DNA of 64,000 nucleotides from Pseudolabrys sp. (GTDB taxonomy: Bacteria > Pseudomonadota > Alphaproteobacteria > Rhizobiales > Xanthobacteraceae). Made by a program: the position numbers and the translations under genes. Of this stretch, positions 1 through 64,000 are shown in pieces (position 1 is the first letter of the stretch; every line of letters starts with the position of its first letter). The notes beneath the pieces were generated by a model. It was not told where the DNA came from, did not search any database, and saw only the letters and a program-made list of their open reading frames with translations. The stretch lies in assembly GCA_026125895.1 (NCBI GenBank), contig JAHCKG010000010.1, forward strand, positions 78,652 to 142,651. Direction: 5' to 3'.

Positions 1-1337
1 GCGCGGGCCAGCGGCTTGACGAAGATGCGCTGCGGCAGCGTCACCTCGCGCGGCTCGCTGGTGCCGACATTGCCCGCTTCATCGCGCACTGTGAGCGTCA
101 CCGTGACCTCGCTGCCGGCCCACGGATGTTCGGTCAGATCCTGCGTCGTCTGCGCCGCGCCGGCGCGCGTGCGCGCCTGCGGCAGCGTCAGCGGAAATTC
201 CGGCGCCGGGAACAAGGGATGCGGCGGCTTGGCGCCGTCCGCCTTCGCGTCACCGGCATTCTTCTTCGCGGCATCGTCCTTGAGCGCGAAGGTCGCCTTG
301 CCTTCGACGATGCCGTAATCGTCTTCCATCTTGTAGTCGAGCCGCAGCGCGCCGCGCGCCTGGCGCTCAGGGTCCTTGGTCAGTTCGACGGTCGGCGCGC
401 GGTCCGGAATCGCGGAGAAGGTCCAGACCGGTTCACGGCTGCCGACGCCTTGCAGCGTCACCGAGCCGTCGGTCTTGATGACGAAGCGCTGCTCGTCGGT
501 ACCGGCCGGCAGCACGTTCTTGGGATCCTGCGGCGCCGGTTCGATGCCGCCGACGCGCGCGGTGGTGAAAGATACCTGGCCGGTGGAGCGGACGATGAGC
601 TGGCTGCCCGCCGGCACCGATACCGGCGCGGCGGCGAGATTGGCCATGTCGGTGGTCTCGCCCGGCCGCAGACCTTGCAGCATCACCGGCGGACGCCCGG
701 TGTAGAGCGGCGGCGTCACCCAGGCGTCGATGCGGAAATTGGCGGGCGCGACCACGCCCTTCCAGTCGAAGGCGGCGGTGATGCGCTTCCAGCGTTCGCC
801 GCCGGCCGACACGAAAGCGGCGAAGACAAGCAGCAGAACCAGCGCGCGCAGCGCCATCGGATCGCGCAGCGACAGCCTCGGCTGCGGCCAGCCGGCCTTC
901 AGCTTCTCCGCCGACATCAGCGCGCGTTCGACATGCGCCTGCCACAGCGCCTGCGCCACCGGATCGGTGCGGTTGGCGGAAATGTTATCGGCGATCGCGG
1001 TAGCCGGACGGTGCGCGGCGCCACTGCTGCGATCGAGACGGCGCAGGCCTTCACGATCGGTCGGCACCCTGAGCCGGAACAGCGGGATCGCGGCAACCGC
1101 GAAGACAGCAACGAAACCGACGAGCCCGGCGATGCGGCCGAGCGGCGGCAAGGCCAGCCACAAACCCGCCCAGGACAGCGCGAGGAATAATCCGAGTGCC
1201 GTCGCCAGCGCGGCGAGCGCCGGCCACAGGCGTTCCCACAGCAGGCTGCCGCGCGCCCGTGAAATGGCGCGGCCGAGCATCAGGCGCGCGCGGTGCGGCC
1301 TTCCGTGTGTCGTTTGATCCTGTGCGTCCAAAGGCAC
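1..1337 (-). CDS. TIGR02302/DUF4175 family membrane protein (3' part outside window)
   Basis: This is the N-terminal part of a large protein of the TIGR02302/DUF4175 family, whose molecular function is not established; the C-terminus lies beyond base 1. The translation opens with a basic stretch and a family-typical LLWERLWP segment, then two hydrophobic helices (roughly residues 35-85) and another near residue 170. A long extracytoplasmic, Ig-like region rich in Pro/Thr/Val follows. The start is uncertain: GTG at 1337 gives the N-terminal length usual for the family, while an ATG at 1280 gives a 19-residue shorter product. It lies downstream of lysA on the same strand and may be the last gene of the argH-lysA operon. 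Confidence 0.8.
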   Translation of the reverse strand, partial: MPLDAQDQTTHGRPHRARLMLGRAISRARGSLLWERLWPALAALATALGLFLALSWAGLWLALPPLGRIAGLVGFVAVFAVAAIPLFRLRVPTDREGLRRLDRSSGAAHRPATAIADNISANRTDPVAQALWQAHVERALMSAEKLKAGWPQPRLSLRDPMALRALVLLLVFAAFVSAGGERWKRITAAFDWKGVVAPANFRIDAWVTPPLYTGRPPVMLQGLRPGETTDMANLAAAPVSVPAGSQLIVRSTGQVSFTTARVGGIEPAPQDPKNVLPAGTDEQRFVIKTDGSVTLQGVGSREPVWTFSAIPDRAPTVELTKDPERQARGALRLDYKMEDDYGIVEGKATFALKDDAAKKNAGDAKADGAKPPHPLFPAPEFPLTLPQARTRAGAAQTTQDLTEHPWAGSEVTVTLTVRDEAGNVGTSEPREVTLPQRIFVKPLAR

Positions 1338-1439
1338 TCCGCCGTCGCTACCGGGGCCAAAGAATCCTGCCGACTCTTTCAGGCTAACACGAAGCAAGCC
1401 CCAGGCCACGTAACAACGGCGTCAGGAGCCCGCGCGGGC

Positions 1440-2705
1440 TTAAAGCCAGTCCGGAAGGCGATCGAGCGCAATCAATTGGTCAACTTCAAGGCGTGGCCGC
1501 ACCAGCGCCCATTCGCCGTCCCTGACCAGCACTTCCGGCACCAAAGCGCGGGTATTGTAGGTTCCGGCCTGGACCGCACCATAAGCGCCGGCCGTCATGA
1601 CGGCCATGAGGTCGCCGCTGCGGGGTTCCGCCATCTCCCGGCCAAGGCCGAGGAAATCGCCGCTTTCGCAGACCGGACCGACCACATCGGCCCTGATCCG
1701 CGGCGCCGTCTCGGCCGGCAGCGTCACCGGCCGGATGGCGTGATAGGCCTCGTAAAGGGTCGGCCGGATCAGGTCATTCATGCCGGCATCGACGATGACG
1801 AAATGCTTGGCCTCGCCGTGCTTCACGAACAGCACCCGCGTCACCAGAATACCGGCATTGCCGACCAGCAGCCGGCCCGGCTCGAAAATCAGACGGCAGC
1901 CGAGGTCCTTGGTCGTCCGCTTGACGACGTCGGCGTAGGCATCCGGCAGCGGCGGCGGTTCGTTGTCGTCGCGATAGGGAATGCCGAGGCCGCCGCCGAA
2001 ATCGACATGCGAGATCGTGTGACCGTCGCCGCGCAAGGTGCCGACGAAGTCGGCGAGCAGGGCGAAGGCGTTGCCGAAGGGCTCGAGGTCGGTGATCTGG
2101 CTGCCGATGTGCATGTCGACGCCGGTCACTTCGATGCCCTTGAGCTTGGCGGCATGCGTGTAGACGTCGCGCGCGCGGCTGATCGGAATGCCGAACTTGT
2201 TCTCGGACTTGCCGGTCGCGATCTTGTGGTGGGTCTTGGCGTCGATATCCGGATTGACGCGCACCGAGACATGCGCAGTCCGTCCCTTCGCCGCGGCGAT
2301 CGAGGCAAGCAGATCGAGTTCGGGTTCTGATTCGACGTTGATGCAGAAGATGCCTTCGTCGAGCGCCAGCGCCAGTTCGGCGGCCGTCTTGCCGACGCCG
2401 GAGAACATGATTTTTTCCGGCGGAATGCCGGCGGCGCGGGCGCGCTTGAGTTCGCCGCCGGAGACGACATCGGCGCCGGCCCCTAACTTGGCCAGCGTCC
2501 TGATGACGGCCTGATTGGAATTCGCCTTCATCGCGTAACAGATCAGCGCGTCGGAGTCGGCGAAGGCCGAGGCGAACACTTTGTAGTGACGCTCAAGCGT
2601 CGCGGTCGAATAGCAATAGAACGGCGTGCCGACCTTCTCGGCCAGCGTGACGAGGTTCACCGCCTCGGCATGGAGGACGCCGTCGCGATAATCGAAATGA
2701 TTCAT
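1440..2705 (-). CDS. lysA: Diaminopimelate decarboxylase
   Basis: The protein decarboxylates meso-diaminopimelate to L-lysine, the last step of lysine biosynthesis, in the cytoplasm. At 421 aa it has the usual length. It is a fold-III PLP enzyme: an N-terminal alanine-racemase-like barrel with the CYAMKAN motif holding the PLP lysine (about residue 60), the glycine-rich HVDFGGGLGIPY segment that binds phosphate, and EPGR near residue 280. The active-site CESGD motif near residue 350 comes from the C-terminal beta domain. The start is ATG at 2705. It follows lptM on the same strand with a gap of about 50 bases, probably in one operon running from argH. Confidence 0.96.
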   Translation of the reverse strand: MNHFDYRDGVLHAEAVNLVTLAEKVGTPFYCYSTATLERHYKVFASAFADSDALICYAMKANSNQAVIRTLAKLGAGADVVSGGELKRARAAGIPPEKIMFSGVGKTAAELALALDEGIFCINVESEPELDLLASIAAAKGRTAHVSVRVNPDIDAKTHHKIATGKSENKFGIPISRARDVYTHAAKLKGIEVTGVDMHIGSQITDLEPFGNAFALLADFVGTLRGDGHTISHVDFGGGLGIPYRDDNEPPPLPDAYADVVKRTTKDLGCRLIFEPGRLLVGNAGILVTRVLFVKHGEAKHFVIVDAGMNDLIRPTLYEAYHAIRPVTLPAETAPRIRADVVGPVCESGDFLGLGREMAEPRSGDLMAVMTAGAYGAVQAGTYNTRALVPEVLVRDGEWALVRPRLEVDQLIALDRLPDWL

Positions 2706-2756
2706 CGGATTGACTTCTTGATCGCGGACTTATGACGCGCGCCGGCCGAGCGAAAA

Positions 2757-3035
2757 TTAGTTCAGGAGCTTGTCGAGGAAGATCGATTTCTTCTCGCCTT
2801 TCGGGGTCTCCATGGCGTCGTAGCCGGAACCGCCGCCACCACCGCCCATCGGCGACACACCGACCGGATTGAGCAGCGACGGGGTGGTGCCCTGCGCCGG
2901 CTGGGTCTCACCGGTCGCCGCAGCGCCCGGCGGCGGGTCGAGCGGGCCCTTGCGGCCGCAGGCGGCCAGCCCGAGCGTGAGGGCCAGTGCGCCGATCACG
3001 GCGAGGCGGAAAAAGGGGCGGTTTGATGCTGACAA
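2757..3035 (-). CDS. lptM: Small lipoprotein of the LptM (YifL) type
   Basis: A 92-aa lipoprotein. The N-terminus has a hydrophobic signal sequence (residues about 8-25) ending in the lipobox LAAC, followed directly by GRKGPLDPPP, the hallmark of the LptM/YifL family. In E. coli LptM assists oxidative maturation of the outer-membrane LPS translocon LptDE. The rest is low-complexity and glycine-rich. The start is a TTG preceded by GGAGAG at a good distance, which decides it over internal ATGs. The position directly upstream of lysA is typical of proteobacteria, where this gene has long been annotated simply as a lipoprotein. The exact LptD role in this organism is inference from the family. 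Confidence 0.85.
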   Translation of the reverse strand: MSASNRPFFRLAVIGALALTLGLAACGRKGPLDPPPGAAATGETQPAQGTTPSLLNPVGVSPMGGGGGGSGYDAMETPKGEKKSIFLDKLLN

Positions 3036-3101
3036 GCGGGGCTCTCCGAATACGGCCGGTATCTTACCAAAGCCGCGATAAAAGGCGAAATCGCGTCCTG
3101 T

Positions 3102-3347
3102 TCACTCGCTGGACCGGCGCGCCGCCAGCTTGCGTTCCGGGGCCTCGACACCGTGGAGCCGCTCGCGCTGGGCTTCGAGCCATACCAGCCGTTTGAAGGC
3201 ATCTTTCCGGAGATTGGAATTTGTCGCGGCATCGAACCGCCACTCGGCGCCGGCGATCAACAGGTTGAGCTCCGACAAAGACAGCTTTTCAGCTTCGGCG
3301 TCGGTATTGGCGCCACCCCGCAACCGCCCCCTGCTTGGCTCCGCCAC
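3102..3347 (-). CDS. Small conserved hypothetical protein between argH and lptM
   Basis: An 81-aa hydrophilic protein with no signal peptide or membrane segment. It has a predicted helical core (LSLSELNLLIAGAEW then KRLVWLEAQRERL) and a basic C-terminus. It starts with GTG one base after the argH stop codon, so it is probably translated by coupling to argH. It fits exactly between argH and lptM with no overlap, which favours a real gene over a chance frame. I recognise the general pattern as a small protein seen beside argH in related bacteria, but I know of no function. Confidence 0.6.
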   Translation of the reverse strand: MAEPSRGRLRGGANTDAEAEKLSLSELNLLIAGAEWRFDAATNSNLRKDAFKRLVWLEAQRERLHGVEAPERKLAARRSSE

Positions 3348-3348
3348 G

Positions 3349-4740
3349 TCACGCCCGCTCTTTTGCCAATTTCTTCAGCCAGCGCTTCGCCTGCGCCTTC
3401 ACGTTCTTCGGCGCGGTGCCGCCGTAGGAGACGCGGCTTTTTACCGAGCGATCGACCGACAGCACGCTGAACACGTCATCGGTGATTTTCGCCTCGACCG
3501 CCTGCATGTCGGCGAGCGGCAGGCGATGCAGCGGCACGCCCTTGGCCGAAGCCGCCGCAACGATGCGCCCTGTGATGTGATGCGCCTCGCGGAACGGAAT
3601 GTTGAAGGTCCGCACCAGCCAGTCGGCGAGATCGGTCGCAGTGGCGTAGCCGTCGCCGGCGGCCTTCTTCATCTTCGCCGTGTCGGGGACGAGATCGTTC
3701 ACCATGCCCGTCATCGCCGCGATGGCCAGCGACAGCGCGGACAAAGCGTCCATGACGCCTTCCTTGTCCTCCTGCATGTCCTTGGCATAAGCGAGCGGCA
3801 GGCCCTTCATGACGATGAGCAGACCGTTGAGCGCGCCGATGATGCGGCCGGCCTTGGCGCGCACCAGTTCGGCGGCGTCGGGGTTGCGCTTCTGCGGCAT
3901 GATCGACGAGCCGGTCGTGAACTTGTCCGACAGCTTGACGAGCCCGGTGAGCGGCGAGGTCCAGATGATGATCTCTTCGGCAAAGCGCGACAGATGCATC
4001 GCCGCGATCGAAGCGGCAGCGAGCGTCTCCAGCGCGAAGTCGCGATCGGACACAGCGTCCAGCGAATTGGCGGTCGGCCGGTCGAAGCCGAGCGAGGCCG
4101 CCGTCATGTCGCGGTCGAGATCGAACGAGGTGCCGGCGAGCGCGCCGGAGCCGAGCGGCGATTCATTGAGGCGCTTCCTGGCATCGGCGAAGCGGCCGCG
4201 GTCGCGCCCCGCCATCTCGACATAGGCCAGCAGATGATGACCGAAGGTCACCGGCTGCGCGGTCTGCAGATGCGTGAAGCCCGGCATCACGGTAGCCGCA
4301 TGATCGAGCGCCTTTTCGGCGAGCGCGATCTGGTAGGCGGCGAGCGCGGCATCGAGCGTGTCGATGGTGTCGCGCACCCACAGCTTGAAATCGGTCGCCA
4401 CCTGGTCGTTGCGCGAGCGCGCGGTGTGCAGGCGGCCGGCCGGCGCGCCAATCATGTCGGTGAGACGGCTCTCGACATTCATGTGGATGTCTTCGAGCGC
4501 GCGTTTGAAGGTAAACTTGCCCGTCTCGATCTCTGACAGGATCGTGTCTAGACCGTGAGCGATCTTTTTCGCATCGTCCGCCGCAATGATGCCTTGCTTG
4601 GCCAGCATGTCGGCATGGGCCTTGGAGGCAGCAATGTCCTGGCGGTAGAGATGCCGGTCGAAGTCGATGGAGGCGTTGATTTCCTCCATGATGGCATCGG
4701 GACCGGAGGCAAACCGCCCGCCCCACATTTTGTTGCTCAT
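3349..4740 (-). CDS. argH: Argininosuccinate lyase
   Basis: Cleaves argininosuccinate to arginine and fumarate, the final step of arginine synthesis. The 463-aa protein shows the full family pattern: MWGGRF at the N-terminus, [13 protein letters not shown] (about residue 107), [14 protein letters not shown] near residue 160, and the signature loop [12 protein letters not shown] near residue 280 containing the catalytic serine. It is the first gene of a minus-strand operon with a small ORF, lptM and lysA, and is divergent from tlpA with about 60 bases between the starts. This argH/tlpA arrangement is familiar from Bradyrhizobium. Confidence 0.97.
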
Positions 4741-4800
4741 CGTGTCGCTCTAAACTCTGCCCTGTGACGTCCAGCCAACCTGCCGAACGCAAAACCGATC

Positions 4801-5481
4801 ATGACTGAAGCCAAACGCACCTTCGCCAAAAAACGCCTCGCCATGGTCGTGGCGGGAGGCATCGCCGGGGTGGCCGTCGGACTCGGCGGGGTATACGTGA
4901 TGACCACCTTGATAGGCAATAAAGGCGCTTCGGGCGCCAATGCCGCCTGCCGGCCGGCCGTGGAATTGGCGAAAAAGGTCGCGCCCTTCGCCCGCGGCGA
5001 GGTGGCGGCGGTCAACATGGCCAAGACGCCGCTCAAGGTGCCGACTCTGGCCTTCCATGACGCCACCGGCGCGGCGAAAACCCTCGACGACTTCCGCGGC
5101 AAGACCCTGCTCGTCAACCTGTGGGCGACCTGGTGCGTGCCGTGCCGCAAGGAGATGCCGGCGCTCGAGGCGCTGGAGCAGAAGAAGGGCAGCGCCGACT
5201 TCCAGGTGGTGGCGGTCAATATCGACACCCGCGACACCGACAAGCCGAAGACCTGGCTCAAGGAGATCGGCGTCGAGAAGCTCGCCTACTTTGCCGATCC
5301 GAATGCCAAGGTGTTCCAGGACCTCAAGGGCGTCGGCCGCGCCTTCGGCATGCCGACGACCATGCTGGTCGATCCGAGCGGCTGCGAGATCGGCACCATC
5401 GCCGGGCCGGCCGAATGGGCGAGCGAGGACGCGCTCAAGCTGATCGACGCCGCGGTTGCCGGCTCCAGGAAGGGCGGCTGA
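4801..5481 (+). CDS. tlpA: Thiol:disulfide interchange protein TlpA
   Basis: A membrane-anchored periplasmic thioredoxin of 226 aa. One transmembrane helix (residues about 14-37) is followed by a thioredoxin fold with the active-site WCVPC at about residue 112. The cis-proline loop GMPTT lies near residue 184. Two extra cysteines (NAACRP near residue 49 and SGCEIG near 195) match the additional structural disulfide known for TlpA. In Bradyrhizobium TlpA keeps SCO-type copper chaperones and cytochrome oxidase subunit II reduced for aa3 oxidase assembly. A SCO homologue is encoded at 13778-14380, a plausible partner. It is divergent from argH. Confidence 0.93.
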   Translation: MTEAKRTFAKKRLAMVVAGGIAGVAVGLGGVYVMTTLIGNKGASGANAACRPAVELAKKVAPFARGEVAAVNMAKTPLKVPTLAFHDATGAAKTLDDFRGKTLLVNLWATWCVPCRKEMPALEALEQKKGSADFQVVAVNIDTRDTDKPKTWLKEIGVEKLAYFADPNAKVFQDLKGVGRAFGMPTTMLVDPSGCEIGTIAGPAEWASEDALKLIDAAVAGSRKGG

Positions 5482-5500
5482 CGGCGCGGCTCCCCGCGCT

Positions 5501-5854
5501 TCACGTCGCGATATTCACCGAGCCGCCGTTCGAGACGTTGGCGAGCGAACTGGAGTTGTAGGCGCTCTGCGTGGCCATCAGCGTGGACTGCGCATCGGCC
5601 AGTTGCTGGTCGCGTGCGGCGGTGGCCGCCTTGATCTGCGCGCTCAGCCGCGTCACCGCCTTCTGCGCCGCGATATTCGCCATGCCGGAAATCTGGCTGG
5701 TCACGGCGCCGGTCAGCGCCGAGCCGAGCGCGGCGACCGTCGATTGCCGGGAGCTGGCGAAGTTCGCCAGGCGCGCCCGCTGCGCCTTGATATTCTGATA
5801 CGCCGAATTCTTCGCGTTCCAGCCGAACTGAACGCCGATGCGGTTGGTGATCAT
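5501..5854 (-). CDS. Hypothetical alanine/serine-rich helical protein
   Basis: A 117-aa protein with no recognised domain. The ATG at 5854 is preceded by a GGGGG run at close distance and was chosen over an upstream in-frame ATG (5971) that would overlap the promoter of the neighbouring gene. The sequence is Ala/Ser/Gln-rich and mostly predicted helix, including an amphipathic run (AAQKAVTRLSAQIKAATAAR) likely to form a coiled coil. It has no clear signal peptide. It stands alone, convergent with tlpA. The composition resembles flagellar-like or small phage-derived helical proteins, but nothing allows a functional call. Confidence 0.55.
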   Translation of the reverse strand: MITNRIGVQFGWNAKNSAYQNIKAQRARLANFASSRQSTVAALGSALTGAVTSQISGMANIAAQKAVTRLSAQIKAATAARDQQLADAQSTLMATQSAYNSSSLANVSNGGSVNIAT

Positions 5855-5962
5855 GTGGCCCCCATGACACCGGACACCCTGCGCCCCACTCCTTAACGGC
5901 ATTTTAGAAATCGGCCGCCGCGGCCTGCGCCCACTTGACGCACCCGGCCGCGGCTCTATACT

Positions 5963-5977
5963 TAACCACATGGTTTA
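5963..5977. promoter_or_regulatory. Candidate ArsR operator overlapping the start codon
   Basis: The imperfect palindrome TAACCACATGGTTTA covers the ATG of the ArsR gene. Sites of the AACCA-TGGTT type are common in front of ArsR/SRPBCC pairs, so autoregulation is a reasonable inference, not shown by the sequence alone. Confidence 0.35.
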
Positions 5978-6401
5978 CCATTCGCCCGCCTCGCTCGACC
6001 GCACCTTCGCCGCCCTCGCCGACCCGACGCGGCGGGCGCTGCTGGCGAGCCTGAGCGAGCGCGACGCGCTCAGCGTCAGCGAACTTGCCAGGCCCTTCGC
6101 CATGTCGCTGCCGGCGATCATGAAGCACCTCGACGTGCTCAAGGACGCCGGCCTCGTTACCCGCGAGAAGAGCGGCCGCATCGTGTCGTGCCGCCTGCGC
6201 GCCGAGCCGATGCACGAAGCCAACGAATGGCTGGGCCGCTACCAGCGCTTCTGGACCGACCGCCTCGATCAACTCGAAGCCTTATTGGAGAGTGATGAAT
6301 GGACACCGCCGTCGCCACAAAACCAAGCCTCACCATCAGGCGCCGCTTCAGGGCGCCGCCGGCGCGCGTCTTCAAAGCCTGGACGGAGCCCACGCAAATA
6401 G
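5970..6401 (+). CDS. ArsR-family transcriptional regulator
   Basis: A winged-helix repressor. Residues 8-90 are a typical ArsR HTH (TFAALADPTRRALLASL, then LPAIMKHLDVLKDAGLV as recognition helix, then wing KSGRIVSCRL). It lacks the cysteine metal-binding motif of metal-sensing ArsR proteins. This subfamily usually pairs with an SRPBCC/AHSA1 gene, as here. The usual protein ends near residue 110, but this frame runs about 35 residues further with a basic, Arg/Ser-rich tail. It overlaps the next CDS by 103 bases in another frame, so the tail may be a recent extension. A near-palindrome, AACCACATGGTTT, sits on the start codon and is a candidate autoregulatory operator. Confidence 0.85.
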   Translation: MVYHSPASLDRTFAALADPTRRALLASLSERDALSVSELARPFAMSLPAIMKHLDVLKDAGLVTREKSGRIVSCRLRAEPMHEANEWLGRYQRFWTDRLDQLEALLESDEWTPPSPQNQASPSGAASGRRRRASSKPGRSPRK

Positions 6402-7132
6402 CGCGCTGGTTCGGCCCAGGGAAGATCGACATTCTCGAAGCAGTGTTCGAGGCGCGCGCCGGCGGCCGCTTCTTCGTGCACGGCCGCTCGCCCGACAACG
6501 GCGAGGATCACCGCGTCGCCGGCGTCGTGCAGGAAGCCATCCCGAACGCGAAGGTCGTCTACACCTGGGCGTGGCAATCGACGCCGGAGCGGGAGTCGCT
6601 CGTCACCGTCGAGTTCAAGCCGGACGGCGAAGGCACGCTGCTCGTGCTGACGCATGAACAGTTCGCCGACGACGGCGCGCGCGATCGTCACAACATGGGC
6701 TGGACCGGCGCCCTGCTCAAGCTCGAGACCTTTCTGCATACCGACGGCGCGCCGCCGCCGCATGGCAAGTTCGTCTGGAACGAACTCAATACCCGCGACG
6801 TCGAAGCCGCCAAGAATTTTCTCGGCGCATCGCTGGGCTGGACCTTCGAGGCCAGTCCGATGCCGGGCTTCACCTACTGGATCATCAGACGAGGCGACGA
6901 GCGCATCGGCGGCATCTTCGACATGAACGCCAATGCCGCCTGCAAGGGCGTGCCGGAGCACTGGCTCACCTACATCGCCGTCGATGACGTCGATGCGCGG
7001 CTCAAGGCCGCGCTGGCGGCGGGCGCCAGGGAAGGCAGGCCGCCGCAGGACATTCCTGGCGTCGGCCGCATGGCGGTGCTGCAGCAACCCGGCGGCGCGA
7101 TGGTTGCCTGGCTCACACCGAAACCGATGTAA
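6299..7132 (+). CDS. SRPBCC (AHSA1)-VOC fusion protein
   Basis: A 277-aa two-domain protein. Residues about 10-145 are an AHSA1-type SRPBCC domain (RRFRAPPARVFKAWTEP, WFGPG, GGRFFVHGR, closing with HNMGWTGALLKLETFL), a hydrophobic-ligand binding cavity fold. Residues about 155-275 are a glyoxalase/bleomycin-resistance (VOC) domain beginning FVWNELNTRDVEAAKNFL. The two domains are usually separate genes; here they are joined by a short linker. Substrate unknown. It is translated from inside the 3' end of the ArsR gene and is followed by a GST gene 14 bases later, so the three genes probably form one operon controlled by the ArsR protein. Confidence 0.85.
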   Translation: MDTAVATKPSLTIRRRFRAPPARVFKAWTEPTQIARWFGPGKIDILEAVFEARAGGRFFVHGRSPDNGEDHRVAGVVQEAIPNAKVVYTWAWQSTPERESLVTVEFKPDGEGTLLVLTHEQFADDGARDRHNMGWTGALLKLETFLHTDGAPPPHGKFVWNELNTRDVEAAKNFLGASLGWTFEASPMPGFTYWIIRRGDERIGGIFDMNANAACKGVPEHWLTYIAVDDVDARLKAALAAGAREGRPPQDIPGVGRMAVLQQPGGAMVAWLTPKPM

Positions 7133-7146
7133 CGAGGACGACGATC

Positions 7147-7779
7147 ATGAAACTTCACGGATTTCCTCCATCGCCGCGCACCTGGGCGGCGCGCGCCGTC
7201 GCGGCGCAGCTCGGCATGCCGCTCGAGCTCGTCCTCGTCGATCTGTCCAAGGGGCAGCAGCATGCGCCGGACTATCGCGCCATCAACCCCACCGGCCGCG
7301 CGCCGACCTTGGTCGATGGCGACTTCGTGCTGTGGGAGACGACGGCGATCATGCAGTACCTCGCCGGGCAGAAGCCGAACACGCTGTGGCCGGACGATGC
7401 GCGCGTCCGCGCCGACATCGTGCGCTGGCAGAGCTGGACGCTGGCGCACTGGGAGAAAGACTCGTGCGTGCCCCTGGTGTTCGAGCGACTCGTCAAGCCG
7501 ATCCTCGGCGCCGGGCCGCCGGACGAAGCCGTCATCGCGCGCGCGCTCGAAAACTTTGCCCGCGACGCCAGAATCCTGGAAACGCACCTTGCCTCACAGC
7601 CCTACCTCGTCGGCCAGGCGCTGACGCTCGCCGACTTCTCGGTCGCGGGGCCGTTGGTCTACGCCCAGCAGGCCGGCATGCCGCTCGCCGATTATCCGAA
7701 GCTGTCGGAATGGTTCGCCCGCGTCTCGGCGCTGCCGTGCTGGAAGCAGACGGCGCCACAGCCCGCCGCGGCGGCGTGA
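7147..7779 (+). CDS. Glutathione S-transferase family protein
   Basis: A 210-aa cytosolic GST. The N-terminal thioredoxin-like domain (residues 1-78) shows the cis-Pro motif APTLVDGD and the glutathione-binding WETTAIMQYLA. The all-helical C-terminal domain contains YLVGQALTLADFSVA near residue 155, the conserved N-capping box. The layout resembles theta/phi-class bacterial GSTs. It follows the SRPBCC-VOC gene by 14 bases in the same direction, suggesting an operon for handling some electrophilic or aromatic compound, though no substrate can be named. A palindromic intergenic repeat begins just after its stop codon. Confidence 0.9.
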   Translation: MKLHGFPPSPRTWAARAVAAQLGMPLELVLVDLSKGQQHAPDYRAINPTGRAPTLVDGDFVLWETTAIMQYLAGQKPNTLWPDDARVRADIVRWQSWTLAHWEKDSCVPLVFERLVKPILGAGPPDEAVIARALENFARDARILETHLASQPYLVGQALTLADFSVAGPLVYAQQAGMPLADYPKLSEWFARVSALPCWKQTAPQPAAAA

Positions 7780-7783
7780 GGCA

Positions 7784-7919
7784 CTTGTCCCGGACGCGGC
7801 GCAGCACGAAGCGCAGCGCAGTGATGCGCCGCTGAGCCGGGACCTTACAATCGAATGAGTTCGTGATGGTCCCGGGTCTGCAGCGCACCACTCACGTGCT
7901 GCGCTGCGCCCGGGACAAG
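7784..7919. repeat. Palindromic intergenic repeat (family 1, copy 1)
   Basis: A 136-base element whose ends are complementary (CTTGTCCCGGACGCGGCG at the left, GCGCCCGGGACAAG at the right) with an internal complementary pair, CCGGGACC and GGTCCCGGG. A second element with the same outer ends and internal pair lies at 63561-63693. Dispersed palindromes of this sort are common in rhizobial intergenic regions. Confidence 0.7.
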
Positions 7920-7923
7920 AGCC

Positions 7924-8805
7924 TCAGCGCGTCGGGACCGGCTTGTCGCCGCGGTAGTCGTAGAAGCCGCGCTGCGTCTTGCGGCCGAGCCAGCCGGCTT
8001 CGACGTATTTCACCAGCAGCGGGCACGGACGGTACTTGGAGTCCGCCAGCCCCTCGTGCAGCACCTGCATGACCGAGAGACAGGTGTCGAGACCGATGAA
8101 GTCGGCGAGTTCGAGCGGGCCCATCGGGTGGTGCGCGCCGAGGCGCATCGCGGTGTCGATCGCCTCGACGTTGCCGACGCCTTCATACAGCGTGTAGATC
8201 GCCTCGTTGATCATCGGCAGCAGGATGCGGTTGACGATGAAGGCCGGGAAATCCTCCGACACCGCGATGGTCTTATGCAGCGTGCGGACGAAATCCTTCG
8301 AGGTCTCGAAGGTGGCGTCGTCGGTGGCAATGCCGCGGATGACCTCCACCAGCTCCATGAGCGGCACCGGATTCATGAAGTGAATGCCGATGAAACGCTC
8401 CGGGCGATCGGTCGTCGCGGCAAGGCGCGTGATCGAGATCGACGAGGTATTGGTGGCTAGAATGGCTTCCGGCTTCAGCGACTGGCAAAGCTCGGCGTAA
8501 ATCTTGCGCTTTGCCTCTTCCTTTTCGATCGCCGTCTCGATGACGAGATCGCAGGTGCCGAGGTCCTCGTATTTCTCGGCGACGCCGATGCGCCCGAGCG
8601 CCGACTTGCGGTCCTCCTCGGTGATGGTCTTCTTGGAGACCTGCTTGGCCATGTTGCCGTTGATCGTGGCCATGCCGGCCTTGATGCGGTCGGCCGAGAT
8701 GTCGTTGAGCTTCACGTCGTAGCCGGCCAGCGCGCAGACATGGGCGATGCCGTTGCCCATCTGGCCCGCGCCGATTACCCCGACAGTTTTTATAGTAGCG
8801 GCCAT
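7924..8805 (-). CDS. 3-hydroxybutyryl-CoA dehydrogenase
   Basis: NAD(P)-dependent oxidation/reduction between 3-hydroxybutyryl-CoA and acetoacetyl-CoA, used in fatty-acid, PHB or butyrate metabolism. The protein (293 aa from the chosen start) has the Rossmann dinucleotide motif GVIGAGQMGNGIA at the N-terminus and IATNTSSISITRLA near residue 115. The signature HFMNPVPLMELVEVI near residue 140 contains the catalytic histidine, and the C-terminal helical domain has NRILLPMINEA and GPLELADFIGLDT. The start MAATIK (8805) was preferred over an ATG 21 bases upstream because the family begins there and GGA precedes it. It lies next to etfA/etfB, as often in these bacteria. Confidence 0.93.
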   Translation of the reverse strand: MAATIKTVGVIGAGQMGNGIAHVCALAGYDVKLNDISADRIKAGMATINGNMAKQVSKKTITEEDRKSALGRIGVAEKYEDLGTCDLVIETAIEKEEAKRKIYAELCQSLKPEAILATNTSSISITRLAATTDRPERFIGIHFMNPVPLMELVEVIRGIATDDATFETSKDFVRTLHKTIAVSEDFPAFIVNRILLPMINEAIYTLYEGVGNVEAIDTAMRLGAHHPMGPLELADFIGLDTCLSVMQVLHEGLADSKYRPCPLLVKYVEAGWLGRKTQRGFYDYRGDKPVPTR

Positions 8806-8917
8806 TTCTGATCCGATGTGTTCCATGCCCCCGCTGAGGCAATCCCCGTCCGAACCCCGTTTCTACGACGAACTGCGGGATGACGCCACAGACGCGATGA
8901 ACGGGCGTTGAACGGCC

Positions 8918-9862
8918 TCAGCGCCCGACCTTGCCCAATTCCTCGGCCAATTCCGGCAGTGCCGTGTAGAGGTCGGCAACCAGGCCGTAATCGGCGACCT
9001 GGAAGATCGGCGCCTCTTCGTCCTTGTTGATCGCGACGATGACCTTGGAGTCCTTCATGCCGGCGAGATGCTGGATCGCGCCGGAAATGCCGACGGCGAT
9101 GTAAAGCTCCGGCGCCACAACCTTGCCGGTCTGGCCCACCTGCCAGTCGTTCGGCGCATAGCCGGCATCGACCGCGGCGCGCGAGGCACCCATCGCGGCG
9201 CCGAGCTTGTCGGCGACCGGCTCGATGTACTTGGTGAAGTTCTCGCGGTTCTGCATCGCCCGGCCGCCGGAGATGATGATCTTGGCCGAGGTGAGCTCGG
9301 GACGATCCGACTTCGACAGTTCCTCGCCGACGAAGGACGACAGGCCGGGATCGGCCGCGGCGTTGACGTTCTCGACCGAAGCCGAGCCACCTTCGCCCGC
9401 CGCCTGGAAGGTCGAGGTGCGCACCGTGATCACCTTCTTGGCGTCCAGCGACTTCACGGTCTGAATGGCGTTGCCGGCATAGATCGGCCGCTCGAACGTG
9501 TCGGGCGAAACGACCTTCATAACTTCGGAGATCTGCATGACGTCGAGCAGCGCGGCGACGCGCGGCATCACGTTCTTGCCCGACGTGGTCGCCGGGGCGA
9601 CGAAGGCATCGTACTTTTCGGCGAGCGACACGATCAGCGCCGCCAGCGACTCGGCGAGTTGGTGCTCGTAGGCGGCCGCGTCGGCGATCAGCACCTTGGC
9701 GATGCCATCGAGCTTGGCGGTGGCATCAGCCGCGGCCTTGCAATCCTTGCCGGCGACGAGGACGTGCACGTCGCCGCCCAGCGCCTTGGCCGCGGTCAGC
9801 GCCTTGTTGGTGGCGTCCTTGATCGACTTGTTGTCGTGCTCGGCGAGAAGAAGCGTGGTCAT
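8918..9862 (-). CDS. etfA: Electron transfer flavoprotein, alpha subunit
   Basis: The alpha subunit of ETF, which carries electrons from acyl-CoA dehydrogenases to ETF:quinone oxidoreductase. The protein begins [11 protein letters not shown], the usual start; an upstream in-frame ATG adds seven atypical residues. The C-terminal FAD domain is complete: SGGRAM near residue 200, [28 protein letters not shown] near residue 250, and [21 protein letters not shown]. It follows etfB on the same strand, separated by about 140 bases that hold a palindromic repeat. Confidence 0.96.
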
Positions 9863-9887
9863 GTTCAGATTACTCCCGTGCACAACA

Positions 9888-9971
9888 CGTCATGCCCGGC
9901 CTTGTGCCGGGCATCCACGTCTTGACGGAGAAGAAAGGCGTGGATGGCCGGGACAAGCCCGGCCATGACGG
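9888..9971. repeat. Palindromic intergenic repeat (family 2)
   Basis: Lies between etfB and etfA. The ends CGTCATGCCCGGCC and GGCCATGACG are inverted complements, and inside are paired blocks around CATCCACG and CGTGGATGG. This is the common GTCATGCCCGGC-type repeat of rhizobial genomes. It could fold in the etf transcript. Confidence 0.7.
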
Positions 9972-10001
9972 AGGGAAGAACTGCGTCAGAGCGAAGGGGC
10001 A

Positions 10002-10751
10002 TCAGATAACTCCCGCTTCGTTCTTCAGCTTATCGACGAGTTCGGCAACCGAGCCGACCTTGACGCCGGCCTTGCGTCCCGACGGTTCGGTGGTCTTGAC
10101 CACTTCCAGGCGCGGCTTGGTGTCGACGCCGTAGTCGGCGGCGGTTTTCTCGTCGATCGGCTTCTTCTTCGCCTTCATGATGTTCGGCAGCGACGCGTAA
10201 CGCGGCTCGTTGAGGCGGAGATCGGTGGTGACAATCGCGGGCGCTTTCAGCTTCACGGTCTGCAAGCCGCCATCGACTTCGCGCGTGACGCTGATGCTGT
10301 CGCCGTCGATGGCGAGCTTCGAGGCGAAGGTGCCCTGCGCCCAGCCGAGCAAGGCGGCAAGCATCTGGCCGGTCTGGTTTGAGTCATCGTCGATCGCCTG
10401 CTTGCCGAGAATGACAAGGCCGGGCTGTTCGGCTTCGACGATCTTCTTGAGAAGCTTGGCGACGGCGAGCGGCTCGACGACACCCTCGGCTTTCACCAAG
10501 ATGCCGCGGTCGGCGCCCATCGCCAGCGCGGTGCGGATCGTCTCGGAGGCTTGCTGCGGCCCGATGGAGACGGCGACGATTTCGGTCGCCTTGCCGGCTT
10601 CCTTCAGCCGGATCGCCTCTTCCACGGCGATCTCGTCGAAGGGGTTCATCGACATCTTGATGTTGGCGAGCTCGACGCCCGAGCCATCCGCCTTGACGCG
10701 AATTTTGACGTTGTAATCGACGACCCGCTTCACGGGCACCAGAATCTTCAT
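10002..10751 (-). CDS. etfB: Electron transfer flavoprotein, beta subunit
   Basis: The AMP-binding beta subunit of ETF, 249 aa. It opens with [17 protein letters not shown], contains [16 protein letters not shown] near residue 36 and the beta-subunit signature region [26 protein letters not shown] near residue 175. It pairs with etfA downstream on the same strand, forming a heterodimer that accepts electrons from acyl-CoA and other dehydrogenases. The neighbouring 3-hydroxybutyryl-CoA dehydrogenase gene supports a role in beta-oxidation. Confidence 0.96.
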
Positions 10752-10892
10752 AATGCTATTCCCATCGGGGCTTTTCGGGAAAACGGCCGGAACCTAAAGG
10801 CCGCCGCGCCGGCATGTCAACGCTTATGCTGCGTTGCACGCTGCGGCATCGAGGTTTTGCCGGGAGTTTAGATCCAATTTGCAGGGATATCG

Positions 10893-11465
10893 TCAGCGGT
10901 TCTGCCCCGGCTGCCACAACACATCTTTCGCGCCTTTGTCGTTGGCGTAACGGCCCGCAACGAAAAGGTAGTCCGACAGCCGGTTCACGTATTTGAGCGA
11001 CGGCTCGGAAACGCCGTCCTGATCGGTATCACGTAGCTTGACCATGATGCGCTCGGCGCGCCGGCACACCGTGCGCGCCAGGTGCAGATAGGCCGAAGCC
11101 GCACTGCCGCCCGGCAGGATAAATGATTTGAGCGGCGTCAGTTCCGCATTAAGCCGGTCGATCTCGCCCTCGAGCCAGGTCACCTGGGCGTCGGTGACCG
11201 TGAGACGGGCGCCGCCGGGGCCTTTTTCGGCGAGGCACAGATCGGCCTCGACGTCGAACAGATCGTTTTGGATACGACCGAGGGCGGCATCGAACGCCTT
11301 GTCGGCGGCGGTATGCAGGCGGACGAGGCCGATCACGGCATTGGCCTCGTCCAGCGTGCCGTAAGCCTCGACCCGCAAGTCGTATTTCTTCCGCCGCGCG
11401 CCGGAGCCGAGCGCGGTCGTGCCGTCGTCGCCGGTCCGTGTGTAGATGCGGTTGAGAACGACCAT
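10893..11465 (-). CDS. Cob(I)alamin adenosyltransferase, PduO type
   Basis: Transfers the adenosyl group of ATP to cob(I)alamin to give coenzyme B12. The 190-aa protein carries the PduO-type ATP-binding start RIYTRTGDDGTTALG, the EAYGTLDEANAVIGL helix, and the C-terminal RTVCRRAERIM and YVNRLSDYLFVAGRY motifs. MVVLNRIYTRTG (11465) is the family start; the longer frame with a histidine-rich lead comes from the upstream gene's 3' end. The gene follows the small twin-TM gene and precedes etfB on the same strand. Confidence 0.94.
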   Translation of the reverse strand: MVVLNRIYTRTGDDGTTALGSGARRKKYDLRVEAYGTLDEANAVIGLVRLHTAADKAFDAALGRIQNDLFDVEADLCLAEKGPGGARLTVTDAQVTWLEGEIDRLNAELTPLKSFILPGGSAASAYLHLARTVCRRAERIMVKLRDTDQDGVSEPSLKYVNRLSDYLFVAGRYANDKGAKDVLWQPGQNR

Positions 11466-11491
11466 GGGGCTCCTTTGGGCGTTCGGCGCAA

Positions 11492-11686
11492 TCAGCCGCG
11501 CATGACCCAGATGGTGAACATGATGATGATGATGGCGACGAATTGCAGCAACACGCGCCACCGCATCAGGCTCTGCGAACGGTTCGGCGAGCCGCCCCGC
11601 ATCATGTTCATGAGGCCGAGCATAAGCACGACGGCCACCGCGATGATCGCGGCCGGCACCAGATAATGGGAGAGAATGTCGGACAT
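11492..11686 (-). CDS. Twin-transmembrane small protein (HIG1-like)
   Basis: A 64-aa integral membrane protein with two transmembrane helices (residues about 6-27 and 45-62) joined by a short positively charged loop containing MRGGSPNRSQSLMRWRVLLQ. The size, topology and the SQ-LMRWRV pattern match the HIG1/twin-TM proteins found upstream of the PduO adenosyltransferase in many alphaproteobacteria. Some HIG1 proteins modulate cytochrome oxidase supercomplexes; whether this one does is unknown. The start at 11686 was chosen because the longer frame extends over the divergent gene's promoter. Confidence 0.8.
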   Translation of the reverse strand: MSDILSHYLVPAAIIAVAVVLMLGLMNMMRGGSPNRSQSLMRWRVLLQFVAIIIIMFTIWVMRG

Positions 11687-11817
11687 GCCGGGCCTATTAG
11701 CACCCTCGCCCGGAGCCTGCCAGCACAGCCCAGCCATGAGGATCTGCGCTCCGGATTCGCCATATAGTTGCATTTGTGATTTATTGGTTGTGGAGGGGCG
11801 GCTGTCGGGGTGGGGCA

Positions 11818-13827
11818 ATGCGGCCTGGGTGGGAGACCGGGATACCAGTACGGCTGGCCGCATCCCGGCCCGAGCCCGGCGAGGCCTGTCCGGAGCTCGC
11901 CTGTATCCGCCGCCGCCTGCCGCGGCACGCGCTGGCCTGGGCCGAACTCCGCGCCGAACGGCTGGGCCTCGGCGCCGACCGGGCCCTGATCAGCGCCGGG
12001 CTTTTGGATGAAGAAACCTATATCCGCGCGCTCGCCCAAGACCTCGGTATCGTCTTCGAGTCGCTCGAGACGGCGGAGCGGCGGCAGTGTCTGCTTTCCG
12101 ACGATGAATTCGCGGCAAAGGCTGCTTCCGGGCTGCTGCCGCTAGCGGACGGCGACAGTGAGGTGACGGTTATCGCACCACGAGGTACCGGGGCTCGAGG
12201 CCTGGTGCGGCTGATCCAGAGCGATCCCGCCCTCGCCGCCCGCGTTCGTCTGACGACGGCACGGCGATTGAACGGCTTTCTGCTGCGCGCCGGTGGCGAT
12301 GCCTTCAGCCGTCAGGCGACGGAGTCGCTGAAAAGACGGTGGCCCGCCTTGTCGGCAGCCTCATCCCGCGGCTTCAGCATCCCGCTTGCCGTGCTCGCTT
12401 CATCTTTCGTGATCGCGGCAGTGCTGGTGCCGGACACGGTGCAGTTGGCCGTCGAACTGATGCTGTCGGCGGCCTTCCTGGCATGGCTCGGGTTGCGTCT
12501 GATCGGCGCCGTCGTCGGTTCGTCGCGTCCATTGCCCGATATCGACCTGCCGGATCGTGAACTGCCGACCTACAGCGTGATCGCCGCAGTGTACCGCGAA
12601 GCAAGGTCTGTCGATGCGCTGCTCGCCGCCATCGAACGTCTCGACTATCCGGCGGAGAAGCTCGACGTCATCATTGCCGTCGAGGCCGACGATGTTGAAA
12701 CACGAGAGGCGCTCAAAGCGGCGAAGAGGCGCCTGCCGTTCTCGATGATCGAGGTGCCGCCGGGCGGGCCGCGCACCAAACCGAAGGCGCTCAATGTTGC
12801 ACTCCCTTTCGCGCGCGGTACGTTCACCGTCGTTTACGACGCCGAAGATCGGCCCGAGCCGGGGCAGCTACGTCTTGCTTTACGAGCCTTCCTCAACGGC
12901 AACCGCAATCTCGCCTGCGTGCAGGCACGGCTGTGCATCGACAACACCGCCGACGGCTGGCTGGCGCGCTATTTCACCGCTGAGTACGCCGCGCAATTCG
13001 ATGTCTTCCTGCCGGGACTGGCGCGGCTGCACATTCCGCTGCCGCTCGGCGGCTCATCCAATCATTTTCACACCGCGACCTTGCGCAAGGTCGGCGCTTG
13101 GGATCCGTACAATGTCACGGAAGACGCCGATCTCGGCATGCGGCTGGCGCGACTTGGATATCGCGCGGCAATGATCGAATCGACCACCTACGAGGAAGCC
13201 CCTGCCCGGCCTGCCGCGTGGCTCCGCCAGCGCACCCGTTGGTTCAAGGGTTGGATGCAGACCTGGTTCGTTCACATGCGCCAGCCCCGGCAGCTCTGGC
13301 GCGATCTTGGCCCTGCCGGCTTCGTCGCCTTCAATCTGATGATCGGCGGCATGGCGCTCGCGGCGCTGGTGCATCCGGTCTTCGCTGCTGCGCTGATCTA
13401 TCGCATCGCCTGGAGCGATACGTTGACGACCGCAGACAAAGAGTCGCTCGTTTTCCTGGGCATGTTTTACAGCCTCACGGCCATGTGCGGCTATGCGACC
13501 TCGGCTTATCTCGGCTGGCTTGGGCTGGCGCGACGCGGCCTGTCGTCGTCCGCCTGGGTCCTGCTGCTCACGCCGGTGCACTGGATGCTGCTGTCGGCGG
13601 CCGCGTGGCGCGCAGTCTATCAACTCTTCGCCAATCCCTTCGCCTGGGAAAAAACAGAGCACGGCCTCGCCCGCACCTCGCAGCGCGCCAGACGGCTGGC
13701 GCGCGCCTTGAGCGGACTGGAGCGCGATCTGCAGCAGGCGCGAGAACGCGGCAGGCTGCCGCGCATCGACGACGCGGCTACAGATACTTCTTCAGGTCGG
13801 CGGCGGCCTCTTCGGGAGTCCGCTTGA
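11818..13827 (+). CDS. GT2 family processive glycosyltransferase with GspE-N-like domain
   Basis: A membrane glycosyltransferase of about 669 aa. Residues about 25-170 resemble the N-terminal domain of type II secretion ATPases (GspE-N/MshEN), which in some proteins binds c-di-GMP. Two TM helices follow, then a cytosolic GT2 domain (about 240-480) with SVIAAVYREA, VYDAEDRPEP (D,D nucleotide-sugar site), EDADLGMRL (general base) and QRTRWFKGW (QxxRW acceptor motif of processive synthases). Three or four C-terminal TM helices complete it. The product is probably an exopolysaccharide, but the sugar is unknown. ATG 11818 follows a GGTGGGG stretch; an ATT-rich upstream ATG (11776) has no site. The 3' end overlaps the convergent SCO gene by 50 bases. 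Confidence 0.85.
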   Translation: MRPGWETGIPVRLAASRPEPGEACPELACIRRRLPRHALAWAELRAERLGLGADRALISAGLLDEETYIRALAQDLGIVFESLETAERRQCLLSDDEFAAKAASGLLPLADGDSEVTVIAPRGTGARGLVRLIQSDPALAARVRLTTARRLNGFLLRAGGDAFSRQATESLKRRWPALSAASSRGFSIPLAVLASSFVIAAVLVPDTVQLAVELMLSAAFLAWLGLRLIGAVVGSSRPLPDIDLPDRELPTYSVIAAVYREARSVDALLAAIERLDYPAEKLDVIIAVEADDVETREALKAAKRRLPFSMIEVPPGGPRTKPKALNVALPFARGTFTVVYDAEDRPEPGQLRLALRAFLNGNRNLACVQARLCIDNTADGWLARYFTAEYAAQFDVFLPGLARLHIPLPLGGSSNHFHTATLRKVGAWDPYNVTEDADLGMRLARLGYRAAMIESTTYEEAPARPAAWLRQRTRWFKGWMQTWFVHMRQPRQLWRDLGPAGFVAFNLMIGGMALAALVHPVFAAALIYRIAWSDTLTTADKESLVFLGMFYSLTAMCGYATSAYLGWLGLARRGLSSSAWVLLLTPVHWMLLSAAAWRAVYQLFANPFAWEKTEHGLARTSQRARRLARALSGLERDLQQARERGRLPRIDDAATDTSSGRRRPLRESA

Positions 13828-14380
13828 GATTGAACGGAGCAACGAACCGGCCCTGTTTATCCATCAGATAGACCATCGCGGTGTGATCCATCGAATAGTC
13901 GTCGCCTTTGCCGGTCGGAACTTTCTTTGCGTAAACCCGGTAAGCCTTCTCCGCGGCATCGATCGCGGCGCGGTCGCCGGTCGCCGCCATCAGGCGCGGA
14001 TCGAAACTGGACAGATAGTCCTTCATCACGGCCGGCGTGTCGCGCTCGGGATCGACGGTGATGAACAAGGCTCCGGTGCGGTCAGCGTCCTTGCCCATGG
14101 CGCGGAACATCTCCGACACTTCAAACAAGGTGGTCGGGCACACGTCCGGGCAATGCGTATAGCCGAAGAAGACGAGCCACGGCTTGCCCTTGAAATCCTG
14201 ATCGGTGATCGGCTTGTTGTTCTGATCGACAAGCTTGAACGGGCCACCGACGGCCGACGCGGTCGATACGCTCGACGCGCCGAAATTACCGGTCACATAC
14301 CAGAGCGCCCCGAGAAACACGCCGAGCCCGGTCAGGAAAGCGGCAGCGACGAGAAGCATATGATTGGCGCGGGACGTCAT
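13778..14380 (-). CDS. SCO1/SenC family copper chaperone
   Basis: A membrane-anchored periplasmic protein of 200 aa that delivers copper to the CuA site of cytochrome c oxidase subunit II. One TM helix (about residues 8-31) is followed by a thioredoxin-like fold with the copper-binding CPDVC motif in FGYTHCPDVCPTTLFE (about residue 80). The third ligand, histidine, is in DYSMDHTAMVYLMD near residue 165. The family start MTSRANHMLLV was taken (14380). A small membrane protein gene lies directly upstream. TlpA at 4801-5481 is the known reductant of the SCO homologue in Bradyrhizobium, so the two may work together. Confidence 0.92.
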   Translation of the reverse strand: MTSRANHMLLVAAAFLTGLGVFLGALWYVTGNFGASSVSTASAVGGPFKLVDQNNKPITDQDFKGKPWLVFFGYTHCPDVCPTTLFEVSEMFRAMGKDADRTGALFITVDPERDTPAVMKDYLSSFDPRLMAATGDRAAIDAAEKAYRVYAKKVPTGKGDDYSMDHTAMVYLMDKQGRFVAPFNLKRTPEEAAADLKKYL

Positions 14381-14414
14381 GGCATTTCCAGTGCGGGAAA
14401 ATTTCCAGGCGGGA

Positions 14415-14573
14415 TCAGAAGCAGGCGGCGAAGCCGGTCCGAACCATCTCGAAAAAGACGGCGGTACCGAAATATGCCCAGAGGCCCAAGGTCGCAGCGA
14501 CAACCGCTCCGCCCAGGAGCGAAGCGAGCAGCGTGGGCCACGAAATGGCCGGGATCGAGGCAGTCGCGCGCAT
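14415..14573 (-). CDS. Small single-TM protein upstream of SCO
   Basis: A 52-aa protein below most ORF length limits. It has one strong transmembrane helix (LLASLLGGAVVAATLGLWAY) followed by FFEMVRTGFAACF. ATG 14573 follows GGGA at six bases; an ATG four codons upstream (14585) is also in frame but lacks a good site. It sits 34 bases upstream of the SCO gene on the same strand, which suggests co-expression and perhaps a part in oxidase assembly; that is inference only. An overlapping 114-aa frame in the same region looks like a shadow. Confidence 0.5.
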   Translation of the reverse strand: MRATASIPAISWPTLLASLLGGAVVAATLGLWAYFGTAVFFEMVRTGFAACF

Positions 14574-14785
14574 ATCCGTTCCCATATTGGGACACCGTTT
14601 TCCTCAGATAAACATCCAACCGCGCCGCGGCAACTATCGCGACGGGGTGGCCGCCGGCGTTAACCATATCAGCAGTGCATGGCTCATAAAATGCGGCTTT
14701 TTGGGACTTCCGTTGACTCAAAAGGTTAAAGCCGCAATGAATGGATCAGGCATCTTAATAATTTCTGCCCCCTCAGGAGCTTGTT

Positions 14786-15670
14786 ATGCGTAGCGCGTTG
14801 GCCCTTCTTGTCGCGATCTCGATGTCCGCCGCAGGGACTGCGGCAGTGGCTCAGAACGCCCCGGCACCTGCTGCGACGCCGGCGAAGTGCGATAACCCGA
14901 ACGCGCTCGGCGTGACGCGCGTCGTTCAGATCGACACCACCGGCGCCCCGGGCTTCGGCTTCGAACACTTCAAAGCCTATGACTTCCTGCGCGATCACGA
15001 AGTCGTGCTCACCTTCGACGACGGCCCGTGGCCGGGTCATACGCCCGATGTGCTCAAGGCGCTCGCCGACCAGTGCACCAAGGCGCTGTTCTTCCCGATC
15101 GGCAAGCATGCCGGCTATCACCCGGAAATCCTCAAGCGCGTCGCCGCCGAGGGTCACACCATCGGTTCGCACACCTGGTCGCACAAGGACCTGTCGCGCC
15201 TGACGCAGCAGGAAGCCGTTGACGAGTTCGAAAAGGGCGTCGCCGCGGTGAGCATCGCGCTCGGCAACAAGCCTACCGCGCCGTTCTTCCGCTTCCCGGC
15301 GCTGCGTCACCCGCCGGAAATGATGAAGTACATGGCCGATCGCAATGTCGGCATCTTCTCGACCGACCTCGACTCCTTCGACTTCAAGACGCGCAAGCCG
15401 GAGCAGGTCGTCGCCAATGTGATGAAGAAGCTGGAGAAGAACGGCAAGGGCATCATCCTGATGCACGACTTCCAGCAGGCCACCGCCAAGGCCGCGCCGG
15501 AACTCCTGAAGCGCCTCAAAGACGGCGGCTACAAGGTGGTGCAGATCACCGGCAAGACCCCGCTCGAGCCGAAGAAGGAATATGTCGACATGGTGATCAA
15601 AGAGATGGGCGGCGGCCTCGACGAAGCCCGGCCGATGTCGAGCGTGATCAAGACGATCAAGGAAAACTGA
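14786..15670 (+). CDS. Secreted polysaccharide deacetylase (NodB homology)
   Basis: A 294-aa exported carbohydrate esterase family 4 protein. A Sec signal peptide (residues 1-22, ending AVAQ) precedes the NodB domain. The catalytic set is visible: TFDDGP (general base and metal Asp) near residue 77, HTIGSHTWSHKDL with the two metal histidines near residue 130, FFRFPALRHPP, and IILMHDF near residue 230. The substrate could be peptidoglycan, chitin-like or exopolysaccharide N-acetyl groups. AGGAG lies eight bases before the start, and a strong terminator hairpin follows the stop, so it is monocistronic. Confidence 0.9.
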   Translation: MRSALALLVAISMSAAGTAAVAQNAPAPAATPAKCDNPNALGVTRVVQIDTTGAPGFGFEHFKAYDFLRDHEVVLTFDDGPWPGHTPDVLKALADQCTKALFFPIGKHAGYHPEILKRVAAEGHTIGSHTWSHKDLSRLTQQEAVDEFEKGVAAVSIALGNKPTAPFFRFPALRHPPEMMKYMADRNVGIFSTDLDSFDFKTRKPEQVVANVMKKLEKNGKGIILMHDFQQATAKAAPELLKRLKDGGYKVVQITGKTPLEPKKEYVDMVIKEMGGGLDEARPMSSVIKTIKEN

Positions 15671-15704
15671 TTGGCGCTCTCGCCACAATTCAAGCTCTAA
15701 TAAT

Positions 15705-15744
15705 GACCGGCCGTGCGACGCCATCGCGCGGCCGGTCTTTTTTA
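15705..15744 (+). terminator. Rho-independent terminator of the deacetylase gene
   Basis: The arms GACCGGCCG and CGCGGCCGGTC form a GC-rich stem around a loop of about 13 bases. They are followed by a run of six T residues. It lies 35 bases after the stop codon. Confidence 0.85.
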
Positions 15745-15896
15745 GATATGGCAAAGCAACCCAGGCGAGCTTATCTGCGCTTGGGATAGGGAAATGCCCC
15801 TCCCTTGCCTTATCTCGGTATTTCGGATCAGACTTTGATCCGGCCTCGGCAACGAATCATCTATCCGGGGCCTTTAGTCACCTACAGGGGTTATCG

Positions 15897-16184
15897 ATGG
15901 AAGCAGAAGTCCGGAAACCTGTCCGGGCCACGAAGGACGCATCGCGAATGGCCACGATCAGCATGCCGAAGAAGGAAAAAGCCGCGGAACCGGAAGTGGC
16001 CAAGGCCAGCCAGTCGCGGCCGCCGTTGGCGCGCTTCCGACTTCAGGTTGACCGCCAGACCAAGGCGACCTTCGCCTCGCTCGACGAGGCCCGCACGGCC
16101 GGCAAGGCCATCAAGAAGGCCTTCCCCGTCGTTCAGGTGTCGATCTACGATGCCGAACAGAGCGCGCAGGCGAGCCTCGACTGA
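15897..16184 (+). CDS. Small conserved hypothetical protein
   Basis: A 95-aa soluble protein. The N-terminal half is charged (Lys/Glu/Ala) and probably disordered. The C-terminal half, RFRLQVDRQTKATF then GKAIKKAFPVVQVSIYD, looks like a compact alpha/beta fold. It is a pattern I associate with small proteins conserved in Bradyrhizobium relatives, with no known function. GGGG precedes the ATG by a few bases. It is transcribed away from the deacetylase terminator and converges on the TauE/SafE gene. Confidence 0.65.
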   Translation: MEAEVRKPVRATKDASRMATISMPKKEKAAEPEVAKASQSRPPLARFRLQVDRQTKATFASLDEARTAGKAIKKAFPVVQVSIYDAEQSAQASLD

Positions 16185-16254
16185 GGCTTCCGCGCAATCG
16201 CCGGCCTCCCATCGTCCTCTTTGAGGAGCGGCCCGTTGGCCGGCGCAGCGCCGA

Positions 16255-17085
16255 TCATTCGGCGGCGCGTCGGCTGAAAGCCGTAAACATGTCCGAAGCC
16301 GCGGTGGCATGGTCGTAGACCATGCGGCTGGCGACGATGAACAACGTCGTCGCCAGGATGAGCCGCAGCGCGCGCTCGGGCACGCGAATGGCGAAATAGC
16401 TGCCGACGAAGATGCCCGGCAGCGACCCGGCAAGCAGCGACATGATGATGTGCCAGTCGACCGAGCCGATCATCCAGTGGCCCATGCCGGCGATCAGTGT
16501 GAGCGGCACGGCGTGCGCGATGTCGGATCCCACGATCTTGATCATGGGCCGGCCCGGGTAAAGCAGCATCAGCGCAACGACGCCGATCGCGCCGGCGCCG
16601 ACTGACGAAATCGACACCAGCACGCCCAGCACTGCGCCAACCACGACGGTGATCACAGCGGTGCGCCGCTCGCTCAGTGCCGCAACATGAGCGCGGTACC
16701 AAACGATGATCGGCTGACCGAGCACCAGCACAAAGGCGGTGAGAAAAAGCGCAAAACCGAGCACCAGGGTGATCAGACTGCCGACGGCGTCGCTGTCGAG
16801 GTTCAGATGCGACAGCACCAGCAGCGTGACGCAGGTCGCCGGAATGCTGCCCGTCGCCAGACGGCGCACGATCCGCCAGTCAATGCTGCGGGCCAAACCG
16901 TGGACCATGCTACCGGCCGTTTTCGTCGCCGCAGCGTAAAGGAGATCGGTGCCGACAGCCGTTGCCGGATGAACTCCGAACAACAAGATCAGCAACGGCG
17001 TCATCAACGACCCGCCGCCGACGCCGGTCATGCCCACGAGCAAACCGACGGCAAATCCCGACAGCGAATACAGCGGATCGATCAT
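16255..17085 (-). CDS. TauE/SafE family sulfite/sulfonate permease
   Basis: An eight-helix inner-membrane protein of 276 aa (DUF81/TauE family), proposed to export sulfite or other organosulfur anions. The two internal repeats are visible: GFAVGLLVGMTGVGGGSLMTPLL near the N-terminus and the matching VLGVLVSISSVGAGAIGVVALMLLYP near residue 165. The start MIDPLYSL (17085) has a good GGAG site seven bases upstream; the longer frame would run into the promoter region of the divergent pfkB-type gene. No sulfur gene is next to it, so the substrate remains open. Confidence 0.88.
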   Translation of the reverse strand: MIDPLYSLSGFAVGLLVGMTGVGGGSLMTPLLILLFGVHPATAVGTDLLYAAATKTAGSMVHGLARSIDWRIVRRLATGSIPATCVTLLVLSHLNLDSDAVGSLITLVLGFALFLTAFVLVLGQPIIVWYRAHVAALSERRTAVITVVVGAVLGVLVSISSVGAGAIGVVALMLLYPGRPMIKIVGSDIAHAVPLTLIAGMGHWMIGSVDWHIIMSLLAGSLPGIFVGSYFAIRVPERALRLILATTLFIVASRMVYDHATAASDMFTAFSRRAAE

Positions 17086-17241
17086 CGACACTCCGTCGCC
17101 GCGGGAGGCGGCAGTCGATCTAACCATACTGGCGGGGAACGGCAATTGCGACGGCGCGTTGAAGAGCGTCAAATGGCGCTTGACAAGGGGCCAAGGAAAT
17201 TTTCGTTGAGATTTCTGCTGGAAATGCGATCAAAAAATACT

Positions 17242-17276
17242 CATTTCGTCCACAGTTGACCCGTAACGACGAAATG
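17242..17276. promoter_or_regulatory. Perfect inverted repeat upstream of the pfkB-type gene
   Basis: The 9-base arms CATTTCGTC (17242-17250) and GACGAAATG (17268-17276) are perfect inverted complements separated by 17 bases, ending 22 bases before the GTG start. This shape and position suggest a regulator-binding site; no regulator gene is adjacent. Confidence 0.5.
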
Positions 17277-17298
17277 TCACGCCAAACGGAAGCTCGCC

Positions 17299-18246
17299 GT
17301 GCCCGATATCATCACGATCACCATCAATCCGGCGGTGGATATTTTCGTCAATGTCGAGAAGGTAGAACCGACCGCCAAGATGCGGTGCTCGGCGCCTAAG
17401 CGCGATCCGGGCGGCGGCGGCATCAATGTCGCGCGCGTCATCAGCCGTCTCGGCGGCGACGTGACGGCCATGTATCCGGTCGGCGGCTCTATCGGCAAGT
17501 TGTTGCAGAAATTGCTCGATCGCGAAGGCATCGACAGTCTGGTCACGCCGTCGCACGTCGAGACGCGCGAAAACTTCACCGCCTTCGAGACAGAAAGCGG
17601 GGACCAGTATCGTTTCGTGCTGCCTGGCTCGACGCTTCATCGGGCGGAATGGGAAGCCTGCCTCAATCAGATGGCGGCGCTGAAGAACAAACCGCGCTTC
17701 GTCGTCGCCAGCGGCAGCATCCCGCCCGGCGTGCCGGACGATTTCTTCGCGCGGATTGCCCGCGAAGCCAAAAGTCTCGGCGCGCAGAGTGTCGTCGACA
17801 CCTCCGGCGACGCCCTCAGGGCCGCGCTCGAGGAGCAAGTCGATATCGTCAAGCCCAATCTCAACGAACTGAGCGGCTTCACCGGCACGGCGCTCGACGA
17901 CGACAAAGGCCGTATCGCCGCTTGTCGCGATCTGATCGGCAGCGGTCACGTCAGGATGGTGGCGTTGACGCTGGGTGCGGACGGCGCGCTGCTGGTGACG
18001 AAAGACCAGGCCTTCAAGGCGGCGCCTATGGACATCGAGGTGGTCAGCGCCGTCGGCGCGGGCGACAGCTTTCTCGGCGGGTTGGTCTGGGCGCTATCGG
18101 CCGGCCAGCCGCCCAAAGACGCTTTCCGCATCGCGGTGGCCGCCGGCTCAGCCGCGGTGATGAGCCCCGGCACCGAATTGTGCAGCGAGACGGACGTCAG
18201 GCGGCTCGCGCCACGCGTAACGATCGACGAGCTGAAAGCCGCTTAG
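17299..18246 (+). CDS. PfkB-family sugar kinase (6-phosphofructokinase 2 / 1-phosphofructokinase type)
   Basis: A 315-aa ribokinase-fold kinase. The N-terminus TITINPAVDIFVNV and PGGGGINVARVISRLG match the PfkB/LacC/FruK branch. The C-terminal ATP-binding signature VSAVGAGDSFLGGLVWAL near residue 250 includes the catalytic Asp. The pattern GSIPPGVPDDFFARI also fits E. coli Pfk-2. It probably phosphorylates fructose 6-phosphate or a related sugar phosphate; the exact substrate is inference. The start is GTG with GGAAG upstream. A 9-base inverted repeat just upstream may be its operator. It converges on the cyclase gene eight bases away. Confidence 0.88.
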   Translation: MPDIITITINPAVDIFVNVEKVEPTAKMRCSAPKRDPGGGGINVARVISRLGGDVTAMYPVGGSIGKLLQKLLDREGIDSLVTPSHVETRENFTAFETESGDQYRFVLPGSTLHRAEWEACLNQMAALKNKPRFVVASGSIPPGVPDDFFARIAREAKSLGAQSVVDTSGDALRAALEEQVDIVKPNLNELSGFTGTALDDDKGRIAACRDLIGSGHVRMVALTLGADGALLVTKDQAFKAAPMDIEVVSAVGAGDSFLGGLVWALSAGQPPKDAFRIAVAAGSAAVMSPGTELCSETDVRRLAPRVTIDELKAA

Positions 18247-18254
18247 GCGCCGTT

Positions 18255-20477
18255 TTACTTTGTCTCAAGTGCGAAGACACCGTTCCAGTCGACCGGCGGC
18301 CCTTCCTTTTGAAAACTGCCGATGCGCAGCGTGTAGATGTCGACGAGCCGGTCGAGCCCGAACGGCTTGACCGCCTCGCGGCAACGCAGAATGAGCTGTT
18401 CGGCGGCGTCGAAGTCCCGCGCGCGGTAGCTCTTGAGCATCTCATCGAAGACACGCTTAAGCGTGATGAAACCTTCGCTCGCTGCGACCTCGGCATCGCC
18501 GAGCACCGTGTAGACGGTTTCCGGCTCGGTCTTGCCCTTGACCGTGATGACATCGAGTTCGAGCAACGCAAACTTTCCGGCCACCGCCTGCGCGGTGCGC
18601 GAACCGACGATGATGCGGACGCCATAGTTCTTCGATTGGCCTTCGAGCCGTGAAGCCAGATTGACCGGATCGCCGAGCACCGAATAGTTGAAGCGCAGAT
18701 CCGAGCCCATATTGCCGACCACGCAGCGGCCGGTGTTGATTCCGATGCCGATATTGATCGGAATGAAGCGCTGGCCATTGTCCGCCGCCTCGCGCTCGCG
18801 CCTCGCATTGAGGATCTCCACCTGCCGCAGCATCTCCAGCGCCGCGCGGCAGGCGTTGACCTCGTGATACGCGTCATGCAGCGGCGCATTCCAGAACGCC
18901 ATGACGGCGTCGCCGATATATTTATCGATGGTGCCGTTGTTCGCGATGATGGCGTTGGTCAGCGGCGTGAGAAAATTATTCATCAAGGTGGTCAAGCCTT
19001 GAGGATCGTCCTTGTACATCTCCGAGATCGTGGTGAAACCGCGCACGTCCGAGAACATGATGGACATGTTGCGGTCTTCGCCGCCAAGCGTCAGCTTCTC
19101 GTGCGAATGCGCAAGCTGCGCCACCAGCTCCGGCGCGAGATATTGGCCGAACGCGGTACGGATGCGGTGCCGCTGCAACTGCTCGCGGAAATAGTTGATG
19201 AAGATCAGCGCCAGATAAACGAAGAACGTTGCCAACAATGGAAACGTGGCGTCGAACAGGATGCGCTTTTCGGAAAAGAACAGCCAGGACCCGGCGACCA
19301 GCGCCGCGCCGACCACAGCGCCCAGGCCGAGCATCGGCGCCGCGCCGAGAATCGGGCCGAGAGCAATGATGCCGAGCGCGAACAACACCGTGATCGCCAG
19401 CTCCGCGCCGATGGCATAGCCAGGTCGCGCCAGCACCGATTTCGACAGGATGCTTTCCAGCACCTGCGCATGAACCTCGACGCCGGACATTGCCGGATCG
19501 ATCGGCGTCGCCTTGATGTCGCGCAGACCGACCGCCGAGGTGCCTATCAGCACCAGCTTGCGGGAGACGCGATCCGTCGGCAGACGATCTTCGAGAACAT
19601 CCTTGGCTGAGACGTAACGGTTGGGATCGTAAGGCGCGAAATGGATCCAGAGCTGGCCGTTGCCGTCGGTCGGCATGTCGAGCGCCGGGATGGCGATGCC
19701 GCGGACGCCGGCGGCGTCGCTGCTGATCCTGAAGGCGCCAGCGCCGGTGACGACGCGCAGCATCTCGAGCGTCAGCGATGGCATCAGCATGTCGCGCGCG
19801 ACAATGGCCATCGGCACGCGGCGGACAATGCCGTCCGGCTCGGGCTGGATCGTCAGCATGCCACGGCCGGCCGCGGCCCCTTCCAGCGCCGGGATGTTGC
19901 CGATCAGGCCTGGATAATTGATCAGAAAGCGTTTCGGATCCGGCCCCAGCATGGCGAAGCCGACGACCGGTGGCGGCGCCAGGCCGTCGGCAAGCGCCAG
20001 GTGATGGCCGGATTCACCGAGCACAACGCGCGACCGGCGAATTGCTTCGGCGAACACTGCGTCATTGTTGGGTAGCTTGCCTAGTTCCGCACGCGTCGCA
20101 GCGTCGAGATTACGGAAACTCTCGGCGGCGACAGCCGGCGACATGCGATCCGGCTCGGCGAAGATGATGTCGAAGGCGATCACTGCCGCGCCCATGCGCG
20201 TCAGCTTGTTGACGAGGTCGGCGAGCACGGTGCGCGGCCAGGGCCACTGGCCCACGCTTTTCAGGCTCGCTTCGTCGATGTCGACGATCACCGCGGGCCT
20301 TAAGCTTGCCTGGCGAGGCTCGACGCGCTGATAGAAGTCGAAGGTGCGGCTGCGCAGAGCCTCGATGCCCGCCGGGTCCCAAATGCGCAGCACGACCAGC
20401 GCCGCCAGCAGCACGAGACAGATCGCACGGCCAAGGCCGAAACGGCTGCCCAACCGTTTGAGCAGGGTCCCACTCAT
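18255..20477 (-). CDS. CHASE2-domain adenylate/guanylate cyclase
   Basis: A 740-aa membrane-bound class III nucleotide cyclase. One N-terminal TM helix (about 16-34) leads into an extracytoplasmic CHASE2 sensor (about 40-345; PAVIVDIDEASL, GQWPWPR). Three TM helices follow (about 355-430), then the cytoplasmic catalytic domain (about 455-660). Metal-binding aspartates are present in FSDVRGFT and KYIGDAVMAFW, with GDPVNLASRLE and the NMGSDLRFNYS segment, so it is expected to be active. Whether it makes cAMP or cGMP cannot be settled here. It overlaps the HlyD gene by four bases and ends a type I secretion operon, linking secretion of the RTX protein to cyclic-nucleotide signalling. Confidence 0.92.
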   Translation of the reverse strand: MSGTLLKRLGSRFGLGRAICLVLLAALVVLRIWDPAGIEALRSRTFDFYQRVEPRQASLRPAVIVDIDEASLKSVGQWPWPRTVLADLVNKLTRMGAAVIAFDIIFAEPDRMSPAVAAESFRNLDAATRAELGKLPNNDAVFAEAIRRSRVVLGESGHHLALADGLAPPPVVGFAMLGPDPKRFLINYPGLIGNIPALEGAAAGRGMLTIQPEPDGIVRRVPMAIVARDMLMPSLTLEMLRVVTGAGAFRISSDAAGVRGIAIPALDMPTDGNGQLWIHFAPYDPNRYVSAKDVLEDRLPTDRVSRKLVLIGTSAVGLRDIKATPIDPAMSGVEVHAQVLESILSKSVLARPGYAIGAELAITVLFALGIIALGPILGAAPMLGLGAVVGAALVAGSWLFFSEKRILFDATFPLLATFFVYLALIFINYFREQLQRHRIRTAFGQYLAPELVAQLAHSHEKLTLGGEDRNMSIMFSDVRGFTTISEMYKDDPQGLTTLMNNFLTPLTNAIIANNGTIDKYIGDAVMAFWNAPLHDAYHEVNACRAALEMLRQVEILNARREREAADNGQRFIPINIGIGINTGRCVVGNMGSDLRFNYSVLGDPVNLASRLEGQSKNYGVRIIVGSRTAQAVAGKFALLELDVITVKGKTEPETVYTVLGDAEVAASEGFITLKRVFDEMLKSYRARDFDAAEQLILRCREAVKPFGLDRLVDIYTLRIGSFQKEGPPVDWNGVFALETK

Positions 20478-21790
20478 TTTTCGCGGAAGGCGCGCATGAA
20501 CTGGTCGTGCAGCGGCTTCATCAGATACGAGATGACGGTGCGCTCGCCGGTCTGCACGAAGGCCTCGACCGGCATGCCGGGCAGCAGCTTGAGATCGCCC
20601 AGCTCTTTCACGGCCTCAGGCGGCAAAGCGATACGGATGGTGTAATAGCTGGCGCCGGTGCGCTGGTCGGTCGAGGTGTCGGCCGACACACGCGTCACCT
20701 CGCCGTCGATCTCCGGCGTGGTGCGTGCATCGAAAGCCGAGAAGCGCAACACCGCGGTCTGCCCGACCTTGACCTGGGCGATGTCCTGCGGCTGCACCTT
20801 GGCCTCGACTTGCAGTTTGGCGGCGTCCGGCACGATGTACATGATCGGATCGCCGGCGGTGATGACGCCGCCGACGGTGTGCACCGCCGACTGGAAGATG
20901 TAGCCGGTCTGCGGCGCGCGAATATCGGTACGGCGCAACTGATCCTCGGCCGTGATCTTGCGCTCGACGAACTCGCCGATCTTGCTGTCGGTTTCGCGCA
21001 GCTCTTTGGCGACATCGCTCGACAGATTCTGGTCGATCTGGATGATCTGCAGCCGGATCTCGGCGATCTTGCCCTTCGATTGCGCCGCTGTTGCCACCAG
21101 TTGCGCGCGCTCGCCGCCGAGGCGGGTCGTTTCACGCTCGAGCTGGGTCAGCCGCGTCAGCTGCACGAGGTTGCGCTTGTAGAGATCGCGAACGCCTTCG
21201 AGTTCGCGGCCGATCAGCGCAATCTCCTGCGCCTTGGCGGCCTGTTGTGCCTCGATGCCGGCGATCTCCTCTTCAAGTTGGCTGACCCGCTGGGTCAACT
21301 GCGCCTTCTGCCCGAGGCGTTCGGTGCGGCGCAGATCGAACAGTTTCTGCTCGCTCGTCAGCGTATCGACGACGTCGGGCTCGCCGGCCCGCTTCACAAG
21401 ATCGGCTGGAAACGCAATACGCTCGGCGCCGTCGCGCTCGGCCTCGAGTCGCGCCTTGCGCGCCAGCGCCTGATCGAGGCCCTTGGTGACGATCGCGAGA
21501 TTGGCTCGCATCACGGTTTCATCGAGCCGCACCAGGACGTCGCCGGATTTGACATAGTCCCCATCGCGCACCCGCAATTCGCCGACGATGCCGCCGGTCG
21601 GATGCTGCACCTTCTGCACATTCTGGTCGACGACGATCGAGCCTTGCGCAATCAGCGCGCCGGCGAGCTTCACGGTCGCCGCCCAGCCGCCGACGCCGCC
21701 GCCGAGGAACAGGACGATCATCAGACCGACGATGAGGTGCCGCCGGATCGAGGCCTGCGCGCGTGACGGCCGGGCGGTGTCGGTGCTCAT
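20474..21790 (-). CDS. Type I secretion periplasmic adaptor (HlyD family)
   Basis: A 438-aa membrane fusion protein. An N-terminal TM helix (about 17-38) is followed by a split lipoyl domain (GSIVVDQNVQKVQHPTGGIVGEL) and a long alpha-helical hairpin (about 90-270) that would contact the outer-membrane TolC partner. A beta-barrel with the HlyD signature region (VGQTAVLRFSAFDARTTPEIDGEV near residue 345) completes it. The length fits the PrtE/HlyD subgroup. It overlaps the ABC gene upstream and the cyclase gene downstream by four bases each. No TolC homologue is in the window. Confidence 0.94.
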   Translation of the reverse strand: MSTDTARPSRAQASIRRHLIVGLMIVLFLGGGVGGWAATVKLAGALIAQGSIVVDQNVQKVQHPTGGIVGELRVRDGDYVKSGDVLVRLDETVMRANLAIVTKGLDQALARKARLEAERDGAERIAFPADLVKRAGEPDVVDTLTSEQKLFDLRRTERLGQKAQLTQRVSQLEEEIAGIEAQQAAKAQEIALIGRELEGVRDLYKRNLVQLTRLTQLERETTRLGGERAQLVATAAQSKGKIAEIRLQIIQIDQNLSSDVAKELRETDSKIGEFVERKITAEDQLRRTDIRAPQTGYIFQSAVHTVGGVITAGDPIMYIVPDAAKLQVEAKVQPQDIAQVKVGQTAVLRFSAFDARTTPEIDGEVTRVSADTSTDQRTGASYYTIRIALPPEAVKELGDLKLLPGMPVEAFVQTGERTVISYLMKPLHDQFMRAFREK

Positions 21791-23559
21791 GCGCTCGCGC
21801 CTCCGCTCTTGTCGGCCCGAATGCCGATCGGCGTCGCCGTCGCCGCGCCCTGCGGCCGTTGCAGCACCTTGGACAACACCTCGTCCTTCGGACCGCAGGC
21901 CTGCATGCGACCCTGGTTCATGAAAAGGATCTGATCGACGCCGGCGATGGCACTCGGCCGGTGCGCGATCACGATGACGATGCCCTTGCGTTCGCGGATG
22001 CCGAGAATGGCGCGGGTAAGGGCGGCGTCACCGTCGGAGTCGAGATGCGAATTCGGCTCGTCGAGCACGACAAGAAACGGATCGCGGTACACCGCGCGGG
22101 CGAGCGCGACGCGTTGCGCCTGGCCGGCCGACAGGGCCGAGCCGTGATCGCCGACCCGCGTCTCGTAGCCTTGCGGCAGTCCGACGATCATGTCGTGGAC
22201 GCCGACCGCTTTGGCGGCAGCAATCACGGCTTCGGCTTCCGGGTTCGGCTCGAAGCGCGCGATGTTGTCGGCCACGGTGCCGGCGAGCAGTTCGACGTCC
22301 TGCGGCAGATAACCGATGTGCCGGCCGAGAACGTCCGGCGACCACTGGTCGAGCGCGGCGCCGTCCAGCCGCACCTTGCCGCGCGCCGGCTGCCAGACGC
22401 CCACCAGCATGCGCGCCAGCGACGACTTGCCGGAGCCGCTTTGGCCTATGATGCCGAGCCCCTGCCCGGCCTCAAGCTTGAAGCCTACATCCTGCACCAG
22501 CACCTTCGACGTCCCGGGCGCCACAACGCTGATGCCTTCGACAGTCAGGCGATGCGCGGGCACCGGCAATTCCATCGGCTGCGGCAGCGCCGGCATGGCT
22601 TCGAGCAGTTTGCTCAGCCGCTTCCAGCTCTGTCGCGAGGCGACAAAGCCTTTCCAGTTGGCGATGGCGAGATCGACCGGCGACAAAGCCCGCGCGCTCA
22701 GGATCGAACTGGCGATGATGATGCCGGCGGTCGCCTGCTGGTTGATGACGAGGTAGGCGCCGACCGCCAGCACCACCGACTGCAGCAGCATGCGCAGCAC
22801 CTTGGACGCCGCGCCGAGGCCGCCGCCGATGTCGCTTGAGCGCTGCTGGCTGCTCATGTACTTGCCATTGGCTTCTGCCCAGCGCGCCGCGATGCGCGGC
22901 ATCATGCCCATGGATACCAGCACCTCGGCATTGCGCCGGCTCGATTCGGCGAGGCTGTTGCGCAGCATCGCGGCCTCGGCCGCCGCCGTCGCCGGCGTCT
23001 TGGTCAGCAATTCAGTGGCGAGCGTGAGCGCAACGAGGACGATGGCGCCGGCCAACGCGGTGAAGCCGATCAGCGGATGAAAGGCAAAGCAGATCGCGAG
23101 ATACAGCGGGATCCACGGCAGGTCGAAAAGCGCCACCGGCCCGAGGCCCGAGAGATAAGAGCGGATGGTGTCGAGGTCACGCAGCGGCTGGGCGCCGTCG
23201 CCCCGATTGCCGATGCGTAGCGGCAGCCGCACCAGAGTGTCGTAGACGCGGCCGCTGAGCGCTTCATCGAGGGCGCCGCCGACGCGGGCGAGAATACGGC
23301 CCCGGATGGCGTCGAGCACGCCGAGCGCGGCGAACAGGAAGACGACGAGGATCAGCAGGCCCACGAGCGTCGGCAGGCTGCGGCTCGGCAGCACACGGTC
23401 ATAGACCTCGAGCATGAACATCGAACCGGTGAGCATGAGAATGTTGCTCATGCCGGAAACGAGGCCGGTGCCGATGAACGCGCCGCGGCAGGCGGCAAGC
23501 GCGGCCGATAGCTCGGTGCGCGCGGGCGCGTGTCGTTGGGCGGACGGGCTGGTCAGCAT
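21787..23559 (-). CDS. Type I secretion ABC permease/ATPase (PrtD family)
   Basis: A 590-aa half-transporter that powers export of RTX proteins. The membrane domain (about 25-310) has five or six TM helices without an N-terminal C39 peptidase domain, as in PrtD. The ATPase domain (about 340-565) shows Walker A GQSGSGKSS, the signature LSAGQAQRVALARA, Walker B FLVVLDEPNSHLD and a switch histidine in VIAHRPS. The first gene downstream of the RTX substrate, it is separated from it by 136 bases and overlaps hlyD by four. Confidence 0.94.
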   Translation of the reverse strand: MLTSPSAQRHAPARTELSAALAACRGAFIGTGLVSGMSNILMLTGSMFMLEVYDRVLPSRSLPTLVGLLILVVFLFAALGVLDAIRGRILARVGGALDEALSGRVYDTLVRLPLRIGNRGDGAQPLRDLDTIRSYLSGLGPVALFDLPWIPLYLAICFAFHPLIGFTALAGAIVLVALTLATELLTKTPATAAAEAAMLRNSLAESSRRNAEVLVSMGMMPRIAARWAEANGKYMSSQQRSSDIGGGLGAASKVLRMLLQSVVLAVGAYLVINQQATAGIIIASSILSARALSPVDLAIANWKGFVASRQSWKRLSKLLEAMPALPQPMELPVPAHRLTVEGISVVAPGTSKVLVQDVGFKLEAGQGLGIIGQSGSGKSSLARMLVGVWQPARGKVRLDGAALDQWSPDVLGRHIGYLPQDVELLAGTVADNIARFEPNPEAEAVIAAAKAVGVHDMIVGLPQGYETRVGDHGSALSAGQAQRVALARAVYRDPFLVVLDEPNSHLDSDGDAALTRAILGIRERKGIVIVIAHRPSAIAGVDQILFMNQGRMQACGPKDEVLSKVLQRPQGAATATPIGIRADKSGGASA

Positions 23560-23695
23560 GACTTCCGGGTCGGCCTCCCTCTCACCGGGCTGCCCTGATC
23601 ACACATCATGCCACGGAAACGACAAAATGTCCGCACTGAAAATCGATGAAAAGTTAATCTTGCCAATGGTTTGGCGGCCCGCATGCGACGGACGA

Positions 23696-26600
23696 TCAGA
23701 CGATCTGATTGATGTGGATGTCGGCGGTCGTCAGCGTCGCGGCGCTCACCCCGTGCAGCGTGACCGTGTCAGCACCAAGGGTGATAACGGCCTCACCTGA
23801 AACCGTCGTGACGGCATCGATGACCGCCTGAGCGGTGGCAAACATATCGCTATCGAACTGGAGGATATCGGTACCGTGAACGAAATCCATCACGGTGTCG
23901 TTGCCGAACCCTGCATGGAATACGAAAGTGTCGGCCCCGGTGCCCCCGGTCAGCGTGTCATTGCCCGCACCGCCGCTAATCGTATCGTTACCGGCCCCAC
24001 CGGTAATAGTGTCATTGCCACCCAGGTTGGTGCCATCAACGATGATGTGGTTGGCGCCGGTCAGGCCGGACGCGTTGATCGTCACGCCGTTGCTCATCGT
24101 CACAGAAGCATTAACCGCCATATCATCCGTCGTGCCATCGCCGTTGGCATCCGCAGTAGAGACCTGCGCGTTAGTGACGGTCAGATTGAAGCCTGCGCTA
24201 TTCGCATTGAACGTCACCTGGTCGATGTGGCTGATCGTGGCGGTCGCCAAGTTGAAAGTACCCGCCGCATCGAAGCGCAGTGTGTCGAGCGTGCCGGATT
24301 CGAGCGTCCCATCGATCGTATCGCCGCTGAGCTGACCTGCATTGCTGTATTTGAAAATATCCGCCCCGTACCCGCCGGTCAGGACGTCCGCACCGAGTCC
24401 GGCGAAAATTACGTCGTTGCCTGCACCACCATCGATGATGTCCGCGCCGCCATTGCCATTAAGGATGTCGTCGCCACCCAGGTTGGTGCCAATGACGTGA
24501 ATGAAATTGCTGTTCATGCCGCTGGTGTTGATTGTCACGCCGTGCGTCATCGCCACCGCCGAGTCGAACAAAATATCACCGTAGCCGCCAGGGTTGCCGT
24601 CACCGTTGGCGTCAGCAGTCGCAACCACACTGGGGTTCACCGACACGATGAAGCCAGCGGCGTCCTGATTGAACAGGATCTTGTCGATATTGGTGATTGT
24701 CGAGAAGGTGGTCAGATTATAGGTGCCAGATGCATCGAGCCGCAGCGTATCGATCGTGCCGGATTCCGCCGAGCCGTTGATGGTTTCGCCGGCCGCGAGG
24801 TCGCTGACCGCGCTGACGACAAAGGTGTCCGCGCCCAGACCGCCGGTCACGTTATCGGCGCCGGCCCCGCCGATGATGATATCGGCGCCATTGCCGCCAT
24901 TGATCGTATCGATACCCGAGCCGCCGATCAGCGTGTCGGCATTGGCGCTGCCGGTGATCGTGAATGCTTCGGACTGGCCGTGCAGGTCGATGCTGGCGCT
25001 CGCGCCAGCGCCCGCGGCTGAAATGGCTTCGACCCCGACAATGGAGGCATTCGTCGCGCCGAGGGTGTTGAGATCGGCAGAGGTTGATTTCAGATTGATC
25101 GTATCGCCGCTGCCGGCGCCCAAATCGATCTTGCCGCTGCCGATGAGGATGTTGTCGAGCTGCAATCCGGTCAGGGTGATCGTATCGGTGCCGCCGGTGC
25201 CGGTAAGATTGCCGGTATCGACATGGGCAACCGTCGGCGTGCCGCTTGCGGAGATATCGGTGCCATCGGCCGTCACGTTGAGCACATTGACGCCGCCACC
25301 GAGATCGATCGAACTGGAAGCCGCCCACGCACTCGCAGAGAGACTCAGCATGTCGTCGACGGCCGCGACCGTGACGTCGACGGTGACCGGGTCGCTGGCG
25401 TGATTGGCCGTTTGACCGTCGTCGACCGTGAAGCTGATCGTCCGGGTGGCGGTCGAAAGCGCGTCCGCGTTCGAATAAGTCACGGACGCAAGCGCGGCCT
25501 GATACTGAGCCAGCGTCGCGAGGCCCGTCAGCGTCAGCAGGCCGGTTGCCGAATTATAGTTGCCGGTAATGCCGTTCTGATTGACGAAGCCGAGAACGTC
25601 TTCGCTCGGGGCGAAATTGCCGGTGATCTGCACTTTTGCGCCGATCAATTGCCCGCTGTCGACATCCGCGACCGTGATCGCCGAGGCGATCGCGGCGGCG
25701 CTTTGACCTTCCCCATAGCTCAGCGCCGCACTGTGGGCGTCGAGCATCGGCGCGTCGTTGACCGGCGTCACATGCACGGTCACCGTAGCCGCATTGCTGT
25801 TGGCCGATCCATCCGACACGACGACCGCAATGGTGCGGTCGGCGCCACCCGGGTTGTCACCCGTATTGGAGAAATGAACCTGCGCCAGCGCCATTTGGTA
25901 GTCCGCCAGCGCGGCCTCGCCGCTCAAAGTCAGCACGCCGGTTTGCGCATCGTAGCTCGATGCGACAATGCCCGCCGGCAATTGGCCACATACTGACAGC
26001 AGGTCGCCGGCCTGTGCGTTGGTCAGCGTGATCGTCGCCGACTGCAGCATCGTGTCGTCGACATCGTCGATCAACGCTCCGTCTGGGACGATCGAAACGG
26101 GCGAATTGCCCTCAACGTAGGCTGCGCTGCCCGAACTTCCCGAAGTTCCCAAATAACCGATCTTGACGTTGTCGATGTAGAACCAATCGCCGTCGTCAAC
26201 GCCGTCATCGACCGAGAAACGGATAGTCGTCGTCGGCGAGATGTAGCTGGAAATATCGACGCTGAAGTGCTGATAGCTGCCATCGACGAAGGCGCCGTAT
26301 CCGCTGGCTCCGATCTGACCGATCTGGGTGAAGTTAACCCCGTCGGTCGAGACCCAGACCTTGACGACGTCGTCACTATCGCCCGTGCTGATCTGACGGC
26401 GATAGTCGAATGTCAGCGTCGCACTGCTCGCACCGCTGAGATCGGCGGTGCGCTGGATGGTGTCGGCCGCGCCCGACTCGTTGTCGTCATCGCTGAGAAA
26501 TAGGCGGAATCCTGTATCGCTGACGTACGGATCGGCTGCGATCTTGATTTCGCCCGTCGTCGGGCTGGGCGCATAGTCGCCGTTCTCGTTCTCGATCCAG

Positions 26601-28654
26601 TCAGTGATCCAATGCGCCGTGCCTGAATTGAGATCATAGGCCTGCGAGTCGAACTGATCGGCAACATTGCCGCCAAGCGTGAGCACGGGCGCACCGTTCA
26701 CGGGCGACACTTCGACGGTCACAGAGACCACATTGCTCGCCGAATGCTGGGCCGAGCCGTCGTTGACCTGAAACGCGATGGTGCGCGGGGCGTCCGACGG
26801 GTCATCGCTGGTGTTCGCGTAGGTTACCGAGCGCAGCACCGCCTGGTAGTCGGCCAGGGTCGCAACGCCCGACAGCGTCAGAATGCCGGTTTGCGCATCG
26901 TAGCTGCCGGTGATGCCGCCATGCGAGGTGAAACTCAGCACGTCTTCGCCACTGGCGAAGTTGGCGGCGATCTTCACCGTGGCGCCGGTCAGCGTCGTGC
27001 TATCGACGTCAGACAAGCTGAGCGAGGCATTCACGACGGTGGCAGCGTCGTTCTCGGTATAGCTAATCGGCGTGCTTGGCACGCCGCCGATCACAGGTGC
27101 GTCGTTGACCGCCGCCACCGCGATCGGCACCGACGTCGTGACGGCAGGCGAATTGCCGTCGTCTGTCGTGATCGTCAGCGACGCAGCACCGTTGAAGTCG
27201 GCCGGCGGCGTGAACATCATGCCGTGGAGCGCGGCATTGATCGCCGCCTGCGTGCCGCTGAACGTCAAGGTCGCGCCGCTGGCGCCATTGCCGGAAGCAA
27301 ACGTCAGGCCGGCGATGCCGGCGAGACTGACAACGCCGTGCGTCACGCTCACCGTGACGGTGAGGACCTGCGTATCGGCATCGTGCACCGAGATTGCCTT
27401 GCTGCCGCTGAACGAGAGCGTTTGATCTTCGCTCAGCGCAGCCGCCAGCGGCGCGAATGTCACCGGCGGAAGGTTCGCGTGCAGCAGGTCGATCACGGTG
27501 CCCGGCATCACGGGACCGTCGGGGTTCTCCGGCGGCAGATGGATGGTCGCCTGGTCGAATGGCCTGTTCTCGTCAGGCGGCGGATCGCCGCCATTGGCGT
27601 TGGCGGGGTTCTTATTCAGATCGATCAGGATTTGGGTGTGCGGGCCATTTTGCGGCGACTGCGGGTTCGGGCCGTTCGGATTCTGCTGCTGGAAGAACTG
27701 CTGCAACAGCTGATCGCCGACCGCCTTGATGCTGACGATCTGCTGCAACGCCTGCAGTTCGAGCGCAAGCTGCGCCGGGGACTTCTGGATCTCCTCGGCA
27801 ACGACCTGCAACGGCCCGACGGGGCGCACGATGATCATCGGACCGTCCTGCACGACGTTGGCGATGATCTGGCCTTGCTCGTTGATGATGACGGCGCCCG
27901 TCGCGCTTTGCGAAACGTAGAAGTGCACCGTGCCGTCATTGGCGGTGGTGACGCCGCCCACCGTGCCGCGAATGCCCATGGTCGCGACCGGCGTACCGAT
28001 GCGCATGTTGCCGCTGTGCGCGACCTCGCCCGAGATGAAAGTCAGCGAGCCCTGCACCAGATTGAGCAATTGCGAGTTGCCAGCGCCGTTCGGCGAATAG
28101 ACGAATTCGCTGACGACGATCCGGGTGTTGGCGGTCAGGTTGAGCGTGCTGCCGTCGTTGAAAGTCACGGCCATCGTACCGGCCTGCGTCTGCAGCACGT
28201 CGGCACGCAGAACCGGGTCGCCGGGCTTCAAAGTCACCGCAACGCCATTGCGGATGATGCTGGCGTCGCCGCTTGCAGTGACGACGCGGCCGACGGCATC
28301 GGAAGCGGCCGGCGCCGGCGTGCCTGCCTGGGCATATTGGTTGGGCGCCAGCGCGCCGCTCATCGCCTCGACGAGGTCGCCGGTCAATTTGGCGCCATCA
28401 CGCGACATCAACGTCGCGCGCTCATCGGACGCGAAATAGTCGCGGACGAAGGCCGAGCCGCCGTCGTGGCCGCGCAGGATCAGGTCGTGGCCGGCGCGAA
28501 TGAAGTCGGCGTTAAACAACAGATGCGCGTCGGGAATGGTGGCTGTCGCGCCGCCGGCGCCGCTCTGAATATCGACGATGCTCGACGCGGTCCGCTCGCC
28601 GTGGCCGGCGAACGAGAAGGTCTCCACGTCAAGATCGCTGGCGTCTCGAAGCAT
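23696..28654 (-). CDS. Giant FecR/cadherin-like/RTX protein, type I secretion substrate
   Basis: A 1652-aa acidic repetitive protein without a Sec signal. A FecR-like domain lies at about 118-238 (GRVVTASGDASIIRNG, MGIRGTVGGV), then a Gln/Asn/Pro-rich linker (about 310-345). Cadherin/VCBS-like repeats follow (AVNDAPVI, SPVNGAPVL, TPVNDAPML, each with LTLSGVATLADYQ). A beta-sandwich, carbohydrate-binding-like insert lies at about 670-845. Calcium-binding RTX nonapeptide blocks are near residues 1250, 1420 and 1560 (GGAGNDTISGGAGNDTL). It ends with a hydrophobic, cysteine-free tail typical of a C-terminal type I signal. No catalytic domain is visible, so an adhesin or matrix role is inferred. 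Export by the adjacent ABC/HlyD pair is strongly suggested. Confidence 0.9.
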   Translation of the reverse strand: MLRDASDLDVETFSFAGHGERTASSIVDIQSGAGGATATIPDAHLLFNADFIRAGHDLILRGHDGGSAFVRDYFASDERATLMSRDGAKLTGDLVEAMSGALAPNQYAQAGTPAPAASDAVGRVVTASGDASIIRNGVAVTLKPGDPVLRADVLQTQAGTMAVTFNDGSTLNLTANTRIVVSEFVYSPNGAGNSQLLNLVQGSLTFISGEVAHSGNMRIGTPVATMGIRGTVGGVTTANDGTVHFYVSQSATGAVIINEQGQIIANVVQDGPMIIVRPVGPLQVVAEEIQKSPAQLALELQALQQIVSIKAVGDQLLQQFFQQQNPNGPNPQSPQNGPHTQILIDLNKNPANANGGDPPPDENRPFDQATIHLPPENPDGPVMPGTVIDLLHANLPPVTFAPLAAALSEDQTLSFSGSKAISVHDADTQVLTVTVSVTHGVVSLAGIAGLTFASGNGASGATLTFSGTQAAINAALHGMMFTPPADFNGAASLTITTDDGNSPAVTTSVPIAVAAVNDAPVIGGVPSTPISYTENDAATVVNASLSLSDVDSTTLTGATVKIAANFASGEDVLSFTSHGGITGSYDAQTGILTLSGVATLADYQAVLRSVTYANTSDDPSDAPRTIAFQVNDGSAQHSASNVVSVTVEVSPVNGAPVLTLGGNVADQFDSQAYDLNSGTAHWITDWIENENGDYAPSPTTGEIKIAADPYVSDTGFRLFLSDDDNESGAADTIQRTADLSGASSATLTFDYRRQISTGDSDDVVKVWVSTDGVNFTQIGQIGASGYGAFVDGSYQHFSVDISSYISPTTTIRFSVDDGVDDGDWFYIDNVKIGYLGTSGSSGSAAYVEGNSPVSIVPDGALIDDVDDTMLQSATITLTNAQAGDLLSVCGQLPAGIVASSYDAQTGVLTLSGEAALADYQMALAQVHFSNTGDNPGGADRTIAVVVSDGSANSNAATVTVHVTPVNDAPMLDAHSAALSYGEGQSAAAIASAITVADVDSGQLIGAKVQITGNFAPSEDVLGFVNQNGITGNYNSATGLLTLTGLATLAQYQAALASVTYSNADALSTATRTISFTVDDGQTANHASDPVTVDVTVAAVDDMLSLSASAWAASSSIDLGGGVNVLNVTADGTDISASGTPTVAHVDTGNLTGTGGTDTITLTGLQLDNILIGSGKIDLGAGSGDTINLKSTSADLNTLGATNASIVGVEAISAAGAGASASIDLHGQSEAFTITGSANADTLIGGSGIDTINGGNGADIIIGGAGADNVTGGLGADTFVVSAVSDLAAGETINGSAESGTIDTLRLDASGTYNLTTFSTITNIDKILFNQDAAGFIVSVNPSVVATADANGDGNPGGYGDILFDSAVAMTHGVTINTSGMNSNFIHVIGTNLGGDDILNGNGGADIIDGGAGNDVIFAGLGADVLTGGYGADIFKYSNAGQLSGDTIDGTLESGTLDTLRFDAAGTFNLATATISHIDQVTFNANSAGFNLTVTNAQVSTADANGDGTTDDMAVNASVTMSNGVTINASGLTGANHIIVDGTNLGGNDTITGGAGNDTISGGAGNDTLTGGTGADTFVFHAGFGNDTVMDFVHGTDILQFDSDMFATAQAVIDAVTTVSGEAVITLGADTVTLHGVSAATLTTADIHINQIV

Positions 28655-28898
28655 GCCTCAGCGCATCCTCGGGTCGCGGTACGGAGTATCGCCTGGCCTT
28701 CCCCGCAAAGGCCAAGGTTAATAAAGGCTTATAGTATAGTTGGATGACTTTTACCGTCTGGCTGACGGAAAAAACAGTGTTTAATATGAATCAGGCCTAG
28801 AATTGGCCTAGCTCTGTCAATTGCCTAATGGTTTGGCAGGCTGGGGTCTTATCGGGTTGGTGCGTGCCAGCCCGGGCCAACAGGCGAGCCTAGTCTTC

Positions 28899-30038
28899 AT
28901 GTCTCAGGATAAGCCCTTGGCTTTCTTCCCGCCCCTGGGCCATCTCCGGGGAGATCCACTGAATTCCGCTAAATATGCCGTGCTGGCCATCGGGCTCGCC
29001 GCCATGGCGGCGCTGACCGTGCCCGGCGCCCGGGCTGCCTGGCTGGAGGCGGCGCTGTGGGCCTGCCTCGCTTTTTTCGCCGTCGAAATCATCCTCCGGA
29101 CCTGGCAGAGCCGGCTTTCCGGGCAACAGCCGGCTTATCCCGGCTCGGCGGCCTTCTGGTTCGACCTGATCGGCGTCATCCCGGTACCACTCGCCCTTGC
29201 CGCCGGCGTGCCGCCGGAGAAGGCCTGGCTGCTGGCCTCGTTGTGGATTCTCAAGCTCGCCGCCGCCGTGCCCGGGCTGTCGCTGCTCGGCCGCATCATC
29301 CGTCTGGAAGCCCGGCCGCTGGCCAGCGTCTTCGTCATCTTCCTCATCGTCCTGCTGCTCGCCGGCGTCGCCCTGCACCTGGCCGAGGGCCCGAGCCAGC
29401 CGGACAAGTTCGGCACCCTGCCGCTGGCGCTGTGGTGGGCGGTCACCACCCTGAGCACGACCGGCTACGGCGACGCCGTACCGGAAACCTTCCTCGGCCG
29501 CTCGATCGCCGGCTTCGTCATGATCTGCGGCCTTGGCGTCTTCGGCTTGTGGACCGGCATTCTCGCCACGGGCTTTGCCAACGAACACCGCCGGCGTGAA
29601 TTCATCCGCAACTGGGATTTGGTGACCCGCGTGCCGTTCCTGCGCTCGCTCGATGCCGCCGGCGTCATCGAACTGACGCGCATGCTGCGCCGGCAGGACC
29701 TCGCCGAACGCAGCGTCGTCGTGCGCCGCGGCCGCGCCGGCGATTGCATGTTCTTCATTGCTTCCGGTGAAGTTGAAGTCCAGCTCGAGCCCGAGCCGAT
29801 CCGGCTCGGCGCCGGCTCGTTCTTCGGCGAGTTCGCACTGCTGGACGGCAGCCCGCGCACCGCGACCGTGGTAACGACACGGCCGACCACATTGCTCATC
29901 CTCGACGTCACCGACTTCCGCGCCTTTACCGCGCAGCATCCGGACCTCGCCCGGGAGCTGGAAGCGGAAGCGGCACGGCGACGGCATCCTGTCAAGGATG
30001 CGGGTCACACCATCAACGGCACAAACGCCGCACAATAG
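28899..30038 (+). CDS. Cyclic-nucleotide-gated potassium channel (MloK1-like)
   Basis: A 379-aa six-TM ion channel with a C-terminal cyclic-nucleotide-binding domain. Hydrophobic helices span about residues 20-215. The pore loop has the potassium selectivity filter TTGYGD near residue 190, inside LWWAVTTLSTTGYGDAVPETF. The CNB domain (about 245-360) contains the phosphate-binding cassette FFGEFALLDGSPRTATV with the key Arg. The length and layout match MloK1 of Mesorhizobium, a cAMP-gated channel. The ATG at 28899 was preferred to a TTG 26 codons earlier. It is divergent from the RTX gene, and two further genes after it belong to the same apparent signalling group. Confidence 0.92.
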   Translation: MSQDKPLAFFPPLGHLRGDPLNSAKYAVLAIGLAAMAALTVPGARAAWLEAALWACLAFFAVEIILRTWQSRLSGQQPAYPGSAAFWFDLIGVIPVPLALAAGVPPEKAWLLASLWILKLAAAVPGLSLLGRIIRLEARPLASVFVIFLIVLLLAGVALHLAEGPSQPDKFGTLPLALWWAVTTLSTTGYGDAVPETFLGRSIAGFVMICGLGVFGLWTGILATGFANEHRRREFIRNWDLVTRVPFLRSLDAAGVIELTRMLRRQDLAERSVVVRRGRAGDCMFFIASGEVEVQLEPEPIRLGAGSFFGEFALLDGSPRTATVVTTRPTTLLILDVTDFRAFTAQHPDLARELEAEAARRRHPVKDAGHTINGTNAAQ

Positions 30039-30137
30039 ACTGTGAACAGATCCGCCTCGCGCCGCGCCGGCATTCCACCTAGGGTGCGGCGCGAATTAGG
30101 ATGCGGTTCCGGCAGAAGCAGAAGGGCGGCGATATTC

Positions 30138-30956
30138 ATGCGGGTGCGGTTCTGGGGAGTGCGGGGCAGCATCGCCTGTCCCGGTGCCGACACCATCCGC
30201 TACGGCGGCAACACGCCGTGCATCGAGGTTCACTGCGGCGACCATCTGCTGATCTTCGACGCCGGCACCGGCTTGCGGCCGCTCGGCAACACGCTGATGA
30301 AGAACGCCGGCCGCCGCGAGGTCGAGATCTTCCTCACCCATTGCCATCTCGATCACGTCACCGGCCTTCCCTTCTTCGCGCCGTTTTTCGTCGAGGGCTA
30401 CAAGATCGGCGTCTGGGCCGGCAACTTGCTGCCGGCGGCGAGCGTCGAGCAGGTGATGCGCAAGATCATGAGCTCGCCGCTGTTTCCGGTCGAGGTCGAG
30501 ATTTTCCGCGCCGACATCAAGTTCCATGACTTCGTGTCGGGCGACGTGCTCAATCCTTATCCCGGCGTGACCTTGCGCACCGCGCCGCTCGATCACCCGG
30601 ACGGCGCCAGCGGCTACCGGCTCGAATATAACGGCAAGGTTTTCGCGCTGATCAGCGACACGTCGGGCTTTCCCGGCAAGCACGACCGCGAGCTCGTTTC
30701 GCTGGCGCGCAACGCCGATCTGATCATTTATGACGCCACCTTCACCGAGGAAGAGATCAAGACCCGCGAGACTTGGGGCCACTCCACTTGGGCCCGCGGC
30801 GTCAAGCTCGCCAACGAAGCCAATGTGAAACAGCTCTGCCTGTTCCATCACGACCCGTCGCATGACGACGACTTCATGGACTCGCTCGCCGCCGATGCCG
30901 CCGATGCGCGGCCCGGCACCATCACCGCGCGCGAAGGTCAGATCATCGACCTGTGA
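30138..30956 (+). CDS. MBL-fold metallo-hydrolase
   Basis: A 272-aa soluble metallo-beta-lactamase-fold enzyme. The metal site is intact: THCHLDHVTG (HxHxDH) near residue 72, a later ligand region DHPDGASGYRL, then SDTSGFPGKHD, with the last histidines in LCLFHHDPSHDD. The N-terminus MRVRFWGVRGSI and GGNTPCIEV is typical of the PhnP/phosphodiesterase-like branch. Many members hydrolyse phosphodiesters, including cyclic nucleotides. The neighbours (cNMP-gated channel before it, a cNMP-binding protein after it) make a cyclic-nucleotide phosphodiesterase plausible, but the sequence alone does not prove it. Confidence 0.85.
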   Translation: MRVRFWGVRGSIACPGADTIRYGGNTPCIEVHCGDHLLIFDAGTGLRPLGNTLMKNAGRREVEIFLTHCHLDHVTGLPFFAPFFVEGYKIGVWAGNLLPAASVEQVMRKIMSSPLFPVEVEIFRADIKFHDFVSGDVLNPYPGVTLRTAPLDHPDGASGYRLEYNGKVFALISDTSGFPGKHDRELVSLARNADLIIYDATFTEEEIKTRETWGHSTWARGVKLANEANVKQLCLFHHDPSHDDDFMDSLAADAADARPGTITAREGQIIDL

Positions 30957-31089
30957 GTCGCCGGCCTCCGCGCAGGCGCCGCGCGGCAAAGCATCTGGCC
31001 TCCGCAAAGGCACGGCGATACTATCACATCAGAACGCCGGAGCTGGGCCGGCCATGACATCTGATTGACGGGGTTGAGGGGCATTCTCG

Positions 31090-31761
31090 ATGCACGACGC
31101 GCACGACACTCTTTTCGGTGTGGACATGCACACCATCGTTCTCGCTATCGGATTTATCGGCGGTGTCCTGTACATCGCCAGCCATTACATGAAGACCATG
31201 GTGCCGCTGCGCGTCTGCGAAATCATCAGCAACGCGCTGTTCGTCGGCTACGGATTCCTCTACCCGTCCTACCCGACGCTGTTCCTGTACGGCATCCTCA
31301 TTCCGCTCAACGCCTATCGCCTCTATGAAATGATCGAGCTGATCCACAAGGTGCGCCACGCCGCGCAGGGCGATCTGTCGATGGGCTGGCTCAAGCCGTA
31401 CATGAGCAAGCGGCACTACAAAAAGGGCGACCTGCTGTTCAAGAAGGGCGATCACGCCGCCGAAATGTTCTACATCGTCCACGGCAAGTGCCGCGTCGTC
31501 GAGATCAATGTCGAACTGCCGGAGGGCCGGCTGGTCGGCGAACTCGGCTTCCTGACGCCCGAGCATGCCCGCACCGGAACGGTCGAATGCGTCGAGGACA
31601 CCGAGATGATGGTGATCACCTACGACAAGCTCAGCGAACTGTATTTCCAGAACCCGACCTTCGGCTTCTATTTCCTGCGGCTCACCAGCGAACGCCTGCT
31701 GCAAAACATGCGGCGCCTGGAGCAGGAACTGGAAAGCCGGCCGAAGGCGGCGACGGCGTGA
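31090..31761 (+). CDS. Membrane-anchored cyclic-nucleotide-binding protein (Popeye-like layout)
   Basis: A 223-aa protein with two or three TM helices (about 13-30, 36-58, 62-76) followed by a cytoplasmic CNB domain (about 105-205). It has no helix-turn-helix, so it is not a CRP/FNR regulator although such domains are often annotated that way. The CNB cassette is degenerate (LVGELGFLTPEHARTGTV keeps GE and R). The end is a Glu/Arg-rich helix that may be a coiled coil. TM helices followed by a CNB domain is the layout of Popeye (POPDC) cAMP-binding proteins. It is co-directional with the channel and the MBL gene. Confidence 0.8.
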   Translation: MHDAHDTLFGVDMHTIVLAIGFIGGVLYIASHYMKTMVPLRVCEIISNALFVGYGFLYPSYPTLFLYGILIPLNAYRLYEMIELIHKVRHAAQGDLSMGWLKPYMSKRHYKKGDLLFKKGDHAAEMFYIVHGKCRVVEINVELPEGRLVGELGFLTPEHARTGTVECVEDTEMMVITYDKLSELYFQNPTFGFYFLRLTSERLLQNMRRLEQELESRPKAATA

Positions 31762-32025
31762 CCGCGCGCGGGTGGGCGCCGTCCACTCGCCGGGCGTTTC
31801 CGTTTTCTTAATGCTGAATCATTCGTTTCAAGAAGATCGCGCGACACCGCGGCGATGATTCAAATTTTACATAATGTCCCGCAGGCGCATTGACCTTGCC
31901 GGGTAAAGTTCCCTCGCGACGCCGGGACGTTTAACGGGCCCGCAGAGACTCCTCTCTTATCGATAGCCCCGTGAGCACGAGGCCGGCAACCAAGTCCGGC
32001 CCGCCGCTCCGACGGGGACGTGTCG

Positions 32026-32802
32026 ATGAGCATGCGATTGCCGTGGCCGGCGTGGTTACTCCTCGCCGCCGTTTTCAGCGTCATTATGGCTGCCGCCTGG
32101 CATTCCAGCGCGCGCGCGGCGCCGGTCCGCGTCGCCCTGGCCCCGGTCGACGCCGCGCTCGAAGTCATCCCCGCGCCAGCGCCGGCGCCGTTCGGCCTGA
32201 CGCAGCCGGCTCTCGCCGCCGCCCCGGCTCAGGTCATGACAACGAAATGGCAGGCGATGCAAGCCGTCATCGCCATCGAGAGTCGCGCCATCGCGGCGTG
32301 CCGTGAAACGCCGGCGTTGTGCTCGCCGGCGGCGGCACGCTTTACCGCCATCCTCGATGCCGCTCGCGCCGAGACCGGCCGCGCCCGCATCGGCGCTATC
32401 AACCGCGCCATCAATCTCGCCATCCGCCCGCAGCGCGACAGCGCGCAGTTCGGCGCGACCGACATCTGGCAGTCGCCTTTGATGACCTTCGCCAACGGCG
32501 CCGGCGATTGCGAGGACTATGCCATCGCCAAATACGCCGCGCTGCGCGAGGCCGGCGTGAGCGCCGACGATCTCAAGCTCGTCATCGTTCATGATGCGCG
32601 CCTGGGTGAAGATCATGCCGTCACCGCCGCGCGTAGCGATGGCGAATGGCTCATCCTCGACAATCGCAAGATGCTTCTTCTCGCCGACAGCCAGATGCCT
32701 GACCTGAAGCCGCTGATCGCGCTCGGCGAAGAGGCGCCGCACCCCCAACTCATCCGCGACGCAGGCCTTGCCACGCAGTTCATGGCAACCGCGATTGGCT
32801 GA
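32026..32802 (+). CDS. Transglutaminase-like cysteine peptidase (BTLCP/LapG-type fold)
   Basis: An exported protein of 258 aa belonging to the bacterial transglutaminase-like cysteine proteinases (DUF920). A signal-type hydrophobic segment (residues 5-24, ending ARAA) is followed by a proline/alanine-rich linker and the catalytic fold. The triad is visible: Cys in NGAGDCEDYAIAKY, His in GEDHAVTAA, Asp in WLILDNR. LapG, a periplasmic member, releases large type I-secreted adhesins from the cell surface. A giant RTX protein is encoded a few kilobases away, so a similar role is possible. Among GTG 32020 and two ATGs, ATG 32026 has GGGG at the best distance. Confidence 0.85.
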   Translation: MSMRLPWPAWLLLAAVFSVIMAAAWHSSARAAPVRVALAPVDAALEVIPAPAPAPFGLTQPALAAAPAQVMTTKWQAMQAVIAIESRAIAACRETPALCSPAAARFTAILDAARAETGRARIGAINRAINLAIRPQRDSAQFGATDIWQSPLMTFANGAGDCEDYAIAKYAALREAGVSADDLKLVIVHDARLGEDHAVTAARSDGEWLILDNRKMLLLADSQMPDLKPLIALGEEAPHPQLIRDAGLATQFMATAIG

Positions 32803-32811
32803 TCGCGGCGC

Positions 32812-33084
32812 TCAGCGGCGCCACGGCTCCATGAAGGGCGGATATTGCGGAAAGGCGAGCGCCGAGGCACGGCGGAAGCCGTGCGCGCCCTTGGCGTAAT
32901 CGCAATCCTTGCAAACCCGCCAGCGGCGCGTGATCACGCCCGGCTGGGAATCGTAGACCGTGATCATGTCGGAGCCGCAATAGGCCTCGCCGCCGCCGGA
33001 CCAGGAACCGCCAAGGTCGGCCGCCTGCGCCGCGCTGGCGGCGCTCAGGATCACGGCAGCAATGAGGAACCTTCGACCGGACAT
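32812..33084 (-). CDS. Small exported hypothetical protein
   Basis: A 90-aa protein with a clear signal peptide (RRFLIAAVILSAASAAQAA) and a short mature domain. The mature part has four cysteines (one in YCGSD, three around VCKDC and nearby) and aromatic residues (WSGGGEAY, YPPFMEPW). ATG 33084 was chosen because it puts the basic residues directly before the hydrophobic core. Small exported Cys-containing proteins of this type are common in Bradyrhizobiaceae. Function unknown. It converges with the cysteine peptidase gene. Confidence 0.65.
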   Translation of the reverse strand: MSGRRFLIAAVILSAASAAQAADLGGSWSGGGEAYCGSDMITVYDSQPGVITRRWRVCKDCDYAKGAHGFRRASALAFPQYPPFMEPWRR

Positions 33085-33184
33085 CCGTCCAGCGTAACGG
33101 CCCAGGGCAAACAACCGGTTAAGCCGCCGAGGCGGCGCCAGTCCGAAGCTTCGTCGGACCGCGCCGCCCCTTCAGGGTCAGCCC

Positions 33185-34579
33185 TCACAGCGTCGCCGCG
33201 ATCTCCTCGACCGCGCCCTTGGCGGCCGCGACGATGATGTCGGCTTCCTCGCGCGTCAGGCAGAGCGGCGGCGCGAAGCCCATGATGTCGCCCTGCGGCA
33301 TGGCGCGGGCGATGACGCCACGTTGCAGCAGCGCCGCGACGATGCGCGGGCCGACCTTGTCCTTCGCATCGAAGAACACCCGGTCGTTCCGGTCACGCAC
33401 GAATTCGACGGCGGCGAGCAGGCCCTCGCCGCGCACGTCGCCGACGATCGGATTCTTGTCGAAAGCGTCGGCCAGCGCCTTGCGGAAGTAGCCGCCGACC
33501 TCGCCCGCGTTTTTAACGAGGTCGAGTTCGTCGATCAGCCCCAGATTGGCGACGCCGGCGGCGGCGCAAAGCGGATGCGACGAATAGGTCCAGCCGTGGC
33601 CGATGGCGCCGAATTCGTCGGAGCCCTTCTCCAGGATGCGCCACACCTTTTCCGAGACGATGACGCCGGACAGCGGCGCATAGGCCGAGGTGAGACCCTT
33701 GGCGATGGTGATGAGGTCAGGCTCGATGCCGTAGTGATCGGAGCCGAACATGGAGCCGAGGCGGCCGAAGCCGGTGATCACTTCGTCGGCGATCAGCAGG
33801 ATGTCGTACTTCCGCAGCACCGCCTGGATCTTCGGCCAGTAGCCGGCCGGCGGCGGCACGATGCCGCCGGTGCCGAGCACCGGCTCGCCGATGAAGGCGG
33901 CGATGGTGTCCGGCCCTTCGGCGAGAACCATCTCCTCGAGCTTGTCGGCGCAGAACTGCGAGAACTGCTCCTCAGTCTGCGAGCGGTCGGCGCGGCGGAA
34001 GTAATACGGCGCTTCGGTGTGCAGCACCGGCGCCTTCGGCAGATCGAACAGGTCGTGGAAGGCAGCGAGGCCGGTCAGGCTGCCGGTCATGACCCCGGAC
34101 CCGTGGTAGCCGCGCCAGCGCGAGATGATCTTCTTCTTCTGCGGGCGCCCCAGCACGTTGTTGACGTACCAGACCAGCTTGATGTTGGTTTCATTGGCGT
34201 CGGAGCCGGACAGGCCGAAGAAGACGCGGCTCATTCCCTTAGGCGCGCGGTCGATGATCATCTTGGCGAGGCGGATCGACGGCTCGCTGCCATGGCCGAC
34301 ATAGGCGTGATAGTACGGCAGTTGCGCCGCCTGCGCCGCGATGGCGTCCGTGATCTCGCGGCGGCCATAGCCGACATTGACGCAATACAGGCCAGCGAAG
34401 GCATCGAGGCTGCGCTTGCCGTCGCGATCGACGATGTGAACGCCCTCACCGCCGGCGATGATGCGGTTCGGCGTCTCGCCGCGCGCGTGCTGGGCCATAT
34501 GCGTGGACGGGTGGAAGAAGTGGTCGCGGTCCCACGCCGTCAGTTCATTGCCGGAGGCCTGCGGGGTCTTGTTCAGCAT
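33185..34579 (-). CDS. doeD: Class III aminotransferase of the ectoine locus (DoeD-like)
   Basis: A PLP-dependent omega-amino acid aminotransferase, 464 aa. Motifs: FFGLSGSDANETNIKLVWY (PLP phosphate binding), WRGYHGSG, LIADEVITGFGR (Asp that contacts the pyridine nitrogen) and DLITIAKGLTSAY (Schiff-base lysine). In ectoine catabolism DoeD (often called Atf) transaminates L-2,4-diaminobutyrate to aspartate semialdehyde. The next gene upstream encodes the matching dehydrogenase, and the whole ehu-eut locus precedes it, which supports this role. The ATG at 34579 has AGGA nine bases upstream; a TTG six codons earlier is less likely. Confidence 0.88.
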   Translation of the reverse strand: MLNKTPQASGNELTAWDRDHFFHPSTHMAQHARGETPNRIIAGGEGVHIVDRDGKRSLDAFAGLYCVNVGYGRREITDAIAAQAAQLPYYHAYVGHGSEPSIRLAKMIIDRAPKGMSRVFFGLSGSDANETNIKLVWYVNNVLGRPQKKKIISRWRGYHGSGVMTGSLTGLAAFHDLFDLPKAPVLHTEAPYYFRRADRSQTEEQFSQFCADKLEEMVLAEGPDTIAAFIGEPVLGTGGIVPPPAGYWPKIQAVLRKYDILLIADEVITGFGRLGSMFGSDHYGIEPDLITIAKGLTSAYAPLSGVIVSEKVWRILEKGSDEFGAIGHGWTYSSHPLCAAAGVANLGLIDELDLVKNAGEVGGYFRKALADAFDKNPIVGDVRGEGLLAAVEFVRDRNDRVFFDAKDKVGPRIVAALLQRGVIARAMPQGDIMGFAPPLCLTREEADIIVAAAKGAVEEIAATL

Positions 34580-34609
34580 CGGAGCGGATCCTTTCAACGC
34601 TAGCGAAAA

Positions 34610-36136
34610 TCAGTTGAGATCGAGGCAGACGCATTTGAGATCGGTGAAAGCCTCGAGGCCGTGGCGCGAGCCTTCGCGGCCGAGGCCGGACTGCTTCATG
34701 CCGCCGAACGGCGTCGGCGCGCCGGTCATCTTGACGCGGTTGACCGCGACCATGCCGTAGTCCAGCGCGCGGCTCAGGCGTAGTGCGCGGCCGCTGTCCC
34801 TGGTCACGACATAGGCGATCAGGCCGTATTCGGTATCGTTGGCGCGCCGCACGACTTCGTCTTCGGTGTCGAACACCGTGACGGCGGCGACCGGCGCGAA
34901 GCTCTCCTCGTGCATGATCGCGGCGTCGTCGGGCACGTCGGCGAGCAGCGTCGGCATCACGAACAGCGGACCGGGCGCGGCGTCGGCGCCGGCGAGGCGG
35001 CGTGCGCCCTTGCGCAGCGCGTTGTCGATCTGCGCCTTTGCCTTGGCGACGGCGCGTTCATGCATCAGCGGGCCGATCGCCGTGTCGGGATCAAGGCCCG
35101 GCCCGACCGTGAGCGCGGCGATGCGCGCGGCATAGCGTCGGCAGAACTCGGGATAGAGCGCGCGCTGGACATAGATGCGGTTGGCGGCAAGGCAATCCTG
35201 CCCCGATGTGGCGAACTTGGCGTCCATGGCGATGCTGACAGCGCGCTCGATGTCCGCGTCCTCGAATACGATCAGCGGCGCATGGCCGCCGAGCTCCATC
35301 ACCAGGCGTTTTACGGTGGCGCCGCTGCGCGTCGCGATCTGGCGGCCGATCTCGGTCGAGCCGGTGAAGCTGACGATGCGCACGCGCGGATCGCTACACA
35401 GCACTTCGGCGATCGGCGGCGCTTCGCCAGTGACGACGTTGAACACGCCGGCCGGCAGCCCGGCGCGCGCCGCGAGTTCAGCCAGCGCCAGCGCCGACAG
35501 CGGCGTGTAGGACGAGGGATGCGCGACCACGGTGCAGCCGGCGGCGAGCGCGGCGGCGGCCTTGCGCGTCAGCATCGCGGCCGGGAAATTCCAGGGCGTC
35601 AGCAGCGCCGCGACGCCGAGCGGCTCGCGCACCGTCAGCATCTGCGCACCGCCGAGATGACTCGCCGTCGTCTCGGCGCCGAGGCGTTTGCCCTCTTCGG
35701 CGAACCACTCGACGAAGGAAGCGGCGTAGTCGATCTCGCCGCGCGCTTCGTCGAGCGGCTTGCCCTGCTCCAGCGTCATGATCAGCGCCAGATCCTCACG
35801 GGCCTCGACGATGAGGCCGTACCAGGCCTTGAGACGGGCGGCGCGCTCCTGCGGCAGCAGCGCCTTCCAGGCCGGAAATGCGCGGGCGGCGGCGGCGATC
35901 GCGGCGCGCGTCTCCGCGGCGCCGAGTGAGGCGACCCGCGCCAGATCGAGCCCGGTCGCCGGATCGCGCACCGTGAAGTCGGCGGCCGAGGGCGCGGCGG
36001 TCCAGCGGCCGTCGATGAAGCCTAGATCGCGCAGCAGGCGCGGATCGGCGAGACGGCCGAGCGCCGGATGCGCGCGTTCGTGCCGCGCCAGGCGGTCCGT
36101 GTGGGCAAGAGAATGCGCCTGCGCGAGCGATGTCAT
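34610..36136 (-). CDS. doeC: NAD(P)-dependent semialdehyde dehydrogenase (DoeC/Ssd-like)
   Basis: A 508-aa aldehyde dehydrogenase of the succinate-semialdehyde dehydrogenase branch. Motifs: TPWNFPAAMLTRK (cofactor), FTGSTEIGR, the catalytic glutamate in LVMELGGHAP, the catalytic cysteine in SGQDCLAANR, and PFGGMKQSGLGREG near the C-terminus. General SSADH activity is known for the family. In ectoine catabolic loci the same type of enzyme (DoeC/Ssd) oxidises aspartate semialdehyde to aspartate. It lies between ehuA and the aminotransferase gene on the same strand, with about 30 bases to the latter, so the pair would convert diaminobutyrate to aspartate. Confidence 0.88.
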   Translation of the reverse strand: MTSLAQAHSLAHTDRLARHERAHPALGRLADPRLLRDLGFIDGRWTAAPSAADFTVRDPATGLDLARVASLGAAETRAAIAAAARAFPAWKALLPQERAARLKAWYGLIVEAREDLALIMTLEQGKPLDEARGEIDYAASFVEWFAEEGKRLGAETTASHLGGAQMLTVREPLGVAALLTPWNFPAAMLTRKAAAALAAGCTVVAHPSSYTPLSALALAELAARAGLPAGVFNVVTGEAPPIAEVLCSDPRVRIVSFTGSTEIGRQIATRSGATVKRLVMELGGHAPLIVFEDADIERAVSIAMDAKFATSGQDCLAANRIYVQRALYPEFCRRYAARIAALTVGPGLDPDTAIGPLMHERAVAKAKAQIDNALRKGARRLAGADAAPGPLFVMPTLLADVPDDAAIMHEESFAPVAAVTVFDTEDEVVRRANDTEYGLIAYVVTRDSGRALRLSRALDYGMVAVNRVKMTGAPTPFGGMKQSGLGREGSRHGLEAFTDLKCVCLDLN

Positions 36137-36145
36137 GGCCGATAT

Positions 36146-36166
36146 CCCGAATTGAAGAATTTCGGG
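36146..36166. promoter_or_regulatory. Inverted repeat just upstream of doeC
   Basis: The arms CCCGAA and TTCGGG with a 9-base spacer lie 10 bases upstream of the doeC start, in the 134-base gap after ehuA. They may be an operator or an RNA hairpin. Weak evidence. Confidence 0.25.
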
Positions 36167-36270
36167 TGCACTATGAGGGACATCCGCCTGAGAACCTGTC
36201 TGTTCTCGGGCGGCTCCGCCGAATGTTTATCGTTTCTGCGACGGCGAAACCGAGAGATTGTCGGTGGCGC

Positions 36271-37035
36271 TCAGCCGAGCACTGATGCGAGGAACTCGCG
36301 CGTGCGCGGCTGCTCGGGCGACGAGAAAATCCGCTCCGGCTCGCCCTGCTCGACGATCTGGCCCTTGTCGAAGAAGCAGACGCGGTCGGAGACTTCGCGG
36401 GCAAAGCGCATCTCGTGCGTCACCAGCAGCATGGTCAGGTCGTGCTCGTGCGCCAGATCGCGGATGACGCCGAGCACTTCGCCGACGAGCTGCGGATCGA
36501 GCGCCGACGTCGGCTCGTCGAACAGCAGAACGCGCGGCCGCATCGCCAGCGCCCGCGCGATGGCGACGCGCTGCTGCTGGCCGCCGGAGAGCTGCGAGGG
36601 GTAGTGATCCTTCTTGTCGGCGAGCCCCACCATCTTCAGGAGATCGACGCCGCGGCACTCCGCCTCGGTCCGCGCCAGGCCGAGGACGCGCACCGGCGCC
36701 TCGATCACATTGCGCAGCACGGTCATGTGCGGGAACAGGTTGAAGCTCTGGAACACCATGCCGACATGCGTGCGTATCTGGCGCAGATGTTTCTCGCGCG
36801 CCTTGAACGGCCCGTGGCCGCCCTCCTCGTGATAGGGCATGCCGGCGAGCGTCAGCGTGCCTTCCTGGAACGGCTCCAGCGTCATGAGAATGCGCAGCAC
36901 GGTCGATTTGCCCGAGCCGGACGGTCCGATCAGCGTCACCTTCTCGCCCTGCTGCACCTCAAAATCGAAGTTCCGCAGCACGGTGAGCGCGCCGAACCGT
37001 TTGGTCACGTTGCTGAAGCGAATGATCGGGTTCAT
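36271..37035 (-). CDS. ehuA: Ectoine/hydroxyectoine ABC transporter ATPase
   Basis: The 254-aa ATPase of a polar-amino-acid-type ABC importer. Walker A is GPSGSGKST, the Q-loop lies in [15 protein letters not shown], the signature is [16 protein letters not shown], Walker B is [14 protein letters not shown] and the switch His is in LVTHEM. ATG 37035 overlaps the stop of ehuD by four bases, so the start is well supported; a longer in-frame extension is the shadow of ehuD. Its place at the end of the ehuBCDA run inside an ectoine catabolic cluster supports the Ehu assignment over a generic glutamine transporter. Confidence 0.92.
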
Positions 37036-37724
37036 CGCAATGCAATCCCTCTCTTCGGCAGAACACGCTCGATGACATGGATCAGCGCCGAGCAGCCAAT
37101 CGTCAGGATGAGGAAGATCAGGCCGACCAGCGACAGCGGCACCAGATATTCGAACGTGCGGTCGCCGATCAGGTTGGCGAGGTTGAGCATATCGACAACC
37201 GTGATCACCGACAGCACCGGTGTGTCCTTCAGCATCGACACCAGGTAGTTGCCGAGCGCCGGCACAATGCGCGGGATCGCCTGCGGGATGACGACGTCGC
37301 GGTAGGTCCGCGCGCGCGACAGGTTGAGCGCGGTGGCGGCTTCCCACTGGCCGCGGCCGATGGCGTCGAGCCCGGCGCGGAAGACCTCCGAGGTGTAGGC
37401 GGAATACTGCAAGCCCAGCGCCAGCGCCCCGGTCAGGAAGGCTGGAAGCACGATGCCGAAATCGGGCAGCACGTAGAACAGGAAGAACAACTGGATCAGC
37501 AGCGGCGTGTCGCGCAGGAATTCGACGATCAGGCCGACCGGCCAGGTGATCAGCCGGCTGTTGGCACGGCGCAGAAGCGCAAAGAGAAGGCCCACCACCA
37601 TGGCGATGGCGAAGCCGCACACCGTCGCCTCGAGCGTGACGATGAGGCCGATGCCGAGGATCGGCAGGATGGAGATGGCATAGGCCAGCGGGCTCGAAGT
37701 GTCCCAGGCGAAGCCGTACATCAT
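37032..37724 (-). CDS. ehuD: Ectoine/hydroxyectoine ABC transporter permease EhuD
   Basis: A 230-aa HisMQ-type permease with about five TM helices. The EAA loop ([20 protein letters not shown], then [13 protein letters not shown]) docks the ATPase. The start is ATG 37724, which overlaps the ehuC stop (ATGA) and has AAAGGAG seven bases upstream; another ATG follows directly. Together with EhuC it forms the membrane channel of the ectoine importer known from Sinorhizobium. An N-terminal extension in the same frame is the shadow of ehuC. Confidence 0.92.
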
Positions 37725-38386
37725 GACGCCGCTCCTTTCGGGAACGCGGCGCCGCGGCGCAGCTTCTTTTCCAGCCAACGCATCAAGGCCGCGATGACCA
37801 GCGCCATGGCAAAATAGAGGAGCAGGGTCAGCGTATAAATCGGCACGCTCTGCAGCGTGAGATTGCGCAGCGACTGCGCCTGAAAGCTGAGATCGGCGAT
37901 GGAGATGAAGGACACCAGCGCGGTGTCTTTCAGATTCTGGATCGCCAGGTTGCCGAAGGACGGCATCATCTCGATGACGGCCTGCGGCAGCACGATGTGC
38001 ATCAGCGTGTGGGCGCGGTTGAAGTTGAGCGCCTTGGCGGCCTCGCGCTGCTGCTCCGACACCGACACCAGCGCGCCGCGCACCACCTCCGCGCCATAGG
38101 CGCCGATGTTCAGGGCGAGGCCCACGATGCCGGTGGCAATCGGATCGAACGAGATGCCGACCAGCGGCAGCGCGTAATAGAGCCAGAACAATTGCACCAG
38201 CAGCGAGGTGCCGCGGAAGATCTCGATATAGATAAGTGCGATGGCCGACAGAAGCCGGCCGCCGGCAACCCGGGCGATGCCGGCCGCGAAGGCGAAGACG
38301 GCGCCGAGCAGCGTCGAGGCGATCGCGATAATCGCGGTCACCTCGGCGCCCTTGATCAGGTTCGGCAGAAGTTGCGTCCAGGTCAT
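37721..38386 (-). CDS. ehuC: Ectoine/hydroxyectoine ABC transporter permease EhuC
   Basis: A 221-aa polar-amino-acid permease of the HisMQ family with about five TM helices. It contains [18 protein letters not shown] and the EAA loop [21 protein letters not shown] then [13 protein letters not shown]. It is the partner of EhuD. It follows ehuB by about 70 bases and overlaps ehuD by four, so the transporter genes are translationally coupled. Confidence 0.92.
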
Positions 38387-38455
38387 CGGCGCCCCTGTCG
38401 ATCGACGAGGAAAACGGCGCCGGCGGGAATGGTTCCGCCGGCGCCGGTCGTTGGC

Positions 38456-39307
38456 TTATTTGCCCGCGCAGAGATCCTTCATGTTCTGCTTGCGCGCCGC
38501 CTCGACGCTCTCCTGGCTCAGGCCATGCGAGGTCAGGATCTTGGCGTATTCGTCGGTCTTCTTGAACTCGATCAGCGCCTTGTTGAAGGCATCGTAGAGT
38601 TCCTTGTCTTCGGGGCGGAAGTCGAAGCCGCCATAGCTGCGCACCGACTTGCCCTTGATCACCGGATCGCTGAAGGGCTTGGCCTGCTCGACACCCTTTT
38701 GCCCCTCCGCCAGCTTGGCGACGGTGAGCTCGGTCGCCGCATAAGCGTCGGCACGGCCGGTCTGGATGGTCGACGGCGCATCGGCATTGGCCTGAATCAT
38801 GACCAACTGCGAATCCGGGATGCCGACGCCATGCGCGAAGTCGAGTTGGTCGGCGCCGCTGACGATCGCCATCTTCAGTGACTTGTCCTTCTTGATGTCC
38901 TCGAAGCTGTGCAGCTTCTTCGGATTGCCGGCCTTGACCAGGAAGCCCTCGCCATAGCTTGAGTTCGGCTCGGTGAAGGTCACCTGCTTGCAGCGGTCCG
39001 GCAGGATGTTCATCTCGGCGGCGACGAAGTCGTAGCGCTTGGCCTTGAGGCCGGGGATCAGCGAGCCGAACGGCGTCACCGTCCAGTCGATCTCCTTGAC
39101 GCCGAGCTTGTTCAGCACCGCGATGGCTACCTCCGGACCGATACCCTTGGCCTTGCCGTCGGCATCCATATAGCCATAGGGCACTTCATTGGCGGTGGCG
39201 GCGCGGATGTAACCTTGCGACTGAATGTCCTTCAGCGTCGTGGCATTGGCGGTTCCGATACTCGCGATCGCAATGGCGAGGATGCTGCAAGCTCCGATCA
39301 AACGCAT
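38456..39307 (-). CDS. ehuB: Ectoine/hydroxyectoine-binding periplasmic protein
   Basis: The 283-aa solute receptor of the Ehu ABC importer. A signal peptide (MRLIGACSILAIAIASIGTANA) precedes a family 3 bacterial binding fold. Features include RAATANEVPYGYMDADGKAKGIGPEVA, VTPFGSLIPGLKAKRYDFVAAEM (ligand pocket), and PDRCKQVTF near the hinge. AGGAG seven bases before ATG 39307 decides the start over the ATG two codons upstream. It is coded between eutE and ehuC. The high-affinity binding of ectoines is known for the Sinorhizobium homologue. Confidence 0.93.
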   Translation of the reverse strand: MRLIGACSILAIAIASIGTANATTLKDIQSQGYIRAATANEVPYGYMDADGKAKGIGPEVAIAVLNKLGVKEIDWTVTPFGSLIPGLKAKRYDFVAAEMNILPDRCKQVTFTEPNSSYGEGFLVKAGNPKKLHSFEDIKKDKSLKMAIVSGADQLDFAHGVGIPDSQLVMIQANADAPSTIQTGRADAYAATELTVAKLAEGQKGVEQAKPFSDPVIKGKSVRSYGGFDFRPEDKELYDAFNKALIEFKKTDEYAKILTSHGLSQESVEAARKQNMKDLCAGK

Positions 39308-39401
39308 CGTCATGCTCCTTTGTTCAAAATACAGTCGCCCGTTGTTTCCCTCTTGGCGCCCCGGCCGGAACGAGCGCAGCTGCGGCCGGACGCCGTCGCT
39401 T

Positions 39402-40430
39402 CTAGGTTCCGACGGTCGCAATCACCGCCAGACAATCTCCGGTCTTGATCAGGCCGGGGAAATGACGCGCCGCGACGATGCCGTCGACGGCCGCGCGATA
39501 TTCGAACGGCGCGCCGCCGGTGCGCTTGATCGGATTGATCAGCGCGACGACATCGCCCTTGCGCACCGGGTCGCCGAGATCCTTGAGCTGCTCGACCAGC
39601 CCGTCCTCGAAGGCAAAGCCGAAGCATTCGTCGGACGGCATATCGAGCCACTGCGTCGGCCGGCTTTCGATCTCGCCTTTGCAGATCCCGGCATGCCGCA
39701 ACACATTGCGGACGCCGCGCTTGGCAATTGAGATGCTGCGCGCCGTGGCGGTGCCGCCGCCGGCAAGCTCGGTGGTCATGAACACCTTGCCCATGCTCTC
39801 GGCGACCGTATCGAGCATGCCGACCGGATCGATCTCGCGCATGCGCATCGAATAGGGCGCGCTGAAGGCGGCGACGGCGGCAAAGCAGGCGTCCTCCTGC
39901 TTCTTGTCGTCGAGCGCATGCGCCGCGGCATAAGGCAGGAACTCCAGCGTGCGGCCGCCGGAATGGAAATCAAGCACGATGTCGGCGCGCGGCAGGAGAT
40001 AACGCGTGACGTAATCGGCGATCTTCTCGGTGAAGGTGCCGTCGGCGCGTCCGGGGAAACTGCGGTTGAGATTGCCGCGGTCGATCGGCGACGTGCGCGT
40101 GCCGACGGCGAGCGCCGGGTAGTTCAGCGCCGGAATGATGATGACGCGGCCACTGACGTCCTCGGCGCGCAGGTTGCGGGCCAGATCGTAGAGCGCGATC
40201 GGGCCTTCATATTCGTCGCCATGATTGCCGCCGATGAGCAGCGCGGTGGGCCCTTCACCGCGGCGGATGACCGCGATCGGGATCATCACCGAGCCCCAGG
40301 CGCTGTCGTCGCGGCTGTAGGGCAGCCGCAGGAAACCGTGCTGCACGCCGTCGGCGGCAAAATCGATGGTCGCCTTGATCGGCGATGGCGGCGTCGGCAG
40401 ATCGGGCGTGGCTGGGATGGTCATGGTCAT
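39402..40430 (-). CDS. eutE: N-acetyl-L-2,4-diaminobutyrate deacetylase (EutE/DoeB)
   Basis: A 342-aa zinc-dependent deacylase of the succinylglutamate desuccinylase/aspartoacylase family. Zinc ligands are seen in LIGGNHGDEYEG (His, Glu) and IVLDFHSGGRTLEF (His); NRSFPGRADG holds conserved substrate Arg residues. In the ectoine pathway it removes the acetyl group from N-acetyl-L-2,4-diaminobutyrate, giving diaminobutyrate. ATG 40430 overlaps the stop of the preceding hydrolase gene by four bases, which fixes the start; upstream residues in the same frame are shadow. Confidence 0.92.
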   Translation of the reverse strand: MTMTIPATPDLPTPPSPIKATIDFAADGVQHGFLRLPYSRDDSAWGSVMIPIAVIRRGEGPTALLIGGNHGDEYEGPIALYDLARNLRAEDVSGRVIIIPALNYPALAVGTRTSPIDRGNLNRSFPGRADGTFTEKIADYVTRYLLPRADIVLDFHSGGRTLEFLPYAAAHALDDKKQEDACFAAVAAFSAPYSMRMREIDPVGMLDTVAESMGKVFMTTELAGGGTATARSISIAKRGVRNVLRHAGICKGEIESRPTQWLDMPSDECFGFAFEDGLVEQLKDLGDPVRKGDVVALINPIKRTGGAPFEYRAAVDGIVAARHFPGLIKTGDCLAVIATVGT

Positions 40431-41605
40431 GCCTTGACGAACAACTGGCGCGGCACCTGCGCGAGACAATCGACGCCGGTGTCGGTGATGACGATGCTTT
40501 CGGTGATCTCGAGGCCCATCGTGTCGAGCCACAGCCCACTCATGAAATGGAATGTCATGCCGGGTTTGAGTTCGGTGCGGTCGCCGGGGCGCAGGCTCAT
40601 GGTGCGTTCGCCCCAGTCCGGCGGATAACTCAGGCCGATGGCATAGCCGGTGCGGTTGTCCTTGATGAAGCCGTGCTTCTTGAGCACGGCGAAAAAGGCG
40701 TTGGCGATGTCTTCGCAGGTGTTGCCGGGTTTGGCGGCGGCGAGCCCCGCCTCCATGCCGTCCAGCGTCGCCTTCTCGGCGTCGAGGAATTGCTGGTGCG
40801 GCTTGCCGAGGAACACGGTGCGCGACAGCGGACAGTGATAGCGCTTGTAGACGCCGGCGATCTCGAAGAACGTGCCCTCGCCGGACCGCATCGGCTTGTC
40901 GTCCCAGGTCAGATGCGGCGCCGAGGCATCGATGCCCGACGGCAAGAGCGGCACCAGCGCCGGATAGTCGCCGCCGAAGCCATCGACGCCGCGGATGCCG
41001 GCGTCATAGATCTCGGCGACGAGATCGCATTTGCGCATGCCGGGCTCGATCTTCTCGAGGATGCGCTGATGCATGGCGCCGACGATACGGCCGGCCTTGC
41101 GCATGTAGTCGAGCTCGGTCGGGCTCTTGACCGCGCGCTGCCAGTTCACCAGCGCGGTCGCGTCGCGGAACGTCGCGTTGGGCAGGTGCTTCTGCAGCGA
41201 CGCGTAAGCCGCCGCCGAAAAGTAATAATTGTCCATCTCGACACCGATGACACCTTTGCCGAGGCGGCGCTCGTCGAGCACCTGCGCGAGAAAATCCATC
41301 GGATGGCGTTCGGTCGATTGCACGTAGTGGTCAGCGTAGCCGATGATGCTGGCTTCGCTCAGGCACGCAGTGCGCCGCGCGCCATTGGCATCCTGGCCGC
41401 GGCCGTACCAGATGGGCTCGCCCTCGGGCGGCACAATCACGCACTGATGCACATAGAACGACCAGCCGTCATAGCCGGTCAGCCAATGCATGTTGGACGG
41501 ATCGGTGACGATGAGCGTATCGATACCGGCGCGCTGCATGGCGGCGCGCGTCTTCGCCACGCGCGCATCGTATTCCTCTCGGGTGAAATTCAGGGCGGCG
41601 TTCAT
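40427..41605 (-). CDS. eutD: Ectoine hydrolase (EutD/DoeA)
   Basis: Opens the ectoine ring, giving N-acetyl-diaminobutyrate isomers. The 392-aa protein belongs to the M24 (pita-bread) fold. An N-terminal creatinase-like domain (residues 1-160) contains TDPSNMHWLTGYDGWSFY, and the C-terminal domain has GGDYPALVPLLPSG and FEIAGVYKRYHCPLSRTVF. The usual metal ligands of M24 aminopeptidases are largely replaced, as in ectoine hydrolases, which do not need metals. ATG 41605 overlaps the eutC stop (ATGA). It is the key diagnostic gene of ectoine catabolism. Confidence 0.94.
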   Translation of the reverse strand: MNAALNFTREEYDARVAKTRAAMQRAGIDTLIVTDPSNMHWLTGYDGWSFYVHQCVIVPPEGEPIWYGRGQDANGARRTACLSEASIIGYADHYVQSTERHPMDFLAQVLDERRLGKGVIGVEMDNYYFSAAAYASLQKHLPNATFRDATALVNWQRAVKSPTELDYMRKAGRIVGAMHQRILEKIEPGMRKCDLVAEIYDAGIRGVDGFGGDYPALVPLLPSGIDASAPHLTWDDKPMRSGEGTFFEIAGVYKRYHCPLSRTVFLGKPHQQFLDAEKATLDGMEAGLAAAKPGNTCEDIANAFFAVLKKHGFIKDNRTGYAIGLSYPPDWGERTMSLRPGDRTELKPGMTFHFMSGLWLDTMGLEITESIVITDTGVDCLAQVPRQLFVKA

Positions 41606-42621
41606 GAGGCGGTGCGTCCGTGCATTGTGGTATCGGTTTCGATGATCTGTCCGGCGCGGGCGGCCCGCGCGCGCTCGTTGGCGAGTACCGCGATGGCCGT
41701 GTCCTGCACGCCGGTGCCGGTGAGATCGCAGAGCGTGATGTCGCCGTCGCTGCGGCGGCCGCCCGGGCGACCGGCAATCACTTCGCCCAACGACGCGAAG
41801 GCGTCGGTATCCTTGACGATCCCGGCGGCGATGGCGTGATGCAGTTCGCCGAGACGGCGCGTCTGCGTCAGGCTGTCGGCGACATAGACCGCGCGCTTGA
41901 ACAGCGCCGGGTCGATCTCGTTCTTGTGCTCGCTGTCGGAGCCCATAGCGGTGACGTGCTGCCCGGCCGTCAGCCATTCGGCCTTGAGGATCGGCTGCTC
42001 GGCCGGCGTCGTGGTGACGACGACGTCGGCGCCGGCGACGGCCTCGGCGGCGCTCGCCATCGCCTCGACCTTGATGTTCAGCTCGGCCGACAGCGCGGCG
42101 GCGATCGCGCGCGCCTTCTGCGCATCGCGGCCCCAGATGCGGGCTCGCTCGATCGGCCGCACCAGCGTGAGCGCGTTCAATTGCAGCGCCGCCTGCCGGC
42201 CGCAACCGAGGATCGCGGCGACGCGGGCATCGACGCGAGCGAGATGCTTGGCGGCGACGGCGCCGGCCGCCGCCGTGCGGATGTCGGTGAGATAGCCGTT
42301 GTCGAGCAGCAACGCCTCAACCATGCCGGTGCGCGCCGAGAGCAGCATCATCAAGCCGCTGAGACTCGGCAGGCCGAGCTTGGGATTGTCGAAGAAGCCG
42401 GACGAGACCTTGAGCGCGAAGGACGACAGACCCGGCACATAGGCGGTCTTCACATCGACCTCGCCGCGCGCATCGACGATATCGAGACGCAAGATTGGCG
42501 GCATGACGACGGGCTTGGTGGCGAGCGCCAGGAACGCAGCCTCGACGCAATCGACCGCCGAGGCATCGAGACCGACGGCGCGGCGCAGTTCGGCCTCGGT
42601 GAGGATGAGCACTTCACTCAT
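41602..42621 (-). CDS. eutC: Ornithine cyclodeaminase/mu-crystallin family protein EutC
   Basis: A 339-aa NAD-binding protein of the ornithine cyclodeaminase/alanine dehydrogenase family. Motifs: GYLTDIRTAAAGAVAAKHLAR (conserved Arg for substrate), LGCGRQA (Rossmann loop), and ADVVVTTTPAEQPILKAEWL. In ehu-eut loci EutC works with EutA and EutB in converting 5-hydroxyectoine to ectoine. It overlaps eutB upstream and eutD downstream by four bases each. No EutA (Asp/Glu racemase-like) is seen in the window. Confidence 0.91.
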   Translation of the reverse strand: MSEVLILTEAELRRAVGLDASAVDCVEAAFLALATKPVVMPPILRLDIVDARGEVDVKTAYVPGLSSFALKVSSGFFDNPKLGLPSLSGLMMLLSARTGMVEALLLDNGYLTDIRTAAAGAVAAKHLARVDARVAAILGCGRQAALQLNALTLVRPIERARIWGRDAQKARAIAAALSAELNIKVEAMASAAEAVAGADVVVTTTPAEQPILKAEWLTAGQHVTAMGSDSEHKNEIDPALFKRAVYVADSLTQTRRLGELHHAIAAGIVKDTDAFASLGEVIAGRPGGRRSDGDITLCDLTGTGVQDTAIAVLANERARAARAGQIIETDTTMHGRTAS

Positions 42622-43619
42622 GCGCCGGCTCCGCCGACGATCCGCGCATGCGCCTGCGGATCGATGTTACGGCCCGAGAGAATGAGAGCGGTAGGCCCTT
42701 TGGAGCGAATCTTGCCGGCGAGCAGCGCGCCGATGCCGACCGCGCCGGCGCCCTCGACGACTTCGTCTTCCACGGTGAAGGCGTGACGGATGCCGGTGGC
42801 GATCTCGTCTTCCGACAGCAGCACCGTGTCAGTGAGCAGATCGCGGCACAGTTCGAACGTGACGCGGTTGTCGAGGCCGATGCCGCCGCCGAGCGAGTCG
42901 GCGAGACTCTCCACCTCCTCGACTGCAACCGGACGACCGGCCTTGATGCTTTCATACATCGCCGCGCCGCGCGCCATCGACACGCCGACGATGCGCGCCT
43001 GCGGCCGTGCCGCTTTCACCGCGACGGCGATGCCGGCGGCGAGGCCGCCGCCCGACAGCGGAATGACGACTGTCTCGACGTCCGGCAGGTCCTCGACGAT
43101 CTCGAGGCCGATGGTGCCCTGCCCGGCAACGACGGCGAGATCGTCAAACGGCGGCACTTCGGCAAGGCCATCGCGCTCGACGAGACGCGCGACTTCGGCT
43201 TGCGCGTCGTCCTGCGAACGGCCGACGATGTGCACTTCGGCGCCGAGCGCGCGGATCGCCTCGACCTTGTTGGTGGGCACGAGCGCCGACATGCAGACCA
43301 CGGCGCGCATGCCTTGCGCCTTGGCGGCATGCGCGAGCGCGCGGCCGTGATTGCCGGTGGAGGCGGTGACGACGCCGCGGCGCCGCGACGCCGCGTCGAG
43401 GCTCAGGATCGCATTGGTGGCGCCGCGCAGCTTGAAGGCGCCGGTGGTCTGCCGATTCTCGAGTTTGAGGTGGACCGGGACGCCGGCGATGGCGGACAGG
43501 CGCGGCGACGGCTGCAGCGGCGTCCGCAGCACGCGGCCATCGATGCGGCTACGGGCCGCGACGATCGCGTCATGCGCGCGATCGAACATGGTCGATTGTC
43601 TTGCAGAAGCGCAAGCCAT
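42618..43619 (-). CDS. eutB: Threonine dehydratase-like protein EutB
   Basis: A fold-II PLP enzyme of about 333 aa. The PLP lysine is in TTGAFKLRGATNAI, the phosphate-binding loop is PLSGGGLAAGI, and TASTGNHGRALA contacts the substrate. In ectoine loci EutB acts on hydroxyectoine, probably as a dehydratase, with EutA and EutC. Start choice: ATG 43619 has GAGG eight bases upstream; ATG 43589 is also possible. It is the first gene of the eut-ehu run, with a candidate promoter and a CATTACAAT motif upstream. Confidence 0.9.
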   Translation of the reverse strand: MACASARQSTMFDRAHDAIVAARSRIDGRVLRTPLQPSPRLSAIAGVPVHLKLENRQTTGAFKLRGATNAILSLDAASRRRGVVTASTGNHGRALAHAAKAQGMRAVVCMSALVPTNKVEAIRALGAEVHIVGRSQDDAQAEVARLVERDGLAEVPPFDDLAVVAGQGTIGLEIVEDLPDVETVVIPLSGGGLAAGIAVAVKAARPQARIVGVSMARGAAMYESIKAGRPVAVEEVESLADSLGGGIGLDNRVTFELCRDLLTDTVLLSEDEIATGIRHAFTVEDEVVEGAGAVGIGALLAGKIRSKGPTALILSGRNIDPQAHARIVGGAGA

Positions 43620-43719
43620 CGTCGCCGCCTCACTCGGGTGGAGCGCCGCGGACCGTCCGCGGCGCAAATCGAGGCGAACACGAACGACGAGAACGCCCGC
43701 ACGCCTTTCATCTCAAGGC

Positions 43720-43748
43720 ATGTTCGGGCGGGCTCTAAATCATGTCAA
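43720..43748 (-). promoter_or_regulatory. Candidate sigma-70 promoter of the eutB-ehuA operon
   Basis: On the minus strand TTGACA (43748-43743) is followed after exactly 17 bases by GAACAT (43725-43720). It points to eutB with a leader of about 90 bases. The -35 box is perfect and the -10 box weak, as expected for a regulated promoter. Confidence 0.45.
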
Positions 43749-43762
43749 TTTGAATATTGCAT

Positions 43763-43771
43763 CATTACAAT
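43763..43771. promoter_or_regulatory. CATTACAAT motif upstream of eutB
   Basis: The same 9 bases occur at 45235-45243 and 45267-45275 in the enuR/asnC intergenic region. This copy lies 15 bases upstream of the candidate -35 box of eutB. It shares 11 bases (ATCATTACAAT) with the asnC-proximal copy. It is likely the binding site of a common regulator. Confidence 0.5.
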
Positions 43772-43781
43772 TTTTGGAACA

Positions 43782-45179
43782 TCAAGCAATGGCGCCGATG
43801 TCGAAGACCGGCGGCAGCTGCTCAAAAATCTCGCGCATGGTACGCAACGTGGCGCGCAAGGTCGCTTCCGACATGCGGCCGCCGAGACAAATGCGGATGC
43901 CGGAAGCGCGCCCGTTGCCGGCGACGAAGGGATCGGACGGCGTCACCGCGATGTTGCGATCGGCGAGCGCGGCAACGAGACCGGCCTCGGTCCATTGCGC
44001 CGGCACCTTGAGCCAGGCCGACAGCGCCGCCGGATGCGAGCCAGCCAGATGCGGCCCGAGCATCTCCTGCACGATGGCCTGCCGCGCCTTGATCTCGGCG
44101 CGCTGGACCGCCAACAGTTGCTCCGCGGTGCCATCCTCGATCCAGCGCGTCGCGATCTCGGCCGGCAGATAAGTCGCGCTCCACGACGTGACGCGCAGCA
44201 CGCTCGAGACCCGGATGCTGAATTGCGACGGCACGACGAGATAGCCGACGCGCAGGCCGGTCATCACCGACTTGGTGAAGCTCGTGGTGCAGAAGCCGAG
44301 TTCGGGGATCAGCGTCGTCATCGACGGCAGCGCCGTCTCGAGCAGCGGCTTGTAGACTTCATCCTCGATGACAAAGAGGCCGTGCTTGCGGGCGATGGCG
44401 GCGATGGCTTCGCGCCGCTCCGCGCTCGCGACATGGCCGGTCGGGTTGGTCAACGACGGCGTAACGACCAGCGCCTTCACCGGCCCGGCGGCGCAGGCCG
44501 CGTCCAGCGCTTCGGGAACGATGCCCTGTTTGTCGGTCGGCAGGCCGCGCAAGTTGAAGCCGAGCACGCTGGCGACGCCGATGACGCCGTGATCGGTGAG
44601 ATTTTCGGTGAGCACCACGTCGCCCGGATGCACCACCGAAGCGAGCGCGAGAAACAGCCCATGCGCCGCGCCGTTGGTGACGAGGATGCGGTCGGCCGGT
44701 ACGTTGATGGAAAAACGCTGCAGCCACGAGCGCGCCGCTTCGCGGTGATTGTCGAGGCCGGCGATCGGCCGACACGGCCGCATGAACGGGCTGTTGTCGC
44801 TGCGCGACAGCGCTGCCATCACCTGGCGCGACGCCTTCTCATGCGCATCGGTGTAAACGCAGCGCGCGATGGACAAATCGACCGTTTCGCCCGGGGCGCG
44901 GTCGAGCATGAAGCGTCCGGCGCGGTCGGTGACGCGGTCCCGCACGAAGGTGCCGCGGCCGACCTCGCCGCGCAGATAGCCGAGGCGCTCGGCCTCCTTG
45001 TAGCTGAAGCTCACCGTCTGCACCGAAATGCCGAGCTCGCTGGCGAGATCGCGGTGCGTCGGCATCTTCGTATTGGCGGCGAGCCGCCCGGCGTCGATGT
45101 CGGCGATGATCGCTTCGGTCAGCGCGTTCCGTTTCGTTGTCCCCCGCCGGGAGAGCGCAGCCGGCCGCCAATCGCCCAT
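43782..45179 (-). CDS. enuR: MocR-type regulator of ectoine catabolism (EnuR)
   Basis: A 465-aa regulator with an N-terminal GntR winged helix (about 15-82; MPTHRDLASELGISVQTVSFSY) joined to a fold-I aminotransferase-like domain (about 110-460). The PLP lysine is in SFTKSVMTGLRVGY, with NGAAHGLFLAL and TPSLTNPTG also typical. EnuR represses ectoine catabolic genes and is released when pathway intermediates such as N-acetyl-diaminobutyrate bind through PLP. The gene lies immediately upstream of eutB on the same strand and divergent from the asnC-type gene. Its own upstream region has two copies of the shared CATTACAAT motif. Confidence 0.92.
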   Translation of the reverse strand: MGDWRPAALSRRGTTKRNALTEAIIADIDAGRLAANTKMPTHRDLASELGISVQTVSFSYKEAERLGYLRGEVGRGTFVRDRVTDRAGRFMLDRAPGETVDLSIARCVYTDAHEKASRQVMAALSRSDNSPFMRPCRPIAGLDNHREAARSWLQRFSINVPADRILVTNGAAHGLFLALASVVHPGDVVLTENLTDHGVIGVASVLGFNLRGLPTDKQGIVPEALDAACAAGPVKALVVTPSLTNPTGHVASAERREAIAAIARKHGLFVIEDEVYKPLLETALPSMTTLIPELGFCTTSFTKSVMTGLRVGYLVVPSQFSIRVSSVLRVTSWSATYLPAEIATRWIEDGTAEQLLAVQRAEIKARQAIVQEMLGPHLAGSHPAALSAWLKVPAQWTEAGLVAALADRNIAVTPSDPFVAGNGRASGIRICLGGRMSEATLRATLRTMREIFEQLPPVFDIGAIA

Positions 45180-45234
45180 GGTCGAGCTCCTCGCTATCGT
45201 CCGGCAGCATGATCTGGCGGCCCGCGCGGGGGCG

Positions 45235-45275
45235 CATTACAATGTCACGATCTGCCGGAAGCAGATCATTACAAT
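45235..45275. promoter_or_regulatory. Composite operator between enuR and asnC
   Basis: Two direct copies of CATTACAAT (45235-45243 and 45267-45275), spaced 32 bases apart (about three helical turns), flank a perfect inverted repeat GATCTGC-CGGAA-GCAGATC (45249-45267). The block sits between the divergent enuR and asnC starts, so both could be controlled from it. Confidence 0.6.
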
Positions 45276-45296
45276 CGCCCGGGAGCCGCGGCAATC

Positions 45297-45773
45297 ATGA
45301 AGTTGGACAAGATCGACCTGCGCATCTTGTCGGTGCTGCAGCGCGACGGGCGGATCACCAAACTGGGGCTGGCCGAAGCGGTACATCTGTCGCCGGCGGC
45401 GTGCTGGGAGCGGCTGCGGCGGCTGGAGACCGCCGGCGTCATCCGCGGCTACTCCGCCATGATCGACATGGAGAAGATCGCGCGGCGCGTCACCGTGCTG
45501 GTCGAGATCACCCTGAAGAGCCACCGCCAGACCGACTTCCAGCTGTTCGAGGCGGCAGTCGCCCGCGAGCCGTCCATCGTGTCGTGCCATGCCACCGGCG
45601 GCGGCATCGACTACATGCTCAAGGTCATCGCCCCGGACATCGACGCCTACCAGAAGACCATCGACCGGCTGCTGACCTCGGAAGTCGGCATCGACCGCTA
45701 CTTCACTTATGTCGTGACCAAGATCGTCAAGGACGGCCCCGAGCCCGCCGATCTCGCGGAAACGTCGGCGTAG
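45297..45773 (+). CDS. Lrp/AsnC-family regulator of the ectoine locus
   Basis: A 158-aa feast/famine regulator. Residues about 1-60 are an AsnC-type HTH (LDKIDLRILSVLQRDGRIT, LSPAACWERLRRLETAGVI) and about 70-150 the RAM ligand-binding domain (TVLVEITL, VSCHATGGGIDYMLKVIAPD). AsnC/DoeX proteins accompany enuR and doe genes in many ectoine clusters and act as activators. It is divergent from enuR; the operator block begins 22 bases before the start codon. Confidence 0.9.
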   Translation: MKLDKIDLRILSVLQRDGRITKLGLAEAVHLSPAACWERLRRLETAGVIRGYSAMIDMEKIARRVTVLVEITLKSHRQTDFQLFEAAVAREPSIVSCHATGGGIDYMLKVIAPDIDAYQKTIDRLLTSEVGIDRYFTYVVTKIVKDGPEPADLAETSA

Positions 45774-45797
45774 CGATCTGACTGTGGCGGGGCGAGG

Positions 45798-45845
45798 TTG
45801 GAGCGGGCGAAGGGAATCGAACCCTCGTATGCAGCTTGGGAAGCT
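45798..45845. repeat. attL: 48-base direct repeat (displaced tRNA-Gly 3' end)
   Basis: Identical over 48 bases to 56474-56521. It carries the anticodon arm 3' strand, T arm and acceptor 3' end of the tRNA-Gly gene on the minus strand but no 5' half, so it is not a functional tRNA. Confidence 0.95.
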
Positions 45846-46182
45846 AGACGTTTCCCATAATGATCAAGACCATAGCTGCAAAACATCCGTTTCGGAGCCT
45901 CAATCGCATCAAAGGGTTGCGGGCGTCAAGCAAAACGAATTCCCGGTCATCATTGCCGAATGGGACCGCAACGCCCGCGAGGTCATGCGGGTTGCTCTCG
46001 ACTACTACAACGGCCGCCACACCATCAATGCGCGCGTCTGGTATCACGACGACGGCGGATTGAAGCCGGGCAAGGCCGGCGTCACCCTCGCGATTAAGCA
46101 CCTGCCGGCGCTCGCCGACGCGCTGGCGAAGGCCGAGCAGCGCGCCCGTGATTTGGGGCTGATCGAAGGGGGTGCACAATGA
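45829..46182 (+). CDS. PC4-like (transcriptional coactivator p15) protein
   Basis: About 117 aa. The C-terminal part (AEWDRNAREVMRVALDYYNGRHTINARVWYHDDGG, in pieces) is a PC4/YdbC-type single-strand nucleic-acid-binding fold. The problem is the start: in the integrated form the only in-frame ATG (45829) lies inside attL and a GTG (45784) lies in host DNA, while family members begin shortly before IAEW. In the excised circle the frame would continue upstream through attP to a GTG overlapping the integrase stop. It overlaps the following gene by four bases (ATGA). Function in the element is unknown; DNA binding during replication or transcription is a guess. Confidence 0.6.
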   Translation: MQLGKLDVSHNDQDHSCKTSVSEPQSHQRVAGVKQNEFPVIIAEWDRNAREVMRVALDYYNGRHTINARVWYHDDGGLKPGKAGVTLAIKHLPALADALAKAEQRARDLGLIEGGAQ

Positions 46183-46973
46183 CCGCCCTCGCCAGCCTGA
46201 CGCCGGCCGCCGCGTGCTTCTATGACCGGCTGAATGCCGCGCGCAATGTCGACGAAATCGACGGCATCGTGCGCGGGATATGGGCCGCCTACGGCAATGC
46301 CGAGTTCGGCGACGAGGAAGCCGCCTTCCTGCAAGAGGCTGCGAATAACCGTCGGCCGATGGGGCGCGCTGCCTCTAGCATTCCGGGCGTCGTCACCATG
46401 AAGCCGATCGGCAAGCTGCGCAGCCGTCTCGGCTCGCGGTTCACGCCGCGCCAGCGGCAACGCTCGCCCGATCGGCAAGCCTCTCGCGATCGGCGCCGCC
46501 GCCTGGGCGGATCAAGCGCCCTGCCCGACACGTTGCGCCACCACTACACCGAAGGCCAGCGCGCGGTGCTCTGCATCATCGCTGGCGAGATCAAGCACCA
46601 CGGCGTTTGCGACTTGCCGATCGACAAGATTGCGGCGCTCGCGGGTGTCTGCCGGACGACGGTGCAGACCACGCTGCACGAGGCGCGACGGCTCCGTCAC
46701 ATCAGGATCACGGAACGTCCGGTGCCCGGCCGGAAGCACCTGCCGAACCTGATCGAGATCGCATCTGCGGAGTGGCGGACGTGGCTCAAGCGCGGTCCAT
46801 CGGCGCACCGCCCGATAGGGTCCAAAACGGTGAATTTGGTGAGCACCACGAAGAACACAGACAGACAGAAAGAGGGTTTCGCACGAAAGGAAAGGCCGAA
46901 AGAGGCTGATCGAGGGGAGCCATGGGGCTTCTACTGGGTATCCAGCCAGCTATCGCGAGGGTGCAAGGCATGA
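46179..46973 (+). CDS. Helix-turn-helix protein of the element
   Basis: A 264-aa basic protein. The central part (about 105-185; TEGQRAVLCIIAGEIKHHGVCDLPIDKIAALAGVCRTTVQTTLHEARRL, in pieces) is a winged helix-turn-helix of the type in plasmid and phage replication or control proteins. The ends are Arg-rich and probably disordered. Its translation is coupled to both neighbours by ATGA overlaps. It might be a regulator or replication initiator; a small-terminase role cannot be excluded because that function is otherwise unassigned. Confidence 0.65.
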   Translation: MTALASLTPAAACFYDRLNAARNVDEIDGIVRGIWAAYGNAEFGDEEAAFLQEAANNRRPMGRAASSIPGVVTMKPIGKLRSRLGSRFTPRQRQRSPDRQASRDRRRRLGGSSALPDTLRHHYTEGQRAVLCIIAGEIKHHGVCDLPIDKIAALAGVCRTTVQTTLHEARRLRHIRITERPVPGRKHLPNLIEIASAEWRTWLKRGPSAHRPIGSKTVNLVSTTKNTDRQKEGFARKERPKEADRGEPWGFYWVSSQLSRGCKA

Positions 46974-47287
46974 GAGCAGGGGAATTAGACCGACAGATCG
47001 TGATCCAGCGTGAGGAAGTCGTCGGCGACGACGGCTTCGGCAACGAGGTCACGGATTGGGTCAACTATGCGATCCGGGCGGCTTCCGTGATCCAGCAAGG
47101 CGGGCGGGAGTTCTTCGCGCAAGCGGCGATCCAATCGGAGCGCCGCGTCGTGTTTCGCTGCCGATGGGTGGAGAGCGTGACGCCGGCCTATCGGGTGATC
47201 TGCGATGGCGTGACGTACAATATCCAAGAGGCGCGGCGCATCGGGCGCAAGATTGCTCTCGAACTGCACTGCACGGCGGGCGGCTGA
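46970..47287 (+). CDS. Phage head closure/head-tail adaptor protein
   Basis: A 105-aa protein matching the short head-closure adaptors (SPP1 gp16/HK97 type). Characteristic features are the N-terminal MRAGELDRQIVIQR, the central G-rich FGNEVTDW, the REFFAQAAIQSERRVVFRCRW core and the C-terminal IQEARRIGRKIALELHC. Such adaptors form the ring under the portal and normally receive the tail. Chosen start ATG 46970 overlaps the preceding stop; the longer frame is shadow. Its presence without tail genes is notable. Confidence 0.8.
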   Translation: MRAGELDRQIVIQREEVVGDDGFGNEVTDWVNYAIRAASVIQQGGREFFAQAAIQSERRVVFRCRWVESVTPAYRVICDGVTYNIQEARRIGRKIALELHCTAGG

Positions 47288-47289
47288 CG

Positions 47290-47619
47290 ATGAAGCGTGC
47301 CGATCCGTATTACAAGACCAAGGCGTGGCAGGTCTTGCGCAAGGCCGCTCTGCTTCGCGATCTTTACACCTGTGTCGTGCCTGGCTGCGGTCAGCCGGCG
47401 TATGCGGTCGACCATATCAAAGCGCGGCGGGCCGGCGGTGCTGATCGTCTCGATAACCTGCGCTCTCTCTGCAAAGACCACGATCATGCTGTGAAAGAAA
47501 CCCGCACAGGCGAGCGGGCGAATGCCGGCAAGCTCGTGGTCAAGGGCTGCTTTGCGGACGGCTCGCCGCGCGATCCATCGCATCCTTGGTTCACGGGCGG
47601 CCGGGGGTTCCAACATTGA
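47290..47619 (+). CDS. HNH endonuclease
   Basis: A 109-aa HNH nuclease of the kind that assists terminase in cos-packaging HK97-like phages. Metal-finger cysteines frame the motif: CVVPGCG, then AVDHIKARRAGG (His pair), then NLRSLCKDHDHAV (Asn and terminal His). It starts two bases after the adaptor stop and precedes the large terminase by 60 bases. Association of HNH with terminase is typical of head-packaging modules, including capsid-forming satellites. Confidence 0.9.
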   Translation: MKRADPYYKTKAWQVLRKAALLRDLYTCVVPGCGQPAYAVDHIKARRAGGADRLDNLRSLCKDHDHAVKETRTGERANAGKLVVKGCFADGSPRDPSHPWFTGGRGFQH

Positions 47620-47679
47620 AACGCGATCGGCCCGGGACCGGCGTGGGACAGCAAAAAACACTTACTTGGATTTGAAATC

Positions 47680-49320
47680 ATGGGATTACGAGGCATCGGA
47701 GCGCAACCGATAGAGCGCAAAAAACGGGGCCGCCCTGCCAAGCCGAAGGCGTGGGAAGCCCCTGGGTTGACGCGGGCCGAGCGGGTACGTGCGTTTATCG
47801 AAAGCCTGCCGATCACGTCCGGTGTGCACGCTGGAAAACCTTTCAAAATTCGCGACTGGCAATGGTCGGAGATCATCGAGCCGCTGTACGCGACCGATGG
47901 CGAAGGTCGACGGCGCAAGCGCAAGGCGCTGATCACCATCCCGCGCAAGAACGGCAAGACGCAGCTCGCCGCGGCGCTGGCGCTGTGTCATCTCGTTGGA
48001 CCGGAAGCGGAGCAGCGCGGCCAGGTGTACTCGGCTGCGGCGGATCGCAAGCAAGCCGCGCTGATCCTGAAAGAGCTGGTCGCGTTCGTGCGCGAGGTCG
48101 ATTGGCTGGCGAAGCGGATCATCATCCGCGAGCACAGCAAGACCCTTGAGGACGTGGTGACCGGCTCGACTTATGAGGCGCTGTCGAGTGATGCCCGAAA
48201 GGCGCACGGTCTGAACGTGTCGTTTGCGATCATGGACGAACTGGCGCAGTGGCCGAAGCGGGACCTTTACGAAGCCCTCACCACGGGCGGCGCGGCGCGC
48301 GCGGAGCCGCTGTATGTGACGATCTCGACGCAAAGCCACGACAAAAATTCCGTCATGTCGGAGCTGGTGCAGTATGCCGAGCGGGTGCGCGACGGTGTGA
48401 TCGAGGATGACACGTTCCTGCCCGTGATTTTCGCCGCGCCGGACGAAGCGGACCCGTGGTCGGAGGAAACATGGCGGGCCTGCAACCCGGCGCTTGGCGA
48501 CTTCCGATCGCTCGATGAAATGCGCGCGGCTGCGGCCGAAGCTAAGGCGCTGCCGGCGCGCGAGCCCGCTTTCCGGCTGCTGTATCTCAATCAGCCCGTC
48601 GACGCGACGGCGCGCTTCCTGAATGCTCGCGACTGGAAGGCTTGCAAGGCCGACGATACTCCCGGCCTGTTCGGGCAAACGCTGCTGATGAAACAGCGCT
48701 GCATTCTCGGCCTCGATCTCTCGTCGACGACGGACCTAACCGCGCTCGTCGCATGGTTTCCGGCGACGCACGATCTGCGCGCGTGGTTCTGGATGCCGGC
48801 TGACAACATCGAGGAAGCCGAGCGCCGCGACCACGTCCCGTATCGGCTCTGGCGCGGGCAAGGGTTCATCGAGGCCACGCCCGGCCGCGCGATCGACAAA
48901 TCGTTCGTGGTGCATCGCCTGGGCGAACTGACTAAGGAATACGACGTGCAATTCTGTGCGGCCGATCGCTGGCGTCTCGACGAGATCAGGCGGCTGATGG
49001 ACGAGGCGGGCGTGAAGATCGAGCTGCAAGAGTTCGGACAAGGCTGGCGCGATATGGGGCCGGCAATCGACGCTTTCGAGACGGCCGTGCTTCGCCGCGA
49101 GCTTCGGCATCCTGGGCATCCGGTGCTCGATTGGAACGTCGCCAATGCGGTCACTGTCAGCGACCCTACCGGCGCGCGTAAGCTCGTGAAGGATCGGGCA
49201 TCGGGCCGAATTGACGGCCTCGTGGCTGCCGTGATGGCAATCGGGGCGGCCGTGAAGGTCGCCCCGAAGAAAGAAAGCGTCTACAAGTCGCGCGGCCTTG
49301 TGGCCGTAAAGGTGGCTTAG
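47680..49320 (+). CDS. Phage terminase large subunit
   Basis: A 546-aa DNA packaging motor. The N-terminal ATPase has Walker A ITIPRKNGKTQLAA (about residue 87) and Walker B FAIMDELAQW (about residue 186), followed by the coupling motif ISTQSHDK. The C-terminal RNase H-like nuclease begins LGLDLSSTTDLTALVAWF (about residue 347), with further acidic residues in FCAADRW. It belongs to the HK97/phiC31-type Terminase_1 group. The usual small-subunit gene is not directly upstream; the HNH gene is. Intact and presumably functional. Confidence 0.93.
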   Translation: MGLRGIGAQPIERKKRGRPAKPKAWEAPGLTRAERVRAFIESLPITSGVHAGKPFKIRDWQWSEIIEPLYATDGEGRRRKRKALITIPRKNGKTQLAAALALCHLVGPEAEQRGQVYSAAADRKQAALILKELVAFVREVDWLAKRIIIREHSKTLEDVVTGSTYEALSSDARKAHGLNVSFAIMDELAQWPKRDLYEALTTGGAARAEPLYVTISTQSHDKNSVMSELVQYAERVRDGVIEDDTFLPVIFAAPDEADPWSEETWRACNPALGDFRSLDEMRAAAAEAKALPAREPAFRLLYLNQPVDATARFLNARDWKACKADDTPGLFGQTLLMKQRCILGLDLSSTTDLTALVAWFPATHDLRAWFWMPADNIEEAERRDHVPYRLWRGQGFIEATPGRAIDKSFVVHRLGELTKEYDVQFCAADRWRLDEIRRLMDEAGVKIELQEFGQGWRDMGPAIDAFETAVLRRELRHPGHPVLDWNVANAVTVSDPTGARKLVKDRASGRIDGLVAAVMAIGAAVKVAPKKESVYKSRGLVAVKVA

Positions 49321-49610
49321 TGCCGGGTTTCGATCAGGTTCTGCAGCGCATCCCACGCAGCATTCTTACTGCGATGCTTACCCGGAATGCTTAGCCATCG
49401 CTGCTGAGCTTTTCGCGGCCCCGGCTGGTATTCTTTCGGATGAACATAGAACAGCGCAGGGAATTCGGTAGCGCAGTGCTTCAACTCGTCGGGGTCAACG
49501 TCGATCATTAAGGCAACCCATCCGCCCTTTCGGCCATTTCCCTCTTGCATTACGTCGAGGGGAAACCATCCAGGGGCAGGGCCTTCGAGAAATTCAAGCG
49601 CAGCCATCAC
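49317..49610 (-). CDS. Hypothetical protein, reverse-strand cassette of the element
   Basis: A 97-aa soluble protein with no recognised domain. The sequence has a predicted alpha/beta look (LMIDVDPDELKHCATEFPALFYVHP) with several Trp and Gly and a basic central region (GPRKAQQRWLSIPGKHRS). It overlaps the preceding reverse gene by four bases, so the two form a small operon running against the packaging genes. Reverse-strand pairs between phage head genes are often accessory (moron-like, regulatory or defence-related) genes. The stop overlaps the terminase stop by four bases. Function unknown. Confidence 0.6.
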   Translation of the reverse strand: MMAALEFLEGPAPGWFPLDVMQEGNGRKGGWVALMIDVDPDELKHCATEFPALFYVHPKEYQPGPRKAQQRWLSIPGKHRSKNAAWDALQNLIETRH

Positions 49611-49837
49611 TGCACCGCCTTTGCTGCGGCCTCATCTGCACCGCTAATGATGGTAGCCAAAGCGCGCGCGGCGATCGCGCCGCCCGAAGCTGGGTCCGCT
49701 TCGTAATCGAGGTCTTCTAGCAAGTGGCTTAGCGCGAACCGAAGGCACTCGCTAAGGGTCGGGGGTGAGAAGGCATCGCCGCTCACTGGCCCAGATCGGT
49801 TGCGCGTTGCTTCAGCGATAAGCTCATCGACGGTCAT
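49607..49837 (-). CDS. Small hypothetical protein, reverse-strand cassette of the element
   Basis: A 76-aa acidic, mostly helical protein (TVDELIAEATRN, LSECLRFALSHLLEDLDYEAD, AARALATIISGADEAAAKA). AGGAG nine bases before ATG 49837 decides the start over an ATG 33 bases upstream. Overlap of four bases with the 97-aa gene downstream suggests coupled translation and joint function. No family recognised. The size, charge and partner arrangement recall two-gene accessory cassettes, but nothing more can be said. Confidence 0.55.
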   Translation of the reverse strand: MTVDELIAEATRNRSGPVSGDAFSPPTLSECLRFALSHLLEDLDYEADPASGGAIAARALATIISGADEAAAKAVQ

Positions 49838-50009
49838 GGTGTGTCGCTCCTGTGCGTTAAAAAACGCCAAGGCGGACTCAGCCCGTGCACTCGTGATATT
49901 TGGAGATCGATCATCGGACGGCCCGCCTACGGCTGTCTGGTGGTAAGTCGCGGCCGACCCTGCCAGGGGTCGGTCGCGGCGCGACCATCATACACAGGGG
50001 AGGCGCGAG

Positions 50010-50183
50010 ATGACAATTCGTAACGACCTTGAGGCCGTAATCCGTGGGGAGCTAGACGACTGCGAACGCGCCCTCAAGCGCGAAGATCCTGAAAAGGCGC
50101 TGCGGGAGCTGAGGGACGCGATCGACAAGCTGACCGAAATCGCGCGGAAGGTCGGTCATTTGGAACGCGCGGCCCGGAACTGA
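50010..50183 (+). CDS. 57-aa helical protein
   Basis: A short gene: ATG at 50010 preceded by GGGGAGG, stop at 50181-50183. The product is highly charged and predicted to be one or two long helices, likely a coiled coil (LEAVIRGELDDCERALKRED, ELRDAIDKLTEIARKVGHLE). It could be a scaffold, an anti-repressor-sized regulator or an antitoxin-like protein; none of these can be shown. It lies between the reverse cassette and the operator-like inverted repeat. Confidence 0.55.
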   Translation: MTIRNDLEAVIRGELDDCERALKREDPEKALRELRDAIDKLTEIARKVGHLERAARN

Positions 50184-50206
50184 CTTTTCCCCAGTCCGTA
50201 TAACTC

Positions 50207-50231
50207 TACGAACTTTCTTGACTAGTTCGTA
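50207..50231. promoter_or_regulatory. Operator-like inverted repeat within the element
   Basis: Perfect 8-base arms TACGAACT and AGTTCGTA with a 9-base spacer; a further half-site CGACGAAC lies a few bases downstream. A TTGACT box (50219-50224) lies inside it. It is 42 bases upstream of the next gene, so it looks like the control site of the capsid operon or of the gene at 50273. Confidence 0.5.
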
Positions 50232-50272
50232 AAAATCGACGAACCTGCCGCCTGCGTTGGATCAGGGCGGCT

Positions 50273-51028
50273 ATGGCATCAGTTCACGGTTTCAATCAGG
50301 CGCTGGCGAAGGTCCGGGGGGTTCCTGCGGCGACCATCGAAGCTTATTCGCGCGCGCTCCGGAGCAAAGGTGTCTTGCCTAAGACGCGGCGCGGCGGAGG
50401 CGGGCCCTTCGCGTCCGTCATGGCCGGTTACATGCTCTCGGCAGTCTTGCGCGGCTCGCCGTCTGCCGCCGCCGAAAACGCACGCGAGGTCGGCGATCTG
50501 GTCATCTACGACGGCGGCGTGACGTTCTTAAAGCCGTTGCATGATGCAACATTGGAAATGTTCGGTTGGGCTGACGACCTAACCTTTGCTCAAATGATCG
50601 GTTGGCTCATCGACCGTCATGTCGACGGCACGATTGGCCAATTCATCGACGTAGAGAAAGGCTACCGGATCGAGGTCGACCGGTATTGGACGAAAGCCAC
50701 GTTGAAATGCCACCCCGCAGCGCCATTGCTCGATAAACATCTCGACGGCTGGCGCAAATTCCTCGCGCTTTCCGGCGTCCCAGAGAGCGATATTAGCGCT
50801 TCACTTCCCGATCGCAATCCGGACGGATCGCTCCGTCGCCCGATGGAAGTTAACTTTCACACGCCGATTTTGCACGAGGTCAAGGTCAGCTATGGCGTTG
50901 ACCGTGAGCGCAACCGCAATGCTTGGCGCCAATTTCGCGAACTGAAAGACGAGCGTCAGGGCGATCGATACGGGTCCGAAAGCGTCACGCAGAAAACCCT
51001 CATGGCGGTTGCAGAGGTGTTCAAGTGA
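50273..51028 (+). CDS. Hypothetical protein of the element with possible HTH N-terminus
   Basis: A 251-aa protein. Residues about 8-60 (LAKVRGVPAATIEAYSRALR, LPKTRRGGGGPF) look like a DNA-binding helix-turn-helix with a basic Gly-rich arm. The rest (about 75-250) is a mixed fold with no known match (FLKPLHDATLEMFGWADDL, MEVNFHTPILHEV). Position before the capsid genes and the putative DNA-binding head would suit a regulator or an unusual small terminase. Its stop overlaps the next start (GTGA). It is not recognised as a member of any terminase family I know. Confidence 0.6.
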   Translation: MASVHGFNQALAKVRGVPAATIEAYSRALRSKGVLPKTRRGGGGPFASVMAGYMLSAVLRGSPSAAAENAREVGDLVIYDGGVTFLKPLHDATLEMFGWADDLTFAQMIGWLIDRHVDGTIGQFIDVEKGYRIEVDRYWTKATLKCHPAAPLLDKHLDGWRKFLALSGVPESDISASLPDRNPDGSLRRPMEVNFHTPILHEVKVSYGVDRERNRNAWRQFRELKDERQGDRYGSESVTQKTLMAVAEVFK

Positions 51029-51276
51029 GCCCCCGCACACAATTTGAGAAAGACTGGATCGATGGCCCTGCGCTGGAGCTATCAATGCTCCCGGTCGAGC
51101 AGCGTGGCGAGAAAATCATCGCGATGATTGGCGAGATCAAAGCATGGATCGCCGGCGAATGGCCTGATCTCACACCCGAGCAGGTGCAGCGCGCCACCAA
51201 CTCCTACGCATTTTCGATTATCCAGCGCGCGGTCGAAGTCTCCAAAGTGAGCAATGGAGCGATAGGCCACGCATGA
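51025..51276 (+). CDS. Small hypothetical protein, coupled
   Basis: An 83-aa protein starting at a GTG that overlaps the stop of the preceding gene (GTGA). Mostly helical (LPVEQRGEKIIAMIGEIKAW, LTPEQVQRATNSYAFSII) with Trp residues. It overlaps the next frame by ATGA. No family recognised. The chain of overlaps from 50273 to the capsid gene argues that it is a real gene. Confidence 0.55.
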   Translation: MSPRTQFEKDWIDGPALELSMLPVEQRGEKIIAMIGEIKAWIAGEWPDLTPEQVQRATNSYAFSIIQRAVEVSKVSNGAIGHA

Positions 51277-51491
51277 AATTCTCCCGGCAAAATCGCGAGG
51301 TCGCGCGGCGCGGCCTACTGCATCCGGGAAGCCGGGAGGATCGGCCCGCGTCCGGGCAATTCCTTTCCCTGATGCAGACGCCGCTGCAATCCCGCCGTGA
51401 GGCGGTATGTCCCCGTGCCGGATGGTCTGGCCCGATGGATCGCTTGGCCCGTCGTGAGACGCGCCTTTCCCATGATGGAGAACTACAATGA
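51273..51491 (+). CDS. Possible 72-aa protein between coupled genes
   Basis: A basic, Arg-rich 72-aa frame joined by ATGA overlaps to the gene before it and the capsid gene after it. The composition (RRGLLHPGSREDRPASG) is not clearly protein-like and resembles an out-of-frame reading, so it may only serve translational coupling or be spurious. Low confidence. Confidence 0.3.
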   Translation: MKFSRQNREVARRGLLHPGSREDRPASGQFLSLMQTPLQSRREAVCPRAGWSGPMDRLARRETRLSHDGELQ

Positions 51492-52810
51492 AGCTTCATG
51501 AACTGCAGGAGGCGCGCGCAAATGCCGTCGTGGCTATGCGCGCGCTCTCCGATCTCGCTGAAACCGAAAAACGCGATCTCACGTCCGACGAGGACAAGAA
51601 GTTCGGCGATCTCAAGAAAGAGATCGGCGATCTCGACAAGAAAATCGGCCGCGCGCAAACGCTGGCCGATGCCGAGCGCAGCGCCCCGGCCGTCGTGCAT
51701 GGCAAGCTCGGCGACGGTGCGTTCGAGGAGCGCGCCCGCGATTTTTCCGTCGTTAAGGCTATTCGCGCTTCGCTGCCGCGTGATCTCGGCGGCGGCGACG
51801 TTGATGCCGGGTTCGAGCGCGAGATCAGCGCCGAAGTAGCCCGCCGCAGCGGTCGCGCCTTCCAAGGCATCGCCGTTCCCGATCAGGTGTTCTTGCAGGA
51901 AAAGCGGACGTTACTCGTCGGATCGAGCGCGGCCGATCTCGTGCCGAACGTGCATCGGGCAGACCTGTTCATTGACCGCCTTCGCTCGCAGCTCGCGACC
52001 GAACGGCTTGGCGCAACGGTGCTCGACGGCCTGATTGGCACGGTCGACATTCCGCGCCAGACCGGCAGCTCGACGGCGCAGTGGGTCGGCGAAGATGGTT
52101 CGCTCACCGAAACCGACGCGGCATTCGACGATGTGACACTCGCGCCCAAGACGGTCGGCGCGATGACGAGCTACAGCCGGCGCACGCTCCTGAATGCCTC
52201 GCCGTCGATCGAACAGATTGTCCGCAATGACCTTGCGGCCATTATCGCACGCGCGATCGACAACAAGGCCATGCTGGGCGATGCATCGAACAACACCCCG
52301 CGCGGCATCGTGCACACGAGCGGCGTCACCGAGATCGCCACGGGCGGGGAACCGACCTGGGACAAGATGTTGGAGTTCATTGCGTCCGTCGAGGCGGAAG
52401 ACGCCAACATGGGGTCGCTGGGCTGGGCACTGAATGCCTGGGCCGTGAAAAAGCTGCGCTCCACCACCAAGGTCACGGCGGATGGAAGCGCCGGCTTCCT
52501 GATGGACGCGCCCGGCCAACTCGCCGGCTACGCTGCGGCAGTAACGTCCGCTCTGCCCGGCGCGCTCACGGATGGCGGCTCTCCCGGCTCTCCGATCCCG
52601 GCCACGCTGATCTATGGCGACTGGTCGTCGCTGCTGATCGGCTATTGGTCCGGCGTCGACATCCTGCTCAACCCCTATGAGACCACGGCCTATGCCAAGG
52701 GCCGCGTGCTCGTGCGCGCCATGCGCGACGTGGACGTGCAGGTGCGTCATCCGGAAAGCTTCGCTTTCGCCGACGACATGGCCGTCACCCCGGCCGAGGA
52801 AGAGGCGTAA
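51488..52810 (+). CDS. HK97-fold major capsid protein
   Basis: A 440-aa capsid protein. Residues about 1-65 form a charged coiled-coil delta/scaffold domain (KKFGDLKKEIGDLDKKIGRAQ). The mature domain runs from about 110, with the N-arm and E-loop, the TAQWVGEDGSLTETDAAFDDVTL region typical of HK97-type capsids (about 195-215), the spine helix near SPSIEQIVRNDLAAIIARAIDNKAML, and P-domain strands to DVQVRHPESFAF. GGAG lies upstream of the ATG. The protease gene follows four bases after the stop. Intact. Confidence 0.94.
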   Translation: MKLHELQEARANAVVAMRALSDLAETEKRDLTSDEDKKFGDLKKEIGDLDKKIGRAQTLADAERSAPAVVHGKLGDGAFEERARDFSVVKAIRASLPRDLGGGDVDAGFEREISAEVARRSGRAFQGIAVPDQVFLQEKRTLLVGSSAADLVPNVHRADLFIDRLRSQLATERLGATVLDGLIGTVDIPRQTGSSTAQWVGEDGSLTETDAAFDDVTLAPKTVGAMTSYSRRTLLNASPSIEQIVRNDLAAIIARAIDNKAMLGDASNNTPRGIVHTSGVTEIATGGEPTWDKMLEFIASVEAEDANMGSLGWALNAWAVKKLRSTTKVTADGSAGFLMDAPGQLAGYAAAVTSALPGALTDGGSPGSPIPATLIYGDWSSLLIGYWSGVDILLNPYETTAYAKGRVLVRAMRDVDVQVRHPESFAFADDMAVTPAEEEA

Positions 52811-52814
52811 GCCG

Positions 52815-53369
52815 ATGACGATCGAACGCCGTTGCGCGATCGAGCTGCGGGCCGGTGGGGACAAAAAGTCCCCCCGGCTTGTCGGCCATGCCGCGATCTT
52901 CAACTCCCCGTCGCAAGACCTTGGGGGCTTTACCGAGATCGTGCTGCCCGGCGCGTTCACGCGCACGCTAAAGACCGATCGCGACCCGCTCGCGCTCGTG
53001 CAGCACATGCCGCAACTCGTGCTTGGTCGCCGATCCGCCGGAACGCTCAAGCTGTCCGAAGATAGCAAGGGTCTCGCCTTCGAGATCGACGTGCCGGACA
53101 CCACGACGGCGCGAGACCTGATTGTCAGTGTCGAGCGCGGCGACGTGCGCGGCGCTTCCTTCGCATTCTCGACGCCGGCAGGCGGGGACCGTTGGGAGGT
53201 TCGCGGCGACAAGGTGATCCGCGAGCTGATCGACGTCGACCTTCACGAGATCACGATCACGGCGCAGCCGGCCTATCTCGACACGTCGGTCGCCCGGCGC
53301 AGCTACGAATTGAAATTCGCGCCGACGCCGCGCCTTCGTGCCGTGCGCCGCTTTCTGGAAACGGTGTGA
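52815..53369 (+). CDS. HK97 prohead protease
   Basis: A 184-aa protease of the U35 (HK97 gp4) family that cuts the capsid delta domain. The fold is marked by LVGHAAIFNSPSQDLGGFTEIVLPGAF, LVQHMPQLVLGRRSAGTLKL with the catalytic His, and RGASFAFSTP with the nucleophile Ser. The gene order here (capsid, protease, portal) is the reverse of the HK97 order portal-protease-capsid. The ATG at 52815 follows the capsid stop by four bases; an upstream extension is shadow. Confidence 0.92.
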   Translation: MTIERRCAIELRAGGDKKSPRLVGHAAIFNSPSQDLGGFTEIVLPGAFTRTLKTDRDPLALVQHMPQLVLGRRSAGTLKLSEDSKGLAFEIDVPDTTTARDLIVSVERGDVRGASFAFSTPAGGDRWEVRGDKVIRELIDVDLHEITITAQPAYLDTSVARRSYELKFAPTPRLRAVRRFLETV

Positions 53370-53371
53370 GC

Positions 53372-54607
53372 ATGCAACACGCAACAGTCTCGACCGAAAA
53401 GCGATCGACGCCGACGACCTGGGACCTTATGCGAACTGGCGGCGACTACGCCTCCGACGCCGGCACCTACGTTTCGCCGTTCCTCGCGGAAAACCTTTCG
53501 ACCGTGTTCGCCTGTGTGCAGGTGATCTCCGAGACGGTCGCCATGCTTCCCGTGTTGCTCTACCGCAAAGGCGCGAACGGATCGCGCCTCGCGGATCTGT
53601 CGCACCCGCTGGCGCTGCTGTTCAGCGGAGATCCGAACGAGCGCCAGACGGCTGCCGAGTTCATCGAAATGGTGACGGCGCACTGCCTCTTGCGCGGCAA
53701 CGGCTACGCCGAGATCAAGCGCGACAACCAGGGCCAGGTCGTGGGCCTCGTGCCGTTCCATCCCGATCATGTCAGCGTGGTTCGCATCCCGCGCACCGGC
53801 CGCTATGCCTATGACGTGTCGCTGCCCGAAGGCGGCACGCGCCGGCTGCTGCCGGAAGAAATGTTCCACCTCAAAGATCGCACCGATGACGGCGTGATCG
53901 GTAAGTCGCGACTCGCGCGGACCCGCGAGACGTTCGGCGCGGCGATGGCGACGGAACGCTATGCGGCGTCGACATTCAAGAACGGCGCGAGCATGTCGGG
54001 CATCCTCTCGCATCCTGAGCACCTTGGCGAGGAAGCGACAAAGAACCTGCGAGACAGCTTCAAGGCCACCTATGCGGGCGCGGACAAGGCCGGCGAGGTC
54101 GCCGTGCTCGAGGAAGGCTTGAAGTGGCAGCAAATCAGCGTGTCGCCCGACGACGCGCAAATGCTCGAAAGCCGCCGCTTTTCCGTCGAGCAACTGGCGC
54201 GCATCTATCGCGTGCCCGGCCCGGTGATCGGCGACTACAGCGGCGGCAACAACGCCAGCATTCAAGAGGTCGGGCGCTGGTTCTACTCGCACACGATCAT
54301 GCCGTGGCTCAACAAGTGGGAGCGCACGATCGAGCATAGCTTGCTGTCGACGCAGGCGCGGCGCTCCTACGAGGTCGAGATCGACGCCGACTTGCTTATG
54401 CGTGGCGACATGCTCACGCGGTTTCAGGCGTACCGCATCGCTCGCGAGATCGGCGTCTACAACGCCAACGAGCTTCGCAAGTTCGAGAAGGCCAACCCGC
54501 GCACCGATCCGGAAGCGGAAACCTATCTCGCGCCCTCCAACATGCAGCCCGAGCAAACCGGCCGGCCGATCGCCGATCGCGGCGGCGGCAACGCGGCGGA
54601 GGAATAG
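53372..54607 (+). CDS. Phage portal protein (HK97 family)
   Basis: A 411-aa portal that forms the dodecameric entry ring for DNA. The HK97-type pattern is complete: YVSPFLAENLSTVFACVQVISETVAMLPVLLYRK near the N-terminus, CLLRGNGYAEIKRD, and ARIYRVPGPVIGDYSGGNNASIQE (about 283-305), with a C-terminal Pro/Glu-rich tail. It starts two bases after the protease stop and is followed two bases later by the connector gene. Confidence 0.94.
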   Translation: MQHATVSTEKRSTPTTWDLMRTGGDYASDAGTYVSPFLAENLSTVFACVQVISETVAMLPVLLYRKGANGSRLADLSHPLALLFSGDPNERQTAAEFIEMVTAHCLLRGNGYAEIKRDNQGQVVGLVPFHPDHVSVVRIPRTGRYAYDVSLPEGGTRRLLPEEMFHLKDRTDDGVIGKSRLARTRETFGAAMATERYAASTFKNGASMSGILSHPEHLGEEATKNLRDSFKATYAGADKAGEVAVLEEGLKWQQISVSPDDAQMLESRRFSVEQLARIYRVPGPVIGDYSGGNNASIQEVGRWFYSHTIMPWLNKWERTIEHSLLSTQARRSYEVEIDADLLMRGDMLTRFQAYRIAREIGVYNANELRKFEKANPRTDPEAETYLAPSNMQPEQTGRPIADRGGGNAAEE

Positions 54608-54609
54608 CC

Positions 54610-55212
54610 ATGTCGCTCTATCTGGTCGAAGGCCCCGAACAAGACGACGTGCTTAGCCTTGCCGACGCCAAGCTGCATCTGCGGGTTGATTTCGACGACG
54701 ACGACGAGCTGATCGAAAGCTACGTCGCGACGGCAATCCAGAACATCGATGGGCGCGACGGCTGGCTTGGCCGTGCGATCGGCGAGCAGACTTGGGAGCT
54801 TCGGCTTTCGGAGTTCTGCGGCAACGAGATCAAAATCCCGCTGCCGCCGCTGATCGAAGTCGAAAGCGTGAAATACTATGACGCCGACGATGCCTTGCAG
54901 ACGCTCGCGCCGGGCGACTACGAGGTCGTGGGCATAGGCGGTTTCGGCAAGGCGCGCGTCGTGCTCAAGAGCGGCAAGCGGTGGCCGGAAATTGCGAAGC
55001 GTGCCGAGAACGTCGTGGTCCGTTTCCGCGCCGGGTATCCGACCGATGGCGGAAGTCCAGCGGCCCCGACCGTGCCCGCGCCGATACTTACGGCGATCAA
55101 GCGCCAGGTCGCCACCATGTACGAGAACCGCGAGGCCGTCGTGGTCAATGCGACCGTCACGAAACTGCCGGGCGGCGTCGAGGCGCTGCTTACGCCGCTG
55201 CGGGTGTGGTGA
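54610..55212 (+). CDS. Phage head-tail connector (gp6-like)
   Basis: A 200-aa connector protein (HK97 gp6/phiE125 gp8 family) forming the ring below the portal. Features: MSLYLVEGPEQDDVLSLADAKLHLRVDFDDDDELIESYVATA, the typical N-terminal helices, then GWLGRAIGEQTWEL, IPLPPLIEVESVKYYD and VRFRAGYP. The C-terminus predicts a helix against the portal. It lies two bases after the portal gene and shares one base with the next start. Confidence 0.9.
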   Translation: MSLYLVEGPEQDDVLSLADAKLHLRVDFDDDDELIESYVATAIQNIDGRDGWLGRAIGEQTWELRLSEFCGNEIKIPLPPLIEVESVKYYDADDALQTLAPGDYEVVGIGGFGKARVVLKSGKRWPEIAKRAENVVVRFRAGYPTDGGSPAAPTVPAPILTAIKRQVATMYENREAVVVNATVTKLPGGVEALLTPLRVW

Positions 55213-55412
55213 TGGCTAGAAGCGCGTGCACCTTCAGACAGCAAGACGTGACGCGCGCGCTGCGCGCCACGCTTGCGGCTGGTGTCGCGGTACTGCGGGT
55301 GGAGATCGATAAGGACGGAAAAATTATTCTTGTGACGGCCGGCGAGACGCCATCAGCACCGGCCGATGATCTGGACCGGGAGTTGGCAGAGTTCGAGGCG
55401 CGTAATGGTTAA
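55212..55412 (+). CDS. 66-aa hypothetical protein before the integrase
   Basis: A small protein with an RHH-like/compact alpha-beta look (QQDVTRALRATLAAGVAVLRVEIDKDGKIIL, in parts) and an acidic tail. Its ATG overlaps the connector stop (TGATG), and its stop lies inside the start region of the integrase gene. Similar small ORFs often precede integrases in rhizobial elements. Possible role: excision control. Not proven. Confidence 0.6.
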   Translation: MARSACTFRQQDVTRALRATLAAGVAVLRVEIDKDGKIILVTAGETPSAPADDLDRELAEFEARNG

Positions 55413-56421
55413 GGTTGATTTGAAGGGCATCGCGAAGGTCAAGGCCAAAGGCCATACCTATTACTACGCTTGGCGCGGCGGACCGCGCCTCCGTGGCGAG
55501 CCGGGCACGCCCGAGTTCATGGCATCGTACAATGAGGCCATTGAGGATCGGCGCACGCCCGATAAGAGCCGTTTCCGTTTCGTCGTTGCCGACTACAAGG
55601 CGAGCGCAGAATACAGGAAGCTGGCCACGTCGACGCGCGAGCAATGGGGCAAGTGGCTCGACCGCATTGCCGAGTATTTCGGCGAGCTGCGGATCGCTCA
55701 ATTCGACAGGCCCGAGAAAATCCGGCCGGTGATCCGGCGTTGGCGCAATCAATGGGCTGAGACGCCGCGCACCGCCGACTACGCATTGCAAGTTCTGTCG
55801 CGCGTAATCGCGCACGCCGTTGACCCTCTCGGCAAGATCGCCGGCAATCCGTGCGAGGGCATCAAGCACCTGTACAACAATGATCGCTCCGAGATCATTT
55901 GGACGGATGCCGATGTCGAGCACATCAAGAAAAAGTGCTCCGATGAGATCGCCCTTGCAGTCGATCTGGCGGGCCACACTGGTTTGCGGCTGGGCGATCT
56001 TCTGCGGTTGTCCTGGTCTCATGTCGGCGACGACGCTATCGTACTCGCGACGGGCAAGAGCCGTCACCGCCGCGAGGCGATAATTCCGCTCTACGGCGCG
56101 CTTCGCGATGTTCTGGCGCGTATTCCCAAGCGCGCGACCACGATCTTGACGAACAGCCGCCGTCGCCCGTGGACGGCTGACGGCTTCGGCAGCTCCTTCA
56201 ATAAGGCCAAGATCGACGCTGGCCTGTCTGAGCGGGATTTGCACTTCAACGATTTGCGGGGAACGGCGGCGACGAAGTTCTACATCGCCGGTTTCAGCAT
56301 GCGCGAGATCGCTGAAACGCTCGCGTGGGAAGAAGAGAACGTCGAGAAAATCATCCGTCGCTACGTCGGACGTGCGGCCGCCATCAAGGCGCGGATCAAG
56401 AAGCTGGAGGCCAGAGAGTGA
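55405..56421 (+). CDS. int: Tyrosine recombinase/integrase of the element
   Basis: A 338-aa phage-type integrase. The N-terminal part is a small DNA-binding and core-binding region; the catalytic domain (about 175-325) has Arg in HTGLRLGDLLRL, a beta-hairpin Lys in ATGKSRHRREAI, His and Arg in LHFNDLRGTAAT, and Tyr in IIRRYVGRAA. The second-histidine position reads Trp in LAWEEENVEK, which is tolerated in the family. It ends 52 bases before attR, as expected for an integrase recognising tRNA-Gly. Start ATG 55405 overlaps the preceding stop. Confidence 0.92.
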   Translation: MVKVDLKGIAKVKAKGHTYYYAWRGGPRLRGEPGTPEFMASYNEAIEDRRTPDKSRFRFVVADYKASAEYRKLATSTREQWGKWLDRIAEYFGELRIAQFDRPEKIRPVIRRWRNQWAETPRTADYALQVLSRVIAHAVDPLGKIAGNPCEGIKHLYNNDRSEIIWTDADVEHIKKKCSDEIALAVDLAGHTGLRLGDLLRLSWSHVGDDAIVLATGKSRHRREAIIPLYGALRDVLARIPKRATTILTNSRRRPWTADGFGSSFNKAKIDAGLSERDLHFNDLRGTAATKFYIAGFSMREIAETLAWEEENVEKIIRRYVGRAAAIKARIKKLEARE

Positions 56422-56432
56422 ACAATTCCTGC

Positions 56433-56456
56433 AAAACCGTCGACAAAACCGTCGAC
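56433..56456. repeat. Tandem 12-base duplication beside attR
   Basis: AAAACCGTCGAC occurs twice head to tail just inside the right end. Position and size fit integrase arm-type binding sites; not proven. Confidence 0.4.
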
Positions 56457-56473
56457 GCAAATCCAGCTAAGTC

Positions 56474-56521
56474 TTGGAGCGGGCGAAGGGAATCGAACCC
56501 TCGTATGCAGCTTGGGAAGCT
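56474..56521. repeat. attR: 48-base direct repeat within tRNA-Gly
   Basis: Identical to 45798-45845. The 48 bases cover the tRNA-Gly 3' part from the anticodon stem to just past CCA. The 5' part of the tRNA lies outside the element, so integration left the gene intact. Confidence 0.95.
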
Positions 56522-56548
56522 GCCGTTCTACCATTGAACTACGCCCGC
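56475..56548 (-). tRNA. tRNA-Gly (anticodon CCC)
   Basis: On the minus strand the 74-base sequence begins GCGGGCG and ends CGCCCGC-T-CCA, so the acceptor stem pairs perfectly and CCA is encoded. The anticodon stem GCAGC/GCTGC holds the 7-base loop TTCCCAA, giving anticodon CCC (56514-56516). The T arm GAGGGTTCGATTCCCTT is typical. It is the integration site of the 10.7 kb element. Confidence 0.95.
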
Positions 56549-56615
56549 ATCGGCGGGGAGATTTAGCACAGCCCGACAAAAACGCCAGACGGCCGCGGGC
56601 GCGCCTGGCGTCGGC

Positions 56616-56873
56616 TCACGCCTGACGGCGTCCGCTGATCAGGCCCCAGATCGTCAGCACGATGATGGCGCCGACAACCGCGCCGATAAAGCCGGCCGCC
56701 TGGCCGGGCTGATACCAGCCGATCTGCTGGCCGAGCCAGGTGGCGACGAAGGCGCCGACAATGCCGAGCACCGTGGTCAGGATGAAGCCGGACGGTTCGT
56801 TCGGTCCCGGCGAGATGAATTTGGCGACGACGCCGGCGAGGAAGCCGATAATGATCGTCCAGATGATGCTCAT
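56616..56873 (-). CDS. GlsB/YeaQ/YmgE family small membrane protein
   Basis: An 85-aa protein with three TM helices and the family's GFLAGVVAKFISPG and GFILTTVLGIVGAFVATWLGQQIGWY motifs. These transglycosylase-associated proteins (PF04226) are linked to stress and envelope conditions in enterobacteria but have no proven enzyme activity. Start at ATG 56873. It lies on the same strand as the acetyltransferase gene upstream, about 35 bases away, but the two need not be functionally linked. Confidence 0.85.
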   Translation of the reverse strand: MSIIWTIIIGFLAGVVAKFISPGPNEPSGFILTTVLGIVGAFVATWLGQQIGWYQPGQAAGFIGAVVGAIIVLTIWGLISGRRQA

Positions 56874-56908
56874 GAAGTCCCCCTGTGATCCGTCAGGCCC
56901 ATAACGCG

Positions 56909-57493
56909 TCAGACGGAACTTGGTTTCCGCTCCGCCTCCTCCGCCGTGATCTCCCGCACCACGCGGCAGGGGTTGCCGGCGGCGAACATGCCCGCTGGGA
57001 TGTCGCGTGACACCACGCTGCCGGCGCCGATCACGGCCCGCGCGCCGATGCACACGCCGGGCAGGATGATGGCGCCGCCGCCGATCCAGACGTCCGATCC
57101 GATCTCGATCGGCTTGCCGAATTCCTTGCGCCGGCGCTCGGCGGCGTCCCACGGATGCATCGGCGTCAGGATCTGCACCGACGGTCCGAACAAGGTGAAG
57201 CTGCCGATGCGTACCGGGCACACGTCGAGCACGATGCAATTGAAGTTGAAGAATACCCGCTCGCCGAGCTCGATATTGGCGCCGTAGTCGCAGAAGAACG
57301 GCGGCTGCATCCACACCGTGTCACCGCCGGCGCCGAACAACTCCGTCACGATGCGGCGACGCGTGTCGCTATCGGCTTCGGGCGCAGCATTCAGCAACTG
57401 GCAAAGATTGCGCGCCCGCGTGCGCGCGGTGACGAGCTCCGGATCTATCGGATCGTAGAGCTCACCCGCGATCATCCTGTCGCGTTCGGTCAT
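56909..57493 (-). CDS. Sugar O-acetyltransferase (Maa/NodL/LacA type)
   Basis: A 194-aa left-handed beta-helix acetyltransferase. An N-terminal Maa helix region (MTERDRMIAGELYDPIDPEL) precedes the hexapeptide-repeat coil; TPMHPWDAAERR carries the catalytic His region. GSDVWIGGGAIILPGVCIG and GAGSVVSRDIPAGMFAAGNPCRVV form the acetyl-CoA site. It could acetylate maltose/glucose or a Nod-factor-like saccharide; the family alone does not decide. AGGAG lies seven bases before ATG 57493, which decides the start. Confidence 0.9.
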   Translation of the reverse strand: MTERDRMIAGELYDPIDPELVTARTRARNLCQLLNAAPEADSDTRRRIVTELFGAGGDTVWMQPPFFCDYGANIELGERVFFNFNCIVLDVCPVRIGSFTLFGPSVQILTPMHPWDAAERRRKEFGKPIEIGSDVWIGGGAIILPGVCIGARAVIGAGSVVSRDIPAGMFAAGNPCRVVREITAEEAERKPSSV

Positions 57494-57568
57494 TCCGGTC
57501 TCCTGCTGGTCGCTCAGCAGGGTCAAGCCGGGGCGCGCAAGATCGGTTCCGGCGTGCGGCGTCGCGGG

Positions 57569-58684
57569 CTAGACCTTGAAATGCTTGGAGAGCTTTAGGC
57601 TCTGCGCCTGGTAGTTCGAACCGATGCCCTGCCCGTACAGCGTTTTCGGCATACCGAGCATCTTCTCGTAAACCAGGCGGCCGACGATCTGGCCGTGCTC
57701 GAGGATGAACGGCACTTCGCGCGAGCGCACTTCGAGCACCGCGCGCGAGCCTTTGCCGCCGGCGCCGGCATAGCCGAAGCCGGGGTCGAAGAAGCCGGCA
57801 TAGTGCACGCGGAATTCGCCGACCAGCGGATCGAACGGCACCATCTCCGCCGCGTAGGCCGGCGGCACCTGCACCGCCTCTTTCGATGCGAGAATGTAGA
57901 ACTCGTCGGGATCGAGGATCAGGCGTTGATCGGGCCGCGCGTCGATCGGCTCCCAGAAGTCGGCGACGTCGTAGCCGCCGCGGCGCTCGACATCGATCAC
58001 CGCGGTGTGACGCTTGGCGCGATAGCCGACGATGCCGGGCCGTCCCGCGCCGGCAATGGTGCCGGAGAGATCGACGCTGACGGCGATGCCGTCCGAGAGG
58101 TCGGCGCCGTCGGCGTCGACGAGACGCTCCTTGGCGTGCAGCGCCTTCAATGCGTCGGCATCGAGCTGGGCGTGGCCGTGACGAAAACGGATCTGCGATA
58201 GCCGCGCGCCCTCGCGCACCAGCACCGGGAAGGTGCGCGGCGAAATCTCGGCGTAGAGCGGGCCGTGATAGCCAGCCTCGATGCGATCGAAGCCGCGCAT
58301 CTCGTCGGCGATGACGCGCGTGAACACGTCGAGGCGGCCGGTCGAGCTCTTCGGGTTGGCGGCGGCGGCGATGTCGGCGGGTAGCGCCAGGCTCTCGAGC
58401 AGCGGCACGATGTAGACGCAGCCGGTCTCCAGCACCGCGCCCTCTTTCAGCGAAAACTGGTGCAGCGTCAGTTCCTCGATGCGGCGGGCGACCTTGGCGG
58501 TGCCGGGCAGGAACGAGGCGCGCACGCGATAGGCCACCGAGCCGAGCCGCAAATCGAGGCTCGCGGGCTGGATCTGGTCGGGTGCGAAATCCTTCTCGCG
58601 CCGGATCGCGCCATCGGCGGCGAGCTGCTCGATCATGCTGTCGGGCAGAATGCCCCGCTCGTCTTTGGAAAAGGAAAGTGCCAA
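57569..58684 (-). CDS. dcd: 2'-deoxycytidine 5'-triphosphate deaminase (long form)
   Basis: A 371-aa protein of the PF06559 family, the alphaproteobacterial dCTP deaminase about twice the length of E. coli Dcd. It would make dUTP for dTMP synthesis. Dcd/dUTPase-like motifs occur in both halves: ASLDLRLGSVAYRVRASFL and NPKSSTGRLDVFTRVIAD in the first; GYRAKRHTAVIDVE and HYAGFFDPGFGYAG in the second. This suggests two fused jelly-roll domains. The start appears to be TTG (58684), with an ATG 17 codons inside; a GTC/AGG-like site precedes the TTG. A palindromic repeat lies upstream. Confidence 0.88.
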   Translation of the reverse strand: MALSFSKDERGILPDSMIEQLAADGAIRREKDFAPDQIQPASLDLRLGSVAYRVRASFLPGTAKVARRIEELTLHQFSLKEGAVLETGCVYIVPLLESLALPADIAAAANPKSSTGRLDVFTRVIADEMRGFDRIEAGYHGPLYAEISPRTFPVLVREGARLSQIRFRHGHAQLDADALKALHAKERLVDADGADLSDGIAVSVDLSGTIAGAGRPGIVGYRAKRHTAVIDVERRGGYDVADFWEPIDARPDQRLILDPDEFYILASKEAVQVPPAYAAEMVPFDPLVGEFRVHYAGFFDPGFGYAGAGGKGSRAVLEVRSREVPFILEHGQIVGRLVYEKMLGMPKTLYGQGIGSNYQAQSLKLSKHFKV

Positions 58685-58701
58685 GACGCCTACACCTCAA
58701 T

Positions 58702-58822
58702 CCGTCATCCTGAGGTGCGAGCCGCGTCAGCGGCGAGCCTCGAAGGATGTACGGCCACAGAACCCCGGGCCGTCGCCCTTCGAGGCTCGGCCGCACGGCG
58801 GCCTCGCGCCTCAGGGTGACGG
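58702..58822. repeat. Palindromic intergenic repeat (family 3)
   Basis: The ends CCGTCATCCTGAGG and CCTCAGGGTGACGG are near-perfect inverted complements, with an inner pair GCGAGCCTCGAAGG and CCTTCGAGGCTCGG. This is the widespread GTCATCCTGAGG repeat of Hyphomicrobiales, here between dcd and the metZ leader. Confidence 0.75.
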
Positions 58823-58892
58823 GATCAGGGTCCGATCTAACCCAACGGGCCGCTTGACGGGAAGCGGACCGGGCCGCTAAAACCCCTTTTAT

Positions 58893-58952
58893 CCCGTGGT
58901 CATTTGAGCCGGCCGGCTTGCAGCCACGTAAAATAAATCGCTAAAAGGCCGA
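58893..58952 (+). ncRNA. SAM-II riboswitch
   Basis: The leader of metZ matches the SAM-II (metA-type) aptamer: CCCGTGGTCATTTGAGCC, then GGCCGGCTTGCAGCCACGT, then AAATCGCTAAAAGGCC. The invariant ATTTGA, GCAGCCACGT and CGCTAAA blocks needed for the H-type pseudoknot are all present in order. S-adenosylmethionine binding lowers expression of the gene downstream. The element lies about 125 bases before the metZ start and is followed by a terminator hairpin at 59001. Confidence 0.93.
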
Positions 58953-59000
58953 GAACATGATGCCCCAGGGCGCAACGCCCGTTGACGGACATATATGGGC

Positions 59001-59033
59001 CCGGCCGAGGAGCTTCCTCCGGCCGGTTTTTTA
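59001..59033 (+). terminator. Riboswitch-controlled terminator in the metZ leader
   Basis: The arms CCGGCCGAGGA and TCCTCCGGCCGG form a strong hairpin, followed by a run of six T residues. It lies about 50 bases after the SAM-II aptamer and 44 bases before the metZ start, fitting transcription attenuation. The aptamer's own GGCCGG block could compete for pairing with the terminator arm. Confidence 0.85.
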
Positions 59034-59076
59034 TTGGCTGAACGCAGCCGCGCCCGCGTCCGGCCGAAGGAGCAGA

Positions 59077-60267
59077 ATGATGGCCGACGACACCCAGAAC
59101 TATCGCCCCGAGACCAGGCTGGTCCATGCCGGGACGCTGCGCTCGCAATACAACGAGATGTCGGAGGCCATCTTCCTGACGCAGGGCTATCGCTACGAGA
59201 GCGCCGAGGATTGCGAGGCGCGCTTCTCCGGCAAGATCCCGGGCTACGTCTATTCGCGCTACTCCAACCCGACCATGGACATGTTCGAGAAGCGCATGGC
59301 CGCGCTCGAAGGCGCCGAGGCCGCGCGCTCGACCGTCACCGGTATGGCCGCGGTGACCAATGCGCTGATGGGTCTGGTCCGGGCCGGCGATCACGTCGTC
59401 GCCGCCAAGGCGCTGTTCGGCTCCTGCCGCTGGGTCATCGAGGAGTGGCTGGCGCGCTTCGGCGTCACCTTCACTTTGGTGGACGGCAAGGACCTCGACG
59501 CCTGGAAGAAGGCGGTGCGCAAAGAGACCAAGGTCTTCTTCATGGAGACGCCGACCAACCCGACGCTCGAGGTCTATGACATCGCCGCCGTGGCCGAGAT
59601 CGCGCGCGGCGCCGGCGCCAAGCTCGTCGTCGACAACGTGTTCGCGACGCCGCTCTACCAGAGCCCGCTTCAATTGGGGGCCGACGTCGTCGTTTATTCG
59701 GCGACCAAACACATCGACGGTCAGGGCCGCGTGCTCGGCGGCGTCATCCTCGCCAGCGAGAAGATCATCGCCGATCACTACCACAACCTGCTGCGCCAGA
59801 CCGGTCCGACCCTGCCGCCGTTCAATGCCTGGGTGCTGCTCAAGGGCCTCGAGACGCTCGGCATCCGCGTCGAACGCCAGACCAGGACCGCGGCGGCCGT
59901 TGCCGACAAGCTCGCCGGCCACGACAAGCTGACGCGGCTGATCTATCCCGGCCGCGCCGATCATCCGCAGGCCGACATCGTCAAGAAGCAGATGAAGGCC
60001 GGCTCGACGCTGATCGCCTTCGAGGTCAAAGGCGGCAAGGAAGGCGCCTTCCGTTTCCTCAACGGGTTGAGGCTGACGCAAATCACCAACAATCTCGGCG
60101 ACGCCAAGACGCTGATCACGCATCCGATGACGACGACGCATCAGCGGCTGACGCCGGAGCAGCGCGCCGAACTCGGCATCGGCGACGGTCTGGTGCGGCT
60201 GTCCTGCGGCCTCGAGCATCAGGACGACATCATCGAGGACATGCTCGGCGCCCTCGACAAGGTGTGA
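59077..60267 (+). CDS. metZ: O-succinylhomoserine sulfhydrylase
   Basis: A 396-aa PLP enzyme of the Cys/Met metabolism family that makes homocysteine directly from O-succinylhomoserine and sulfide. Motifs: ETRLVHAGTLRSQYNEMSEAIFLTQGY near the N-terminus, YSRYSNPTMDMFEKRMAALEGAE, FFMETPTNPTLEVYD and VVYSATKHIDGQGRVLGG with the PLP lysine in SATKH. AAGGAG lies upstream of ATG 59077. SAM-II control upstream supports methionine biosynthesis. Which acyl donor is used (succinyl or acetyl) is inferred from the alphaproteobacterial metZ context. Confidence 0.94.
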   Translation: MMADDTQNYRPETRLVHAGTLRSQYNEMSEAIFLTQGYRYESAEDCEARFSGKIPGYVYSRYSNPTMDMFEKRMAALEGAEAARSTVTGMAAVTNALMGLVRAGDHVVAAKALFGSCRWVIEEWLARFGVTFTLVDGKDLDAWKKAVRKETKVFFMETPTNPTLEVYDIAAVAEIARGAGAKLVVDNVFATPLYQSPLQLGADVVVYSATKHIDGQGRVLGGVILASEKIIADHYHNLLRQTGPTLPPFNAWVLLKGLETLGIRVERQTRTAAAVADKLAGHDKLTRLIYPGRADHPQADIVKKQMKAGSTLIAFEVKGGKEGAFRFLNGLRLTQITNNLGDAKTLITHPMTTTHQRLTPEQRAELGIGDGLVRLSCGLEHQDDIIEDMLGALDKV

Positions 60268-60292
60268 GACGCGGCGCCGGAAATATTCGGTG

Positions 60293-61093
60293 TCAACGGG
60301 CGTTGGAGGCCTTGGCCGCCACGATCGGACGCTTCACCGCTTCGGCGATGGCGACGCCAAGGTGGTGTGCCATGCAGGCATAGCCCCAGTCATTCATGTG
60401 CAGGCCGTCGGCGATCAGGAACGCCGAGAACGGCAGACCATCTTCGTTCCAGCGCTTCATCGCCTCGAAGCGGCGGAACAGACCGACATCCTCCTGCTTC
60501 GATACGTTGGCAATGAAGTCCACCATCTGCGGCGCCAGCGGCTTGGCGATCACCTTCGGCGCATATTGCGGATCGATGAGGATGACATCGGCGCCGGCGG
60601 CGCGGATCCGGTTCAGGCCGTCGCGAATGGAGGCGCCGCGGCCCGTCATGGCATGGTCGCGGATCAGCGAATTGGTGCCGAGCTGCCACAGCACGAGGTC
60701 GGGCTTCTGCGCGATCACCGCGCTGTCGAAGCGCTTGAGCATGTCCGGCACTTCCTCGCCGTTCACGCCTTGATTGATCACACTGAAGCGCTGCGCCGGA
60801 AACTGCTTCTCCAGTTCGACGCCGAGCCGGCTCGGATAGCTCGCAGCCGGCGACGACGCGCCGGCGCCCGCCGTCGATGACGAGCCGATGGCGACGATCG
60901 TGACGGGCTGTTGCTTTTCGATCTTGCGCGTGACGTGGGCGAGCGATCCGCCGAGCCGCATCAGATCGTGCGGCGTCGCGCAGCGCGGCTGCGGCGCGAT
61001 GGGTTCGGCGAAAACGGCGCCCGGAACAGACAAGACAAACAGAGCCGCAGCGAGCGATTTCGTCGCCCGGCCGGCGAGATCGAAGAGCGTCAC
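60293..61093 (-). CDS. Exported SGNH/GDSL hydrolase 1
   Basis: A 266-aa exported esterase-like protein with a signal peptide (about 10-29, ending VFAE). The SGNH blocks are complete: VTIVAIGSSSTAGAG (Ser), INQGVNGEEVPDML (Gly), LVLWQLGTNSL (Asn), and the Asp-His pair in IADGLHMNDWGYACMAHHLG. Block III sits at about residue 140. Such enzymes often deacylate glycans or lipids. The neighbouring OpgC-type acyltransferase and a second SGNH protein suggest envelope-glycan modification. It starts with GTG. Confidence 0.88.
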   Translation of the reverse strand: MTLFDLAGRATKSLAAALFVLSVPGAVFAEPIAPQPRCATPHDLMRLGGSLAHVTRKIEKQQPVTIVAIGSSSTAGAGASSPAASYPSRLGVELEKQFPAQRFSVINQGVNGEEVPDMLKRFDSAVIAQKPDLVLWQLGTNSLIRDHAMTGRGASIRDGLNRIRAAGADVILIDPQYAPKVIAKPLAPQMVDFIANVSKQEDVGLFRRFEAMKRWNEDGLPFSAFLIADGLHMNDWGYACMAHHLGVAIAEAVKRPIVAAKASNAR

Positions 61094-61126
61094 GGTTTCA
61101 TCCCCAAGCGCAGTGTTTCTTGCCTG

Positions 61127-61906
61127 TTATTTATTACCGTCTGTCGGCAGGTCCGGTTTGGCAGCCTCGAGGACGAGATCGGCCAATAAGCGCCCGATAC
61201 AGTCGTGCACCCGGCCGGCCATATCAAGTTTTTTCGTCGCCGAATAGAAGTCAAACGTTCCCTGGTCGGACCACGCTTTCATGAGGCCGAAACGGTCGAA
61301 CACCGGCACTTCCTGCTGCACTGCAACCCACCGCATGTTTTCGACATAGACGCCCAGCGCGATCATCGACTCGGTGCGCGGGCTATACTGCGGGTTGATG
61401 AACATGACGTCGGCACCCGCCGCGCGGGCCTGCGCGATGCCCGTTTCGAGCGCGGCGCTGAACTGGTCCGGATCGGCCGCCTGCATCGCGTCGACCGTGC
61501 CGGTCTGCCAGAGCATCAGCGCCGGCCGCGACGTCGCAAGCTGGGCCGGCAGGGTTTTGACCATATCGGCGGCGGTGCGGCGCGATTTGACGTCGGTGAC
61601 AACGGAAACCGTCACGCCCGGCAGTTTCTTGCTCAGAGCCTGCTGCATGCGGGCCGGATAGGAATGCGCTGCGCCGTTCGGCCCAGGCAGTTGCGAGGAC
61701 CCAGCGCCGACCACCAGGATCGACAGCGACTTGTTGGCAACGGCTTTCTTGACGCGATTGAGCGGATAAGCCACGGCGAACGGCCCGCCATCGACGCCGC
61801 ATTCGGTCGGCTCGCCGGCATGAACCGGAGCGGCCAGACCGAGGAACATGGCTGCAAGGCATACCGATACCGGCATACCGCGCCCCGATGGACGCCCCCA
61901 CTTCAT
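61127..61906 (-). CDS. Exported SGNH hydrolase-like protein 2 (degenerate)
   Basis: A 259-aa relative of the preceding protein with an N-terminal signal peptide (about 11-30). Block I reads LVVGAGSSQLPGPNG, with a serine, and NPQY and the general fold match the first SGNH gene. The usual GTN becomes GTV (LWQTGTVDAM), and the C-terminal DxxH pair is not in its usual form (KLDMAGRVHDCIG). It may therefore be inactive or have altered specificity. ATG 61906 overlaps the OpgC stop by four bases, so it is translated together with it; the frame upstream of that ATG is shadow. Confidence 0.75.
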   Translation of the reverse strand: MKWGRPSGRGMPVSVCLAAMFLGLAAPVHAGEPTECGVDGGPFAVAYPLNRVKKAVANKSLSILVVGAGSSQLPGPNGAAHSYPARMQQALSKKLPGVTVSVVTDVKSRRTAADMVKTLPAQLATSRPALMLWQTGTVDAMQAADPDQFSAALETGIAQARAAGADVMFINPQYSPRTESMIALGVYVENMRWVAVQQEVPVFDRFGLMKAWSDQGTFDFYSATKKLDMAGRVHDCIGRLLADLVLEAAKPDLPTDGNK

Positions 61907-63075
61907 GTATCGCCCCCGGCCAAGCTCGGCTTGGCGGCCTGCGTCTTGGGACCGGACCCCGATCCGGAACCCTGGCGCTCGATGGTCCTGTACCACGAAA
62001 TCAGCCACGCCGCGCCAGCCATGATCGCAATTCCCGCGACACTGACAAGGATCTGAACCGGCACCCGGTTTGACACCTCGGTGAAAACGAAATGGCCGGC
62101 GAAGGACAGGAAGACGCCGAGGCAGAAGATGCCCAGCGAATGCGCGCCGCACAGGATCGCCGGCTTGAACCATGGCGATTTCAGCGCCGGCCAGTCCCGC
62201 GGCACCAGCCGTACCGTGATGATCGCCAGCGCCAGAAAATGCAGAATGCGCAGCACGTCGAGATTGGTCTTGTCGATCGGATAGATCACCTCGCCGACAA
62301 TGGTCGGCACGTACGCGCCGAGCCCCGGAACGTGCCAGGTCATGGCGATGAAGAAGGCAAGCAGCAGATAAGCAATGGCCAGCACCAGCGTGACCGGCGA
62401 GTTGATCGCCCGCGACAACCGCGCCGCGCCGCCCAGCGCGCACCACGCGCCGAAGATGAAGAGGAACTGCCAGGCAAACGGATTGAACACCCAGACGCCC
62501 TGCGGCCAGGCCGGCAGGTTCCAGCCGAACAACCAGGACAGCGAATAGATCGCGCCGGACGCCAGCAACGCGCTGTTCGGCGACCGCATCAACAGCCAGA
62601 GGAACGGCGCGAAGCCGAGCAGCAGGACGATATAGAGCGGCAAGACGTCCATGTTCACCGGCTTGAACTTGAGCAGCATCGCCTGGATGATCGTGACGTC
62701 CGGGTTGTTGAGGAAATTCAGCACGCCCATTTCTTCGGAGTACAGCGGGTTCTCGAAGGAGTGGGCGATGTAGGAAATTTCGGCGAGGTAGATGGCGAAC
62801 AGGAAGATGTGGGCAACGTAAATCTGCCAGGCGCGCTTGAGCATCCGCGCCGCCGCGATGAGAAAGCCTTTGAGGCGCATCGACCGGCCGTAGACGAAGG
62901 CGACGGTGTAGCCGGAGATGAAGACGAAGATTTCGGTGGCGTCGGAGAAGCCGTAGTTGCGGATCGTAATCCAGCTCACCGCGTTGGACGGGATGTGGTC
63001 GAGGAAGATGAGCCAGAGGGCCAGCCCGCGAAACAGATCGAGCCGCAGGTCACGGTCGGTCGTGGTCGGCACCAT
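61903..63075 (-). CDS. opgC: OpgC-domain membrane acyltransferase
   Basis: A 390-aa integral membrane protein with about ten TM helices and the OpgC pattern: RDLRLDLFRGLALWLIFLDHIPSNAVSW, then EIFVFISGYTVAFVYG near residue 50, and a Gly/Ser-rich cytosolic tail. OpgC succinylates osmoregulated periplasmic glucans, using an acyl-CoA donor at the inner membrane. It overlaps the second SGNH gene by four bases and lies just upstream of it, suggesting a glycan acylation/deacylation unit. No glucan synthase (opgG/opgH or ndvB) is in the window. Confidence 0.9.
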   Translation of the reverse strand: MVPTTTDRDLRLDLFRGLALWLIFLDHIPSNAVSWITIRNYGFSDATEIFVFISGYTVAFVYGRSMRLKGFLIAAARMLKRAWQIYVAHIFLFAIYLAEISYIAHSFENPLYSEEMGVLNFLNNPDVTIIQAMLLKFKPVNMDVLPLYIVLLLGFAPFLWLLMRSPNSALLASGAIYSLSWLFGWNLPAWPQGVWVFNPFAWQFLFIFGAWCALGGAARLSRAINSPVTLVLAIAYLLLAFFIAMTWHVPGLGAYVPTIVGEVIYPIDKTNLDVLRILHFLALAIITVRLVPRDWPALKSPWFKPAILCGAHSLGIFCLGVFLSFAGHFVFTEVSNRVPVQILVSVAGIAIMAGAAWLISWYRTIERQGSGSGSGPKTQAAKPSLAGGDT

Positions 63076-63165
63076 GGACGGCTTTTCTTTCCTGCACCGC
63101 TTCGGCCATAATCAAATACCAAACCCGGCCGGCCGCAAGCGCGTCGCACAGGATTAAGGCATAAG

Positions 63166-63558
63166 ATGTACCGCGCGGTCACCCGCAAGATCGAAGTCAC
63201 CGTAAAGCCCCGGTATCTTTCCGAGCGGTCGTCACCGGCCAGCGGTTATTTCTTCTGGGCTTACACGATCGACATCGTCAACCGCGGCGAAGAGACCGTC
63301 CAGCTCAAAACCCGGCACTGGCGCATCACCGATGGCTTCGGCCGCCTTCAGGAAGTCAAAGGCGCGGGCGTCGTCGGCGAGGAACCGGTGCTCAAACCGG
63401 GGGAATCCTTCGAGTACACCAGCGGCGTGCCGCTGCCGACGCCGTCCGGCTTCATGGAAGGCAGCTACGGCATGATCACCGAAGACGGCCGCGGCTTCGA
63501 AATAGAAATCCCGTTATTTTCCCTCGACATGCCGTCAAAGGGCCGCGTCCTGAATTGA
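63166..63558 (+). CDS. apaG: ApaG family protein (Co2+/Mg2+ efflux type)
   Basis: A 130-aa single-domain protein with the FnIII-like ApaG fold. The family pattern is full: VTVKPRYLSERSSP, YFFWAYTIDIVNRGEETVQLKTRHWRITDG, VVGEEPVLKPGESFEYTSGVPL, and GFMEGSYGMITEDGRGFEIEIPLFSL. In enterobacteria apaG mutants show cobalt resistance and altered Mg2+ efflux; the biochemical role is unclear. AGGA stands upstream of the ATG. It lies alone, divergent from the OpgC operon and followed by a palindromic repeat. Confidence 0.93.
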   Translation: MYRAVTRKIEVTVKPRYLSERSSPASGYFFWAYTIDIVNRGEETVQLKTRHWRITDGFGRLQEVKGAGVVGEEPVLKPGESFEYTSGVPLPTPSGFMEGSYGMITEDGRGFEIEIPLFSLDMPSKGRVLN

Positions 63559-63560
63559 GA

Positions 63561-63693
63561 CTTGTCCTGGGCGCGCTGCAACACGCAGTGTTGCTGCGCA
63601 GACCCGGGACCACCTCAGACTCTGAATTCGCGACGGTCCCGGTTCTGCAGCGCGGCATTCGCTTCGCTCACACCGCGCCGCGTCCGGGACAAG
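63561..63693. repeat. Palindromic intergenic repeat (family 1, copy 2)
   Basis: Starts CTTGTCC and ends CCGGGACAAG, with an internal CCGGGACC/GGTCCCGG pair, like the element at 7784-7919. The middle loops differ (about a 130-base copy), so the two are diverged members of one family. Confidence 0.7.
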
Positions 63694-63695
63694 AT

Positions 63696-64000
63696 TTAGG
63701 GCAGGCAGCCGGCAAAGCGGCCGAGCGCCGGCTTCGGCACGATGGCCAGCACGGCGCCGCCGGCGGAAAAATTCTGCAGGCGCTCGACCTCGGGCTCGGC
63801 CAGGGCGACGCAGCCCGCAGTGCCCGGCGCGCCGGGTTTACGGATATGGATGAAGATGCAGGAGCCGCCTTTGGCCGAACGGTCGGTCGGGTAGTCGACC
63901 AGCAGGCCGCGGCGATATTCCGGCACGCGCCACATATTCTCGCCGCCGACTTTCCAGCCGACGCGGGCCCGCGTCGTGATGGTGTTGTAGGCCGGCGATG
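63696..64000 (-). CDS. L,D-transpeptidase (YkuD-type) catalytic domain, 5' part outside window
   Basis: The C-terminal 100 residues of a YkuD-type L,D-transpeptidase. The catalytic pattern is present: GSCIFIHI with the His and, 15 residues on, GTAGCVALAE with the nucleophile Cys. Upstream, SPAYNTITTRARVGWKVGGENMWR is read in frame to the window edge. The family forms 3-3 peptidoglycan crosslinks or attaches lipoproteins. The N-terminus is missing, so signal peptide and full length are unknown. Confidence 0.88.
   Translation of the reverse strand, partial: SPAYNTITTRARVGWKVGGENMWRVPEYRRGLLVDYPTDRSAKGGSCIFIHIRKPGAPGTAGCVALAEPEVERLQNFSAGGAVLAIVPKPALGRFAGCLP

Follow-up and report, generated by a model that had tools for sequence, protein, structure and literature searches.

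According to excerpts of the published accounts, cf-PICIs, which are widely distributed across Bacteria (PMC10690885), are integrated islands with their own capsid, protease, portal, connectors, TerL and HNH genes (PMC10690885, PMC11389934), and Gram-negative PICIs carry int, AlpA and primase (PMC10111431). In the window, i.e. the whole 64-kb stretch of DNA that was analyzed, an element was found that resembles cf-PICIs in this gene set and in that no tail genes were found, so that helper tails are predicted to be needed. Measured against these excerpts, it differs in that no TerS was recognized and in its order HNH-TerL-cargo-capsid-protease-portal, which was compared by description and not by sequence. 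From the Gram-negative PICI set described in the part of PMC10111431 used here the element has int alone, whereas AlpA and primase occur in some relatives only. Since TerS, AlpA and primase were unrecognized, the element is not filed as a cf-PICI; by analogy, it may work like one.

Likened by description, the Streptomyces satellites MulchRoom and MiniFlayer (excerpts of PMC10690885) also encode capsid and packaging genes and rely on helpers, but have other hosts, virulent helpers and terminal repeats. A module on an Acinetobacter schindleri plasmid (NZ_CP044475.1, L232) shares a separate capsid (35.7% identical), protease, portal, HNH, TerL, connector and head closure genes with zero tail genes in the listed stretch. 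It is, however, plasmid-borne, has the order capsid-protease-portal-HNH-TerL and is without integrase in the listed stretch, the gene table of the plasmid being incomplete. In a DNA search of its capsid-portal-HNH stretch against E. coli genomes no match was obtained. From a gene transfer agent (GTA), an RcGTA-like cluster without integrase, the element differs by its own integrase and att repeats, and from a complete prophage in that none of its 17 ORFs matched a tail or lysis family.

Taken together with the analyses below, the element is with a probability of about 0.82 a phage satellite that forms its own capsids and takes its tails from others, belonging to a family of mostly ~10-11 kb in Alphaproteobacteria for which no published name was found. 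Members of this family probably travel on the tails of other phages.

The element is integrated at a tRNA-Gly gene

An earlier note had described a 10.7 kb insertion in a tRNA-Gly gene with perfect 48-bp ends, an integrase and an HK97 head and packaging gene set, and these claims were borne out. The element of 10,676 bp is bounded by perfect 48-bp direct repeats at tRNA-Gly(CCC), the two copies being spaced by the same 10,676 bp. This tRNA, overlapped by the right repeat copy, was the sole one detected by ARAGORN in the whole window, and Rfam (gathering thresholds, 45700-56600) returned it alone and no other RNA family. Within the own genome, the first 29 bp of the repeat have exact matches only at the two ends of the element. 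For gene naming, ORFs were searched against Pfam, PHROGs and NCBIfam, and the following features were assigned:

45798..45845, unstranded: attL, 48-bp repeat, partial copy of the 3' part of tRNA-Gly (100% identical to 56474-56521)
45829..46182, plus strand: PC4-type (transcriptional coactivator p15) DNA-binding protein, start uncertain (PF02229, E 6.9e-9; clusters with 7 relatives)
46179..46973, plus strand: winged-helix/HTH protein, presumed replication or regulatory gene (phrog_15967, function unknown, E 1.4e-50; 10-member alignment)
46970..47287, plus strand: head closure protein, SPP1 gp16 type (PF05521, E 1e-22; TIGR01563)
47290..47619, plus strand: HNH endonuclease adjoining TerL (PF01844, phrog_2323)
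47680..49320, plus strand: terminase large subunit with ATPase and nuclease domains (PF03354, PF20441; phrog_9, E 2.2e-140)
49317..49870, minus strand: cargo, two small ORFs of 97 and 87 aa (no family match; homologues in some relatives)
50010..50183, plus strand: small ORF of 57 aa, uncertain (no Pfam match above cut-off)
50273..51028, plus strand: 251-aa protein (u251) with HTH-like N-terminus, by position a candidate for a TerS-like/DNA-recognition or regulatory protein (clusters with 8 relatives)
51025..51491, plus strand: two small ORFs (83 and 72 aa), overlapping each other and the capsid gene start (ORF calls)
51488..52810, plus strand: HK97-type major capsid protein, separate from the protease (PF05065, E 7e-40; TIGR01554; trees)
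52815..53369, plus strand: prohead protease S78 (PF04586, E 3.3e-40)
53372..54607, plus strand: portal protein (PF04860, E 1.2e-99; TIGR01537)
54610..55212, plus strand: head-tail connector/adaptor, gp6/gp8 type (phrog_442, E 2.8e-31; TIGR02215)
55212..55412, plus strand: 66-aa protein directly before the integrase, by position a possible excision factor (no family match)
55405..56421, plus strand: tyrosine integrase (PF00589, E 9.8e-17)
56474..56521, unstranded: attR, 48-bp repeat inside the intact tRNA-Gly (repeat and tRNA search)
56475..56548, minus strand: tRNA-Gly(CCC), integration target (ARAGORN, Rfam)

Most adjoining genes share a few bases or nearly touch, in line with the translational coupling that had been claimed. 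As had also been stated, no tail, baseplate or lysis family was matched among the 17 ORFs (Pfam, PHROGs); neither AlpA nor primase was matched in the element by the same databases. Beyond the genes of the earlier list, the PC4-type and wHTH proteins at the left end were observed and, ahead of the capsid gene, the ORFs of 251 and 83 aa. The 83-aa protein is 81% identical in the nearest relative L011 and 64% in L037, the 66-aa protein has matches in L012, L027, L028, L032, L103, L107 and L105, and the two cargo ORFs gave no tblastn match in L011. The integrase is 70-71% identical to those of L027 and L028, which are sited beside tRNA-Gly(TCC).

A small terminase subunit was, as the earlier note had it, not recognized in the element (Pfam, PHROGs, NCBIfam), and between the end of HNH (47619) and the start of TerL (47680) there is no gene. 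Besides many HNH families, the HNH protein also matches a part of phrog_4581, which carries a TerS annotation. By position only, u251 or, in relatives, a MerR-type wHTH protein is a candidate for TerS. The structure model of u251 was weak (pLDDT 59.7) and had no fold match below E 1 (best E 1.4). The MerR-type slot protein of the relatives matched MerR regulators, with CvkR as the best (E 1.7e-5).

Related elements share a common core and a narrow size range

Placed in the capsid tree were 29 related elements or contigs with the common core order HNH-TerL-cargo-capsid-protease-portal, their capsids being 32-97% identical to that of the window where tblastn maps give a figure. Twenty elements have placed ends and range from 9.7 to 12.1 kb, with 17/20 at 10.1-11.1 kb; ends rest on repeats of <30 bp in L011, L012, L024, L031, L032, L103, L105, L112 and L113, the last having two possible ends, and on an 8-bp core in the four elements embedded in GTA genes (see below). 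In these counts L013 = L037 and L033 = L112 are the same contigs, and the near-identical contigs L025/L026 were counted once. Integration targets in the family comprise tRNA-Gly (three anticodons), Leu, Pro, Asn, Arg, Asp, Ala and Ser, tmRNA and GTA terL.

The L039 contig has a 125-bp end repeat, as expected for a circular form, can be read as a 10,874-bp circle and carries HNH, TerL, capsid, protease, portal and integrase. The search for empty tRNA-Gly sites was successful in part. In the genomes G028 and G026, both without a close capsid, the locus has right-flank synteny, but no left-flank synteny was found within 1.5 kb, so that these loci support insertion of the element only partially.

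Pfam analysis of 138 accessory ORFs from 25 relatives yielded 20 families, of which zero were tail or lysis families; AlpA (Pfam) was found in 2 ORFs, and PHROG primase and helicase families in 2 each. ORFs were called with a simple custom predictor, the PHROG tail screen covered the first 25 of 80 families, so that rarer tail matches are possible, and the tail-gene scans left out L179, L183, L188 and L227. Two observations go against a clean family picture: in the remote relative L112 (TerL 48%, capsid 36%) a gene of tail-assembly type was matched by PHROGs, and in the TerL tree remote members share clades with phages. Split into two pieces are the genes for head closure in L011, the capsid in L029 and L034, and TerL in L049 and L051.

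The head genes point to a distinct lineage and are under purifying selection

The best-ranked capsid among 50,697 phage records is 37.0% identical to that of the window, compared with up to 97% for elements with this layout. In the final capsid tree, 30 satellites and 1 plasmid head-only module are separated from 12 phage-type capsids by one branch (100/99), a split that holds against the nearer phage-type capsids only. This tree gained L227, L232 and L233 and left out 7 fragments as well as 7 rows of distant phages (L111, L115, L117, L119, L022, L045, L055). In the wider tree (54 rows) the satellites need 5 changes, and a single satellite clade was unrejected (p 0.137). The label "phage" for the genome contexts L109-L121 and L180-L187 was given by layout and long ORFs, L182 and L184 being short contigs. 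Around the window, the capsid trees show satellite-only clades, and the TerL tree (quick method, 51 hand-chosen rows) groups 19 satellites with one fragment in a clade, which agrees with the distinct lineage that had been suggested.

Compared with L011, dN/dS was 0.05-0.21 across 9 genes, and for TerL, capsid, protease and portal it was 0.05-0.22 against four relatives. The four main head genes are thus under purifying selection and the head genes are without stops, upholding the claim of intact genes without random decay.

Some relatives are integrated in gene transfer agent clusters

Four relatives from different metagenomes (L015, L016, L025/L026, L037) are located inside a GTA-type terL, all at one 8-bp core and in the orientation of that gene. 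Behind L025 lies an RcGTA-like cluster (hub E 7.5e-258, capsid E 6.7e-96), and GTA-type terL matches were found in 49/60 of the relatives' genomes, including the window's own. This recalls helper-embedded PICIs (Tommasini et al. 2023, excerpts of PMC10111431) in that the relatives lie co-oriented inside a late-type gene, but the interrupted gene belongs to a GTA-type cluster and not to a prophage, and the window element is in tRNA-Gly. Another integrase-bearing insert in G112 and a phage-like element in G992 use the same GTA terL core, which weakens the insertion as a satellite-specific trait; the core may just suit that integrase group. The own genome has one further PF05065 capsid gene, located in a GTA cluster of decayed appearance (C34), and no resident helper was seen in this bin, which is 82% complete.

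Alternative explanations

As a sub-case of the satellite reading, with overlapping odds, the family might be specialized on GTAs, integrating in their clusters and using GTA tails or regulation for spread. The four insertions at one core, the RcGTA-like cluster of L025 and the frequency of GTA-type terL speak for this, but with the window element in a tRNA gene, the own GTA cluster looking decayed and non-satellite elements sharing the core, we regard it as rather unlikely. Similarly doubtful is an old head-making satellite lineage living off GTAs, which would insert in GTA terL, shut GTA packaging while integrated, and use its own head and TerL with tails from GTAs or GTA-type phages.

A stripped or decaying prophage, having lost tail and lysis genes in a single event and now inert, would be compatible with HK97 head genes that are ordinary phage genes, with two-piece head genes in some relatives and with phage PAJU2, which has the same terminase, capsid, portal order (TerL 37.5% identical). 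A lone relic is, however, disfavored because the core set and order recur across many sites in 29 related elements or contigs, and the purifying selection, the narrow size range and the branching of head-only capsids apart from nearer phage-type capsids render a stripped prophage improbable. Even less probable is a GTA-like relic or domesticated particle maker: head genes clustered in a lineage where GTA-type genes abound could be read this way, but the element carries an integrase and att repeats of its own, a GTA-type capsid and cluster are present elsewhere in the genome (C34), and the best PDB match of the capsid is 8gta_A (E 1.5e-35), RcGTA being absent from its two matches. The capsid-forming satellite proposed in the earlier note is therefore supported, as tail or lysis genes, disabling mutations and a full phage of which the element would be an obvious remnant were all looked for and none was found for this element.

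Model and implications

As a satellite, the element would be induced, probably by an incoming or resident phage, upon which the integrase would excise a circle. The PC4 and wHTH genes may help to replicate or regulate it, and HNH and TerL would package about 10.6 kb into its own small HK97 head, which the portal, adaptor and head-closure proteins would make ready for a tail; tail and cell lysis would be supplied by the helper. Because of the steady size of ~10.6 kb, a very small HK97 head is predicted.

In the literature searched, no published account of such satellites in Rhizobiales and none of a satellite-GTA link was found. The element adds a compact, presumably tail-stealing satellite family in Alphaproteobacteria to the known cf-PICI kind. 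Through the relatives in GTA terL, satellites are linked to gene transfer agents directly and in a way that can be tested, and if a life at the expense of GTAs were true, a parasite would turn a gene exchange device that serves the host into its own vehicle.

The element and its gene content

The element is bordered by identical 48-bp direct repeats with a spacing of 10,676 bp, and a search of the window's genome (G000; 50 contigs, 82% complete) with the first 29 bp of the repeat gave exact matches at these two places only. From left to right its features are:

45798-45845: left copy of the 48-bp repeat
left end: PC4-type protein; winged helix-turn-helix (wHTH) protein (phrog_15967, function not assigned); head closure; HNH; TerL
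after TerL: two small minus-strand ORFs; 57-aa ORF; 251-aa protein with an HTH-like start (u251); 83-aa and 72-aa ORFs
right part: HK97 capsid; S78 protease; portal; connector; 66-aa ORF; tyrosine integrase
56474-56521: right copy of the repeat
56475-56548: intact tRNA-Gly(CCC), holding the right copy

The reading frames of the head genes are open. The earlier description of an integrase and a head-gene set between identical ends in tRNA-Gly was thus borne out, as was the reported lack of tail, baseplate and lysis genes, since none of these families was matched among the 17 window ORFs scanned. Likewise, no TerS was recognised in the element. Among the elements compared, the slot upstream of the capsid gene is occupied by a u251-type protein in the window and eight relatives, and by a MerR-type wHTH protein, which matches MerR regulators, in relatives L012, L027, L031 and L032. 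A structure model of u251, which was poor, gave no structural match. The u251 or MerR-type protein could be a packaging-specificity factor or a late regulator.

Related elements share a core gene order

In IMG/VR, 12 loci were obtained with the window capsid and 13 with the window TerL as query, the two sets overlapping. A TerL profile yielded 37 loci from 89 pattern matches, and GTDB contigs of Rhodoplanes, Reyranella and Dongia were added (3 of 54 pattern matches). At E <= 1e-60 a TerL profile matched 46/397 genomes of the order and 14/385 of the class, own genome counted, several of the contexts fetched from these genomes resembling full phages; a capsid profile (E <= 1e-25) matched 12/397 and 6/385, own genome again counted, its hits comprising both satellites and long ORFs of phage type. 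Eight of the 60 nearest genomes matched the window capsid (E <= 0.001), namely its own and seven at 24-31% identity.

The occurrence of the same integrase and head-gene set elsewhere, which the earlier note had suggested as a check, was found: mapped relatives share the order HNH-TerL-(variable cargo)-capsid-protease-portal. Members of the integrase cluster occur in 23 of 26 elements compared; L029 (a fragment), L039 and L113 are without a member, although an integrase was seen in the translation of L039. In most relatives the integrase stands to the right of the head genes; L019, L035 and L043 have it on the left. L011, L012, L015, L016, L032 and L037 retain the left-end set of PC4, wHTH and head closure. 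L179 and L183 retain capsid-protease-portal-integrase, and the TerL search gave no match there. A cargo gene at L018:8112-8687 and L029:6933-7502 matched phrog_4603, annotated as sialyltransferase.

In 138 accessory ORFs of 25 relatives, Pfam returned 20 families (connector, integrase, HTH/MerR/AlpA, terminase, AAA/Toprim/DnaB-type and few others) and no tail, baseplate or lysis family; the four terminase matches are flanking GTA-type terL genes. No tail family was among the best 25 of 80 PHROGs families for these ORFs. Of ten ORFs inspected near right ends, one, in the remote Dongia member L112 (L112:4455-5096), encodes a tail-assembly-type protein (phrog_32, E 4.9e-41). As far as scanned, the family is thus tail-less with L112 as the one exception.

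Size and integration sites

Element lengths derived from end repeats (bp)
Window and relatives: window 10,676; L011 10,763; L012 10,367; L019 10,717; L028 10,489; L030 9,683; L032 10,468; L043 10,116; L103 10,210; L105 11,081; L107 11,005; L113 10,882; L112 12,134; L031 10,642; L024 9,787
GTA-embedded: L015 10,752; L016 10,337; L025 10,664; L037 10,436
Read as a circle (125-bp end repeat): L039 10,874

Of these 20 lengths, 17 fall in 10.1-11.1 kb, with repeats of <30 bp defining more than half of the element ends. Among the integration sites are tRNA-Gly genes with three anticodons, tRNAs for Leu, Pro, Asn, Arg, Asp, Ala and Ser, and tmRNA. For an empty tRNA-Gly site, as the earlier note had envisaged, support was partial: at this locus two same-genus genomes retain the right flank and not the left.

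Head genes are under purifying constraint

The window and its closest relative, L011, each carry open copies of wHTH, TerL, capsid, protease, portal and connector, six genes in all. Between the two, dN/dS was 0.05 for capsid, 0.08 for TerL, 0.09 for protease, 0.16 for portal, 0.12 for connector and 0.07 for HNH. For TerL, capsid, protease and portal it ranged from 0.05 to 0.22 across comparisons with L011, L012, L037 and L027. Higher values were obtained against L012 for head closure (0.54), PC4 (0.66) and wHTH (0.34), and for the integrase (0.62 against L012, 0.56 against L037). The L011 head-closure gene (L011:1195-1442) is in two pieces with ~67 bp missing, which may be a true break or a sequencing error; two-piece genes also occur in L029 and L034 (capsid) and in L049 and L051 (TerL). 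In the window-L011 pair the spread of dS between genes (0.29 to 1.67) points to mosaic exchange. The most divergent stretch among relatives lies between TerL and capsid.

Relatives inside the terL gene of GTA clusters

Four satellites (L015:3041/13793; L016:120/10457; L025/L026, L025:2429/13093; L037:5788/16224) are inserted not in tRNAs but within terL of GTA-type clusters, truncating TerL, in the same orientation as the interrupted gene. The left flank is a Terminase_6-type terL that stops shortly past the codons for DEMCEF, and the right flank picks up at DEMCDF and continues to the gene end (in L016, the contig end). The four share the 8-bp core ATGTGCGA. The break point lies at residues 419-422, where most full-length matches to the truncated terL end, and the site is unbroken in 12/12 terL loci of the window's genus, as well as in one from the window genome. 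L025 is followed by an RcGTA-type cluster, with a 1,300-aa hub matching RcGTA 6tba_8A (E 7.5e-258) and a capsid matching Rcc01687 (E 6.7e-96), the remaining genes being named by eye from order and sequence.

The same core also holds a 17.9-kb phage-like element in genome G992 (L225/L226, G992:C11) and, with one end only, another integrase-bearing insert in G112 (L230, G112:C3), both read by eye and with related integrases, which cautions against over-reading the satellite insertions. In L225 the region beside the break gave no match to GTA portal, protease or capsid. Insertion within a gene resembles that of helper-embedded PICIs (PMC10111431); however, the gene interrupted here is GTA-type, and the phrase 'gene transfer agent' is absent from the main text of that article. 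Among the papers listed in literature searches, titles and abstract openings yielded no account of this satellite family or of a GTA-satellite link.

In six same-genus genomes (G030, G023, G035, G020, G009, G012) GTA-type terL matches stop near residue 184-203, which may be decay, rearrangement or another insertion. G004 (L149/L151) carries a second GTA-type terL between protease and capsid of its GTA cluster.

Helper search in the window genome

Only two PF05065 capsid genes were found in G000, one belonging to the element and the other to a GTA-type cluster on contig C34 (L150/L141), and no resident helper was seen among the PF05065 capsids of this 82% complete bin. In the C34 cluster TerL aligned partly, with a stop, the portal is in two frames and g7-g15 had no match in the next 18 kb; it looks decayed, or the assembly may be in error. 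A lone GTA-type terL lies on contig C1 (L140).

Capsid and TerL phylogeny

In the first, wider capsid tree the window fell inside an 18-row satellite-only clade (100/100); satellites overall needed 5 changes, and one clade of satellites plus fragments was not rejected (p 0.137). In the final tree, 30 satellites (window counted) and an Acinetobacter plasmid module were split (100/99) from 12 phage-type capsids, which come from ORFs of 594-842 aa and are presumably fused to the protease. The plasmid module (L232, NZ_CP044475.1 34348-57547) is a head-only HK97 module adjoining RepM with no tail gene found in the listed stretch, possibly a plasmid-borne capsid-forming element.

In the TerL tree a 20-row clade (SH-aLRT 95), made up of 19 satellites and one fragment, contains the window. 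Remote satellites were intermixed with phages, e.g. L111 and L045. TerL has thus probably passed between satellites and phages, and more than one origin is possible.

Nature of the element

Given the core order shared by related elements and the low dN/dS of the head genes, a capsid-forming satellite, the candidate put forward in the earlier note, is the best reading of the window element. Its likeness to cf-PICIs, judged by their descriptions in PMC10690885 and PMC11389934, lies in the mode of working. Membership is not claimed, because TerS, AlpA and primase were not recognised in the window element. Such a satellite would build its own small head and fill it, and tails and lysis would be supplied by a helper.
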